Made by a program: the position numbers and the translations under genes. From NCBI GenBank assembly GCA_964023275.1, contig OZ029916.1, positions 29,603,087-29,667,086 of the forward strand: 64,000 nucleotides of DNA. Direction: 5' to 3'. Positions 1 to 64,000 of this stretch are shown here, in pieces. Position 1 is the first letter of the stretch, and the number at the start of each line of letters is the position of its first letter. The notes beneath the pieces were generated by a model, which ran no database searches, was not told the DNA's origin, and saw only the letters and a list, made by a program, of their open reading frames with translations. The stretch is from Norana najaformis. Taxonomy: Eukaryota; Annelida; Clitellata; Crassiclitellata; Hormogastridae.

Positions 1-59
1 TAAATACTGATGCATTGTCGCTGATAGTTGCGCTATATGAAAGGAAATATTTGTAAATA

Positions 60-290
60 TGAGGATATACAGAAATAACTTAGGAAATATAAGAAGATAC
101 AGACATAAGAACATATTAGGAGATTTAAGGACATATTAGGAAATATAAATATATGCACAGAAATATTAGGAGATAGAGGCCTAATGGCATTTAAGGACAT
201 ACTAGGAGATTTAAGGACATAATAGGAGATATAAGGAAGTATAAGGATATAGGCCTAAGGACATATTAGAAGGTACAAGGAAAGCCAGAA
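60..290. repeat. Degenerate minisatellite, unit about 20-25 bp
   Basis: Variants of AGGACATATTAGGAGATWTA recur about nine times in tandem with small insertions, for example near 105, 122, 197 and 213. Two copies carry the AGGCCTA motif discussed in the findings. No coding frame is seen. Confidence 0.75.
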
Positions 291-299
291 TAGTCTAGC

Positions 300-1190
300 T
301 GAACTTGCTTTTGAATAGACTGTCGTGAGCAGTTTTGCTGTAAGGTCGTTTGATGTCCTTTGCATTATACATACTGGCGCTACAGAAATCACTCGAGTAA
401 ACAGGATATTAGACTGTCAGGCGTTCTGATTTCAAAATAAATGGACCTTAATTATTCAACTTCAGAAATAAATTATTATACATCATTATCTAAAACCTTG
501 CCAGCGCTTTTGAGAGATTCCTAAACGACGCAATTTTATTATTCATAACCATACATGCATACATGCCACTCCGGATCTCCTGTTTGTCCCTCGCATAAGA
601 ACCGCTGTGGCCCAGTCCAGAAGCTTTGCCTACGTTGGTCCCACTTGCTGGAATCGTCGAGAATTGCGACTTGAGCTCCTTTCTCTCCCCCTCTCAGTGT
701 TCCGCAGGCCCCTGAAGACTGTACTGTATAACAGTGATTCTACTTGTTCAGGTCGGGAGTGTCTCTTTTGAGTTTATCCTCTGACAGGCGCTTTATAAAT
801 CTCAAATTACAATTACAGTTACAATACAAACATACATACATACATGCATGCACGTATGTATGCGTGTTTATGGTCCGATTGAAGTCTTTTATCCGCAATG
901 TTTTTTGATATCTGAATGCCGGCGTTTCCATAATGTCTTTCAACGACCTCCTGTTAAAGAGGTTCTTAAAACGAGGTAAGTACCCTTCGGCGCATTAATA
1001 CTGGGTGGCATGACCCTGACAGTCTTCCCGGTGGAAGCGATCGACTTCATGAAGCTATCTTTTTTATTTATTTGTTTATTTATTTGTGTATTAATTTATT
1101 TGTTTGTTAAGTTTATGTTCATTATTTTACTGGAAGTAGCAGTGACCACTCAGAATTTACAAACACTGGAGGTACCGAAACCCCATCAAG
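300..1190. other. No gene seen; AT-rich spacer
   Basis: Only short frames broken by stops are present. There is a small (CATA)n/(GTAT)n patch near 825-865 and a TTTATTTGT-rich patch near 1058-1110. Nothing resembles an exon with splice sites. Confidence 0.6.
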
Positions 1191-1192
1191 AT

Positions 1193-1275
1193 ATTCATTC
1201 ATGCATTCATTCATTCATTCATTCATTCATTCATTCATTCATTCATTCATTCATTCATTCATTCATTCATTCATA
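1193..1275. repeat. (ATTC)n microsatellite
   Basis: About 20 near-perfect ATTC units. The array lies 74 bp outside the left end of the transposon at 1349. Confidence 0.95.
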
Positions 1276-1602
1276 GACTGTGAACGCCTAAGCACTTAAT
1301 CGGCGTTCGTCTGTTGGTTTAGGATCGGCGTCGAAACGAGACAGCTTACACTGGTCAACATAGAAATCGTTACTGACTGGAAAAGGCCCTAATGTGTAGC
1401 ATCTTGGTGTGCTGAACACGAATATAACCATAAAAATTTTTTATTGGCTCTCGTTTTGAAAATATTTCATATAGTTCATTTTTTATGTTTCACCATGTAA
1501 ATTTATGCAGTAGGACTGCGACAATATCCTAAATAAGTCTAGAATGATGTAATATTCCACCTCATTGCATAATCCCATCATGGACACATCATGCACAGTT
1601 GA

Positions 1603-1682
1603 TTACGTCATTTTCTGATGCAATGTAAACTACAGCCAGTCGGCTGCTGACGTAAGATGACGTCAGCAGTGTACTATATAAA
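1603..1682 (+). promoter_or_regulatory. Transposon promoter: three CRE-like sites and a TATA box
   Basis: TTACGTCA (1603-1610), TGACGTAA (1648-1655) and the palindrome TGACGTCA (1658-1665) precede TATATAAA (1675-1682), about 115 bp upstream of the ORF start. CRE/ATF-type sites bind bZIP activators in animals; that they act here is inferred. A TATA box and a related GCTGA.GTCAGC palindrome sit at the same place in copy 2. Confidence 0.6.
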
Positions 1683-1797
1683 GCGAGTCGGAACGGTTGA
1701 GCATTTACAATATTACAGACTTTGTGCGAGACAGTTTAAGTTACTGTTTTATAAAACTATTATTACTTTATCCATTTAGATACAATACAGAACAGTA

Positions 1798-3489
1798 ATG
1801 CCTCGGAAGTGCGTAAATACTGTGGACAACTTTTGTTACATTTGTGGGGAAGTGACATTTGCCAACCAGAAGAAAAGTATCACTTATCAAGTCAAGAAGG
1901 CATATCATGCTTACTTCGAATGCAAGGTTGGTGACCAAGACAAGCCATGGGCCCCGCATATATGCTGTGCTACAAGTACAACACAGCTTTCACAGTGGTT
2001 GAATGGCAAAAGACCATCAATGCCGTTTGCAGTTCCCATGGTGTGGAGAGAGCAAAGCAACCACGTAGATGACTGTTACTTCTGCTTGGTTCCTCCTCTT
2101 TCCGGTGGAATAACGAAGCAAAAGAAGTCGACAATAGTCTACCCAAACATTCCGTCAGCATTGAGACCAGTTCCACATGGTGGTGGACTTCCTATTCCAG
2201 AACCTCCAGCAGAATATATTTTCCTTGATTCATCTGATGAGGACAAGGGTGAGCCGACATGTTCTTCTCCTGGTCCGTCAGCGTGCATTGATCCCGATTT
2301 TCACTGTGGTGCATCATCAACCCCACACAGAATAACACAGGAAGAACTAAATGACCTTGTTCGTGATTTGGACTTATCCAAAAACAAGGCAGAATCGCTA
2401 GGATCAAGACTCCAACAATGGAATCTTCTAGAAGAAGATGTCACAATTACTTCATATAGAAAGCGCCATCAGCAGTTGGAACCTTTCTTTATGAAGGAAG
2501 GTAATCTGGTATTCTGTTTCAATATTGACGACCTCATGAATGCCTTACAGATCACTCATGACCCACAAGAATGGAGACTCTTTGTAGACTCTTCAACACT
2601 GAGTCTTAAGGCTGTGCTTTTGCACGATGGAAACCGTCTTCCATCTATTCCATTAGCGCATGCTGTCCACATGAAAGAGACATACGATAACCTAAAACAG
2701 CTACTGCATTCCATTGACTATAACAGGTACAAATGGCACCTGTGTGGTGATTTGAAGGTAGTTGCCATTTTAATGGGACTGCAGCAAGGATATACAAAAT
2801 ATATGTGTTTCTTGTGTGAGTGGGATAGCCGAGCAAGAGAGTTGCACTACGTGCGGAAGGAATGGACTCCCAGACAAAACATGGCAGTTGGACAGAAGAA
2901 TATCCAGCACCCAGCTCTGGTCGAGGCTCACAAAATCCTACTACCACCCCTTCACATCAAACTAGGTTTGGTGAAGAACTTCGTGAAAGCCATGGACCGC
3001 ACTTCGCCAGCTTTCCGATACCTGCATGAAAAATTCCCTCGACTCAGCGAAGCAAAGATTAAAGAGGGAGTTTTTGTGGGTCCTCAGATTAGAGAACTCT
3101 TCAAAGATGACCGCTTCAACAACTTGCTGGAGGGTGATGCGAAACAAGCATGGAATGCTTTTCGTCTAGTGTCTACAGACTTTCTGGGGAATGTTAGGGC
3201 AGAAAACTACAAGGAACTAGTAGAAGACATGCTCAAGCAGTACCAGAAATTTCGCTGCAATATGTCTCTGAAGATGCATTTCCTTCATTCCCATCTGGAT
3301 TTCTTCCCTGACAACTGTGGTATGGTTAGTGACGAACATGGCGAACGTTTTCATCAAGATATCGCAACAATGGAGCAAAGGTACCAGGGAAAATGGTCCA
3401 CTACAATGTTGGCTGACTACTGCTGGACACTCCGCAGAGATGCTCCCGAACAGCTGTACAAGAGACAGGCAAAAAAATCTAAGAACTAG
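1798..3489 (+). CDS. Putative transposase, uncharacterised Cys-rich family (563 aa, intronless)
   Basis: The frame is uninterrupted from the first ATG after the TATA box to TAG. The N-terminus has CxxC (Cys13, Cys16), a VGDQDKPWAPH block followed by CysCys, and DDCYFC, suggesting a zinc-binding module. An acidic linker follows. The core has three conserved acidic positions in RNase H-like context: Asp264 (FVDSS, then a beta-strand-like SLKAVLL), Asp318 (CGDLKVV) with CFLC at 337-340, and Glu513 in DEHGERFHQ. This spacing, with CxxC between the second Asp and the Glu, is a pattern seen in several eukaryotic DDE transposases. The assignment is my inference; I recall the family only as uncharacterised invertebrate proteins. 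A second, diverged copy is at 15191-16893. Position inside terminal inverted repeats supports a transposition role rather than a host gene. Confidence 0.8.
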   Translation: MPRKCVNTVDNFCYICGEVTFANQKKSITYQVKKAYHAYFECKVGDQDKPWAPHICCATSTTQLSQWLNGKRPSMPFAVPMVWREQSNHVDDCYFCLVPPLSGGITKQKKSTIVYPNIPSALRPVPHGGGLPIPEPPAEYIFLDSSDEDKGEPTCSSPGPSACIDPDFHCGASSTPHRITQEELNDLVRDLDLSKNKAESLGSRLQQWNLLEEDVTITSYRKRHQQLEPFFMKEGNLVFCFNIDDLMNALQITHDPQEWRLFVDSSTLSLKAVLLHDGNRLPSIPLAHAVHMKETYDNLKQLLHSIDYNRYKWHLCGDLKVVAILMGLQQGYTKYMCFLCEWDSRARELHYVRKEWTPRQNMAVGQKNIQHPALVEAHKILLPPLHIKLGLVKNFVKAMDRTSPAFRYLHEKFPRLSEAKIKEGVFVGPQIRELFKDDRFNNLLEGDAKQAWNAFRLVSTDFLGNVRAENYKELVEDMLKQYQKFRCNMSLKMHFLHSHLDFFPDNCGMVSDEHGERFHQDIATMEQRYQGKWSTTMLADYCWTLRRDAPEQLYKRQAKKSKN

Positions 3490-3774
3490 TCTATGACCTG
3501 GTTTTTACAAATATTAACTGTAAGTGTATCACTATTGGCATGCATTGTGCGATATAAAATTACTTCATTTCAGATTACAAAAAAACTAGAGCCAATTCGG
3601 CATTTTCACTGTCATATTCGTGTTCAGCACATATAAATTGATAAGAACTGACTAATTTCATTTCAGTAACATGACTTTTGTAAAAATTTGTTGTCCAGTG
3701 AATTATCAGCGATGACATCCAAGTTTCATATTTAGTCCATGTATCAGATCCAGCCAGATCCAGATTTACATCTA

Positions 3775-3885
3775 AACATTAATTTGAGCATATATACACA
3801 TACATATATATGTACATGTTATACATAAATTATATAATTGTGTAAATATTATATATATATACACTATATATATAAGCGCATGCTA
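3775..3885. repeat. TA/CATA-rich simple sequence
   Basis: Alternating TATATA and CATACA tracts between the transposon right end and the LINE fragment. No gene content is seen. Confidence 0.7.
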
Positions 3886-3959
3886 GCGTTCACGGTCGAA
3901 TCGCCAATACAGCCGACCACTGAAATTGAACGTTTATTAATGTCATATAAGCTATACAA

Positions 3960-4272
3960 GCAAATTGGCCCAAGAACAACTTTACTCCAAAAAACTAATC
4001 CGCAGAAAATTGCAATTATTCGGGCATATATGTAGAATGGATGACTCCAGAATACTCAAGACGATAGTGTTTGGCAGAATGGGAGGGAAGAACAGAAGAG
4101 GACGCCCTAACAGAGAGTGGGTAGACGACACCATCTCTTGGTGCAGTAGTAATTCCTTACAACAACTAAGCCACCTGGCACAGGATAGAGACAATTGGAC
4201 GGAGATGGTGAAGCGCGCATCAAGCACCTACGGGCGCTGAACCCATGGTGACTGATGATGATGATGATGATA
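3960..4272 (+). mobile_element. Non-LTR retrotransposon 3' end with (GAT)n tail, 5'-truncated
   Basis: The frame from 3965 to 4240 encodes the typical end of a LINE reverse transcriptase ORF: FGHICRMDD, then KTIVFGRM, GRPNREWVDD and a final KRASSTYGR before the stop. About 10 bases later a run of GATGATGAT begins (4250-4271), which I read as the element's short repeated 3' tail. The same ORF end and tail occur on the minus strand at 14622-14874. No RT catalytic region is present, so this is a dead 5'-truncated copy. The clade cannot be fixed from this tail. Confidence 0.8.
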
Positions 4273-4545
4273 TGAGATGAGATGTGCGATTGTCTGGCTG
4301 TTGGTGGGCTGGACTGTCACCCAAGGGGTTGTGGTTCATCAAGGACAGACATACATTCAAGATTTCTGTTTCACTAGCGCTGTTAACGAACTCGGATATG
4401 AAATGAGTACATCGACAGTGCAATCAGTGCCATGTAAAGAACTGTCGCCCTCATGTGCCGAGTCTAAGAAGAATGAAGTCGCTAATACTTGATAGCAATG
4501 GCTGCCTCTCGGTGGAGGTTAGCTTGCTAAAATGCAATGTACTTT
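4273..4545 (+). mobile_element. tRNA-derived SINE, family A, copy 1
   Basis: A decayed tRNA-like head (TGTCTGGCTGTTGGTGGGC as A-box region, GTGGTTCATC as B-box region) is followed by a body shared with copies at 19655, 54975 and 61345. The shared body includes GCCCTCATGTGCCGAG, ATGAAGTCGCT and ATGGCTGCCTCTC. It begins directly where the LINE (GAT)n tail ends. The family name is unknown to me. Confidence 0.7.
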
Positions 4546-4606
4546 GAAAATATAAATGTGTGATGTTAATTTCAAGTATGTCATATAATTAATTAACTGA
4601 TATAAT

Positions 4607-4874
4607 CAGAGGCGTCGGTCTTAGTGCGGCCCCGGAACCCAGGCCCAGCAACAGACAATTAGAAGGGGCCCAGCTTTTGGTCGGTAAGAATATTATACCG
4701 ATATGGATAGCTGTAAATGTTTTCAGCTTCGTGGGGGCTTTGCTTTCTGACCCTAGACCAGACGCCATGCCCCTGACCCCATTGGGGGTTTCGCTCCAGA
4801 TCCCCATTCTAGGCTCGCGCCTCGCCTTCGCAATGTGCCAGATCGCTAATCTTCACAGCGGATCGACGCCTCTG
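4607..4874. mobile_element. hAT-like MITE, 268 bp
   Basis: Terminal inverted repeats CAGAGGCGTCGGTC (4607-4620) and GATCGACGCCTCTG (4861-4874) match at 13 of 14 positions. The flanking octamers GATATAAT (4599-4606) and GATGTAAA (4875-4882) agree at 6 of 8, as expected for a worn 8-bp hAT target duplication. CAGAGGCG is a usual hAT terminus. No ORF is present, so the element is non-autonomous. Confidence 0.75.
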
Positions 4875-4978
4875 GATGTAAAGTAATGTAACTTAATTTA
4901 CAAGTTCCGATTGTGTTAGAAATAGCTTCACGTAGAACGATATCCTTCGTTTTCTTTATTGTCTGTCTGATGTGACAG

Positions 4979-5295
4979 TAACGCGACGACTATAATAGCG
5001 GGGGATGAGCCGGACAATGTTCTGCCGGAGGCATTCACCCCAATCGCCTCCCCAAGTCCTTCGATCGAATCGATCAGTGATCGCCCGAACGAAAAGATCC
5101 TGATCAACGTCGGTGGTCTGTTGCACGAGACCCTGCTTTCGACGCTGCTGAGGAAGCCGAAGACGAGGCTCTGGCGACTGGCGAAGGAACACATCCGACG
5201 CAGACGAAACAACGAAACGAAGTTCGGACAGGAAGAGTACTTCTTCGATCGACATCCCGGCGTCTTTGCCACCGTCATCGACTACTACCGAACCG
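4979..5295 (+). CDS. K+ channel exon: N-terminal lead and first half of T1
   Basis: The polypyrimidine tract before 4977 and the AG at 4977-4978 give the acceptor. An in-frame stop at 4968-4970 shows that coding cannot extend further back, and there is no in-frame ATG before INVGG. The donor is ACCG|GTAGGC at 5295/5296, leaving phase 1. With the next exon the junction codon is GAT, giving YRT-D-ELHVPLDLC, a normal T1 sequence. Confidence 0.88.
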
Positions 5296-8200
5296 GTAGG
5301 CAGAGTAGGCACATAGACAGCACATAGTAGGCCTAACCGTAATCGTAATCTCGAGATTTCTACAGCGCCCAGCGAAATGTAAGTCGCGGGAACCAGCTTG
5401 TTTACAGGCTCTCAGTCAAAACAAAATCGATAGGCAGAAAGTTTACGGTTCCAGCTCAAGATCCAGGAATCAGGCAGCCACAGTAGGCACGCATTAGCAT
5501 ATGTCATTATTATTTATTGTTAATTAGATACCTATATCGTCCTAATGTAAAAATTCTCCTCACAGCGCGGGAGCTGGAAAAGATAAGTCTTCAATTGTTT
5601 GCGAGATGTGATAACAGAAAGACATAAAAATCTAACTGCCTATACACCCAGAGGTTGCCACGTTTGTGAACACATAGTAGGCATAATGGGCATAGTAGGT
5701 TGGCCCTAGTTAAAGTAAACAAATAGTAGGCATAGTTTACACAGTGTGCCTGTAGTAGGCATAACTGCTATAATAGACACTTTTAGTAACACATAGAAAA
5801 AATAGTAGGTAAATCCTCTGTTGTTTATAATTTTTGCAAACGACGTTAACCAAAATGTATAAAGTCAAATTCTGAAATTTGCCGACTATACGAAGCTATA
5901 GTAAAACTTCTGTAAATGGAGGATGATGTCAGATTGCAGAGAGATCTAAAAAAACAGCATGGCCAGAAGAATGGCAGCTGCTGTTTAATACCAATACATG
6001 AGAGGTGATGCACGTGGAACACAATAATACTAAGGCTAGGCATATGGTGAACGGAAAACCTTTGTCTGTGGTAGAAGATGGTAGAAGAGGAAAAAGATCA
6101 GGATGTGCTTGTGGTCAGTAACCTTAAAGATGGACAAAAATGTGCAGTCGTCGCGAAAAAGGCAAACATAATGTCGGGAATGATTAAACGTATTATTTGT
6201 ACAGGGAGCAGGAAGACACATTGAAAATGTATACGGAGTTACTTCGTCAACATTTGCAGCAGTATTACATTCAAGCTGGAACACCACATCTACGAAGGAC
6301 ATTCGGTTAATTGAATGGGTGCAGAGAAGGGCAGCAAAGATGACTGAAGGATTGGGATTTATGCCTTATGAGGAACTGAAACTCGAAAATGTATCATTGC
6401 AGATCAGAATGATTAGTGACGTTGTAGAAATCTTCTAAATTTTGAAAGGCGTTGATCACGTGGAACCACGTGATACGTCCTTCTCCAATGACCACAGACG
6501 GCGCAGAAGTCATCAGCGGAAGCTTCATAAAAACATACATACAGTTAGATTTAGAATTAGATTGGATGTGAGAAAATATCTTTACTAGCAGAGCTGAGGA
6601 CTCTTGGAACGGTCTCAGCTCAGCCCCAGTGGAATGCGACTCTCTAGCGCCACTTAAAAAGAGTCTAGCGATGGAGTCTCACTATTAGAGGACAGTGGGT
6701 TATATAGGCACTAGTCTTCCTCCCATTGATGCCACCCCCCAAGGTGGTATTACTAAGTATTACTAAGTAGCAGTCATAGTTAATACGCATAGTAGCCACA
6801 TAGACGACATAGATCGCATAGTTGGCATAGTAGTTATAGTAGGCATAGTAGTTATAGTAGGCATAGTAGTTATAGTAGGCATAGTAGTTATAGTAGGCAT
6901 AGTAGTTATAGTAGGCATAGTAGTTATAGTAGGCATAGTAGTTATAGTAGGCATAGTAGTTATAGTAGGCAAAGTAGTTATAGTAGGCCATCCGGATGCT
7001 TCTTAGTGAAAATGTATCATTGCAGAGATTTAGTTGATGTTTGATTAAGATTGACGGAACAATTGAGGATTTCGTAAATATTATGAAAAACTGTTTCAGT
7101 AATATGTAAAACTTGACATTTCGTTTTTGAAGAGATGCCATTAATGTAAAATACAGTTTAACTGAATGGTTAAGATATTCATAAATATTGGGGTAAAATT
7201 GTGTAGGCTAAAAATGTAAAAGATGCACATTTGTGATTTTATTATTGCACAAATATAAAAATTAATTATGACTAAATGATTCATAATTTTGTAAATATTA
7301 TGGTAAAAATTAACTTGTGCGTTTAGTTTTTTTATCGCTGCACTAACGTAAAATTAAGTTTGACTTAATGATTATTTACTTTCGTAAGTATAAAACTGTG
7401 TATAAATGTAAACATTTGAACAATTGGGTTTTCCAATTGCGCAAATACAGTATGCTTGTGTGTATTAAGACACTTATGTAGCGTTTTTCGAGAACCACAC
7501 ATGACTGTTTAACTGATCTGAACAGCAGATGCTTTTAAGACAGTTTAAAATGTTGGCTGAACAGAGTCAAATGCAACAGATCGTGAATGTGCATGTGTAA
7601 ATCTGCTGGAAGACTGTTCCAAGAGGAAGGCCCAACACAGGAAAAGTCTCAATGCCCCTCTGTGAGTGAGGATGCTGGTTCGCATTCCGATAGTGGTTAT
7701 ATTCGAGAGATTTAATATCGGGCTAGCATGGTCCGTGCACGGAGACCTTAAGTGGGGTGGGGCCCATTCAAAAGGGCAGCGGTGGTGACGGATCTCACCC
7801 GATAAATTCATTGAAATATGAGCAGGGTCGAGGCCATACGGTCGCTATAGAAAACCGTGTAGGCCCTACATTACATTTACTCGATGTGCTCGAGTTGATG
7901 TGTGGAAGCGCGGCGCCTGCATATCTCCACGAGCAGCAGGGCAGTCGACTCGAGAATGGAAAGCAGAATTCGCTGATGTATAGCGATTCGATGCCGACCA
8001 ATGAGGCCCGCTCCAGTGGAGCGTGTACCTCATATATCCAACATGTGCTAGAACTTCGGCAGTTAGCCCAGTAGTCGGACGGTGCGGTCAGATTAGTTCC
8101 ATAGACGGACGGCACCGTCGAAGTCGACGGAGTCTGAACTTTGCCTGCAGTAATGGAGTTACAGTAGTCTAGGTGCGTCTGAATAAACTAATAGAGGATA

Positions 8201-11200
8201 GACAGTGTGGCGCTGAGCGACAAACGGCGACGAATGCTCCTATCTGACGCAACTGGTGGTTATGGGACCTGCAGCAACACAGGCCCAGGCTATCGATTCG
8301 TACTGAAAATGACCTGTGTACAACGGACATCAGTAGTCTGACCGTCGAGTCCAGTCAAGTGAAGACCAGGGCAGGCAAAACGAAATCCGAGTACAGGATC
8401 TAGAGTGGGAAAACTATGGATCCAGTCTGAAGATGCGTTTCTTCTCAATTCCCTTAACATGAAGCACAGAGCGGCATAAAATGTCGAAATACACAACTTT
8501 CGTCTTTGTAAATGTGTATATTTACGTGTACGTGTATATGTATGTGTACATGTATATATATGTGTGTGTGTATATATGTATGTGTATGTGTACGTGTATA
8601 TGTATGTGTATGTGTATATGTACGTGTACGTGGATATGTATGTGTATATGTACGTATACGTGTATATGTATGTGTATATGTATGTTAAATCCAAGTACCC
8701 TCGAAGGGGTCGTATAGTGTCATATGATACATAATGTAGATGCAAATATAGTGTGTATGTTGGTGTCATTAAGCCGATGCATTCTCGATGGAAGTCCAGT
8801 GAGATTTCCGTCCAACCTTCTTGATAATTATTTATCTCCTTGTTTAAATATAGCAACCGTACCCAATGGCTAGCCCCAGCACTAGCCCCATACAAGGAAC
8901 ATTGCCCCAAGTCAAGCCATTCACACAAGTTAGACCCTGCATGCACAGAGTTAGGAGTGAGGGGAATGACTAAGATAAAAATAGACTCAGTGACATTGAC
9001 AAAGACAGAGATTGTTAGACCGAATGAAACAAAATGAAACTGGCACCCATCCAGGCACATAGGCACAGATACAACCATACTAGAAAGGCTGCGTACGTGG
9101 GAGAGACAGACAGACAGACAGAATAAGAGAGAAAGAAGAAAAGAGAGGATTAGTATATGTTAATATGTTAATATATGTGTATATATATATATATATATGT
9201 GTATATATATGTATATATATATATAGACAGACATACAGACAGACGTATTTATCTGCATATTCTGGGATGTCTGATTCATGTTCTCGAATCATCGATAACA
9301 AAGCTCTGGCTTCCACTCGCACTCTATGGACATCAGCTGGCCGCCATATCCTCCCTCCTCCTCCTCCTTCTTCCTTTCTCGTCCTCCTTTCTCATCCTCA
9401 TCTTCCTCTTCCTCTTTTCCCCCTTTCTTCTTCGCCTTCGAATTTTCATGACTTCGCCAATAACTCAATAACCAACGCAATTGGAATAACAAATGATTGG
9501 CTGACCTTTGAGTATCCGATTCTTCAATATAAAAGTTTAACTAAATAGCTAAAATATATGTATAAAATTAATGCAGTAAAGCAGACGTATGCATAATACA
9601 TTTTTTGGGGCTGTGTATCAAATATATCAGCCATCTTCTTTCGCGTACATAGGCCGTAATCTCCACTGCTTTATATATCTCCGTATGCTCCAATATGTCT
9701 CCTGTCCATACGTCTGACGTCAGTTCGGCTGGTTGTGTGAGTGCCTCTGAGTAGATTTTCGTCTTTAGAGGCGCTACATAGATTTCGAACAATGCAGTGA
9801 TGGAAGATTGAAGATGTGTCTGGTCATACTGCAAGGCAGTCTTACTGTCGTAAGCGGTTGGACATTGAATGCAAATACAAGCTTTAGCATACACACAATG
9901 AACAGACGCACGCATCCACGCACACAAACAGACACAGACACTTGGATCACTCGTACAGTTTCATGCAGTATACATGGGAGCGTACACTTGTGTGTGTATG
10001 AATACATACTAATGCACTACCATGCACTGCGCGTATGTGCACAAGTACATGCCTGTATATTCAAATGTATGTATGTATGTATGCATGTATGTATGTATGT
10101 ATTTATGTATATGTATGCTATGTATGGATGCATTGTTGAATTGATGTTCATGCGTTCTGAGTTCTTTGTATTCGTGTATGTATGAATAGATGCATGCATG
10201 TAAGTATATGTGCATCTGATAATTTATACAGCGCCTTATTGGCGCTGGACTATTTGATATATGCATTGTATGATGCTTCATGGCGATGGGTCTGCTTGCA
10301 TGTGACGATAAACAGACATGGCTTCAGCACATGCGTATATATATATATACATATACATGGTATACATACATAATTTTTATACAGAGCGTACGTGTGCAGA
10401 TATATTAGCATAGTTGTATGAATACTATATGCATACATATATTATATATACAGAAAACAGATATATTATACGCCCATCTATGATATTATTAAGGCCTTCA
10501 GTGAATATGCTGCCTCAGGAAATCCACTTCCTATTCGTATAGTAACACCACATTGTCAACGTAAAGCAACGCAGAATCACACGCACAGACACACGAACAT
10601 ACACAATTTCACAATTCATGTATATAATGCCTAGTGCATCATCATAATGGCGCTATAGAAGTTCTAGGATTCTATTAGATAATATATGTGAATATACATG
10701 TAATATATGTATGTTTACAGACTACCTACATATGGATATGTGTATATATATATATGTGTGTGTGTGTGTGTGCATATGTATATACTTGTGGCACAATTAT
10801 TATGTATGGGTTCCGAAACAAAGAGTGTGACCATATGAATATTTTATGGCGTTCTCTCCTCGCCCTTTGTGTGTATGTGTCAATGTATGCGTCTATATGC
10901 CTTGCAGTGTGGTTTTGAACCTTTCCTTTTGTCTGATGCGAGACAGTCGGCATGTAGGCCTATCGACCTACGGGGCTAATAATGCCCAGCGTTTCTTTGA
11001 TGAAGGTTTCCAGATGTTTCCGGCCATGTTTTCATTCATTTCCGGTCGCATTGAAATGCTGCATCGGAAACAAAGGTTGTTGTCTGACAAACAAGTTGAT
11101 AAAATGTTCGTTTATCGAGTGATGTTTTCGACGACTGTTAGTCGTTTACTGAAACTAATAATTTATTTCAAATGGCTATCGCGAAATAGTCGTTTAAAAT

Positions 11201-14200
11201 TAATTAGTAGGCCTACATTTTGTCAGTTGTTGTCATATTGCCTTCGTAGCCAGGTGATACAAAGTCTGCATTTTGCATATGTAAGCTATGTACTTAACAT
11301 ACCTACAGTCATGCATGCATGCATGCAGCCATACATACATACATACATAAATAGAAACATACATACATACACACACATACATACGTACATTCATACACAC
11401 ATACAAACATACATATGTACATACATACATACATATACATACATACACACATACACACATACACATATACATATATGTATGTATTAAGACACTTCATATA
11501 GCGCATTTTAAGCGCCTCACAAAGCGTTGCACACATGACTATCTAACTGATCTAAACATGTGCGTGTTAAGACAGTTTGAAAATGTTGGCTGAACAGAGT
11601 CAAACGCAATAGCACTTAAGTGCAACGACAGACTGTTCCATCAAATGAGAAGGCACGATTCACTCGAGGTGAAGTGCGGAATGGCAGCATCTGCATTTCT
11701 CCACGGGCTCTAGAGCGCAACATGTATACATGCATAACACATAAATACTTAAACACATGCTTTCATACATCCAACCATATATACATACATACATACATAC
11801 ACGCATACATACAAAGGCCTACATAAAGCCTACATGCGTGCAAACATGCATGTATATTTATAATTTGCAGCTTCTATATCGCCGATGTCTAATGCACAAG
11901 GCATCAACCGATGGCGCACCAAAATCAAGCCGAAATCAAGTCAATATCCAGAATGCATTCAGGGCTATCCAGATATCAAATCCGGCCATGACCATAAAAT
12001 CAGACGAGGGCCGACGCAGGTGTGACCCCGGATTCGCCCTTTCCACAAACGATGTAAGAGTTTCTCTCGTTGATCAGCTGTCAACATCCAAACGAACCCT
12101 TCTTGCATCGAGAAAAAAGAGAGCGAGTGGGAGAGGTCCAGTTTAATCTCGTGGTTGATTGATATCGATTTGTTCCCACTTCATCTTAAAGTTCTAAGGT
12201 AGAAACTGACGCTGTGTAACAATTAGCAAAGCAATTTAAAACCACAAAACATAACAACATAACATCAGAGTATCGAGGGCGAGTCTCTACTGGCCTTGCG
12301 GGGCCCAGAAAGGAGCCTCGTTTGGATAATCGGTCCCAGAAGCTTTCTAGCCAACTTGGACTTCGTATTCTTGTAACAGACATTGCGTTGACCAGTGAAT
12401 CGAATGAGTTCCAACATTCTGCAATTCTGCAGCTAAGCCAGTCTGGTGACACGAACAAAGAGAAAATAATTTAGCCATTCAACTGTCGAATAATTACCTC
12501 TTGTCTGTCTGCCTGTCTATCTATCGATCTATCTATCTCCTATCTATCTCCATCTTTCTCTCTTTGGTTGAATTCTACCATGTATTGTTTGAATGACACG
12601 GTAACCGACTGGTTGAACGCTCACCTTGTAATGCGGGGTGTACAGGTTTGAATCTTCCCTGAGACGGTTATTGTGTAAGGACCTTGAGCAAGTCATTCAT
12701 TTACAACTGCTCAGCGCCATCGGTTGTTGCTTTATCACTATATAGCGGAGCTTAATGAATTCTGAAACAGCAGTAGTAGTAGTAGCAGTAGTAGCAGCAG
12801 TGGTAGTTGTTGTAGTAGTTATTGTTGCTGTGTGTGTTGTTGCTGTGTGTTGCTGTGTGTGTTGTGTGTGTTGTGTATGAGTTGTTATATGTGTTGCTGT
12901 TGCTGTTGTAATAGTAGTAATGATAATAGAAATATAGTAGTAGTAGCAATAAAATAGAGAATCATCTCTTGGGTGGCATTCTCTCTCTCTCTCTCTTTCT
13001 GTCTTTGTCTTTGTCTCTCTCTCCCTCCCTCTTTCCCTCCCTCCCTCTTTCCCTCCCTCCCTCTCGCCCTCTCCCTCTCTCTCAGATGGCATTCTACTAC
13101 TGTACCATGGACTGGGTCGAATGTCTTCTGTTGAGTGAACTCTCAAAAGCACAGTCGTCCTCAGCCGAAAGCTCCATACACGTCGAAGCATTTCCCTGAG
13201 AAAGTCTTCTTTTACAGAATCCTAAATCACGCAATCGCTCTTCTCCCCTGACAACAGACTTTTCACAGGTTAAGATTAATGTCTCGTGAAGCAGCAGACA
13301 CTAATTTGGCCAGGACCTTCAGTTATATATTTTGTGTGGCAATAAGGCGCTCCAAGAGCTGCCAGACACTCGTTTTGGTTCTATTAGTCTCACATGTCTG
13401 GTTGTCCCCAGACAGTACTATTTTTATACCATGCTACACTATCTAATCTTACTTCATATTGTGTATTGTAGTTTAGCCTAGTGTAGTGTATTGTGTTACA
13501 TTAGTGTTGTGTAGTGCAGAGTCGTGTAATGTATTCTAGTCTAGTCTGATGACTTTTATAGCGCCGTTATCATGATACCCAAGGCATCAATGGAAGGTCA
13601 ATTTAATTCACAATCTCCATCCGTTGTAGAATTCCGGTCGAAATCCAGTAATCCAGGGAAACAGGAAAGCAGACTACTCTGGAATAGGCAGTATCTGCTG
13701 CTACCAGACATTAATTTTTAGCGTGAACGGGTTTTGATGCGCGTATACTCCTAGAGGGAAGAAGTGGGCAGATGGATGCTCTTCCCCAGAGCCTCGTACT
13801 GGGTCAACTCTACCGTCCGCATTTCGTCCGCCTTTCAAGCTTCACTGGAAAATAAGTTAATAAGTAAGGGAAGTTGATATCAGTTATCGATCGATCGCTG
13901 TATAGCTTATTGATAATATGGCCTAGGCCTACTGCCACTTCTTAACCACTAAATGTGACCATCAAATTACAAAGTAGGCATCTGTTTATGTAGGCTCATT
14001 TTTTGATCGTCTGATAGTTTCTTGACTTCTGGAAATACCGGTTTAATCTCATCTATTTAGGCTAAATAACTTCTAGCATAAAAATATACAAGGCATCAAT
14101 AATCGAAAGTCGTTTCAAGTGAAACCGTAATCAGAATTGAAGAATGCCCGGCCGAAATGCAATAGGTCAGAGGGACCAGCTGTCAGGCTGCGGTTTCTAA

Positions 14201-14619
14201 TGTCAGCGTCATCGTCAGCAGCAGCAGCAGCAGCAGCAGCATCTTGGATCTTGCCTTGAGTTTCGTCACTGACCTCATAATCATCACTATTTCTTGACGT
14301 CAGTCATTTGGTGGTGGTGAGTGCGAGTGAATTTGTCTGGTCTTCTGTCAAGTCCATTCCTTTGTTTCATTTCAGTCCGAGTCTTCTCGTGTCTTCTTTT
14401 ATGTTGTCTGTGCATCGCAGTTTTGGTCTTTTCCTTAAAATCTTCCATTCCGAATGTCAGTGCATACAGAAATGCAGATATTGATTGATTTTTACTCCAA
14501 CTGCCCTTTGAACGGAAGTATGAGTTGATTGCGATTCTAACGCTGAAGAAGGCAATAGATTGAACAGGATGAACCAAAGGACACCGCCTTAAGCCTACCA
14601 CAGAAGATTCAATTAGACA

Positions 14620-14701
<82 letters not shown>

Positions 14702-17700
14702 ATAACCGTGGGCTCAATGCCCGTAGGTGTCCGATGCCCGTTTCACAATGTGTCTCCACTCGATTCTGTTTTGAGCCGCATGTCCCAGTCTCTGCAAGTC
14801 CGCGCCACACCACTCCTCAATGTCATCCACCCACTCTCGATGTGGTCTGCCTCTTTTGTTCGTACCTTCCATAACACTGGCCAACACATAATTTGTTGCC
14901 TCAAATGTTAGAACTGTTCCTGGGTATATTTGACCTGCTGATTCCAGAAAAGGCACCAGTTTTCTCCCAGCAGGTCTAGTTTTCGAGATATAGAACATTA
15001 TGCCATATACCAGTCCTTGCCTCTGCTCGCCCATAAAACATAAGGCTATAGCTATAATTATGTAGTGCTCAATTTATTATGTGATACACTAAATAAACAT
15101 AATAATACAAATACTTAAAAGAAAATGGTAGTACCTGAAACTGTACTGATATGATACCAAACAGAACAAGTTTGTTATAAAAATTTCAAGTCATTCGACA
15201 CCGAAGAAGCTCCTTTTGTACGATTTCCGAGTGTGGCATCTGCCGGAACAATCGCGCATAATATTCCAGCAATAGTCTGCCATCATGTGTGCATCCCATC
15301 TTCCTTGATATCGATTTTCCATTGTTTTGATGTCTTGGTGAAATCTTTCACCTTGCTCTTCGCTGAAGTCACCAAGATTCTCTGGAAAGCGATCTAAGTG
15401 ACTGTGGAGATAATGGACTTTAATGCTCATGTTGCAGCCAGGTTGTTGAAATGAAGAAGCATATCCTCTACTAGTTGTGCATAATTGTCTGCCTTCTTGT
15501 TGCCAAGAAAATTTTTAGTTACAAGAACAAAGGAAGACCAGGCACAAGATTCGATTTCATTCATTGATGGTATGAAAAGTGGGTCATTCATAAGTTGCCT
15601 GATCTGTGGACCATCGAAGATTCCAGCCTTCAATTTTTCCATTGTAATTCCTGGTAACTTGTGTACTATGTATTCGAAGCATGAACCTTCTTTATTCAAA
15701 GCCCTGACAAATTGTTTCATCAGGCCTAGCTTTATATGTAGTGGTGGCAGTATGATCCTATCTCGTGCCACCAAAGATTCCTTCATTACATTTTGAGCTC
15801 CAACCACCATGTCTTTCCTCGAAGGCCAATCTTTTCTTGTCCAATGTTCATGCTTGGCTCTACTGTCCCAAAGACACAAAAAGCAGGGATACTTTGTGTA
15901 GCCACTTTGTTGACCAAGGAGGAAATTTACCATCTTCAAGTCTACACAAATTACCCATTGATGTTCTTTGTATTTTATCTTTTCCAGTACTAATGGGATG
16001 GCATTGTACTCTTCTTTCATCCTGGTGGAGTGACCGATTGGAATAGAACCAAATTTGTTGCCGTTATTTAAAAGCACACATTTCAGACTACGTTTTGAAC
16101 TGTCGATAAAGAGACGCCACTCATCTGGGCTGTAATCCGACAGACCAATTTTCTTCAATAAGTTGCTGATGTCATTACAGAATACTAGGTTGTTGTCTTC
16201 GGTAAAGAATGGCAGCAAATCCTTTTCTCTGTTTCTATAAATTGTAATTTTCGTTCCAGGCTGAAGTGCATTCTTTTCCTTTAGTCTGGACGCAAGCAAT
16301 TCAGAGGACTCTTTGGAAAGATTTAAGTCCCTGATCAGATCACTCAACTCTTTTTGGTCAAAACGTTCACTGTGTGAAGTTGATTGGAAATCACTGTCAC
16401 TGCCCCCACTTTCTTCACTTTCGTCATCTTGTCCGATATTGGACATGCAAGTCTCATCGTCTGAGAGCTGAGGTAGTTCGCGAAAAGGTGGAACTGGTAC
16501 AATATCCGAATGCGGAACAGGTCTCCTGGCTGAAGGTATATCAGGGTAAGACAACTTGTGACGATTATTTCGATTGATGCCTATGATATTAACCATACAA
16601 AAGTAACAGTCGTCGAAGTGGTTTATCTGTTCCCTCCAAATCATCGGTACACCAAATTTCAGGCAGCTTCTCTTTCCAATTGTCCAGTGGCGCAATTGTT
16701 CAATACAAGTTTTGCATACTGTATGAGGAGCCCATTGCTTATCTTGATCTCCAAGTTTGACACCAAAATAACCTACATATGCTCTTTTTACAAACTCAGA
16801 AATCGGTTTCCTGTTTGCTTTTAGTGTGTATTCCCCACAAATGTAGCAGAATATGTCTGGATGGTTAATGCAGCTCCGTCTGGAAGTAGCCATAACCTTA
16901 AGGATGTTCGCATCTGAGGAATTAAATGACTAACCTAAAAAATAGTAAGAACATGTAGTTATGTAATGCTCACATTCACAGATTGTTCTTGCGACCAACT
17001 CTTAATATGCCCTAAGACGACTGCGGCTGCTCTAGCTTTCAGGAGGCGGTTTATATAGGCTATAAATGCTGACTTCAGCATAATCTATTTACATAGTTCG
17101 AAACCATGAAACGCTGTATAAGCACAAATAAATTCTAAATGAGGCCATGAATTTAGTGCTGAGTAAGCTGTAGGCTACGGAATAGTTATTTCGTTGAATC
17201 AGCAATATCTCAGCACGCGGCAAGATATGCTGATTTTACATTATAAGGATGCAGGCATTATATGAATCAGCAAGAATTATAATTAGCCATAAATAAAGCT
17301 TATTATGACATTTTAGTTTTGCCAAAGACATCGTTTAAAGAGTGGACTGGGTTTTCTTTACAAAATCGACGATATCTCAGAAACTAGACCTGATGCACTC
17401 AATTCAATGACATTTTCTGAATCAGCGCCCAAAATTACCCCAAGAACAGGTCTAAAACCGAAGGCAACAAGAAAAATTTTTTTTTCTGTTGGCCAGTGTA
17501 ATTCCAAACATCAGAGTCTTAATATTTCTGTCATCCTTCATTCTACAGATTTTTGGCATCAGATTTCAATCGTCTTGGTTTTTACTGCCAGAGTATCGAC
17601 ACCCATCTGGCAAACCTTCCTCCTTTATCCGGGCTTAGGACCGGCGCAAGGGACTGCTGGCTTGCAGTCCCCTGTGGCGGAGTTTATTAGACATTCCTGT

Positions 17701-17854
17701 AGACCAAACCTAGAAATCAACCTAACAGAGTAATAGCCGAAGTAATTGTGAGAAGGGGGATGATGTTTTACCCTCAATGCTGGTTACGGAGCGACGTCAC
17801 TGCAAGAGCAATGACTGACAAGCGCTCGAACGTAATATAGAGCTCACTATATAA

Positions 17855-17896
<42 letters not shown>

Positions 17897-19961
17897 CAGA
17901 TTTGTCCTCCAACCTAGGATTTTAATTTAGTCCATGAACTGAGTCTTCTTCTCGAACAGAATACTATTTCAGTCTACGATATGATTAGAAGCGTGCTGGC
18001 CTTGGACGTATGTTAAGCTCATCTATCAGTTCAGACGGGTCTCCATGCTGTAACCTCGAACTTATTTATTGCTTATTTACAACTTCAAATTTCTGCCCCA
18101 TCTCATAATGAGATAGGCTTTGAGTCCAACTGACTAATTTAAGGATTCGAATCTTAGCGATTTCTTCCCCCAATAAGGGTCTTCATGTGACCGGAAACTT
18201 TGCTGTGATCTTCACTTCAGGACCTGTAGGCCATTTAACCGCTACCGCGGTTTTAAAACAGAATTGCAGTTGGTATATATCGATACAATTTAGCATTTAA
18301 TCAGTGCCTCGTAAAGCACAGAAATAGCTGTTCATCCGAAAAAAAATCTTTTGGCATGTTAAGTTAAATTGTAGGCCTAATTGTAACAAATTCTTCGTTT
18401 AGCGCCTCTTAGGAATCTCTCAGAAGTGCTCAAAACATATTGTCAGTCAGGTAGAAACAGATCTGTCTTAATTGATTAGATCAGGTGGGATAGGGTGTCA
18501 TTTAAGCGCAGGTGGACAAAGGTGTGCCTTAATTAGTTAGCTTAGTTGTATAAAGATCTATGTCGTTTAATCTCAGATTATTGAATCAAATTAGGCTGCG
18601 AAGCGAGCTACGTATGTTGGTGGGTGGACAGCTTCGCTAAATCATGTTTCAAGTTTTCAACTGAACAATTTTTTGAGATTATTTTAAATTTTCGAAGCCC
18701 ATTTTCGGCTGCTCAATCCAACTAAACTAACGCCACTAATCGATAATCAATTCTTGGATGCCTTCATAAATAAGGATCATGTCTGGTCGTCAGTAATTAA
18801 ATGGCCGAATCGTAATAAGGCAGCGTGTGACGCTCTGGTGACTTTGCCTGACATTGCGTGCGTATCGTGTTGCGTGCTTCTGTGCGATCTGTAATTGTGC
18901 GTCGTTTCGGCGATCATGTAATATTCATTGTTTCGCGTTTAGTCATACATTGTCAATCCACTCAATCAGCCCTCGTGGATCGGATGGGAATTCGGCCGAC
19001 CCGTTACCGAGAATGCGCCGGCGGCTGGAACATGTTTAGCAGATATCGATTGCCAGATTAACTGTTTGTATGGGTGAGGATAAATAATTGAGCCGACGAC
19101 AGATTCGAAATGAACAAAAACTGGCCAGAAGCCGAGCGTCCTACAAAACCGGTCAACTGACAATGGGGAAATTTGGACGAATGCACAAACAATGCGCCTG
19201 GCCTCTGAGGTCTAAGGTCGAGACCCGGGAGGCAATTTCCCGCTCTTTTTCCTTGTTTGTTTCTTCCTTCGCGCCTTTCCTAGCCGGTTCCGTTCAGTTA
19301 AAACTATACAACTCTTCACGCGCGTGATTAATAAGTCTAATAGAATCGAGTGCTTAACAACAAAATGGCTGTCAAGGGCGCTGACGTCGACCGCACCTGA
19401 CGTCACATCGGCTCCTGGGTATGATTGAGGCTGCGGAGCGAAACATGTATGACCACCTTGGTCGACTCCCTCTGTCGCCGACTAGTCTAGTTCGTGAAAC
19501 GTAAACCGATTGATTCTGACCATAGGTGATTCCGATGACTCCAAGTTCAGGGTTTTAGGGCTCATTCTTTTTCGGCTCCTGGTCCAGGAAAGGGGCTATG
19601 AGGAAAGGGCCATGAGCCGGGCTCAACAGGGTGTGCGATAATCTAAAGTAGATGACCGACTAGATTGCTTTTTCAAATCGACGCCAGGGCAGATATTTGT
19701 TTCGAGATTTTTGTTCCACTTGTGCACCTAGCGAACATTGACTATAGGTGGAAGATCAGATGGCGAAGGAGTAGACAGGCCTCCGCCCTCATATGCCGAG
19801 GCCAAGAAAGTGAAGCTGCTTACACTTCGTATCCATGGCTGCCTCTCGAGATCGGCTTAAGGGACTCTTTTTCTTCTTTTTCTTCTTCTTCTTCTTCTTC
19901 TTCTCCTTCTTCTTCCTCTTCTTCTTCTTTTTCTTCTTCTTCTTCTTCTTCTTCTTCTTCT

Positions 19962-19993
<32 letters not shown>

Positions 19994-20057
19994 GCATTCT
20001 TCTTCTTCTTCGCATTCTTCCTCTTCTTTTTCTTCTTCTTCTTCTTCTTCTTCTTCT

Positions 20058-20089
<32 letters not shown>

Positions 20090-22886
20090 GCATTCTTCTT
20101 CTTCTTCGCATTCTTCTTCTTCGCATTCTTCCTCTTCTTCTTCATCTTAATTGAATTCTTCTTCTCGAACAGAATACTATTTAAGTCTACGATATGATCA
20201 GAAGCGACCATCGATTGATGTCCTTAGTGTTGTGCCTGTGGTTGCAGATGAGTTGCATGTACCTCTGGATCTGTGTGGAGCGGTGGCCAAGAGAGAGCTC
20301 GGCTACTGGCAGATCGACGATTGCCTCATCAAGGCCTGCTGCTGGACCAACTACAGCTCCTACCTGGACAACCTCAAGGCCCTGTCGGAATTCAAGGACA
20401 GCCGCGAGCGAGAAACGAAGGACACGGAGACACTAGCGACGCTCAGCGGATGGAAGAAGACGCAGATGGAACTTTGGATGATACTGGACCATCCTCATTC
20501 GTCGACACTAGCTATGGTAGTGTACCCTGTCGGAACTTTGATGAAACCTACTTGAACTGCGCTTACGTGTGCAATATTAATTAATCCATTAGGCATACAT
20601 TTAATTAAGATGCTTTTTTGGCCGTTTCAGCTGCATAGCCTCTATATCCTCTTCTGAGAGAATCCGTCGCTCTAAACAGAAAATTTACCTTTACAGTCTG
20701 TTTATAGTGCCTAGTGTTTTCTGTTGCCCGGTTTCAATGCACACCTTTGAACTTTGTAAGGGAATAGCCTCGAATTTTAGTTGCACTAGCCTATATTGCA
20801 TTGTGTAGAATGACTCTATGTCGCCGATTTTATACTCTGGAATTGACCAGACTTGCGGATAAACGCTGGTGCACCATCAATGCATGCCCCTTGTGCATTA
20901 TTATTGCAGCGCTATATAAGTTACCAGGTTAGGCTAGCTCAGACATATGAAGGTATATTTAATGCTACCATGAGCGATTTGATGTTACATGAGCGACCAT
21001 ATACGTCCATTCTGGGTCTGTCCGTTGTAGCCCAGAAGCAGTTTTGTAGGATGACTGAATTAATGATGCTCCTGTTCAGAACAATAGCTAAGAAATGGAA
21101 TATATGATGACGAGTTTAAGACTGAATATCTACGTATTTGGACGTTTATATAACTTCTGTTAGGAACCACTCGAAGGCAGCATTCATTTCTTCATTTCGC
21201 ACTCACACTACACGCCTCTTTGAAATGGATTTTATCCTCGTTTAGGCCATGGCTTCGATCTTGATTGGCCAGGCGATCCGTTCTTGATCAATGCGCTTTC
21301 TCGGCTGCTGGAAATAAAGTTTATAACTATCTCTCCCAGCATCTCTTTGTTCTGCTCAGCCTCTTATATCATTTCAGTCTCAACGCAAGACTTCCGTCTC
21401 CAGATGGCTTATGCTCCAAAGGCTGCCGTTCTATCTCAGTGGACTGACCCTCTTAAAGCTGGATATTGGTCTGCCTACGATATGGTGTTGATGCGCCATC
21501 GGTTTATGCCTTGTGCATTATACGAAGGCGCTATAGAAGTTGTTCATTATTAATTAATAACTGAAACTGGACTTCGACCGAAATCTGGAAACAATCGTCT
21601 ATGTTATGTGACTGCCGAATTTCCAGACATTAGCAGGCGGACATGTGTCGTAAAAATAATTCAAACTTGTTTAGTTATATTGTTATATTGACAGACACAG
21701 CGAAGCGTTTCAGATATACAAATTTAAACTACATTTAAAAATTCTAAAAGTTCTTATGATTTCGGTTGTGTTGTAGGCTTTTGCTGTGACATCCTTTGCA
21801 TTCGTGATGGCGTCCATCTGTGGCTTCTGCATGGAGACCGTGTCCTCCATGTACAGCGAACAGAACGTCACTCGCCAATGTTGGTGGGACGCGAAGGAGA
21901 AGGTCTCCATCATCTGGGTGTCCCGTCCGGTCCTCCAGAACCTCGACTACCTCTGCACGGCCTTCTTCACAGCCGAACTCACGCTGCGTCTGTTCGTCGC
22001 TCCGGAAAAGCGCCAGTTCTTCCGGAACGTTATGAACATCATCGACATACTGGCACTCCTTCCGCTCTACGTCCAGATCACCCTCGACATAGTTGACAAG
22101 CACAACTGCGTCAAGAACAGCAAGGCGGTCATCGAACTCATCTTCGTCCTGCGCATCATAAGGATCTTCCGGATCTTCCACCTCGTGCGGCACTACAGGG
22201 CGCTACAGATCCTCGTTCAGGCAATATCCGCCAGCATCCAAGAGCTGCTGATGCTCTTCATCTTCCTCCTGATCGGCACTCTGGTCTTCTCCACGCTAAT
22301 CTTCTACGCCGAAAGGAAGAGCACCTTCGACACCATGGACGGCCAGTTCGAGAACATTCCTGTTGGATTCTGGTGGAGCATCATCACCATGACGACCGTT
22401 GGTTACGGAGATATCTACCCCACCACCCCGATGGGACGTTTTATCGGGGCAACATGTGCCGTCTGCGGAGTGCTTCTAGTAGCTCTAACAATTCCAGTCA
22501 TTTCCAACAACTTTTCCCTGTTCTACGTCCACGTGCGAACCAGAGATAACATCGAAAAGAAGAAGCAGACGTTAGCTGCAGAGAAAGGCTACCTAGACCA
22601 AAAACTACCGGAGCAAGGCGATGCGGAATCAGATGACGAAGATGCAGGGTTCGTCAGTTTCTCCAAATGCAACGACAACAAGCCCAACAACAACTCGGTT
22701 CTCATCTGTCCTCTGGCTGACCTCGAGAGCACAACAATGACACTCAATAACGACGACGACTACGACGACTACGATTTTAAAAACGACACCGAAGGGATGT
22801 CCCCTAAAAGCCTCTGCGTCCATCTAGTCAATGACAACGTTGCCACCGACTGTTCGGTAAATCACAAATCGTACGACATAATCTAA
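4979..22886 (+). CDS. Voltage-gated K+ channel, Shaw/Kv3-like (three exons visible, 5' end outside or unseen)
   Basis: Joining 4979-5295, 20248-20516 and 21777-22886 gives at least 564 residues. Order: acidic Ser/Pro-rich lead; T1 tetramerisation domain (INVGG, FFDRHPGVFA, YYRT); the non-Shaker zinc site HX5CX20CC (His109, Cys115, Cys136-137); S1; S2 with F-T-A-E; S3 with NIID; S4; pore with TVGYGD at 402-407; S6; an acidic, Asn/Asp-rich cytoplasmic tail ending at TAA. The T1 zinc site excludes Shaker/Kv1. Tyr409 after the filter matches Kv2/Kv3-type pores, which are usually TEA-sensitive. Oddities: the S6 PXP motif reads T433-I-P435, and S4 has Phe at the R1 position and His330 at K5. The channel would sit in the plasma membrane as a tetramer carrying delayed-rectifier-type current; kinetics cannot be read from the sequence. 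No in-frame Met lies upstream in exon 1, so a further 5' exon is expected. Confidence 0.9.
5337..5480 (+). repeat. Interspersed repeat, family B, copy 1
   Basis: Contains TTTCTACAGCGCCCA, GGGAACCAGCTT and CAAAATCGATAGGCAG, and starts with GTAATC units. The same order recurs at 50520-50645 and 50795-50935. No ORF or tRNA head is seen. Confidence 0.7.
5905..6690 (+). pseudogene. Degenerate non-LTR retrotransposon RT C-terminus (CR1/jockey-like)
   Basis: Reading across several frames gives the familiar C-terminal LINE order: VRLQRDL, W-Q-L-L-F-N-T, M-H-V-E-H-N, K-D-I-R-L-I-E-W-V-Q-R-R-A, MTEGL, PYEEL and, near 6600, a W-N-S/L-like block before the stop. Stops at 6437 and about 6586 and several frameshifts make it dead. 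No catalytic YADD box is included. Clade is tentative. Confidence 0.65.
6824..6988. repeat. 18-bp minisatellite, about 9 units
   Basis: The unit GCATAGTAGTTATAGTAG repeats almost perfectly. Open reverse frames across it (YYNYYA and MPTITT repeats) are artefacts of an 18-bp period divisible by three. Confidence 0.95.
7455..7640 (+). repeat. Interspersed repeat, family C, copy 1
   Basis: Shares ATTAAGACACTT, CACATGACTGT, AACTGATCT, TTAAGACAGTTT and AATGTTGGCTGAACAGAGTC with 11478-11690. It is followed directly by SINE-B sequence. Confidence 0.7.
7655..7870 (+). mobile_element. tRNA-derived SINE, family B, decayed copy
   Basis: The B-box remnant GGTTCGCATTCC, GGGCTAGCATGGTCCGTGC, GATCTCACC and CGCTATAGAAAACCGTG match the full copy at 58120-58340 in the same order. 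Confidence 0.65.
7871..8514. other. Intronic spacer, no gene seen
   Basis: Unique-looking sequence, moderately GC-rich near 7890-8290. Frames on both strands are short and match no family I recognise. Confidence 0.5.
8515..8690. repeat. (TGTATR)n simple repeat
   Basis: TGTATATGTATGTGTACG-type units, purine/pyrimidine alternating throughout. Open frames across it are artefacts. Confidence 0.9.
9175..9225. repeat. (TA)n/TGTATA simple repeat
   Basis: Alternating TA with scattered G, flanked by CAGA-rich runs at 9108-9122 and 9229-9244. Confidence 0.9.
9245..10054. other. Intronic spacer, no gene seen
   Basis: Includes a CT-rich tract (9350-9440) and otherwise unremarkable AT-rich sequence. 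No exon signals are convincing. Confidence 0.5.
10055..10110. repeat. (ATGT)n microsatellite
   Basis: GTATGTATGTATGCATGTATG-type run. A (TG)n tract follows at about 10755-10772. The stretch between (10110-10740) holds only AT-rich sequence and a possible family-D (TATAGCGCC-type) fragment near 10640. Confidence 0.9.
11305..11475. repeat. (CATA)n microsatellite, interrupted
   Basis: CATACATACATA units with CACA interruptions. It lies immediately upstream of repeat family C copy 2. Confidence 0.95.
11478..11690 (+). repeat. Interspersed repeat, family C, copy 2
   Basis: Homologous to 7455-7640 in the same orientation, including ATTAAGACACTT, CACATGACTATCTAACTGATCT, GTTAAGACAGTTT and GACTGTTCC. 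Confidence 0.7.
11865..11970 (+). repeat. High-copy interspersed repeat, family D (TATAGCGCC type)
   Basis: Has the family signature: CTTCTATATCGCC, a short gap, ATGCACAAGGCATCAACCGATGGCGCACC and a CCGAAATC block. Related pieces lie at 13545, 14073, 20860 (-), 21485 (-), 39650, 43505 and 47770. Confidence 0.65.
11971..12589. other. Intronic spacer, no gene seen
   Basis: GC-richer stretch at 12000-12440. Frames there are under 95 codons and match nothing I know. A (TCTA)n patch lies at 12520-12550. Confidence 0.5.
12590..12740 (+). mobile_element. tRNA-derived SINE head, family E
   Basis: GGTAACCGACTGGTTGAACGC fits a degenerate A box and CAGGTTTGAATC a B box 35-40 bp later. The body runs GAGACGGTTATTGTG and CTTGAGCAAGTC. 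It ends near a (GTA)n run. Confidence 0.6.
12768..13085. repeat. Composite simple repeats: (GTA/GTT)n then (CT)n and (CCCT)n
   Basis: GTAGTAGCAGTAG and TGTTGTTGC runs (12768-12950) are followed, after 30 bp, by CTCTCT and CCTCCCTC runs (12980-13085). Asp/Thr- and Ser/Leu-repeat frames across them are artefacts. Confidence 0.9.
13545..13700 (+). repeat. Interspersed repeat, family D, copy
   Basis: TGACTTTTATAGCGCCGTTATC, AAGGCATCAATGG, GGTCGAAATCCAG. It is the clearest TATAGCGCC-headed copy. Confidence 0.65.
13701..14621. other. Intronic spacer with a further family D fragment
   Basis: 14073-14200 carries AAGGCATCAATAATCG and GGCCGAAATGC of family D. There is a short (CAG)n at 14217-14240. 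No gene is seen. Confidence 0.5.
14622..14874 (-). mobile_element. LINE 3' end with (GAT)n tail, interrupted by transposon copy 2
   Basis: Minus strand: MEGTNKRGRPHREWVDD, then ...KRASDTYGH, stop, about 20 bases, then roughly 26 GAT/ATG units (14622-14703, ATC on the plus strand). It is the same family as 3960-4272. The upstream part of this copy is found beyond the inserted transposon at 17499-17560. The microsatellite is best read as the LINE's own tail, expanded. Confidence 0.85.
15191..16893 (-). pseudogene. Putative transposase, copy 2, one-base frameshift
   Basis: The frame from 16893 down to 15427 gives 488 residues homologous along their length to the protein at 1798-3489: N-terminal CYICG, VGDQDKQWAPH, CYFC, core LFIDSS, CVDLKMV with CFLC. 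Homology then moves to the frame 15430-15191, which carries SEEQGERFHQD and the C-terminus. Comparing the copies puts a one-base loss near 15446-15452. Note that the copy-1 CGDL and EHGE become CVDL and EQGE here, while the three acidic positions stay. The product would be truncated before the last acidic residue and is presumably inactive. Confidence 0.85.
17048..17080 (-). promoter_or_regulatory. Transposon copy 2 promoter: TATA box and palindrome
   Basis: On the minus strand CCTATATAAAC (17058-17048) lies about 155 bp upstream of the ORF start and is preceded by the near-palindrome TGCTGAAGTCAGCA (17080-17067). Layout mirrors copy 1, where TGACGTCAGCAG precedes TATATAAA. Confidence 0.5.
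17499..17560 (-). mobile_element. Upstream part of the LINE interrupted by transposon copy 2
   Basis: Minus-strand translation reads KICRMKDDRNIKTLMFGI and runs, once one TTA is counted, straight into MEGTNKRGRP at 14871. This matches HICRMDDSRILKTIVFGRM in the LINE at 3960-4272. Further upstream the similarity fades through a frameshift. Confidence 0.85.
17854..17892. repeat. (TA)n microsatellite
   Basis: Near-perfect TA run. Confidence 0.95.
17946..17993 (+). repeat. 48-bp direct repeat, left copy
   Basis: TTCTTCTCGAACAGAATACT... ending GATTAGAAGCG. It agrees with 20159-20206 at 46 of 48 positions by eye. The copies are 2.2 kb apart. Confidence 0.85.
17994..19654. other. Intronic spacer, no gene seen
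   Basis: Mostly unique-looking sequence. A hairpin-type AGCGCCTCTTAGGAATCTCTC fragment lies near 18400. The GC-richer part at 18830-19470 has no frame with exon signals that I trust. Confidence 0.5.
19655..19866 (+). mobile_element. tRNA-derived SINE, family A, copy 2
   Basis: A decayed B box (TTTTCAAATCGACG), CCAGGGCAGATATTTGTTTCGAGAT, then GAAGATCAGATGGCGAAGG, GCCCTCATATGCCGAGGC, CCATGGCTGCCTCTCGAGA and GGCTTAAGGGACT match the full copy at 61345-61626. It runs directly into (CTT)n. Confidence 0.8.
19867..20148. repeat. (CTT)n tract, SINE tail expanded
   Basis: About 280 bp of CTT with CCT, CTTTTT and CGCATT interruptions. It starts exactly where the SINE-A body ends. Phe-, Ser- and Lys-rich frames in it are artefacts. 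A pure homopurine/homopyrimidine run of this length can form triplex DNA. Confidence 0.95.
20159..20206 (+). repeat. 48-bp direct repeat, right copy, upstream of exon 2 acceptor
   Basis: Near-identical to 17946-17993 and ending 41 bp before the splice acceptor of the next channel exon. It may overlap the branch-point region. Confidence 0.85.
20248..20516 (+). CDS. K+ channel exon: second half of T1 and linker to S1
   Basis: Acceptor TGCAG at 20243-20247, donor ATG|GTAGTG at 20516/20517 (phase 0). It encodes ELHVPLDLC, GYWQIDD, KACCWTNY and a charged linker ending HSSTLAM. His109, Cys115, Cys136 and Cys137 form the HX5CX20CC site that binds zinc between T1 subunits in non-Shaker Kv channels. 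Confidence 0.92.
20517..21776. other. Intron 2 of the K+ channel gene
   Basis: It contains two minus-oriented family D repeats (20850-20930 and 21480-21545), seen as GGTGCACCATCAATGCATGCC, CCTTGTGCATTAT and GGCGCTATAGAAG. Remaining sequence is AT-rich without a recognisable exon. Confidence 0.75.
21777..22886 (+). CDS. K+ channel exon: S1 to C-terminus
   Basis: Acceptor TTGTAG at 21771-21776, phase 0, then AFAVTSFAFVMAS (S1). S2 carries FFTAELTLR with Phe and Glu of the charge-transfer centre. S3 has MNIIDILALLP, and S4 reads VLRIIRIFRIFHLVRHYR. The pore has FWWSIITMTTVGYGD and S6 ends LVALTIPVISNNF. About 110 tail residues contain KKKQ and acidic Asp/Asn runs, then TAA at 22884. The strong C/G third-position bias contrasts with the flanks. 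The last residues D-I-I could be a weak PDZ-type end, which is speculative. Confidence 0.93.
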   Translation, partial: AFAVTSFAFVMASICGFCMETVSSMYSEQNVTRQCWWDAKEKVSIIWVSRPVLQNLDYLCTAFFTAELTLRLFVAPEKRQFFRNVMNIIDILALLPLYVQITLDIVDKHNCVKNSKAVIELIFVLRIIRIFRIFHLVRHYRALQILVQAISASIQELLMLFIFLLIGTLVFSTLIFYAERKSTFDTMDGQFENIPVGFWWSIITMTTVGYGDIYPTTPMGRFIGATCAVCGVLLVALTIPVISNNFSLFYVHVRTRDNIEKKKQTLAAEKGYLDQKLPEQGDAESDDEDAGFVSFSKCNDNKPNNNSVLICPLADLESTTMTLNNDDDYDDYDFKNDTEGMSPKSLCVHLVNDNVATDCSVNHKSYDII

Positions 22887-22898
22887 CAAGCAAATCGC

Positions 22899-23019
22899 TA
22901 ATATTCACTCGGCCATTGCCTGATCTTCACGTGGCCATCACGTGATTATCGCGCGACCATGGCGTGAGCTTCGCACGGTGATTGCGTGACCATAACTTGA
23001 TTGTCACGAGGCCAATGCG
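22899..23019. repeat. 11-bp tandem array just after the channel stop codon
   Basis: From 22910, ten consecutive 11-mers (such as TGATCTTCACG, TGGCCATCACG, TGATTATCGCG, CGACCATGGCG) keep register without a gap. Consensus about TGRYYATCRCG. It starts 13-24 bp after the stop, so it is probably in the 3' UTR. It includes CACGTG and CATG palindromes. Confidence 0.8.
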
Positions 23020-26000
23020 TAGTTGTTAGCCGAGGTTTGCAAAAGAACGCGTCACTTCTCGTGTTATTATAAACGTGCGATATTCCAGTGTGGCCTATAT
23101 TCGTAATCGTCAAGATCGCAGTTTCATTTTACAAAACATAAGCACACGATTTATGCTAAACAAGTTTGGTGATAGTATTCTTTCTCACATAACTGTCGCT
23201 TTATTGTCGACGCTTCAACTAATACGATTCCATGCTATTTTTTCATGGAGCACGCGTCGTTTCATTTCAATTGCCAAGAATGGTCGTCGAGGCCATGTCC
23301 AACGCCACGCGTATTTGTGAAAGCTAATGTGCAACTGTCAACCTTTTCTATTTCTGGTTACAAGCCACGTTATCATTATGTTCCCGTCGATGTAACCCGT
23401 CCACGCACGTTTTCATTTGTGACCGTTCGGTCATGGACTCGATGAGGAATCGCCAATTTCCCTCAGGGCCACTTGCGCTATAATATTCTTGGACGCAAGC
23501 AGGTTGCTCGTATTGTCTCAAAGGACACAGTTACGTAGTTGATATAAACCGTTTTGACCAGAGTGCAAGGCCATGGCCTGGATACCCCTGGACTGATGGA
23601 TGAATATGACACGTATTCCCACATTAGAGACTATTTTATGGACTAACTTCACATCCATGATTGAACAAAGCAGCTTATAGTGAGCCCCATATCCCGTTCG
23701 ATCGTGTCTCAATCACATTCCTTTCTGTGGCGTCGTAATTAATTGAAGGGGCGCAGCTTTCCCCTTCTCACCTTCCACTCGTATAAATTAGCTGAGCTAT
23801 TATGCACACTTTCTATGTACACATGTTATGCATCTAGACATTTAATATATCGCCTTTTATGTACTCACAACATTGCTGCACGAATCTGTAGTAGGCCTAT
23901 ATTATTTTTACAGTAACAAAGCATACGTAAATAAGCAGTAATTACTACTATTAGCAGTTAGCGCTGCATACAGGATTGCAAGAGGACGTAACCGTTTGTG
24001 TCTCCTCAACCTAAACGTTTGGTAGGACTTGTCCCTCTCTTCCACAGGGATAAACACCCTCTCTCGACACTGTTCTCTTGTTTCAAATTACACCGACAGA
24101 TAAGAAATGAATCCTAGGTCAGAATGATGTAGGTCTATACGCCAATGCTACAAGTTGCACAGCGTTCATTTCAAAGAATTGACCACACTATCGTTGAATC
24201 ACACCACACGTGAAAGTACCTGTGGTGTAATCCAACTATTGCCCTCCATTTGGCCACTCCATCACAAAGAAAAACACCTCAGTATCATTTAGGTAAAGTC
24301 ATGTAAAGCAGTGAAGGCAGTGACACAAAAGTATATGATTCAATGGTCGTGGTTAATCACATACAAGGGCCCATGACGCTGGAGTGACGATGCCTTGGTC
24401 TTAAATTTGAACACAAAATGTACAGATGCACTAAATCAAACAAGACAAAGCAGGAAGCGTATGGTCAATTCATGAAAAATCAGCCTGTACGTTGTGCAAA
24501 AGTTCAATTGTTATTTGGAAATAGTTATCAGAAAACAATTAATGTTGTCTTTATGGTATTTGTAAATATGTTGCTCGATTTCTGGAACATTATCTATGCA
24601 TATTTTCTCCTACTTCTCTGAATTTATTTGTACAGTATTTGCTCATCCACTTCATGTCCGTTTAATCGGCATAATTTTAATTTAAAACTCAACAAAATCT
24701 GAATTGGAAAAGTAAAGAAAATCAGGCTTGGAAACTGGCTAATGCAAGATTGTGAACATACTGTTATTGCAAGAATGAGATATGATGACCAAGTCTTATT
24801 TGTGCCTGTAAATATGCCACTGCATATCCTGGATATTATTCATGTGTAATTTCTCGTCTTTCTGTCAGCTCGTCATTTTCAATTGTTCAATTGCTCATCT
24901 ATTTGACGTCCATTTTATCTGCATGTTTTTCATTAAAACTTGAAAAATACAATATAACATTTCTTCTGCTTTTCAGATTTCAGGCAAGGGTGGCCTTGGG
25001 TGAGTTTTGGTTTTTAGCAACCATTCATGGGTCGATTTCTGGTGCTGTTCAACTGGTTTTCTGCATTGTGGAAACTGTTGTCACTACGACCAATTCACAG
25101 AAACCGGAGCAGGGTAAAAGCCAAGCAGTCACTATAGAAAAACGTGTACAGTGTACATTTACATTAATTGCAACTGTTCAAGCAACTGTTGCAGTGCACC
25201 CTTGCTCTCTTAAATATAACCGTAAATAATAACAATATAAATATATGCTTCATCTTGGTCCTGAGCAGCAGTAAATTTGTAAAGGAGCAAGATAATAATA
25301 ATACTAATATGCTTTACCTTCAATTATAATATACATCTTTATTTTTCATTAATAATAATATACTTCATCTTCAAGATAATAATTACAATAATAATAATAT
25401 ATTACCTTTCTCCTGTACGAAGTTCATGCTCAAAAGGGATTGTAAGTACCTCAGTTAATATTTATAATACTAATAATAATTGGAAACTGGACAAACCTTG
25501 TGTTGAAGTGCAGGCATTTTCATCAATGCTGGACTTAGCAAATAACAGCCACTTAAACACAAATAAGCTTCTCAACATTTTCCCATTCCCTTTTTATAAT
25601 GACTTCTTTGGTAATATTTAATGATAGAAATACTAATAATAGCAATTAATGCTGTGTTAAGAATATGAGTTTTCATGACAATTCTTACCTAAACAAATGA
25701 CTTCCAACCTAAACAAATGACTTCCAAGGTGCCGCTGTCTTAAGGGACTATGCGCAAGGTCCACTTGCAAGGCATCAGACCAGTAAACACACAATACAAA
25801 GCTATCAAACAGGAGCACAGAAAATGCAAATACCATCTGCTGTGGACACACAATCACAAAGTCATTCCAGAACATGAAAACGTTTGGAGAAACCGGTCAA
25901 GAACAGCAACAGTTAGCTTGGAAAATGGAAGAATAGCTGGATATGAAAACAAACGCACTGCATTCAGCGCCAAATCAGGATAGCAGCAGTTGACATCCCA

Positions 26001-27446
26001 GAAGCCAGTCACACACTCAAAACCTCTACAAAAACTTACCTGATTCTGCCTTCCTTGCCATTGCACTCCATAAAACAGCCCCCCTTTTCCTCTTTCATTT
26101 CCAATCCTGATCCACAACTGCAGCTAACGCATTCTTTGCCTTAACAGTTTCTGCATTTAACCGAGTGTATGTGAAATCAACCAAGAAGAGTAATTTTCAA
26201 ACTGATTTGAATGTGTAGTCGTCACTGGCCACGAGACTTGAACAGTTTAGAGGGTCAGATGCATAGGTTATAACAATCAAAGAATTTTGAAATACATGTA
26301 CATAAACAATGCAAGAGAGATTCAAAGTATTGTAAAAGTGCTTGTGTCTTGCAGTGGACAGCATGATAATGATGAACTTTGAAAATAACGTGATTGTAAC
26401 ACCAATAAAACAGGATACTGGAAGTTCAAATTTAAGTGAAATTAAGTAATATTATGGCATACAGAAACCTTTCCAAGTATTCTATTTCATTAAAGCCAGC
26501 CTGATCTCTTGTCTAGTTTGATATACTTGAAAACAGTAAACACGTCGGCAAACAGCGCAAACATTTATTGATTGAATATTGATTGCAAGCTGCTTCTAAT
26601 AAGAAATCAGTGAACTGAAAGAGCCAAGCAGCCAACCGATCAGATACAACTGTAACCAGCAGTGGACTAACAAAGGAACCAAGGGCAAACACAGTCGAGA
26701 CAATGAATCGCTGAAAAATCTAATTTTTGTGTTTTAACCATACCCACAGAGCGTTCATGCATAGAGGCAATAATTACAAAAAGTTAGGAAAATCTTATTA
26801 AACCGACTCAGTATTTTAATTTCCACAGACATACACAAGATCTACTCAGCTTCTGCCTCACCAGCCACAGCAAGCTTTTTCAGCAGACAACAGCTTGGAT
26901 TTACAACTGCAGAAAACAAACAACAAAAATTTCACAAGCCAATAATCAGGATAAGCTTAGAAATCCAAGAAACGAGATACTCTGTTCAGCAATGCCACAG
27001 TGCAATTGCAAGACATCTATTGAGATAGACTCATAAAAAGTATTTTTGGCAATCGTGTAATCAATCTTGACCAGGGCAATTTCGTAGACCTCGTGATTCT
27101 GGAGATTTTCTCAATACTGTTCGTGCATAAAGCTAGAGTTAGATGTCAGTCTGCAGTTGCACATTCACCTTATCTATGTTTGCATCACTACGAATCAATC
27201 AAAATCAACAGGAAAGACCACAGATACGATTTTGAAGGTTGTACGAGTGATGTCAATGAACTGACAGTACTCTAAGCAAGACGTAAGAAATGGCGAGAAG
27301 AGCAATGCAAACTATCACTAGATGACAGGTCTGTTCCGATACCAAGCATCATCAGTCCGTATGAACAAAGATTACAAAGGATATTAAGTGGAACAACGCA
27401 AGTTAAGACAGAATTACAGTCGCCGTGGAGATCGTTTGTTGGCCAG
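23020..27446. other. Gap between convergent genes
   Basis: This holds the channel 3' UTR/downstream region and the caprin 3' UTR; neither poly(A) site is obvious. Contents: a diverged tandem duplication (24560-24720 and 24808-24960), an AAT-rich tract (25280-25400), a 22-bp tandem pair at 25685-25732, and a SINE-B 3' end fragment at 25128-25165 (CACTATAGAAAAACGTGTAC). No coding exon is recognised. Confidence 0.6.
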
Positions 27447-27565
27447 CTACGCGTGGGTGGCCTGTTCATGGCTGGACTGTTGACTGTTGTTGCGGCTGAA
27501 TCCTCTACTCCCACCACTGCCACGCATGCCACTGTTTCCACCACGTGGCGGTCCACCACGCATAC
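27447..27565 (-). CDS. caprin: Caprin exon 12 (last): RGG tail and stop
   Basis: Acceptor TTAG before 27565, phase 1 in. It encodes MRGGPPRGG, SGMRGSGGSRGFS and ends ATHA before TAG (27449-27447). Arg-Gly motifs of this kind bind RNA and are arginine-methylation sites. Confidence 0.92.
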
Positions 27566-27797
27566 CTAATGAACACATTGGTATGGTCATGAGGAACAAA
27601 GAAACAGCTGAAATGGTCATTTGAAAGACTCATCTGGATTGCCAAATTAAGTATCTGTAACTGCAACTGTTACATAACATTTGTACAACAGCCGTTTTAG
27701 TCCATCCTTCCATCCAGTAATCCATCCACATGCCCATCCACCCACACCCTCCCTATCTTACGCCACACTTCAAGAAGTCCAATACATACATACATAA

Positions 27798-27838
<41 letters not shown>

Positions 27839-30800
27839 CATACACACACATACGTATATATCATATACACCCCACTGTTCATACAAATCCATCTAAATAT
27901 GCATGTAAACAGAAGAGCATTCCTTCCAGCTAACCCTACGGCAGCCACGGATATGAAGTGTTTGCACTTTGTTTCTTAGCTTCGGCACAGAAGGGCGGGT
28001 GACCAGCCCTCTCTTTTACCGCCTGATCTTCCCGCTGACGGTGTACTCATTACGGTTGGGTTGGCTGGGGGCACAAGTGGAGCCAAAACGTTGAAACAAA
28101 TTTTTTCCCAGGCAAGGATTTGAAGCCCAAGTAAAACGATTGACAGGGTGGCATGTTAACCTCATATTTGCAAATATATTTCAGCTTATCTCAAGTTGCA
28201 TCTTCTAAAATCTGCTAGACATCCATGTTTCAGCATCTCTGATAGGTACTAAAAGTGCACATCACACACACACATACATGCAAAGACGTGTATGCGTATG
28301 AGCATACACGCCCACAAATGAATCACGTAACAAGTAACGATGCATAGTGAGAAGCCTGAAAATTCACCTCCTCTCTGACCATTCGATCCCATGTTTGGCA
28401 CACCACCACGGCTCACATTTGAGGGTCCTCCCTTGCTGCCAGACGGGACTCCGTTGTTGAGGGCTGCATCTCTTCCACCACCACGACCACCTCGGCTGAC
28501 GCTGGAACCCCGTGGCGGCCCACCACTCCCAAAACTTCCACCATATCCCCTGGTGGCACCACCACCTAACAACAACATCGCTGTCCTTTAGAATCGTCTT
28601 CTTTTGAATGCAATTTTAATAGATACAATTCTTTGTTCATATGTATACCATGAGTGCATTAATGTATAAGGGTAAATACATAGCACCTTTTCAGAATGTA
28701 TGAAAGGCACTGAAAACGATTTCTTTTTAGTGAAATTCTGACAAAAAAGCTCCATAAACTCAAAATGCAGAATCATAGCTTACTACAACAACAAAAATTT
28801 CAATGTAACTCTTCTAAACACTAAAACCACCATACCACATACCATACTTAACTATCAACATAAATTTTAAGTTCACATTAAAGCCTAGAAAAACATTACA
28901 TCACAGCGTCATATTTAAATTCCAGACAGTTTTCATTCCCCACAAAATAAACAGAACGTTCAACGATACCTTGGAAGTTTGCACTAGCAGTCTGTGCAAA
29001 AGTTCTCATAACCTGTCCATCGCCAGCGCCTTGAGGTGGCAGGTCAGGCTTCATCGGCTCAGCAGCACTTGCAGATGACTCATCGTACACTGACCGAAAG
29101 ATGTCAGCATTTGGGTTCATTGTGAACTGCTTCTTTGCCTAAATAACATACAAACACCATGAGTTCATCATGAACTGCTTGTGAACCGCTACATATGAAA
29201 TAATGAATGCATCATCAAGCACAACATCAAAACTTGTATGCGACACGGGTTCATCAAGAACTGCTTTTCCAACCATTAATCAAATAGCAAACATGCAAAC
29301 AGCCCAGGTTGCAACTTCACCACTCTTATTGGAATCCTCATAACCAAAAGAACAAAATAGAGCAAGTTTTGCAATGAAAATCGATCATCTCAGATAAGTG
29401 ATATGTATCATACAGCCACTTGCATATCACTTGTAAAGTTCCCTCGTTGCGAACATATATTTATATAGCTCCTTTTTAGATCTAGAACTTCTTAAGACCA
29501 TTGTTTATCTGGGATGTATAAAGCACAGTAATCACAAACATATTTATATAGCACCTTTTCAGATATAGTCACTGCCTTACCATGGCTTCCGTGATATCGG
29601 GAGTTTGCTGCTGTGAAGCGCTGAAGCCTTGATCGGTAAGCGATTGTCCATGGATGGCCTGATTTGGTAGTGGAATGGGCTGCGGCCCAGCTGTGCTGGC
29701 CACATTCATGCCGGCTACGTGCGCTGGTGGGTCACTGGTTGGATTCAGCTGAGTTAGAACGAATGCCTGTTGATCCATGAAGTTATACTGTGTCTTGTCC
29801 ATCTGCACAACATTTGACGTAATGTAACTGGACATTCACATAGCACTTGATTTATAATAGATTTATCCTAAATGAAGAAAATCCAAAGGAGCTGCTAGAG
29901 AAAGGCATCTCTGCGGCAGGACCGGAGAAATTATATTACCCGTAAAGAGATCAAGATAGTAATTGAAAATATGAAAACAACAAGGCACTGGGACCATCTG
30001 GAATGACTGCCGAAAGCACTTAACATGATGGGAGCGAACGGCTATCGATCTACATCATTTTAAACAACTTTATGAAACAGGAAAGGCTGCTACAAGATCT
30101 GAAGGAAAGTGAAATAGTAACAATAAATAAACAAAAAGGAGACACAATGGAAAGTAGTAACTACAGAGGAATTAAGCTGGAAATTGGACTGAAAGTGTAA
30201 GAAAGGGCGATCGAAGGGCATATTAGGGAACTGGTCAAGCTACATGATAACCAGTTTGGCTTTAGACCGGGTAGTTGCACAACTGACACAATATTCATAC
30301 TGAGACAGGTGCAGGAAAAAATACTAGAAGGAAACAACAAGAGATATTGGACTTTGTGGATTTGGAGAAGGCTTTTGATAGAGTAACAAAAGAGGTCGTG
30401 TATTGTAGTCCGAGGAAAAAAGTGAATATCGGAGAAAATAGTTCGATTGGTGAAATCAATGTACGAAGATACACAGACTTCAAGAGTAAAATAGGAAACA
30501 GTAAAATGTGAGATCTGAGTGGGTGTACATCAGGGATCCTGCCCGAGTCCTCTGCTGTTCATCACAATAATGGATACCATATCCGAAAATGTGAGAAGTA
30601 CCACGGGATATTTCGTATGCTAATGACCTCATAGTGGCAGACGACGCAATGACAAGGATACAAGGGTGTTTCACTGATTGGGAGAGGGCATTGGAGAGCA
30701 AGGGTCTTAAAAAGAATGCCAATAAAACACAGACCATGGTATGCTCCAAAATGGACGAGACACTTGTGGTCAAGGACATTGCAGGAAATGCATCGAAACA

Positions 30801-33800
30801 AGTAGAAACCTTTAAATATCTTGGGTTGATAATGAATGGTAAAGGAGATGCAAACATAATGATAACAACAGGATTAAGGCAGTGTGGCAAAAATGGAAAG
30901 ACCTATCAGGTGTATTATGCGATGTCAAAATGCCAGTTCAACTCAAAGGAAAGGTATACAAAACAATGATAAGATCAGTGATGACATACAGAGCAGAAGC
31001 CTGGACCATGATGAAAGAGAAGAAGCTGGAGAAAACAGAAATGAGAATGCTGCGATGGATACTTGGAATCTCACTGAAAGACAAGAAAAGGAACGAGTAT
31101 ATCAGACAGAAATTGAGAGTGGCATGTATATCCGACAAGGTACGAGAAGTCAGGTTGAGATGGTATGGTCATGCGATGAGGGGAGGAGGAAAGCTGCATT
31201 AAAAGAATTACGTCAGCAGAGATTTACGGATGCCGCAGTCGGGGACGACAAAAGAAGAGATGGGGAGACATGAATCAGAGAAAACCTAAAGAAGACCTCA
31301 AGCTCCTCAGACTGAAGAAAGAAGATACGGGAGATACACAAAAATTGAAAAGAAGGATTCATGTGGCTGAACCCTCACCAAGGAGGGACTAATTCCAGCC
31401 AGGAGAGAAGGTCTACCCTCAGTGACAATTAAGACCTATGACAGTCATAGTTAACATATGATATACATCAGCAGATGCAACGGTGTGATTTCTGCACAAA
31501 AGGTCCAACATATTTGTGTCTTCTTTAACAGTGCCACTTTAAAGCTAGGTGAGGTTCTTAAAAGGTGCTATATAAATGTTTCAATATAAGGATGCTCTCA
31601 GTTCAACACCATTTAAGTACTGGACAAGATGGTTTTCAGTATCTGATGGAATAAGGCAGGGGAAGGTTTACAAGTTCTCATGGGAGTATTTAAGGAGAGA
31701 TCAAAAACCCCGAAACTTTTCTGATTTGACCTGAAACAAAAAGGTTACAAAAGAGTGGAAAAGTAAGGAAACATTATCAAAAACCATGCTAAGCAAAAAA
31801 TGGTCACCTAAAAACTAGGGGAAGACTAAAAATTCATCTAAACTTTGGAAAATGGAAAGTTTTTGAAAGCTAAAGTCATCACAAATTTTTGCACTTAACT
31901 ATACTGCCTCTGAAATATTTTCAGCACATGGCCCTGGGAGTTCTTGTCTTATGCTACCACATAACCCACGAATTCCACAGCAAAGGCAAAAAAGGTAAAG
32001 TTAACACAATTGTTTTTATATCTCCTCAGAAACTCATGTGGCACAGTGGTCTATCGGTAAAGTGTTTGGTCAATGATCATGCAGTCGCAGGTTCGACTCC
32101 GTGTAACAACCCCGGCCAAGTTGTTTGCACACACCATGCTTCCGTCACCAAGCAGTATAATTTGCTACTGGCATAAGCCCGGGAAGTAAATGGCAAGTTC
32201 TGAAATGCACTGGACCACATGTCCAGGACCTTGGGATTCGTCCATTGTCAGCTCAAGGTTCTAGAAAAGTAGATGAGTGCCTCCCCAACGTCTTGACAGA
32301 GAGATATGGGCCACACTTTAAACTCTACTCAAACATTTGGTCCCAGGGTTGAAATGAATTTTTAACATATACAACACATAGAAGAAAATTACACACAAAA
32401 CGTTACCTGTCCGTAATTCGGGTCATATCCCGGTTCGTGTACCATCTGATGATGGCCATAGACATTATGGTGGAGTCCCTGGACTCCATAAGTGCCTGTT
32501 GTTGCCCCCTGTGAGTGGTAGATTTGAGCAGGAGGTGCTGAAGGGGTGTCGTGGTCAAAGTGAGTTTGTGAAGCGTGAAGGGCAGCTGCTGACTGGTCCA
32601 AGGCTGACTGAGGCCCAAGCGTCGACTGCTGCTGCTGCTGCTGCTGGGAGCTGAATGGAGGCATTGACTGACCAGAGCTGCTTTGATTATCGTAGGAGTT
32701 GTAGACGACTCCTTCAGATGAACTCTGCTGACCCTGTGTGTGGCCTAAACATAACTAGCATTCATCACAAAAAAGTTAAAGATAACAACAAGTCTGTTTA
32801 CACGCCTGAACAGAAACTCCTCTGAAGCCTGGTCTTGAGGTCAACAGATCATTTGGCTGAGGCATAAACATGACCACAGCAATCCAATTACAGGCCATCT
32901 TGTTTAGTCTTCCGACATGCGTTAATTAGTTACTAATCTGATGCTCACATAACATCTTCTAAGAACCTCTCAAAGGTACTCCTCAGCAAACCTAAATAAT
33001 CTAACAGTACCTTCTAAGAACCTCTCCTAATCTTTGCCAACCTAGATGACCTACCAGTAATCATTCAATGAGCACGAAAAGTTATCTGCAGCACATGTTT
33101 AGAAGCAGCTGCTTAAAAAACAACGCAAATAAAAAGTCCATAAGCATATTCGTGTCTTTGAAATAGAAAAAACAGAGAAAAAGAAGCATGACCTGCAAAA
33201 CACATTCGTAAAACACAGAATGCTAACTGGATAACAATATATGCTGTGAAGCCAAGAGAAAGTGTTATGAGAAGTACCTATATACAACAGATGAAAGAAA
33301 AGCAAAGAAACATTTTAATGATAGATGACCATATACGTTTGCACGATGACCATGATGATATCATCATCATTAACAGATGAAGACAACAGATACTGATAGT
33401 ACTCACCGGCACCAAACCCACCTTCGAGGTCAATCTGTGATTCCTGTAAGAAATTATAGCTGCCCTGAAGAGAGGACACTATCTCCTGCAGTGGTCGCTG
33501 CTTCGTAAAGCTGCTGTAATATGCACTATCCGTAAATCCGCATGCCTGTGACCTCTCGCCATGTGCTGTTGTCATAGCAATGACCCCAGTTGTAGCTGAA
33601 ACGCTAGGCGCCATGACAGACGGCTGCTGGGTCACAAGGACAGGCGAGTGTGACCACTGGGTAGAGTGGTAAGGGTCTGGCTGGGCTGGCACATGACCGG
33701 TGGTAAGGCTTGGATCAACCACCAACTCGGTACCTGCTGCTGCTGCTGCTCCTCCTCCTCCTCCGCAGATGTTGTTCGTTGGTTCCACCGACTCTGGACT

Positions 33801-35952
33801 TGCCTCCACACCATTGTCCTCATCAGCATCGACCTCTGCTGTTTCTGTAAACGACAGAAAAACGATTACCAACTTCATAAAACGGTTAATTAAACTTTAA
33901 GACTACAACCTTTGGCTTAAAAGCAAGAACAGAATTTGCATGAAACAGTCAAAATTTAAATCCTGAAGGATTGCATCAAATAAAAAATGTCAGATTAACA
34001 TGATTCATCCAGATCCAGACTTCAACGTCAGATCACGCTACATGAGGCTACAGGGATAAAATCCACAGATCAAAGGAAGGTACTTTTGAGAAGACATTAC
34101 AATGGTTACAGAAACAAAGCCTGTTAAATTACTTCATTACATTACATAAATCATTCATAGTTTCCAATTAATAGTATGCTCTTTCACCTCTTGAATGGAC
34201 AAAATTTTCAGCATTCAAATTAAGAAACTGCACCATAAGCAAGTGCTGATTTATTGCTTTTTCATACACTGTAGTAGCTTATAACTTAGTACCTTAGTCT
34301 TTGACCTACATGAATTTACTGATACTTGGTATCATTTCTTGGTCTTTGACAAGTGAGTAATTAATTATTCAATGCTAGACCCTTTTCTTTGGTCATCAAC
34401 ATCAATATGATTACTAAGTCAGCTGAGTTTCTGTGTCTTTGACACAAACTTAATTTATTTCAGCTACAGCTGCTATTAGGTGTGGTTCCTTTATCGATTT
34501 TGGGAGGGGAGACATGTGCAGCTATATTAAGTTCATCTACTTTGGAAATGTACTGTCCCATTCCCAGCTTAAAGCCAGCAACTACTGCCACCCAGTGAGG
34601 CAGCTGTTACAGCCGATGCAGGTTGTCTAATACTACAATGACACCGACTTTTAGCCGGTGCAGCGTGTGTATTGATCGTGCCACATGCCAACGCATCTCA
34701 TGTGTTAAGTATGTGTCACCATAGCAAAACCGCCCACAAATAAAGTGAATTTCACACGTAAAAGGGTCATGCATAAATGGGACTGCCCTGTAGTGCAAAC
34801 AATTAAGTCAAACGAGCAATAAGTGAAAACTTCGGTCATTGCAACACTTACGTTCTTCGTACTGTTCCGCTTCTGCAACATTCTCAGTTGTCTGCTGAAC
34901 TTCGGCAGCTTCGGTTCTTGAGTTCTTGTCAAAGTAGTCACAGCTGTTGATGCGGTCGATGAGTTCGTGCAACTCCTTGTAGGTAGTGCTCAAAACCTTC
35001 TTGTCTTGATGGTCAAGGTAGGAGATCAGATGTTCGGAGGCTGCAGTCAGCTGTTCGGCAAAGCTGAAAGTATTCAGAAAATGCTGCCTGTCAAGGTCGC
35101 TGGCATCAAGGTCCTTGAAGGCATGAACAAGGTCAAGAGATTAAATGCATGCGATCGATGCTATAGTCAGTCAGTGTTCACAAAGACAAATCTGTTCAGT
35201 TATAACATTCTGATCTGATCTAATCCAAAATCTAATCTTATCAGAGAATTCTGCACATCAGATTCAGATTACAGACTTTGCACACACAATAAGTAGTAGA
35301 AGCAAATAAAAAAAAAAACAATCCAATCAGTGGTGCACCAATGCCAATCTACAACAAGATGAATTCCAGAAGTCATCCTGTGACACAGAGAGGCAGCTAC
35401 TCTAACCTAAGACTTCTGCAGCATTTATTTGGAAAGAATTTACTGTATCTTTAAAAAGATTTCATAATCAACACAAACATTTTTGCAGTGTAAGCTGAAT
35501 ATGGTAACGACAAACATCCATTAGGTCAAGACCTCAGACGAGTTTAGCATAAATACTCACCTAGAAACCAGTATCTAAATATATTAAAATAACCCTAAAA
35601 ATTCTGAGTAAAACATTCACACTGCCTGCCTGCTGACCTCAGAGCATTTCCAGAAGTTTCTGCAGTAAGAGAACCATTGAAATTACCTCTGTTCCGGCTG
35701 TTCATTGTCTCTGGTCGGGAAGATAAGTTGATAGAATTCATCCAGCAGTTGAAGATTTTCATCCGTTAATACCTGAAACAGCAGACGTGTTTTAGATAAA
35801 TAAACCTAAATAAACACATATACTTCTAACACATAACATAAAGTCTTCAATTACTTTCACAAGCACACACTGAATACACGAATACTTTTATTATCTGAAA
35901 CTGCTAACATACTTTTAAAGTACATGTACACTTTTGTTACCTAAACCAACAA

Positions 35953-36030
<78 letters not shown>

Positions 36031-39000
36031 TATAATATCTATATAAGCTTCTACCTTAAATAACAAAAACACTTTCAAATATAAAAATACTTTTGTATTA
36101 CCTTAAATATCAAATATAACTGTAACTATAGATTTCACCTTAAATAGCAAACATACCTGTAACTAAATATTTTAACTACCTTATATCCCTTAGAATGCCA
36201 CATGTGCTGTGGTGCAACATCAATAAACTTTCTGTGGCCACAACTGGCCCATTGGTGGAAGCTTAAGGGTGTCCTTGATAAAGCTGTTGCAAAGTAGAGA
36301 ACAAGAGTTTGTCCTTTGTTAATAACTACTGTATTGACATCCATAGAGGTTGATAAACGTGCTATGATTTTACCGGTGGTTGCTTATGTCTACATGCAAT
36401 GGTTGTGGAGACATTTGATGTAAGAAGTTGGCTCCCTTTTACATTTTTAAGTTCATGTAATCAACCGTGATTGCAGAAGACAAAGTTTGGCATATGATTT
36501 TGGTAACTCAGAGTCCGATGAGGAGTTTGAACAATTTTATATGATTAACAGCAGCAGAACTAACAGTACTGGAAATAGCATCTACAGTAGTGAATTATCC
36601 AACTTATCCAATGATAACGAAAGTTAGACTAGCAGTGATGTCACAAGGCTGCTTCAACAAGACTAGACTTTCACCAGCCTCTAACAAGACTGGCTGAAAA
36701 TTTTGCAAAGTGGGTCGTCCTGCTCATTCATACCAGTGATTCATCATCAACTGATCTTTTTTATGCTTCTGTACAATCGGTGACCCCAGTTTTCCTTGAT
36801 AAAGGACTTGGACTTGCTAAGGCTTTATGTGATGGTCTGTATGCATGCTCATAGCGTGACTATAATAGAATAATTACACAGTACCTCTTCAACCATCTGA
36901 CAAGTGGTGTGCAAGACATAATAAATCAGGAAAGGTTTGAGTTTGCCAGAAAGTTTTATAAACAGTGCCAAGCAAAACTGAGCCTGACAACAATATATTC
37001 ATTTGCCATCATCAGGTATTTTTCATATTGAGTAAACTTACCAAATAAGTGTTTTTCCCAGCTCGAAAATCTTCTCGCACATTCTCATTGCCTAGGACGT
37101 TAAGCACGCTGTTTAATACCAGCAAATCCTGCAGCCTTGCCAGGTCCTGTTGGTGCCTTTCCACTTTCTCTCGCTTTGCTTGCTTTTTCTGCAACTTTTC
37201 TGTCTGCAGTGAAAAACTAAGCTTTTAATCTACCTGTGAAAAATTCACGGTCAAGCTTTAAAAATGTATAAGAAAATCCTGTCTGGTTACTACAATGCTG
37301 CAGATGTGTTAAACTTTTTTTAAAGATCATTCGACCCAAGGACAATTTGACCATTGAATGCTGATTATAGAGATATACACCTGACCAACTAATTTAACAG
37401 TACATCACAGCCAGGAATGGAGACAGACCAGGGCATAGTTGGCAAACCAGACAACCAGCCATTCACTGGTTTTTAACAGCAACACTGAATGGGCATTTCC
37501 ATACGACTCACTAGCCTCAACTTCCTTGTTCTATCGTTTACTGTGCAGAAAAACCACCATACTGCATACTGCCATTCGTCTTCAATGTTCTGCTCCCATG
37601 CAAGTCCATAAATCCAACTACGCCATTCATCTCTGTTCTGTGCCATGTATTGCTATATGTTCCACAAATAAAAAGCACAAAAACTAAGCTTCATGACACA
37701 CAACCAAACCTCAACCAAATTTTCAATGATAACTTACATAGAACTTCTGTATCTGACTTCCACACAACTCCTATATCTGGTAGCACGCGTTTATCCCCTG
37801 TATCATACTCCAGTGGTTTGTTGCCCTTTTTGGATTTCTGTGTGACTGAACCTATATCTGAGTTTCCCAAAATGGCTCCAGTTAGGAGTGACCATCACTT
37901 AATCCTTACTGCATTGTTATAGTGGCACTACAGAAGTTGAAAGATTAGAATTATACCATGGGACATGGAAGCACTACTTCATAATTATCGAACTTCCAAC
38001 TAAACTCTCAAAGTTGCCAATCTGTTGTCTACTAAAACTAGACAACAGAGTGACTAAACATTCACAGAACTCAACTGCAACCAAACGACATTCACTGCAT
38101 CATACATTCAGTCATTTCTGCCTGGTTTCTTATCTAAACTCATGCTGTACATACGGAATAGTGTGAATGGACATTTAAACAGACAAAATGTCATAAAAAA
38201 TCAATGATAAAATGCCATGAAATAAAACACAGAAAAATGTCTTGTTAATTAAAAGGTACTAACAAAAAATCCAGTACAGAAACGTCTGATAATACATTAC
38301 TCACAAAACGTCTTTGTACCAAATTTACTAAGTCTTACAAATAGCTTACATCAGCACTGATTTCCAAGAACTGTTTGTGGAGTTCTTTGGCAAATTCAAT
38401 ATTTTGCAAGACGACATCGTACTTGGCAATTGCTTCCTATAAAATTTTAAAAAAAATTCATTTAAAATATAACAGCATTGCAGTTTGTATGAGACACATT
38501 GCATAATTTGTTAAATCCTTTACAGTGCAGAACTAACAACACTGCCATCTCTCTCTCTCTCTCTCTCTCTCGTTCTGCAGTATGCTATTCCCTACATACA
38601 TCATGCAGAATTACACACTGGAACCATTTTATAATGCTGTCTTTGAAAGCCACACCAAGTACTATGTGACAATGACGTTCCATAAAAGTACTATGTGACA
38701 CACTGACGTTTCATAACAACAAGGACCTATCTTAAAGCTGTTTAAACACTGCATCTATTTTGCTGCTGACTGTTCTACAGAATTCACATCATGATTGTGC
38801 AAGCTATAAGGAGGTTCATGTGTAATTTGATTCAGATAAAGCAAGGTTAAAAGCAAGGACCCCAATATAAATTCATCTTTAGAAGGTGACAATTTATAGT
38901 GCTGCCATGTTACAGTATGGCACAGGTCTGGCTTGGTTCCTACAAGTAACATCTAAAAATTCCAGCACATTTAGAATAGATTGAGTAGCTACAACATGTA

Positions 39001-42000
39001 AAATGACACAATATATAACTCATAACAACTACAAATTAAAATCACAAAATATAAACCTAACTACAGTAAAGCTACAAGAGTGAAACAGTACTTTTTACTT
39101 CAGTTCTAAGTGTTTTGACTTCATAAAAATTACTGTCCTCAGATAAACTATATAATTGCTATTATGAAAAAGGCAAATATTTGTGTGTCGTACACAGACC
39201 GTGTAAATTTTTCCTCACATTGCATTATAAAAAAACTATTGTTTATATTCTGTCTAGTTGTACCTGCAACTGACATAAGCTTGCAACTTCAGGAATCATT
39301 TTCAAGTAACCACTGACTGATATTTCAAAGTGTAATGTAATGTAACATTTAGTAAACAGACATTCAAATACAGCATTTCAAAAGTACTCTAAAATCAGCA
39401 TCATTGAATTTTTCATGCTTTTTAGCTACTGATTTTCATGTCTGCACCCTGAAACAACAAGACCATTCTTCCACTGTTCATCACATTACAAAACTTACAA
39501 ATGATGACAGACAATAAACTGATTAACATCAAAGACAATGAAAAATGTTTAAACATCTTAAGACTAACATGCACAAAGGAAACAGTGACTCTATTCTATT
39601 TTAAATTTTTTCTATCCTACTTTAGCCTTAAAACTTTTTCAGTGCCCATTTAATAATGCACAAGTCATCAGTCAGTGGCACACTAGCAGCCCTCTGTGAA
39701 CACAGCCCAAAAGAAGTGATGCTTCTCATGGTAATAAACTATTTCTCATGGTAATAAACTACAATGTCAACTACTTTTCAAAACTTCATTAAACAAACCA
39801 CCCTAATAAAAATTGCAGAATAGCAATAATTATTTTTAGCTAATAATTACCTTTTTTGTCTCAAAAATTTACTGACAGAAACAAATACACAGAATCAAAA
39901 CATTTTAAAGAAATTAAAAGCATGTCATGAATAGCATCAAAGTACAAAACAAATTTGTAGGTCATTTAAAGGCAAAACATCACCTTTTGATCTTTATTCA
40001 GCTCTCCATTTCCCAGAGACTTTCTGTAGGAATCCAACTTCCCCTGAGAGTTAGACATAAAAATACAGCAAAATGTAACCAAAGCCAAAGAACACCAGTT
40101 CACATACATTCTCTTATATTGAAGTGCATTTTAATCTGTGTCAAAAATATGACATTTTACGATTTCAATCTTTTACCTGTGCCAAAAGTATAACATTTTA
40201 CCATTATAAAACTACCTTTGGCAGCCATATCAAGTACCATCTCATAATACGGTTTCATTGTACAACCTGGTCACTTTCCAAAGCTACCATAAAACATTTT
40301 TAAAGCACCTGGTCCCAATTAAATGCTGGTCTCCAGTAGCCACGGGTGAATAAAAACAGTTTGTTACAAAAAAACACCAGCCTCTTTAAACACCCTTCTC
40401 TAATAAATGCTGGGACTTATTTAGCTGCCAGTAGGTGGTACCAGAAAGCATGCTCTGATTACATCACAAGAACATGGCATACAAAGCTTGGAGAGATTTG
40501 CCATCATGGTTTAGCAGTGCAATTAGCATTATTCTTTGTAAAAAGAAACACAAATATGGTATTTCATTGGTGGGTAAAAACGATTTGCAAACATAAACAC
40601 CATCCTCTTTTAAACAAGAATCTCCATTTGCCACTGGGGGTGGTGGTAAAGCAATTTGTACAAGGTCGTGGATACCGTAACGCCCAACGTTAGCCTATAC
40701 ACGGGATTCAAATAACGCCCACTACGCAATTGGTCAATCCATAGCATATGATTTTGTGCACGTGAACGGGGAAGATGGGCGTGACTGAAGTTGTCGAGGA
40801 TGCGCTCAAGTCCACTGGGCGTGACCGAATTGGTCGCAGATCCTCTCACGCCCAAATATAGTAAAGCGTGTTGTAAGTTAGGAAAGGACTGCTGCAAAAA
40901 TGACCTAATTTGGACCCTTTTCTCATAAAATATCTGTATATTAATAACTGGATGTTGTTATGAGAACCTGAATAATTGCCTATCAGGCAGTTGCAAACAA
41001 ACAAGAAACGGGGATTTTCTAAAAGCAATTTCAGTCCAACAAACTCACAAATACATTTCTTTTTGGGAAAATAGAAGTTTATTGCTTCATAGCCCAATTT
41101 AATGTGTTTTTTGTTGGCACAACTTGACCTTTGGTACTTGTAATTAAAATGCATGAAATAACGATCAGGGTATGGAATTACGACATTATCTTTATAAGAG
41201 AAATTGATGGAAAGCTAGCTAAATTGATGCAGCCTGATGGCCGCCATTTCCAAATCTAGAAATCCATCCGGAAGTGACCAAAATCACAATGGAAGTGCAA
41301 AATTCACGTGACATGCTTTAGCCAATAGCGTGACGTGCGTGAATCTAGTCTCCGAGTTTCCGCTAAGTCCCGGGCGTTAATGGAACCACTACGTTTGTAC
41401 AAACACCTGCAGCATTTATAAGAGTTTTACTATAAATGAAATTTGGGATCCACATGATACAAAAGGCTTGTGAAAGGCTTGTAAGTGGTGCTATACAAAT
41501 GTTCCATTACAATTACCAGTAATGTCTATCAATTAGTATAATCAATACAAAAGAAAGATACCTGCCATTCTCAGTTTCTAAAATTACTTTGTCAACATAC
41601 CAAAGCCATTAGTATTTACAGCATAAAAATAAAGAAGTACGGTGACTTTCTTTCTTTCAACTTAGTGGCTTTCTTTCACATAGATCTTCTTAATCAGTGA
41701 TTTGCCCTTTTACAGCTGAATGAGATTTAATCACTTTCTCAACTCCCTCTCTGTCTTTTATCCACTGAATGTTCATAATCAACCTTTCTAGGATGCAAAA
41801 TGTTAAACCCAAATTTTTGATTAATGTGAATACGGTAGTCTCCGTAGCTTTTATTCTTATGAAAAGGAAATTGTTAGATGTCACTGTATCACATTTGTTC
41901 ACAACTTTTGCATCAATTGAGAAACGCTCAAAATAAGCCGATTCTGCATTCAAGGCCAACTCAAAACATAAAGTTACACTGAGTTATCTCGCGGCACATT

Positions 42001-42416
42001 TCATTACGTCACATTACACTTAATGCGTAAAAATGTTCGACGCTAACACATGCACGAGGTCTCTCGGTGTGCGCGCCGAAAGCTTTTCATGATCGAAACG
42101 TCTTTTCGTTCCCAATACCTGCCCATCACACAACTCCAAAATACATCCTATTTCCAGGAATAAAAGGGCTTTTATACAACTTTTTTAACTTAGAATATGA
42201 GAATCCAAAATGGCCGACCACTAGTCACGCTCGCCACACGGTCGGGGCATTGTAAAAGTATTCCTACAAGCTTCCCTAGGTTCGCAATTTTTCAAAGCCT
42301 AAAGTCACTTTCCCGTAACTTACTTTCCGTTTTTCCAAGTTCCTAATTTTTTTGTCTAGAACTGTAATGCACTGTTTGACAGGAGTCTCAACTTCTCCGC
42401 AAGAGGAGGCGGCCAT
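27447..42416 (-). CDS. caprin: Caprin (caprin-1 family) RNA-granule protein, 12 exons, complete
   Basis: Joining the 12 exons in 5'-3' order (42416-42324, 40043-39984, 38436-38350, 37203-37042, 35772-35687, 35063-34852, 33844-33407, 32744-32407, 29802-29581, 29138-28970, 28565-28368, 27565-27447) gives 2,184 bp: 727 codons and TAG, with every phase consistent. Residues 1 to about 233 form the helical HR1 homology region (VLDKKIRNLEKRK, IEFAKELHKQFLEIS, LQLLDEFYQLI). Residues 362-375 (SYNFLQESQIDLEG) match the G3BP-binding motif of vertebrate caprin-1. A Gln/Ser/Pro-rich middle and an RGG-rich tail (about 624-710) follow. Vertebrate CAPRIN1 is about 709 residues. The protein is a cytoplasmic RNA-binding partner of G3BP and FMRP in stress granules and neuronal RNA granules; function here is by homology. 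Start chosen at Met 42416 (ACAAAATGG context). Confidence 0.93.
27566..28367. other. Caprin intron 11 with (CA)n and a SINE-like repeat
   Basis: A (CA)n/TATACA microsatellite lies at 27783-27860. At about 27990-28150 is repeat family F: CCGCCTGATCTTCC, GTGTACTCATT, GGGGGCACAAGTGGAGC. On the minus strand GGGCTTCAAATCC could be its B box. A second copy is at 54700-54860. Confidence 0.65.
28368..28565 (-). CDS. caprin: Caprin exon 11: Gly/Arg-rich region
   Basis: Acceptor TTAG, donor GAG|GTGAAT, phases 1 in and 1 out. It encodes GYGGSFGSGGPPRG, SRGGRGGGRD and VSRGGVPNMG, the main RGG block. Confidence 0.92.
28970..29138 (-). CDS. caprin: Caprin exon 10
   Basis: Acceptor ATTTAG, donor CAAG|GTATCG. 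It encodes AKKQFTMNPNADIFRSVYDE and a Pro/Gly-rich linker ending TASANFQ. The conserved short motif at its start resembles the C-terminal caprin block. Confidence 0.85.
29139..29580. other. Caprin intron 9
   Basis: No gene. It has two ATATAGC(T/A)CC..TTTT fragments (29460 and 29545) of the widespread TATAGCGCC hairpin repeat and a tandem GTTCATCATGAACTGCTT-like pair near 29110-29260. Confidence 0.6.
29581..29802 (-). CDS. caprin: Caprin exon 9
   Basis: Acceptor TGTGCAG, donor ATG|GTAAGG, phase 0 both ends. It encodes MDKTQYNFMDQQAFVLTQLN and a Gln/Pro-rich stretch ending DITEAM, part of the low-complexity middle. Confidence 0.88.
29920..31400 (+). pseudogene. Degenerate non-LTR retrotransposon RT, antisense in caprin intron 8
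   Basis: Reading through frameshifts gives the standard RT order: ITRKEIK..I.NMK, SNYRGIKL, DNQFGFRPGSCTTD, DLEKAFDR (29-30.4 kb frame change), VHQGS-like block, then YANDL at 30616-30627 where the catalytic YADD should be, GLKKNANKTQTMV, FKYLGLIMN, and a C-terminal KVYKTMIRSVMTYRAEAW and RLRWYGHAMR. Several stops and frameshifts, and Asn in place of the first catalytic Asp, mark it as dead. Clade not resolved (RTE- or L2-like are possible). Confidence 0.85.
31401..32034. other. Caprin intron 8, spacer after the LINE
   Basis: AT-rich. A TTCTTAAAAGGTGCTATATAAATG end of the hairpin repeat lies at 31557-31580. No gene seen. Confidence 0.5.
32035..32200 (+). mobile_element. tRNA-derived SINE, family G
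   Basis: CACAGTGGTCTATCGGTAAAG (A-box region) and GCAGGTTCGACTCC (B box) are about 45 bp apart, followed by a GTAACAACCCCGGCCAA body. The body start is shared with SINEs at 45268 and 46320. It lies antisense within caprin intron 8. Confidence 0.75.
32407..32744 (-). CDS. caprin: Caprin exon 8: Gln/Ser/His-rich region
   Basis: Acceptor TTTAG, donor CAG|GTAACG. It encodes GHTQGQQSSSEG, MPPFSS followed by seven Gln from (CAG)n, and VYGHHQMVHEPGYDPNYGQ. Low-complexity, prion-like composition typical of RNA-granule proteins. Confidence 0.9.
32745..33406. other. Caprin intron 7
   Basis: AT-rich. A repeated CTTCTAAGAACCTCTC fragment lies at 32957 and 33010. No coding content. Confidence 0.55.
33407..33844 (-). 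CDS. caprin: Caprin exon 7: acidic linker and G3BP-binding motif
   Basis: Acceptor TTTACAG, donor GCCG|GTGAGT. It starts with AEVDADEDNG, has Gly5-Ala5 runs and ends with LQEIVSSLQGSYNFLQESQ and IDLEGGFGA. The YNF..(D/E)S..D(F/L)E pattern is the peptide by which vertebrate caprin-1 binds the G3BP NTF2-like domain. Confidence 0.93.
33845..34851. other. Caprin intron 6
   Basis: AT-rich. A GC-richer unrecognised stretch lies at 34500-34790. No exon seen. Confidence 0.55.
34852..35063 (-). CDS. caprin: Caprin exon 6: end of HR1
   Basis: Acceptor CTTTCAG, donor GAAC|GTAAGT. It encodes FAEQLTAASEHLISYLD, STTYKELHELIDRINSCDYF and a Glu-rich end. It corresponds to the vertebrate stretch around GTTYKVLKEIVERVFQSNYF. 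Confidence 0.92.
35064..35686. other. Caprin intron 5
   Basis: AT-rich, no features recognised. Confidence 0.6.
35687..35772 (-). CDS. caprin: Caprin exon 5: HR1
   Basis: Acceptor GTTTCAG, donor CAGAG|GTAATT. It encodes VLTDENLQLLDEFYQLIFP, clearly matching the LSEEELSLLDEFYKLV region of vertebrate caprin-1. Confidence 0.93.
35773..37041. other. Caprin intron 4 with long (TA)n and a coding-like relic
   Basis: An almost pure (TA)n of about 65 bp lies at 35957-36024. On the plus strand at 36480-36630, LAYDFGNSESDEEFEQFYMI and a Ser/Asn-rich run look like decayed coding sequence before stops. I cannot assign a family. Confidence 0.6.
37042..37203 (-). CDS. caprin: Caprin exon 4: HR1
   Basis: Acceptor ACTGCAG, donor TTG|GTAAGT, phase 0. 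It encodes KKQAKREKVERHQQDLARLQ and DLLVLNSVLNVLG.ENVREDF, corresponding to the KKTARREQ..LKTVLELQYVLDKLG segment. Confidence 0.93.
37204..38349. other. Caprin intron 3
   Basis: A fragment of family D (minus) lies near 37890-37945. An 82-codon frame at 37439 matches nothing I know. Confidence 0.55.
38350..38436 (-). CDS. caprin: Caprin exon 3: HR1
   Basis: Acceptor ATAG, donor GAT|GTAAGC, phase 0. 29 residues, EAIAKYDVVLQNIEFAKELH then KQFLEISAD, matching vertebrate VSKYQEVTNNLEFAKELQRSF. Confidence 0.94.
38437..39983. other. Caprin intron 2
   Basis: A (TC)n run lies at 38551-38571. Recent-looking short tandem pairs sit at 38658-38720 (AAGTACTATGTGACA) and 39724-39765 (TTCTCATGGTAATAAACTA). 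A family D fragment is near 39640-39690. Confidence 0.6.
39984..40043 (-). CDS. caprin: Caprin exon 2: HR1
   Basis: Acceptor CTCTCAG, donor AAG|GTGATG, phase 0. 20 residues starting GKLDSYRKSLGNGELNKDQ, matching GKLDDYQERMNKGERLNQDQ of vertebrate caprin-1. Confidence 0.93.
40044..42323. other. Caprin intron 1
   Basis: 2,280 bp. It contains a repeated GGGCGTGAC/ACGCCCA palindromic stretch at 40680-40860 (see findings) and a TTGTAAGTGGTGCTATACAAATG hairpin-repeat end at 41470-41500. No coding exon seen. Confidence 0.6.
42324..42416 (-). CDS. caprin: Caprin exon 1: start codon and beginning of HR1
   Basis: Donor CGGAAA|GTAAGT at 42324/42323, phase 0. 31 residues from MAASSCGEVETPVKQ to VLDKKIRNLEKRK. 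Other in-frame Met codons lie upstream at 42428, 42455 and 42458. I chose 42416 for its AAAATGG context and because the TATA box at about 42473 would put transcription start downstream of 42455. Confidence 0.85.
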
Positions 42417-42472
42417 TTTGTCGAGCATTGTGCCGTACCCCAGCAGAGAAGGCATCATTAGATCACAGCATA

Positions 42473-42501
42473 GTATATATAGATTCCGCACGGTGACGTA
42501 A
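42473..42501 (-). promoter_or_regulatory. Candidate caprin core promoter: TATA and CRE-like site
   Basis: TATATATA (about 42473-42481) lies 55-65 bp upstream of the chosen start codon, preceded by TTACGTCA on the minus strand (42501-42494). Spacing suits a start site near 42445. Not experimentally supported. Confidence 0.45.
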
Positions 42502-43175
42502 TTAGTGCATTTAACATCCTCTAGCAATAGACGGACAATAGACTAGTAATCGTAAACTTGAAATCCTAAAGCGCTACTTAAAAGCTAAGTGCAGGGCACC
42601 AGTTTATTCACGAGCCCTGCGTTAATTCTGTGGGGTTGTCTAACGATGCCATGTCAAGTAACAAGTCCGGTTGCCAGAAGACCAGAGAGTGAAGGGGGAG
42701 AGAAGTGGGCTGTGTTTAATTGGCTTTAAAACATCATAACATAGGAACTAACAATTTATTACTATCTTTAAAGCAACTAATAGTCACTTACAAGAATAAA
42801 TAAATTAAAGTATTATATTCAGTTTTCTCATGTTTCTGCAGGATTTATGCAGTCGTAAGGAGACGCTCTGAACAAATTTGAGGTAATAACTGAAGTGTAG
42901 CATCTTTATCACATTATATTTATGTAGTCTTGAGGTTAAACACACCAGACAAAAATTAAATAGACACAACCAACGATTAAGATCTGCTTGCCCTTTCGTC
43001 TTCACCAGCTGTCTAAGAAAATGTCATGAAAAGAAACAACGCCAGAAACAGAATGATAAATTTGAAAGTTTAAGTCGGTTCTGTTGCCTCAACAGTTGTT
43101 TTTGTGTTTTGTATTTGTTTTTGTCATTAAATTTGAAAGATAAAAAGATAATCATTAGTTAAAATAAATAATTAT

Positions 43176-43376
43176 TGCTATTCTGCAATTTTTAGGAGCT
43201 TGCAAAAACGGAAAGTAAGTTAAGGGAAAGTGACTAGGTTTTGAAAAATTGTTAATCACGATTGTGCATTCTATAAAGAGGTTCGCGTATAGGCCCTAAT
43301 GTGGTTCGGATAAAGTCACGTTCCCCGTAACTTACTTTCCATTTTTCCAAGTTCCTAAACATTGCAGAATAGCTTT
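43176..43376. repeat. Inverted repeat built from caprin exon-1/intron-1 boundary sequence
   Basis: Arms at 43176-43234 (plus sense) and 43316-43376 (minus sense) both read CTATTCTGCAAT.TTTAGGA, then CTTG.AAAAA.GGAAAGTAAGTTA. The latter is the end of caprin exon 1 with its splice donor (42290-42350, minus). A spacer of about 80 bp separates the arms. Confidence 0.85.
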
Positions 43377-43504
43377 GAAAGTTACAAAACTGGACATCAT
43401 ATTTCTATCACGATTACGGCTGCAATTTTCATTGGCAGCGGACAGTGGAACTGTAGGGAGGTGGTGGGTGGGTTTTACAATAATCATCACAGAACTTCTC
43501 TAGC

Positions 43505-43700
43505 ATCACTGTAGTAATGCTCAAGGCATCAGACGATGGTCGCTGTTAGGCAAAATCGTTGTGCAAGCCAAATTCCAAGACGAGTCCAGTCGAAAAGCCA
43601 AGTAACCTGAGAACGGAATCAGTGCATTACAGTTCTAGACAAAAACGGAAGAAATGAGTCCATGAAGAGATGAGTTTTTAGTTGAGGTTTGGAGGTCAAA
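43505..43700 (+). repeat. Family D repeat carrying a caprin exon-1 fragment
   Basis: AATGCTCAAGGCATCAGACGATGG and CCAGTCGAAAAG identify family D. At 43620-43645, 26 bases are identical to the caprin coding sequence for QCITVLDK, in plus orientation. They end at AAAAA, where exon 1 would continue differently, and are flanked by AACGGAA on both sides. Confidence 0.75.
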
Positions 43701-43984
43701 TCAGCCCTTGCAAAGCGAACATTTGCCGGATGAGAGTTCCGGATTCTACGACCAGCGACAGAAAAGTCACGCTTTTTTCGACACCGTGCCAATATCGCGA
43801 TACTCAACAGAGCAGATACAGAATTCAGTAGGCCTATTCAGAAAGCCGAAAATACCCAAACCGAAAAGTCCGTTTAAATATAGGAATTCAAATATAAAAA
43901 TATTTACCTCAAAGATATTATTTTTCGTTCACTGAAAATTCCGTAACATTACTGACAGTTTTGAAGATGATGTCACAAAATCCC

Positions 43985-44235
43985 CAAACACCATCATTCC
44001 TGTTCTCAAATCACTGGACTGGCTTAAAATATCTGAAGATACAAAGTCCTTGCCTACAACACACTCCAATCCTCCCAACCATCCTATCTTCGTCAGTTAT
44101 TTACAATCCAACCACTCCGTTCAATCCACTCATCTTCTGCCCTAAAACTTCTCCTCCCTCCAGTCACCTCATCCTTAGGAATCAGGATAAGACATGCGAA
44201 ATAGGAATGTTGAGAGTAACACCTGCGCAAAGATA
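43985..44235 (+). mobile_element. LINE C-terminal ORF fragment, plus orientation
   Basis: VLKSLDWLKI, then a T..PPNHPIFVSYLQSN block, P.RSTR-like and LLP reading resemble the common last segment of jockey/CR1-type RT ORFs. Frameshifts are present. It forms an inverted pair with 44240-44540. Confidence 0.6.
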
Positions 44236-44239
44236 ACAA

Positions 44240-44540
44240 GGGGTGAAGTGTTCATGAGTTCGTATGATGGGTCATACAGTTGTCGTAATTCTGGCGGGAG
44301 TTTATTCCAGAGGGGTGGAGCAGCTATGGCTGGGAAGTGATTTTAAAATGTTAAGAATGAGTTGACTGGAGGGTGGAGGGCAGAAGAGGAGCGGGTTGAA
44401 CGGAGTGGTTGGATTGTAAATAACCGACGAAGATAATGGTTGGAAGGATTGGAGTGTGCTGCAGGTAAGTGATAGGACTTTGTACTCTATCCGTTCAGGT
44501 ATTTTAAGCCATTGAAGTAATCTGAGAAAGGCAGTGATAT
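44240..44540 (-). mobile_element. LINE C-terminal ORF fragment, minus orientation
   Basis: The reverse complement shares long blocks with 43985-44190, such as TTATTTACAATCCAACCACT and GGCTTAAAATA.CTGAA. It extends further to a W/L-N-(K/S)LPPE-like end near 44310. The two fragments are closely related, or one folded-back copy. Confidence 0.65.
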
Positions 44541-45267
44541 GATAGCGTTTGGGGTTTTATGACAGCATAACCAGAAAAAGGACTGGCTTGTTATATTAAT
44601 GGCGGTATTTCCAGAGTTACGAGATGTAGAATGGTGGTAAAGAGAAAACCGCATTGAGAAAGGCACAGAAAAAAGAACGGTCCATTACCGGCAAAGAAAC
44701 GAACTCTGTTCTGAGAGAAGATCGTTCTCAGGGCGTTGCCCATTCAGCGACCTGGAAAGAGGCAGAGTCGGATCTCGAGCAGAGCTTTACAGCGTTGACT
44801 CTCTTAAAGAAGCGGCCAAATCTTAACCTTCTTTGGAAGGAATGGACGCTATGTGTAGAGATGGAACGGAAAGGCCATTTTACGTTGAGAGTAGAAGAAG
44901 CAATGATGTCGGTGGTTCTGATCGGGAAAATTGGCTGGAGTCACCCCGCCTCGCGAAGTTATGCACAGACCCCGACCTCCACACACGCGCGCGAACACAC
45001 ATATACATACCAAAATAGTATGACATCGATTCAGACAATGGCGAGAAATGTTCAAGTGAAATTCGAAGAATTGAATGAATGTAAGCTTCCAAGAGTTAAG
45101 ACACCGAAGCCTTTAAGATGTTGAAAGCGATTCTGCGCCTTGTCTGTTGGATGGACATCTGGCGAATGAAATGATAGTCACTGCTTATCAGCAGCGCCAT
45201 CTACTGAATGCATGTGGCACACAGTCATTTCTACATTATTTAGTCGACCTAACGGACAAAAATTGGG
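44541..45267. other. Spacer, no gene assigned
   Basis: A 156-codon frame (44654-45124, +) is open but low in known features. A shifted frame (44833-45018) reads FYVESRRSNDVGGSDRENW, which looks coding-like. I recognise neither. Confidence 0.4.
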
Positions 45268-45475
45268 ACGCAATGGTGTAGTGGTATGATCTGTGCCTCC
45301 TAACTGGAGGGTCGCGGTTTCGAATCTGCCTCAAGCCACTGCGTAGCAACCTCGGACAATTTGCTCACCCACAATTGTCTGTGAGGAAGGCAACGGGAAA
45401 CCACCTCACTCATCTCATCCGTGGGTGGCATAAAGCCAATGGGCTTGCTTTCGGGCAGACAACTCATCATCACCA
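45268..45475 (+). mobile_element. tRNA-derived SINE, family H
   Basis: ATGGTGTAGTGGTATGATC (A box), CCTCCTAACTGGAGG (anticodon-arm-like) and GGTTTCGAATCTGCC (B box) form a tRNA-like head. The body follows: GTAGCAACCTCGGACAA, GGAAGGCAACGGGAAACCAC, and an end AACTCATCATCACC. The body start is shared with families G and I. Confidence 0.8.
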
Positions 45476-45529
45476 ACGGGTGAAAAAAGAATTCAAAAAT
45501 CGACGCTTTGAGTCACTTGTCCCATTTTA

Positions 45530-45610
45530 AATTTATATAGGCCTATGTATATGTATGTATTTGGATATTTATATCGCGCCTTTTAAGAACCTCTCAAAGG
45601 AGCCGAAACG
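45530..45610. repeat. TATAGCGCC-type hairpin repeat
   Basis: TTATATCGCGCCTTTTAAGA then ACCTCTCAAAGGAGCC. Arms of this kind recur across the window (18400, 29460, 31557, 54165, 54255, 63790). Confidence 0.55.
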
Positions 45611-46119
45611 TGGTTATCTTCCGGACCGTATGCGGAAACTATTACTCTGTTGCACCCGTTGAACCGGAATTTTGCTGCGCCGCTGGTCTTGTTCACTTGT
45701 AATTTTTGGAAGAGACACTGCCGTGCTCTGGGGGCGATTTGTTGGGGGTAAAGGAAGAATGGAAACCTTCCAGTCACTGGCAAAAACCATTTCCCCTTTT
45801 GTAGGGTATGTTTTGCAGTAGGGGAAGATCTTGGGCTGAAGCGAAGGGTATGGGGAAAACGTGACTTGAATGAGAGGTGGCATCAACGAGTTAGGGGAGT
45901 TCCCCCTTTCCCTATAAATAGCACTCTGCCAAGTTGGAAGCATTTTCCTCAGTAGCAAACAAGAATATAGGCTACTGTTCACAGGTCTTTTCCACCCCAA
46001 CGCCTTCAAACCACAAATCGAACCCTGGCTTTGATTTCCGAGGGACTGATTGCGTCGTCAAGAGGACCTGGTTACCGAGTACCACCCTCACATCATCTTC
46101 AATTAACAGGCCGCAACAA

Positions 46120-46245
46120 CAGCGGCAGCATTAACAATAACAGTAGCAATTACATTTAATAGCAATAACAATAGCAATGGCAACGACAACAACAGCAAGA
46201 ACAAAGACAGTAGCAATATCAATAACAATAACGATAACTATAATA
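46120..46245. repeat. (AAC/AGC/AAT)n simple sequence
   Basis: AACAATAGCAATGGCAACGAC-type run. Open frames rich in Thr/Ile are artefacts. Confidence 0.85.
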
Positions 46246-46319
46246 AGCTCCTTTGGATTCATCCTAGGATTAAGAAATGGTGAGCGCAGCAATAGGGATG
46301 AACCAGAATCCGAATACTG

Positions 46320-46590
46320 TCTAACAGGCGGTGGCCTAGTGGCTATCACGTCAACTTATCACTGTCGAGATTCGGGTTCGAATCCCGGGTCCATTACGTG
46401 AAATCGACAGAGATGGTATTGTTGAACTGCGCGTAACCTCGGCCGGGCTATGAAGTCTTATTAATCGTATTATTATTGTTGTTATTGTTATTATTAATAT
46501 TAATATTATAATTATTATAATTATTATAAGTAGTAGTAGCAGTGGTAGTAGTAGTAGTGGTAGTAGTAGTAATAGTAACCAAGAGGCCAT
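46320..46590 (+). mobile_element. tRNA-derived SINE, family I, with (ATT)n tail
   Basis: GTGGCCTAGTGGCTATCACGTC (A box) and TCGGGTTCGAATCCCGGG (T arm/B box) give a well preserved tRNA head, closest by eye to Asp-type tRNAs. It continues TAACCTCGGCCGGGC into (ATT)n then GTAGTAGTAG (to 46580). Confidence 0.8.
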
Positions 46591-46599
46591 CATCTCCGA

Positions 46600-48244
46600 T
46601 ATGAGAGTCTGCTTAAATCGAACACACTCGACAGTTCTGCCATGGCCAGATATATATCAGACCAGATTAAATTAGATTGTCTTTGCTTCACCTTATTTAT
46701 AGGCTCTTTTAAATGCCGAATAAAAGTTAAAGCGGTTTTTAAATAATTGTGACTAACTGGTCAATTTGTTAGTAGGATTAAGATTAAACTGGTCAATTTG
46801 TTTATATTGGTAATTTTATATGTCTCTGGGCAATTATATAGCGACGTGAAAACCTCTCAAATACAACCTATATAACTATCGAAATGTGTGTAATCTTATA
46901 ACATATGAAAGCCTCAGTCTAAAATTATTCAAATGATGTGTCTTCTCTTATATTCTTATATATATGTCTTTATATATAAATATATAAACATAGAATGAAG
47001 CACTTAAATATATGCATATATTACTGCTTAAACATACTAATTATATGTAGGCCTATTAATACATGCATAAATTTATGCATCCATATACAGTGAATGCATG
47101 TGCATGAGTGACGTTAAGTATATATAAATATATTTAAATATCTAATTATATGTGTATGCTTGTGCATATATAGTAGATAAAATACATTTAATACACGCAT
47201 AGGTGTGTATATGTGTTTAGTGTGCCAATGTAAAATTATGATAATGATAATAATGATATTGTAACGAACAGTATCGATAGTGGCCCAATATATTGCTCTA
47301 GAATTTCAAATTACAATTACAATTACAATTACAATTTGAACAGCATACACAATACGACCATGTCCATGAGGCATTCGATAGCCTTCAAGAGCTGTATTCT
47401 GGTGCCGACGTTGTTCATTTTTACAAAGCCTTTGTCTATATATTGTCTATCTACCTACTTACTTACTTATAAATGTCCTCAAGGAGGTTTGTATTCAAAA
47501 GTATCTTTAATAATCCACAAACAAAAACATTTAAGCTAAGTCTCTTCTGTGCTTATAGAACTTTTAATTAGCCCGTTTTCATCACTTTTGAGAAATTGTA
47601 AGTGGGGCAGCATAAATGTCAAAATACCCATGTATATAGCCATATATATATACACATAGGATGTACATCGTCTTTAAATACCAGTCAATATATATATATA
47701 TATATAGGTACAGTTGTTGAGAATTTTAGAATTGCACATAACATTAGCGAATGCATGATATCTAAACTACTCAATGACTTCTGTAGCGCAGTTATCATAA
47801 TGCATAAGTCATCAATCGACAGTCGCTTCAGTTGTAAGCCATTGTCAAAAATCATAATTCTACGGAGAAGCCAATTCAGAATCGGATCAGAAATGCCATT
47901 TGATGAATATTCATGAGGACATGCATAATTCAAGAATGACTTCTGCTGTTATGTAACGATTGGCGTCCAAAGTCATAGGCAATAAAAGGAGATAATTATG
48001 TTTGCTATTGGCTTAAGGGATAGTTGGACGCGGCGCTTTCTACCATCAATCAGAAGTGCCTGTTGGTGAAGGAAACCGTGGGCTGCGAACATTTCATTCG
48101 GTTGTCGTCATTCACCATCTTTAGTATAATATGGACTGGGAATTCCGAAATAGTTATCAACTCTCAAGGTGAAGGAGAATCTGTTGATCGTCTTTACACT
48201 GTTGACACTCAACCGTACATTTCTTTTTATAGTTAATCTTATTC
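46600..48244. other. AT-rich spacer with repeat pieces
   Basis: TATATA and TATGCATA tracts are common (46960-47240, 47640-47705). Five ATTACA units lie at 47310-47335 and a family D piece (TTCTGTAGCGCAGTTATCATAATGCATAAG) at 47780-47870. No gene seen. Confidence 0.55.
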
Positions 48245-48860
48245 GAGCTCCCTCATTCTGTTAACTGACGTCTTTTACCAAGTTCAGTCTTGGATAACAG
48301 AATATGACCTGCTTTAACCCATCCAAAACTGAGTTTCTGCTTTTCGGAACTTCACAGCAACTGAATAAATTTAACTCTTTGAATCCTAATTATTATTTCT
48401 GTCAAACAACGCAGCTGTTCAACCTGCAATTCGGGCGTTGTGTTTGACTTCAACCTGTCGGTCAGTGAACATACTAATTTTATATGCAGATCTGCCCTGC
48501 ACTTCCACATCCATGATAGCCGTAGTATTAGGCGCCACATTCACTTTCCTATTCTGGTTATTTTTGGTTGATGCACTGGTCTACAACCGTCTTGACTACT
48601 GTAACTCGCTTCTTAGTGGCATTTAAAAAGTTAAATCAGAGTCTAAAATACCTTGGCCAGAGCTATCAAAGAAACTCCAAAATACGAATATATATCACCT
48701 ATACTAAATTTATTGCATCGGCTGCCCATAGAAAAAGTGAATAAATTTCAAAACCGCGCTAATAGAATACAATTCCAGCCAACCTTATATGTCTTCACAA
48801 ATATATGCTGACTCGCAATACTTGTCTCTGCAGCTCGAAAGTCTGTGTGTTTTTCTCTGT
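48245..48860 (+). pseudogene. Degenerate non-LTR RT fragment (jockey/CR1-like)
   Basis: Frame-hopping translation reads NPSKTEFLLFGTSQQLNKFN (broken at its start), a later VYNRLDYCNSLLSGI and RI.ITYTKFI, the usual order downstream of the RT catalytic core. Stops are present in all frames. Confidence 0.7.
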
Positions 48861-48989
48861 GTGTCTGTCTTTCTGTCTCCTTGTCAATCATTCGCTCAAA
48901 TGTATGTTATTTCTCTGGCTCTATAAACATGTTTCTGCATGTCTACCTGTTTGCCTACTTGTATGTCTTTCTGCTTATCTGTCTGCCTG

Positions 48990-49040
48990 ACTTAATTTGT
49001 CTGTCTGTCTGTCTGTCTGCCTGTTTCTCCGTCTTTCATT
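48990..49040. repeat. (CTGT)n microsatellite
   Basis: TGTCTGTCTGTCTGTCTG within a longer CTGTC-rich zone 48840-49080. Confidence 0.85.
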
Positions 49041-49080
49041 CTGTCTTCCTGTCTGAATTACTGTCTGTCAGTCAATCTAT

Positions 49081-49995
49081 GGTTCTTTCAAATTCATTCT
49101 CTTGCCCTCTAATTCTGAAGCCATTTGTTCTGTGTACCCACAAATTGCGCCTCATCAATTCCGGGTCTTATACGAAGATTAAAGAATTACTCGTTGCAGG
49201 CGATAAATGGTTTTTTTAAATCGGTCACCAACTTGGCGCTAATCCGAGACACAATGACCCGATTGCATAATTAATGACCCAGGGCGCTGCATAAATTAGT
49301 CGTCAGATGGCGTCCTTGTCGGGCTGCGTGTAAGGCACCCCTCTGAGCTGGCGTGAAATTAGCCCCGGCAAATGGGAGAAGGGATTTGAAAGGGGAAAAT
49401 TGGGACCAAAGCGAATGAATTCCGAGTGGCGAAGCAACTGAGAAAGCTTTTAGCAATCTGAGAACGACTGAATGATGGAAGGTGGGAGAGAATGATGGAC
49501 GGAGGAGAGAAGCGACAAGGAGGATGAATGCGTGAAAAAGAGGGAACGATGGGGGTGGAGTTAGGGAGCGTGCAAGAGAGGGATTTTGGTTGCAACCGGG
49601 GAAATCAAGCACTTCTTCACCATCGCATATATATATAGTATATATATATATATATCGATAAAATGTACATATTTGCTTCTGTCACTGCTTAAATATATAG
49701 GTTGCTGACATGGAACGCTTTCAATAAAAGTAACACTTAGTCAAACGATGAAAAATATCGTGGCGTAGATTTATTTAGTATGTATATATGTGCAAATATG
49801 GATATATACATATATATATTTTAAGTTGTCACTTAGTTAACTTCTGAATCGGTGGCGTAATTCAACATATATCAAGTTAATCTAGATGTATGAATGCAGT
49901 ATATAAACATATGCCTGTGTCTGGGTGTGCATATATTTTCTGTATACATATACATATACATATACAATTACTTTATGCATCATTCCTCTTACGTA
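49081..49995. other. Spacer with a GC-richer single-copy-looking core
   Basis: 49220-49620 differs in composition (GGGCGCTGC, GAGCTGGCGTGAAATTAGCC, GA-rich run) and shares no repeat I recognise. A (TA)n run follows at 49625-49655. No exon is called. Confidence 0.45.
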
Positions 49996-50300
49996 CACAC
50001 ATGCACACATACATACATCCATGCACACAAAAACATACAAACATACATCCATACATCTATACATAAATACATGCATACATTCATACATACATACATACAT
50101 ACATACGTATAAACATACATGCATGCATAAATACATACATGCATACATACATACATCCGTACACATATACGTACATATACATGCATACATACAAACACAT
50201 AAAAGCCTACATACACACATACATACATACATGCATACATATACATACATACATAAATACACACATACATATATACATATACATACATACACCTACATAC
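49995..50300. repeat. (CATA)n microsatellite, about 300 bp
   Basis: CATACATACATA with CACA, GCAT and AAAT variants. Long Tyr/Ile/His and Cys/Met/Val frames on the two strands are artefacts. Confidence 0.95.
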
Positions 50301-50519
50301 ATACATAAACATGTTCTTATATTTGCTGTTGACTTAAGTTGCATCTATACATACATGTATACATCTGATGGCGTATAGAATAAATGCGTTTAGAATCAAT
50401 ACTATATCCACTTACATAATTATTACCTTTTTTGTCGCATTCAGCGTCTCTTCCAAATGCATGGTCTGCATATATATATAAAAATATAAATACATATATA
50501 TATATAATATACGTACATG

Positions 50520-50645
50520 TATATCGTAATCGTAATCGTAATCCCGAGATTTCTACAGCGCCCAATGAAAGCCATGACACGGGGAGCAGCTTATTCAGAG
50601 GCGCTCAGTCAAAACAAAATCGATAGGCAAAAGTGTTCGGTTATA
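50520..50645 (+). repeat. Interspersed repeat, family B, copy 2
   Basis: Starts with (CGTAAT)3, then TTTCTACAGCGCCCAATG and CAAAACAAAATCGATAGGCA. Confidence 0.75.
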
Positions 50646-50794
50646 CACGATTGCCCACTTACTAATTTATTAAGTAATAAATATGTTTCAATTACACAAC
50701 AGATATCTGAGTAAAAGACACTGAAATCTTAACTGAATTTAGTGAGTTCTTGACTCACACTGCACAGGTCGCGGTCCATAGTTCTCTAGCCAAA

Positions 50795-50935
50795 TATTAT
50801 CATAATCTTAATCTCTAGATTTCTACAGCGCCCAAACAGAGCTAAGTTGCGGGAACCAGCTTATTCACGGCCGCTCACTCAAAAACAAATTCGATAGACA
50901 GGAATGGTCAGATTCGGTTCCAGATCACATATTTA
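50795..50935 (+). repeat. Interspersed repeat, family B, copy 3
   Basis: ATTTCTACAGCGCCCAAACAG, GCGGGAACCAGCTTATTCA, AAATTCGATAGACAGG. It lies 150 bp from copy 2 in the same orientation. Confidence 0.75.
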
Positions 50936-53834
50936 TACACCAATTCATACAAATAATTGTACATATACCTACAGCAGGCCAGGATTAAGAACTGTTGGGG
51001 TTCCTAGAGCCAAGGCTATGTGGGGCACTCCCCGTTTCTTTTCTCGTATTTGCACCAGGCGGATACTCCAAACTCCAAAGGCAGAAAGGGTGTGGCACTG
51101 TGGGTTTTGGGCAAAGCCCCACCGTGAAGGCTTTCCCATGCACTTACACCTGAGCTTTCAGTAGGCCACCTTGATTACGACTTACGTGCTGCATAGATGA
51201 AAAATATTCACATAATTCACGGTAACTATAATTATATTTGAGACAAGTTTTGTGTTCGGCAAATCAACCCCGATCTAGACGCCTAGACTAAAAAACCATA
51301 GAAACATGGCAACCTTTTATTTATTTTTTAATCCTCAGTTTAACGACATCTCGCGGCATCAACAGCCGTTGACGTCATATCATAAATCAGCAATTTCACA
51401 AACCAACAATTATACTGTACAGTTAGTTAACAAAATTGTTCTTTGCAGAGCAAGTGGACTGCAATTTCAGTTACTAACTAAGTAAATATGAAGGAATTTT
51501 ATGCTGTATACAAACATGACATAACATAATTCATAGTTTGCCATACTACTCCGTAGTTTCGTACTGATAGTTAGTGAACAGGTATAAAGTATCGTTAGGA
51601 CATGAACAGAACGTAACATATTCACAATGTATGGCTTATGTATCAACGTATATTTATAGCAATTCAGTACGACCATATGGTGCCACTCCTCCTAAATGCT
51701 CCCGTCCCTCTAATCGAATTTCTCGCTCCTCTCCAAACAAACGTGTGACTCCGCCTCTGTACAACTGAATGTAAGTATGTAAGGTACACATGTATGAAAA
51801 AATGACTTCCCCATCATTATTTTAAACCAAAGAAAGAAATAAGTCCACATTCGTTAAACATACTATGTCCTGTTTGGTAACACTATATATTTACACATGC
51901 AACCTATTTCAACCAAGATTTGTAATTTTATATATATTATAGGACACGACAAAAGCTGTGTGAGAAATAATACTGGAACGTCCAACATTAAGAAAAATAT
52001 ATCTATAAACACGTTATCAAACTTTGATTTAGGCCTGTAAGAATTTAATTTAAAAATATATTAGAATAATTATTATATAAAGATTTCTAATTTCCATGCA
52101 TCTGCTTAAAAAGTTTACAATTATTTTGCAGAAAATATATTACTGTACATCCAGTATATTATAGAGGAGCTAAATAAAGACATATTCATTAGCTTTACAT
52201 AATTATTGTACAACAATATGAATGCTGTTTTTGACAATTAATGTTCTAAAATTTCTTTTGAATTTTGTACAGAAATTCTGAAGTGGCCAGATATTGTCTA
52301 CTTAATATATAAATATGACAGGTTTTCAAATGAATGTTTATGTGAGGCCTCAGTATATGCATACACATGGCGTGTTTCAGCATATTCGACAGGTTTCTAA
52401 AATGCACCATATAAATGCCAAGATGCATGCATAGTCTACATATGCACATGATTAACGCCCTCCTATATAAATGAATTTGCTTTGTAGATGTGTCTTGACA
52501 CAAGCAAATATTCGTGCATGCATCCCTGCATTCATTTGCATATATGTAGGACTATTCAAGCATCCTATGCACATGCATGCACCGATGCTCTATATCAGTA
52601 TCCGTATATGTCCATCCTCATTTCTGAAGGTCGGAGACCAGATGCTCTATACAGTCACAGAAATACCGGTATGTGTATATGAATTTTATGTAGAAATCTT
52701 TTTATATTTATTTTCATATAAACTATAAATGTATTCTTTCAATCTATATATGCATTTATATAATTATTTGCTGATGGCTATTATATAACAATTCAACTAA
52801 TTTCATTTTAGCTTCGTAAAGAAAATATTCGTATAGTTTTCTTATTTTGTTCAAGTAGTTAAAAATGATTCAGTAAAAATATTATTTAAACTTGTTTTAT
52901 TATTTAGAAGATGCATTGGATGGTAAAGCCTGTCTCGTTGATTGATAAATTTACTGATTGAGTCATTGGTGAATTTATTTGAGATTTTAGACCCATTTAA
53001 ATTTGCTATTTGAAGATAATTTGAAATACAGGATTATACTAGCCATGCTGTAGTTGACAATCATTTATATCTTTGATACCATGATAAATATACATATGTA
53101 TACATACATAATTTAAACATATATATGCACATATATATAATAATTTTGAATATAAAAATATATGTTATGTGCCGTGTATATCTATAGATATATGTAAATA
53201 TAAATATCTCTCTAGACACCAACTCCATTCTATATGACCAATTGGATCTTGTCCCAAAACCTGCACAATATGCCTTGAAATGCAAATATATCTATGCATA
53301 TGTTGTTTACTACAGTAGTGTATGATTTGCTTTATAAAAGGAGCCTATATATATATATATATATATATTGTGAAGCATAGGTCTATGTTTAGGGGTCTGT
53401 GAAACTACGAATGCTGTAAATATGCACCACTGGTCTTAATTCTAAAGATAGATAGAATGATATTATATGAGCGGTGAGCATCTGTATGGGGTTCATATGA
53501 ATGATGTACCATGAGCTTTACAGATAAATTACGTATAGGCCTATATATTATATATGCATATGCATGTGTATGTATATCCATGATATGAGAAGTGGGGTGT
53601 TTGCTTTGGGGTCCGTGAAACTCCGCAGCAGACGGGTAAATTAAGACGAGCAGCGTGGAAGGAGTTTGGAGTAGGGGAGTAATGCTCCTGCCCCGTCGAA
53701 ATTCCTGGAGGCCGCGGCTTCATGACCCTCTGGGGATCAGGCGAATCCGATTGCATTCACAACCCCCCAGCACATGAAACGAAAGAAGCGAAATGGCAGA
53801 CGTCATGATAAGACGACGTCGAGCCTGTCTATAA
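50936..53834. other. AT-rich spacer, no gene seen
   Basis: 50970-51175 (GGCCAGGATTAAGAACTG, GGGGTTCCTAGAGCC, GGGCAAAGCCCC) looks like a worn DNA-transposon piece without clear ends. (TA)n lies at 53348-53370. 53580-53770 is GC-richer and unassigned. Confidence 0.5.
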
Positions 53835-54699
53835 TACAGGGTGGCTCAAAAATCTTACGCTAATAATTCAATGGAGTTTATTAAAAAAGCGCTATATACA
53901 GTGTTCATCTGCGAACGCAGGCCTATTATACAGCCTGTAATGTGGATTAAACGAGACTATACATTTGTCTGTCAAATACAGGACGATCCAAAAACTCTTA
54001 CTCCAGTGGACCTTGGTTATTGGGTAACAAGAATCCGGCGCGTTTACACTGGATTAATTAATGTTCAGTTACATACTTGCACAAAAATTAATTAGGGGAG
54101 AATGCGTAAGTGCAAAAACTTGAGCTTTGGTTATTGTGTAGCAAGAATCCAGCCCCTTTGCATGTGAGTTTTTATGGGCGCTATATAAATGCATATAAGG
54201 CTCAGTTAATTGTCAGGTAATTAAAATCAATTCTTCCAGAATCATGTAGTTCTAAGAACGCCTTAAGGAGCTATATAAATGCCCAGACACAGGGATACGC
54301 AGTTAAAATGGGTTTGTGGAATACCATGGAATAAACGATTTGTTTGGTGCACATTCAGTCCTACATCCCTCCGGGGTCGGTATGAGTACCAACGTTGGAG
54401 GTTTAAAAGTGTCTTCTCGTTGAAATGTTGGGGTCGTGTTAGCGCCTCAGCCGAAAGATCCTTCGACCTCGGGACCAATAAGAAGTTCTATCTATGGCGT
54501 GTGAATAAACTGCATGTTGTCTTAACCTTTGACCTTTGAACGCCATATGTTCTGTGGGTTCATATGGAGTTGACAATCGTGTAACAAAGAAGCAATATAT
54601 ATATAGAAATGTTTTGAAGAAGACAAACAATAGGAAACCCTTGAGCTAACCCTTCCTGAAAGGCAGCCGTGAGTATTAAGTATTAACAACTTCATTTTT

Positions 54700-54860
54700 A
54701 CCTCGATATCTGAGGACCTGTTGCTAGTCCTCTTCCTTGCCGTCTGATCTTCCTAACGACTGTGTTTGGTCAATGTACTCATTTTATAGCAGAGTCTCGT
54801 TAGGGGGCGCAAATGGAGCAGAAATATTTCCCCATGCATAATGTACTGAATGTTATGTAA
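54700..54860. repeat. SINE-like repeat, family F, copy 2
   Basis: CTTCCTTGCCGTCTGATCTT, GTACTCATTTTATAG and GGGGGCGCAAATGGAGC align with 27990-28150. Confidence 0.6.
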
Positions 54861-54974
54861 CATTACACAGGAAATGAATTGCATGTAATGTAAGCTTCTC
54901 TAAATTTCAAAATACAAGCATGAACGAAATAAACAGAGGGAAGCTGCATATGATACTTCTAAATACCTGTTTCG

Positions 54975-55165
54975 CTAGCGACCCCTATAGCCAACTTAGA
55001 TATAAAAGGAGCACATCTGCCGTACATTGTCAGTATAGGAAGATCAGGCGGCTATGTATACGGAGAGGACAGCCGCTTGTCCTCATAAGCCGAGGCATAG
55101 AAAATGAAGTCGCTGACTCTTCATACCCTTGACTACCTCTTAGAGTTAAACTGGAACTGCTCAGT
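54975..55165 (+). mobile_element. tRNA-derived SINE, family A, copy 3
   Basis: AGCGACCCC..AGCCAACTTAG, GAAGATCAGGCGGC, GTCCTCATAAGCCGAGGC, AAAATGAAGTCGCTGAC. The tRNA head is missing, so it is truncated at the 5' end. Confidence 0.75.
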
Positions 55166-55494
55166 AAGGTCTATAGTAAGTAAGCTAAGCCCAGGTAAGG
55201 TACATTGATTTGACAATTAATAAAGCAACCTAGAATAGTCATCTACTTAAGATGCTGTATGCAGCCCATTGTTGTTATTAAAATTACAGTACTAACACCA
55301 AATACGTGAACGAACGAATGAACGTTCGAACTTATGAACGACTGAATGAATCAATAAACGAAAAGTAAAGAAAAAAATTACGAACGGTGAAAATTATATA
55401 ATGAATGAACGTATCACTGAATTAATAAAATAGAGGAATGAATGAAGGATAGAACGGGTAGCTGACGAATGAAAGCCAGAGGGAGGAAATTAAC

Positions 55495-55539
55495 GACGGA
55501 CGGACGGACGGACGGACGGACGGACGGACGGACGGACCT
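55495..55539. repeat. (GGAC)n microsatellite
   Basis: About ten CGGA/GGAC units inside the candidate mariner-like element. Confidence 0.95.
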
Positions 55540-55934
55540 CCGAACACATATATGCGATCGGTGTAAGCTGTGGGATCGATATTTTTCGGCCACCCTGTAG
55601 CGATAACGTCTGCAGCCTGTACCACTAACGGAGGAGATGAATATCCGATTTCCGAGTAAGAATTCATGATGCGCCTCCGATAAGATAGGAAGAAGGCCGA
55701 AGGACAGAGAAATCGGCGTTGCTGCCGAGGCTGTCTGTCGATGGCCCAGCAATTTCGAAACACATCGCAGCATCTCTTGAGTATTCAATTACATCGCATC
55801 TAGACGTCCTGTTTTAAAAAGATTATTTCTAATTTATGAATGCAATTAATTTAATTCGAAAGTAAATAATGACAGCGATGAAAATATTAACAATTAATAT
55901 AACACGCTTCGACTACTGGATATATGCTACTATT

Positions 55935-56060
55935 GTCATTATCATCATCGTCGTCGTCGTCTTCATCATAATCGTTCATCATTCATCATCATCATCATCG
56001 TCGTCGTCGTCACTACCACCATCATCATCCTCATCGTCATCGTCATCATCATAATAATAG
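55935..56060. repeat. (TCA/TCG)n simple sequence
   Basis: CATCATCATCGTCGTCGTC-type run. Confidence 0.9.
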
Positions 56061-58119
56061 TCACCATCACCAAATGAATAATTTTAAAGCATTTCTTTCA
56101 AAAAGCTGCGGCCGTAATTTAATAGGTATAGGCAGACCAGTGACGTAACTTCAGATTTCTGGCCCTCGCGCGGATTAGTCATGTTGGCCCTCTGGAGCAT
56201 CTTCATGCTTTATCTGTTCATACTGTTCTGAGCAGGATCCCTTTTTTCAGATTCGAGCTCGAACCCCAGCAGTTGCGGGCCCGGTGGACCCATACTTACG
56301 TGACTGAGATGGACAACAATCAGTCTTAGAAAGTTAATGCTTAAAAATGCAAGGTATGGCATATCAACCGGATCGTTTCAATTTCATTCGCCAGGTGAAC
56401 TGTCTCGCCACCTAGCGAATGTCTTACAAACTAGCCGAAGTAACGAACGGCCTAAGCAGTAACTGGATCCTAGCGTTGAGCTGAAGCTAGCCAGAACATA
56501 AGCACTAAAAACACATCACCGCCTATAGGTCGAATGGTTAGGACTCAACCTATAGCGAAGCATATCAGGTTACAATGTTGTTTCATATCTGTTATTGCAT
56601 AATTTATATATACGCCGTGTTCGAAAAAGGAAGACTTTAGAATTTTACATGCGGTATAGGTAGGAATGATTAATAGGATAGGCTAAGTAATTAGTTTTAA
56701 AGATAGTAACATCTAATTCAGGCTCATCTGGGAAATTTAGTAGCGCCGATATTTTAATATACAAGACGCTGATAGCAGAATTACAACCGTTTTTATATAG
56801 TTTGCATAATTGTGATTATATGAAATAAACTGGTACGAAGTAATGTAATTCGTTATTCTCATCGGCATTAAGCTGCCATCCTCTTGAACTTTTACGTGGC
56901 ATTAAATGATTATATTTTCGTTCACGATGGTTCTGGCTTTTGTGAACTGCTGTGAACTTGTATTTCAAGGGCAGCAATGCCTTAATGACTAGACAGTTCC
57001 TGAATGGCTAGAGAATTACTTACTGTCTATCCTGTCTGTAGTCTGAATTCTGGTTATCCCGACCCAGAGCCATCTGTACAGCTGGTTCTGCCCTGATCTA
57101 TCGGATTTTAACGGGGCTTCTCCAACGGATTACAATATTTGAATCATAATTCGTCGAAAGCTCTATCTAACGGTGATGATTTAGACTGTATAGTCACAAA
57201 TAGGGAAGGAGCAAGCAGGAAAAAACATAGTTTGTCGAGAAAAAATATTTAGAACATTCTGTTACTCCTCACCATTTTCTGTAGTTATTTTCTGTATTGA
57301 CTTAGTCAACAGAAACGTTTGACTATCTTCTATGGCTCAGCCCAATTTTGATTACATTTTCTTATGCTCTTACCAATTTTCTCAGATTTCATGACTTTTC
57401 TAGGAATTCTGATAATTTTTCTACTGATAACACAAATTTTATTACGTTTTTAAATTCTCCAGGATAGTTTCACTTTTTAGTAACCAAAATAGCACAAACG
57501 GCATACTTATAATATTTGGGACCGTTCTATTTTGGACGTGGCTTTCGGCCTCATGAGTTCTCCCTACTGTGATTGGTTGCAGTTGCCGCTAAGATGAATA
57601 TCTTCCAGTTAAAGACTATCTGCAAAGATCAGCTAAGCGTTATTCAATGTTTACAAACCAGACTAACCCCAACTTTAACCCTAACCCTTATTTAACAGCA
57701 GGCTTTATAACAGACTCCATGTTTATTTACTCGAATCAATGACGGGACACTTACAGAAGCCACGCCTATAATTAACGTCACTGCGACGGGCGACGCCGAA
57801 AAGCAACGGCCCCATTACTATAAGCTTGCCGCCCAAACCGGCTTGGACGCCTACATTAAATTACATTGATTGTACTACAACAATTGACTTACGTCGGTTT
57901 AATGCAGTGGTGTATATTCTTTGATTGTAAACAGTATTGTAATTGTAATAAGATATTTGTATAGCGCCGCATCAAGAAAAACTAATCGGAGACGCTCTCT
58001 GCGCCAGCCTAAACGATGTTAAGTGTCACTGAGAACAGAACATTAATCCGTAGTAAACATGTGCTCAGATAATTAGAAGTCACCAGCGGCAAACTGAAGC
58101 ACACGCGCAAAGCCCTACC
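56061..58119. other. Spacer, no gene seen
   Basis: CAGTGACGTAACTTCAG at about 56138 resembles a hAT-type end, but no partner was found. A TATAGCGCCGCATCAAG hairpin-repeat end is at 57959. AACCCTAACCC-like text at 57674 is too short to be telomeric. Confidence 0.45.
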
Positions 58120-58340
58120 TACTGGCCTAGTTAGCTACATCAGTAAGCGCGTACGCCAAGGAAGCCTCGGTGCGTGAGGATCCCAGGTTCGCGTCCCGGT
58201 CGTGGCTTATTTCAGAGATTTGAATCACGGGCTAGTACGGTCCGTGCGCGGGGACCTTAAATGGCGTGTAGCGGCGGTGAAGGATCTCACCTCTGCGCGG
58301 GTGGAGGCCATATGGCCGCTATAGAAAAACGTGTACAATT
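58120..58340 (+). mobile_element. tRNA-derived SINE, family B, full-length copy
   Basis: TAGTTAGCTACATCAGTAAG (A box) and CCCAGGTTCGCGTCCCGG (B box) form the head. The body is GGGCTAGTACGGTCCGTGCG, GGTGAAGGATCTCACC, ending CGCTATAGAAAAACGTGTAC and poly(A)-like TTTAAAAAAAATTT. Other copies at 7655, 25128 (end only) and 62281. Confidence 0.8.
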
Positions 58341-58463
58341 TAAAAAAAATTTTACCAAGAGAATTCCTAACTATAGAGTTGAAAGATGACAGTATGCTCA
58401 TAGCTCCTGAAACACACAGCATCGAGGATGATGAATGACATTGGGCGATGTGATACGCCGCCG

Positions 58464-58515
58464 ATGGCATGGATGGATGGATGGATGGTTGGATGGACGG
58501 ATGGATGGATGGATT
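58464..58515. repeat. (GGAT)n microsatellite
   Basis: GGATGGATGGATGG with interruptions, fading to 58620. Confidence 0.9.
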
Positions 58516-58989
58516 ACCGGACGGGCTGGATGGGTTGACTCACGGACAAATAGAATGATTTATGTGGAAGTAGGTAAATGTATGGATAGGTAAGTGGGTG
58601 TATGGGTGTACGGATAGATGCATGTACGGATGAAAGAACATTTTTTAGATATTAGTTAATACGCAGTTTTTATTTTTATTTTATTTAATGATTCCTCAGG
58701 AACAAAACTACTACAGAAGCCAGTTTTTTTAAATTTTTATTACTGTTGTTTTTATTTTATTAATAGAATGTTTGTCTAATGGTTGCAACTGATGTATCTG
58801 GCTGGATGTGCAGAGCAGGAGCAGAGAGGTCTTGCTTCTCTTGCGTCTTGTAGAGCGTCACTGAAGTGAATCCTACAATTGTCAAGAACCCATCTGTGCG
58901 CATGCAACAAGTAAGCAGACTGCATTGGCTGCAGATTCTGATAAAGTGCTCTTTAAGTTTAAGGATGCTTCTTTTCTCAGTCGGGAACT

Positions 58990-59130
58990 GATGATGACAA
59001 CGATGACAATGGATAATAATAATAATATAAAATAATAATAATAATAATAATAATGATGATGATGATGATAGTGATAATAATAATAATTATTATCATTATC
59101 ATTATCATTATTATTATCACTATTATTACT
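58990..59130. repeat. (AAT)n/(ATT)n palindromic repeat
   Basis: AGTGATAATAATAAT (59070-59084) and its perfect complement ATTATTATTATCACT (59107-59121) flank a 22-bp loop inside (AAT)n, (GAT)n and (ATT)n runs. Confidence 0.85.
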
Positions 59131-60988
59131 TCATTTTATTTACTTATGTACTGCTCGTTAGTTCTTTCCTTCATTCTTTCGTTCATTCAATCACTCGATC
59201 GCCTTATACACTGATGAATTGACAAATATGCGATGAATATACATGTTCACATTTCACGTGATGCACTCAAAATCGAACTAGTGTGGCAAAGGTCAAATAG
59301 GAACGCTCACTTTACCACTTGGCCACCACTTAACCCCTTCCCCTACCCTTGTCAGGTTGTTTCACTGCTCTTTTTCAATTTGCGATTGAGTTGTCGAAAG
59401 GCACTGACGCCGATTGTTCATCGATTCCGATCATTTCAGCGTTCATGCAAAGCCCTGATCTGATGATATATCAAATCAGTTGACGGATTGAAGTGGACGA
59501 AAGCACCGCTGGGCCCAGAGCGAGCGCAGGTGCGCTTAAGGAGCCTGTCTTCCAGCGCCATTCTGTTGCGAGATTAATGCGCTCTGGACGCCATAGTCCG
59601 GCGTCTGTGACCACAAGACGACTGGCATCTGTTTTATATGTAGTGTTCCTGTTCCAGCAGTTCCAAAGGAACAACGGTTCCGGAGTCATATCCGGTCCGC
59701 TTGACATGTACACACACAGTGAGACGCACGGACGGAGCAACCGATAGATGGATGGATGCTGGTCAGCAACGGCGTTGACCTCTTTAATGCACTGACCATT
59801 CAAATATGCACATCCGGTCAGTCGCTGTCTATAGTTCGCTGACCAACAGGTGAAGGAGAGAGTGAGGTGGGAGTGTAAGAGGAATGGACGGGGAGGGGGA
59901 AGAGGGACGTGACGTGATTAATTTAATCCTGTCAATATCCGTCGGGTAAACGCGAAAGGGGCTTTCAGAGATTAACCCTCATCAAGCACCACAAGGAAAA
60001 TGGCGTCAGGGAAGGGTGTGCGTATACTTATGCATCGGGGGAATGGAGGAAATGCGGAGAATGGGGTAGGAGGGGAGGAAGGTTGGACTGCATCGGGGAT
60101 GGGGAAAAGCGTGGGGATGGGGAAGGTGAGGAGGGCTGGGGCCGTCGTAAATCTTCCAGGAATCGTGCACTGATTAAAAGGGGATCGGTCAGGCTGAGGA
60201 GCGGCGTGTTGGCACTGACTGACCACTAACTGACCACTAACTGACCACGCACACAATCGCCGGCAACCACTGACCATGTGCATACACGCGCAGACGAATG
60301 CATGCATGCACCGTAAGCGCCGAGTTATTAAGCGCTACAATAACACAGCCCACGCATAACAGGATCAGCAACCACGATTTCTTTCCTCAACATATCAGGC
60401 ACAAAAGTGAAATGATCAAATAACATGTATGAGTGTTAATGAGAATATATACCTGGGTGATTCTTAATTGCAATTATCTCTATCAACAGATTAAGAAAAT
60501 AATAATAACCTAGATAATAGTTATAACTAAAACAACAATAGATTCCAGTAGGTTGTAGGAATGGTAGTTCCAAATCATCTATCTACTCCTACTCGATTAC
60601 TATAGGCCCCATTGTATTGTTTTAGAATTCAGAGGGATCACTTTTACTGTTATACGAATATTTCAACGTTTATTCATTTAACTGTCGTTGGGCTTCACGT
60701 CTTGTATTGTGGATGCACTGTGCATCTTGCGCTGATACAGAACGCTGACTATCTTACTGACTCACTCCACTCACTTCACTCATTCGATTTTAATCAACCG
60801 TCTGTCTGTCCTTGTGCGTTGGAAGGTTCGCTTGACCGAGGGTCATCGCCTGATCATGTGCACTGACCACGAGTGGACGACTGGCGAAAGTGGGATTGGG
60901 GTGGGGTAAGGGTTGACCCTTCTGACGTCACGAACTCCGTAGAAACAGACTTGTGAACTATCCGAGCCGACAACAACACAAGCCTATT
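59131..60988. other. GC-richer, repeat-poor spacer
   Basis: 59480-59900 and 59980-60310 are GC-rich with few repeats, (ACTGACCACTAA)n-like units at 60212-60250, and TGACGTCA at 60923-60930. It could be regulatory or UTR of an unseen gene. No exon can be named. Confidence 0.4.
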
Positions 60989-61131
60989 CTACAGTGTAGG
61001 TGACGCACATATCCACCACCCCAGTCCATCCGGCCTCTCCCTGGTCCTTGGTCTCCCCGTGGAGAGTGGGCTGTGCTGGCGGGGTGGTGTGACCGAGTCC
61101 GATCCGTTATCCGGGCTACAGAGGCAGCAGT
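60989..61131 (-). CDS. Possible first coding exon, minus strand (unassigned)
   Basis: On the minus strand a pyrimidine-rich TTTTTTCTCTGCAG is followed at once by ATGAACTGCTGCCTCTG. The frame runs 47 codons to TAG at 60989: MNCCLCSPDNGSDSVTPPRQ, then a basic Arg/Pro stretch. G/C-rich third positions and a Cys-rich start that could be palmitoylated make it exon-like. The true 3' end would be an internal donor I cannot place. I do not recognise the protein, and it may be chance. Confidence 0.25.
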
Positions 61132-61344
61132 TCATCTGCAGAGAAAAAAGAGACAAAATTAGATGGATCGATCGATCGCCATCGATCATTTGATATGGTC
61201 GTGTACAGAGGAGGATATTGGACGAACGGACCGCTGCCTTCTACATCTCGTTTACCTATATACAGAACGTAAATTTATGTGATATATATTTAATACATGC
61301 ACATAATGAATGTGCATGTATAGCGTATATATATATATCGATCG

Positions 61345-61626
61345 GGATGAGTAATAGTCTAGTGGTCGGCGTGTGGGACTGTCAGTCGAATGGTGCGGGT
61401 TCAAATCCCGCCAGGGCAGAAATTTGTTCCGAGATTTCGGCTTCCCATACGCCCCCAAGCGAACTCAGCTATATATAATGAATACAGTAATCGTACACTG
61501 TCATTTTGAAGATCAGGAGGCGAGGGAGAGGACTGAGCACCCACCCTAAAAAAATGAAGGCGCCAACACATTACCCATGGCTGCCTCTCAGAGCTATAGC
61601 TTAAGGGACTGCTGTACTTCTTCTAC
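61345..61626 (+). mobile_element. tRNA-derived SINE, family A, best-preserved copy
   Basis: AGTCTAGTGGTCGGCGTG (A box) and TGCGGGTTCAAATCCCGC (T arm/B box) are well kept. The body has CCAGGGCAGAAATTTGTTCC, CCCCCAAGCGAACTCAGC, GAAGATCAGGAGGCG, CCCATGGCTGCCTCTCAGAG and GCTTAAGGGACTGCT, then TACTTCTTCTAC as a short CTT tail. Confidence 0.85.
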
Positions 61627-62280
61627 AAACATACTTAATGCTCACAGAAAATGTATATATATATATGTATACATCGGGCCTTCATGAATAACCGTATATA
61701 CATGTATATATATAGACATGTCTATGATACTTCGTGAAGTCCCGATGGTCTTGCAGAAATTACTCTGACCGTGGCTATATGCCTTCCACTGAAATAACTG
61801 TTATTGTCTTCGTAGTCGGAGATACAACAAGTCTGTATACAGCAGCTATCATCCACAATTACTTCTGTGTATTATGCATAAGACCAGGGAACGAGTTTTA
61901 GGGAGAAGTGAGAATACCCCCACATCCATAGATCCACTGAACCACTCCTGATCATCCCACGGGGAACTTTCCCTCGGTACTATACCTATTTTAGACGGCG
62001 TGATGGAGGAGGCAGACTTTGCAGAGGAAATCATTCCCCAAGTCCGCAAAGCTGTTGCTACGGTGATCAGGCCATGTGGAAAAGGTGCTCAAAATAGATG
62101 AAGGAATCGAAAAGATCACCAGAAATTTCGGAGACTTGGAAACTGGCTTCTTCCAATTAACGCCCAAATATCACACTGACTATATATATATTTATTTATT
62201 TATATATATATTATACATGCCATACAAGTTTTTGAACAAAAGTCATCGTTAATTGTCAAATAACTAGAGATCCATTACTT
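61627..62280. other. Spacer, possible coding relic
   Basis: 61940-62095 (+) reads GELSLGTIPILDGVMEEADF then EEIIPQVRKAVATVIRPCGK. It looks coding-like but has no splice sites I trust and no family I know. (TA)/(TTTA)n at 62180-62210. Confidence 0.4.
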
Positions 62281-62375
62281 GCGGTGGTGAAGGATCTCAC
62301 CCAATAAACTTATTGCAAAATGAGCAGGGTCGAGGCCATACGGTCGCCATATAAAACTGTGTATATTTACATTTG
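62281..62375 (+). mobile_element. SINE family B, 3' end only
   Basis: GGTGGTGAAGGATCTCACCC, GAGCAGGGTCGAGGCCATAC, GGTCGCCATATAAAACTGTG: the same 3' body as at 7780-7870. Confidence 0.75.
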
Positions 62376-63094
62376 ACATTTTACTTTAATACAACGCATA
62401 GTTGACTTCATGCCTGCAATTTGAAGAACATAGCACAGGTGACTCACACACGCACACACACATATATATACAATATTACAATAAATGTACTATATATATA
62501 CTGTATATATGCGTGGAGGCGTAATTGGCATCCATTGTCGTAGGACTGGTTTCAAAATTAAGAATAATTCTGCATATTCCCCATGGACCCCCATCCTCCT
62601 TCCCGCCCGTCCGCCCATCCGATCCCGTGTGCCGCGGTGTGGTGGCGTGCATGCATTTTGAGGGTGGGATGGGCGGGTTCAGGCCCCCAGGCCCCGAGAA
62701 CATCTTCTAAATCAGTTCACGTCTCGGCCAATTTTACCCCGAAATTCACCCACGGACCGGGATCGTCCTTTGGGAGACCGACCCATTTCCATTAGTGGAT
62801 AAATTCGTTAGACGAACGATCGGATGGACGGACGGACCGACCGACTGCTATAGCCTCTCCACACAGATCCAATATATATAATTACATCGATTCGTGCGAC
62901 GCTCGCTAGGAGTCGCTTCGAGCGACGAAGACTAAACGACCCATTTGCGCCCGGGTGATAATATGTTAACAGGACTCACTTCCGGTCGCTCGGCTAATTT
63001 GGACTCCAGAAGGAAATCGAAGCCGTTACAGGTCTGTTCTTCGGCTGATATACCAGGACTCTGAATCCTTCATTCCGCCAATTCATTCGTCCAT
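62376..63094. other. Spacer with GC-rich stretch
   Basis: 62580-62800 is GC-rich (CCCGCCCGTCCGCCC, CCGAGAACATC). A short (GGAC) run lies at 62825. No gene assigned. Confidence 0.45.
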
Positions 63095-63290
63095 TGGAAC
63101 ATCCATCTATCCATCCATCTATCCCTCCATCTTTCCCTCCCTCCCTCCATCCCTGTCTCCCTCCATCCCTCCATACATACATCCCTCCATCCGTCCCTCC
63201 ATCCTTCCATCCATCCCTCCATCCTTCCATCTATCCTTCCATCTATCCCTACATCACTCCATCCATCCATCCATCCATCCATCCATTCAG
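63095..63290. repeat. (CCAT/CCCT)n microsatellite
   Basis: Interrupted CCATCCCTCCAT units, ending with perfect (CCAT)n at 63260-63288. Pro/Ser/His frames and Asp/Gly/Trp frames are artefacts. Confidence 0.95.
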
Positions 63291-63621
63291 TTAATTCATC
63301 CGTCCATCAATCTGCCAGCTTTTGCCCATTGACGAAGTTATACAGTCGTATCTGAAGTCTTATGTTATAGAGTTCGACTGGTTCTAAGTCCCAGTCGATT
63401 GTGATTTCGAATGCCGTTTTCCATACAAGCGACCATCAATAACGATTTCGATTACGATAACGACACTATATAAATTCCCATGTTATAATAGGTTAAATTT
63501 TGAATATCTGCATCTGTACCTCGAGTTGATTACGTCATAGGTGCGCCTTTCTCAAATTAGTTCATCCTTCTGGTATTAGGTACAGGACTAGGCCTACATA
63601 CTTATTTGCATAACTTATACA

Positions 63622-63737
63622 TGGCACCTATATGTGGCGCCTATACGTGTCATCCATACGTGGCACCTTCGATTGACACCCATGTGTGACACATATGCGT
63701 GACACCTATGCTTGACGCCTAACCGTGACATTGACAG
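63622..63737. repeat. 13-bp tandem array, eight units in exact register
   Basis: TGGCACCTATATG, TGGCGCCTATACG, TGTCATCCATACG, TGGCACCTTCGAT, TGACACCCATGTG and three more follow without indels (63622-63725), plus a partial ninth. Consensus TGRCACCTATRCG. Confidence 0.9.
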
Positions 63738-64000
63738 ATGTAAGAGTGCCATAACTCACAGGTAGCTGCACGTGACGACACAGATATTCAGCGCTTTTGA
63801 GATGCTCTTAAAAGGCGCTATAGAATTTTACTTTATTTTAATTATTTTATAATTTTGTAACTTATTGAATGAGCAAAGTAAATAAATCTCAATCTAAGAA
63901 GCTGATGAATGTTCGCTTGCGGACAAGACGGAGCGATGCAAAGGTTAGAGTTAAAGGGTATACATAAAAGACTCTAAACAAGAAATAATGAAAAGGTGAT
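63738..64000. other. Window end, hairpin-repeat fragment only
   Basis: TTTTGAGATGCTCTTAAAAGGCGCTATAG at 63796-63825 is the TATAGCGCC hairpin type. Nothing else recognised. Confidence 0.5.

Follow-up and report, generated by a model that had tools for sequence, protein, structure and literature searches.

The region analyzed here is a 64,000-nt stretch of contig OZ029916.1 from Norana najaformis (hereafter the window), which contains a 2,624-bp Chapaev3-type transposon, E1 (14875..17498, with the transposase on the minus strand and a frameshift in this copy), and a second element of the same type, E2. E1 is a real, well-bounded transposon. The first-pass annotation had described perfect inverse 12-mers at its ends, homology continuing inward from them, and TAA on both sides, and all three are present. 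The terminal inverted repeats are CACTGGCCAACA (14875..14886, plus strand) and TGTTGGCCAGTG (17487..17498, plus strand). The adjoining subterminal regions (left, 14887..15002; right, 17361..17486; both plus strand) continue the inverted homology, imperfectly, for some 100 bp (blastn: 101 columns, 71%; arms 14968-15002 / 17361-17395). The TAA target-site duplication (14872..14874 and 17499..17501) lies inside A...T, with A at 14871 and T at 17502. In the 64-kb window E1 is the only place with exact 12-bp inverted CAC termini no more than 6 kb apart and identical TWA flanks. Exact matches to CACTGGNCAACA number four, precisely both ends of E1 and both of E2, and with at most one mismatch there are 7 window matches, compared to a mean of 0.99 in shuffles. 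A match to CACTGGTCAACG at 12386 was considered as a further element end and taken as a chance occurrence; its partner end is not in view.

E1 interrupts a LINE. Removal of E1 and one TAA yields a continuous LINE frame, IKTLMFGI-MEGTNKRGRP (joined sequence ...IKTLMFGIMEGTNKRGRP...), and the joined flanks align across the junction with a LINE copy that carries no insert (4028..4284, plus strand; blastn: 67% over 264 columns; tblastx likewise), which bears out the empty-site argument made initially from the window alone. Paralogous empty sites, after subtraction of the element and one TWA, were thus obtained for E1 and, at the protein level, for L042, a second LINE-like insertion whose joined flanks match L059:2215-2463 across the junction (57%). 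The LINE copy adjoining E1 has a long ATC/GAT microsatellite as its tail (14620-14701); behind the copy at 4028-4284 there is also such a microsatellite, of lesser length.

The E1 transposase is encoded on the minus strand in two frames. Residues 1-488, which take in the Cys/His region at the N terminus and the greater part of the DDE core, occupy 15427..16893 and are 94.5% identical to P0001, the closest relative of E1 among the matches listed. The C-terminal part, with the H(4)H motif and the candidate catalytic Glu, lies in the other frame at 15194..15451. The frameshift near 15450 is private to the window copy among the copies that could be matched there. P0001 and the E2 protein exhibit the motifs C(2)C, LH and H(4)H (C337/C340, H386, H494/H499). 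In the N-terminal region, Cys or His residues at positions 8, 16, 19, 57, 60, 63, 92, 96, 99 and 128 are conserved in 53-57 of 57 alignment rows. Examined for a Chapa zinc-finger domain, this region gave a weak match to zf-AD, below the Pfam cut-off, and a model of it alone, built for the two window sequences, was discarded (pLDDT 35). The Pfam search with both parts of the E1 protein reported no family at the cut-off, and the 51 members of A2 gave no match better than E 0.0017. The PDB sequence search returned 0 matches for the E1 protein, the profile returned 2 weak matches to unrelated proteins, and in this search the relation to Transib and RAG1 was invisible to the sequence profile. The search of the viral structure library reported nothing at E<=0.001. 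The predicted model of P0001 reveals an RNase-H fold core, and the structure search identified Transib and RAG1, the recombinase of vertebrate antibody genes, as the nearest folds, with ~9-14% sequence identity in the structural alignments. From this model we predict a RAG1/Transib-like fold for the E1-family protein, a DDE transposase; D264, D318 and E513 or E516 are its candidate catalytic residues, and the N-terminal Cys/His-rich region is probably DNA-binding.

The host assembly (608 Mb, 17 contigs) was searched for further copies. A count of exact matches to the 28-base E1 left end gave 1,287 occurrences (699 + 588; reversed control: 0), and TWA directly precedes it in 968 of these places. 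The search with the right end reported 592 candidate places, the best 40 of which (E1 included) were scored and are 98-100% identical. Left ends were counted by exact pattern because the DNA search passes over very common words, which is also why that search reported only 3 left-end matches. The disparity of 592 right ends against 3 left ends had prompted a reading in terms of short derivatives (MITEs), which was rejected, as the best-scoring copies are mostly near full length.

We fetched 41 further E1-type places, 39 of them the best-scoring right ends, so that the identity and ORF counts given below lean towards young copies. With ends accepted at up to 2 substitutions, both ends are present in 34 of the 41. 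The first-pass annotation had expected TTA/TAA duplications at other insertions, and this holds for most of the two-ended copies: 25 of the 34 carry an identical 3-bp duplication (12 TTA, 10 TAA, 1 TGG, 1 ATA, 1 TCA; 22 TWA in total), while the remaining 9 are mismatched. All but one of the 25 identical duplications sit within A...T, and the insertion profile over all 34 copies is A-T-W-A-T (left side: A 31, T 30, A 30; right side: T 32, A 32, T 33). Three E1-type copies (L036, L039, L048) pair a TTA flank with a TAA flank, and could be recombinants between copies or the result of point changes. A comparison of the 300-bp flanks of 35 E1-type copies revealed one plus-strand match in total; the surroundings are otherwise unrelated, which speaks against homology extending past 14875 or 17498. 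The base-exact boundaries and the TAA duplication read from the single copy are thereby borne out genome-wide by the ends, the TWA flanks and the unrelated surroundings.

The 34 full-length E1-family copies (E1 included, mostly best matches) are 98.73-99.85% identical (mean 99.27). As a minor base is shared by at least 3 copies in only 10 of the 257 variable columns, the set is star-like. The frame of 566-567 aa is intact in 18 of 35 copies and broken in 17, again in a sample of mostly best matches. A positional sample was also taken, consisting of the first 20 left ends on contig C1, selected for TWA on the left. Here the right end was found at the expected distance in 11 of 20 copies, 10 of which have a matching duplication. 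In L083 the pattern missed a right end situated at the very limit of the stretch, whose flank is non-matching; the remaining copies are truncated, rearranged, or end beyond the stretch read.

E2 is a 2,352-bp Chapaev3-type transposon (1349..3700, plus strand) with the ends CACTGGTCAACA / TGTTGTCCAGTG and no intact duplication in the window copy. Its transposase gene, located by tblastn at 1804-3477 on the plus strand, is an uninterrupted ORF of 563 aa (1798..3489) with 49% identity to P0001. The protein has Ser at one of the conserved N-terminal Cys positions, where its closest relative, P0121, has Cys. The window copy is flanked by TTA on the left and AATTAT on the right, which form no duplication and therefore count against a simple insertion history at this copy. 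The genome search for E2 reported 1,260 candidates, the best 40 of which (window copy included) score 99-100% across practically the whole 2,352 bp, and exact matches to its 29-base left end number 889 (496 + 393; control: 0). To read flanks, we went down the ranking of the 39 matches outside the window until 20 copies had been collected, skipping two that end at base 2351; copies on the minus strand were left in genomic orientation, a choice with no influence on the matching of duplications. An identical 3-bp duplication is present in 13 copies (5 TAA, 3 TTA, 2 TTG, and 1 each of TAG, TGT and ATA; 8 TWA) and absent from 7. Eight of the 13 lie within A...T, i.e. the target is looser than in the E1 family. 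Three of the copies that lack a duplication (L101, L105, L131) have TTA or ATTA 1-2 bases further out; this pattern, together with the flanks of the window copy, looks as if filler bases came at insertion.

The description of Chapaev3 goes back to Kapitonov and Jurka (2007/2008), whom both PMC4411706 and PMC4079192 cite for it. According to these papers, Chapaev3 is part of the Transib superfamily and has a Chapa zinc finger at the N terminus (PMC4411706), and it is marked by CAC/GTG termini, a TWA duplication between A and T, and the motifs C(2)C/LH/H(4)H (PMC4079192). CMC and Transib have been grouped as CMCT (PMC12730594, available text). The E1 and E2 families both have CAC ... GTG termini in inverted repeats. 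The 3-bp duplication is TWA in 22 of the 25 identical cases in the E1 family and in 8 of 13 in the E2 family, and it is preceded by A and followed by T in 31/34 and 33/34 copies of the E1 family, more weakly (8/13) in E2. Merrow, Garfield and Conan are thus like E1 and E2 in their ends, the A-TWA-T target, the three motifs, a protein of ~560 aa and animal hosts, as far as the accessible text of PMC4079192 describes them. In that text full-length Merrow and Garfield elements encode 554-562 aa in 2.3-2.5 kb, so that E1 (2,624 bp) is somewhat longer than the published elements; Merrow and Garfield have two exons and most others one, and the E1/E2-type gene is uninterrupted. The copy numbers of the E1 and E2 families exceed those in Table 1 of PMC4079192 (>254 for Merrow_PM, 281 for the short derivative ConanN2_AC), under counting rules that differ. 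The ends, target, motifs, protein length and fold therefore place E1 and E2 in a transposon class that is already known, and what is missing is a name in the databases. Very probably, E1 belongs to a cut-and-paste DNA transposon family within the Chapaev3 group (CMC/Transib clade), one that is autonomous, young and present in many copies. The Chapaev3 membership of E1 and E2 rests on the published features and not on a tree or a named sequence, and what is new here is two young, high-copy families of the Chapaev3 type, not a new class.

The P element and Hermes (hAT) match the P0001 model more weakly than the best Transib/RAG1 entries do, and they have other ends and 8-bp duplications. Transib duplicates 5 bp of its target while E1 duplicates 3 bp, and within E1 we saw no gene for a second protein. 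The duplication in the Chapaev group is 4 bp, unlike the 3-bp TWA of E1. CAC/GTG ends and the three motifs are common to Chapaev and E1, and the duplication of the group covering Chapaev is given as '3- to 4-bp' (both according to the available text of PMC4079192).

An undescribed superfamily of the CMC/Transib clade could share the Chapaev3 marks by common descent. Both parts of the E1 protein fall under every Pfam cut-off, the A2 members gave no Pfam match better than the E-value stated above, the listed relatives are named only 'uncharacterized', 'hypothetical' or 'unnamed', and Chapaev3 is known here by description rather than by a reference sequence. We nonetheless regard a separate superfamily as improbable, since the A-TWA-T target, the 3-bp duplication, the CAC/GTG termini, the order of the motifs, the length and the uninterrupted gene all fit Chapaev3. 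A CACTA/EnSpm-type element, to which one might turn because of the CACTG ends and 3-bp duplications and because CACTA/EnSpm and Chapaev3 are both placed in CMC (PMC12730594, available text), is very unlikely: the A-TWA-T target is a published mark of Chapaev3, and the closest folds are Transib and RAG1; Pfam gave no EnSpm-type transposase domain, which excludes little or nothing. The suggestion that a domesticated host gene family lies by chance between inverted repeats draws on several genome annotations that treat relatives as ordinary genes, and for the E1 family it is already refuted to the point of being negligible by copy number and duplications (1,287 identical end sequences, 968 of them after TWA; 35 copies at unrelated sites, most of them bearing target duplications), with 17 of 35 frames broken besides.

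Apart from these alternatives, the assignment to Chapaev3 bears on a large protein family. Database proteins matching the E1 transposase at E<=0.001 number 2,375, of which 120 were listed. As the transposase is the element's own, an unnamed protein family is tied to a mobile element, as the first-pass annotation had proposed; at the class level (Chapaev3) the link is not new. The family had also been taken as confined to invertebrates, which does not hold, as lizard, frog and bat annotations contain relatives among the matches listed. A relative annotated in a 'Pseudomonadota bacterium' MAG (P0087) is probably a eukaryotic contamination. In a midpoint-rooted tree of 52 rows, made up of both window proteins together with 50 out of the 240 relatives listed, E1 and E2 are found in separate halves, each supported at 100/100. 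The lizard, frog and Hydra transposases cluster together (98/90), beside the locust one (98/92) (P0033, P0043, P0053, P0113). This grouping is discordant with animal phylogeny and suggestive of transfer between distant animals, in keeping with the repeated horizontal transfer reported for Chapaev3 in the available text of PMC4079192. As the same text lists an occurrence of Garfield in a bracovirus, viral contigs were scanned for relatives; none was confirmed there or in a scan of genome contigs. The tblastn search of phage records found no relative, and five conserved transposase peptide words did not occur in the literature searched.

The ends, the duplication, the target preference, the near-identity of the examined copies and the many intact ORFs are observed, and the fold is predicted. 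On this basis, the transposase of ~567 aa would bind the CACTGGNCAACA ends and the inverted subterminal sequence by its N-terminal region and cut at the CAC/GTG ends by DDE cleavage. By analogy with RAG and Transib, excision may be of the hairpin type, and insertion at A-TWA-T would produce the 3-bp duplication. Intact copies presumably drive the E1 family and may supply the enzyme in trans to broken ones; the window copy of E1, being frameshifted, could move only with the enzyme from another copy. We found no reports of tested Chapaev activity in the literature searched, which covers subscription journals only in small part. We speculate, with some reserve, that both Chapaev3 families might still be moving and could become the first Chapaev for direct tests of RAG-like cutting, hairpin formation and pasting outside Transib.

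What makes these elements of interest is that they are young and numerous, have intact genes and close a gap in database naming; they do not form a new transposon class. Two Chapaev3 families have expanded very recently within a single genome, of which the E1 family retains many intact enzyme genes, and both could serve to study the RAG/Transib clade experimentally beyond Transib itself. They also provide a name and a function for a family of proteins that animal genome annotations widely list as 'uncharacterized'.
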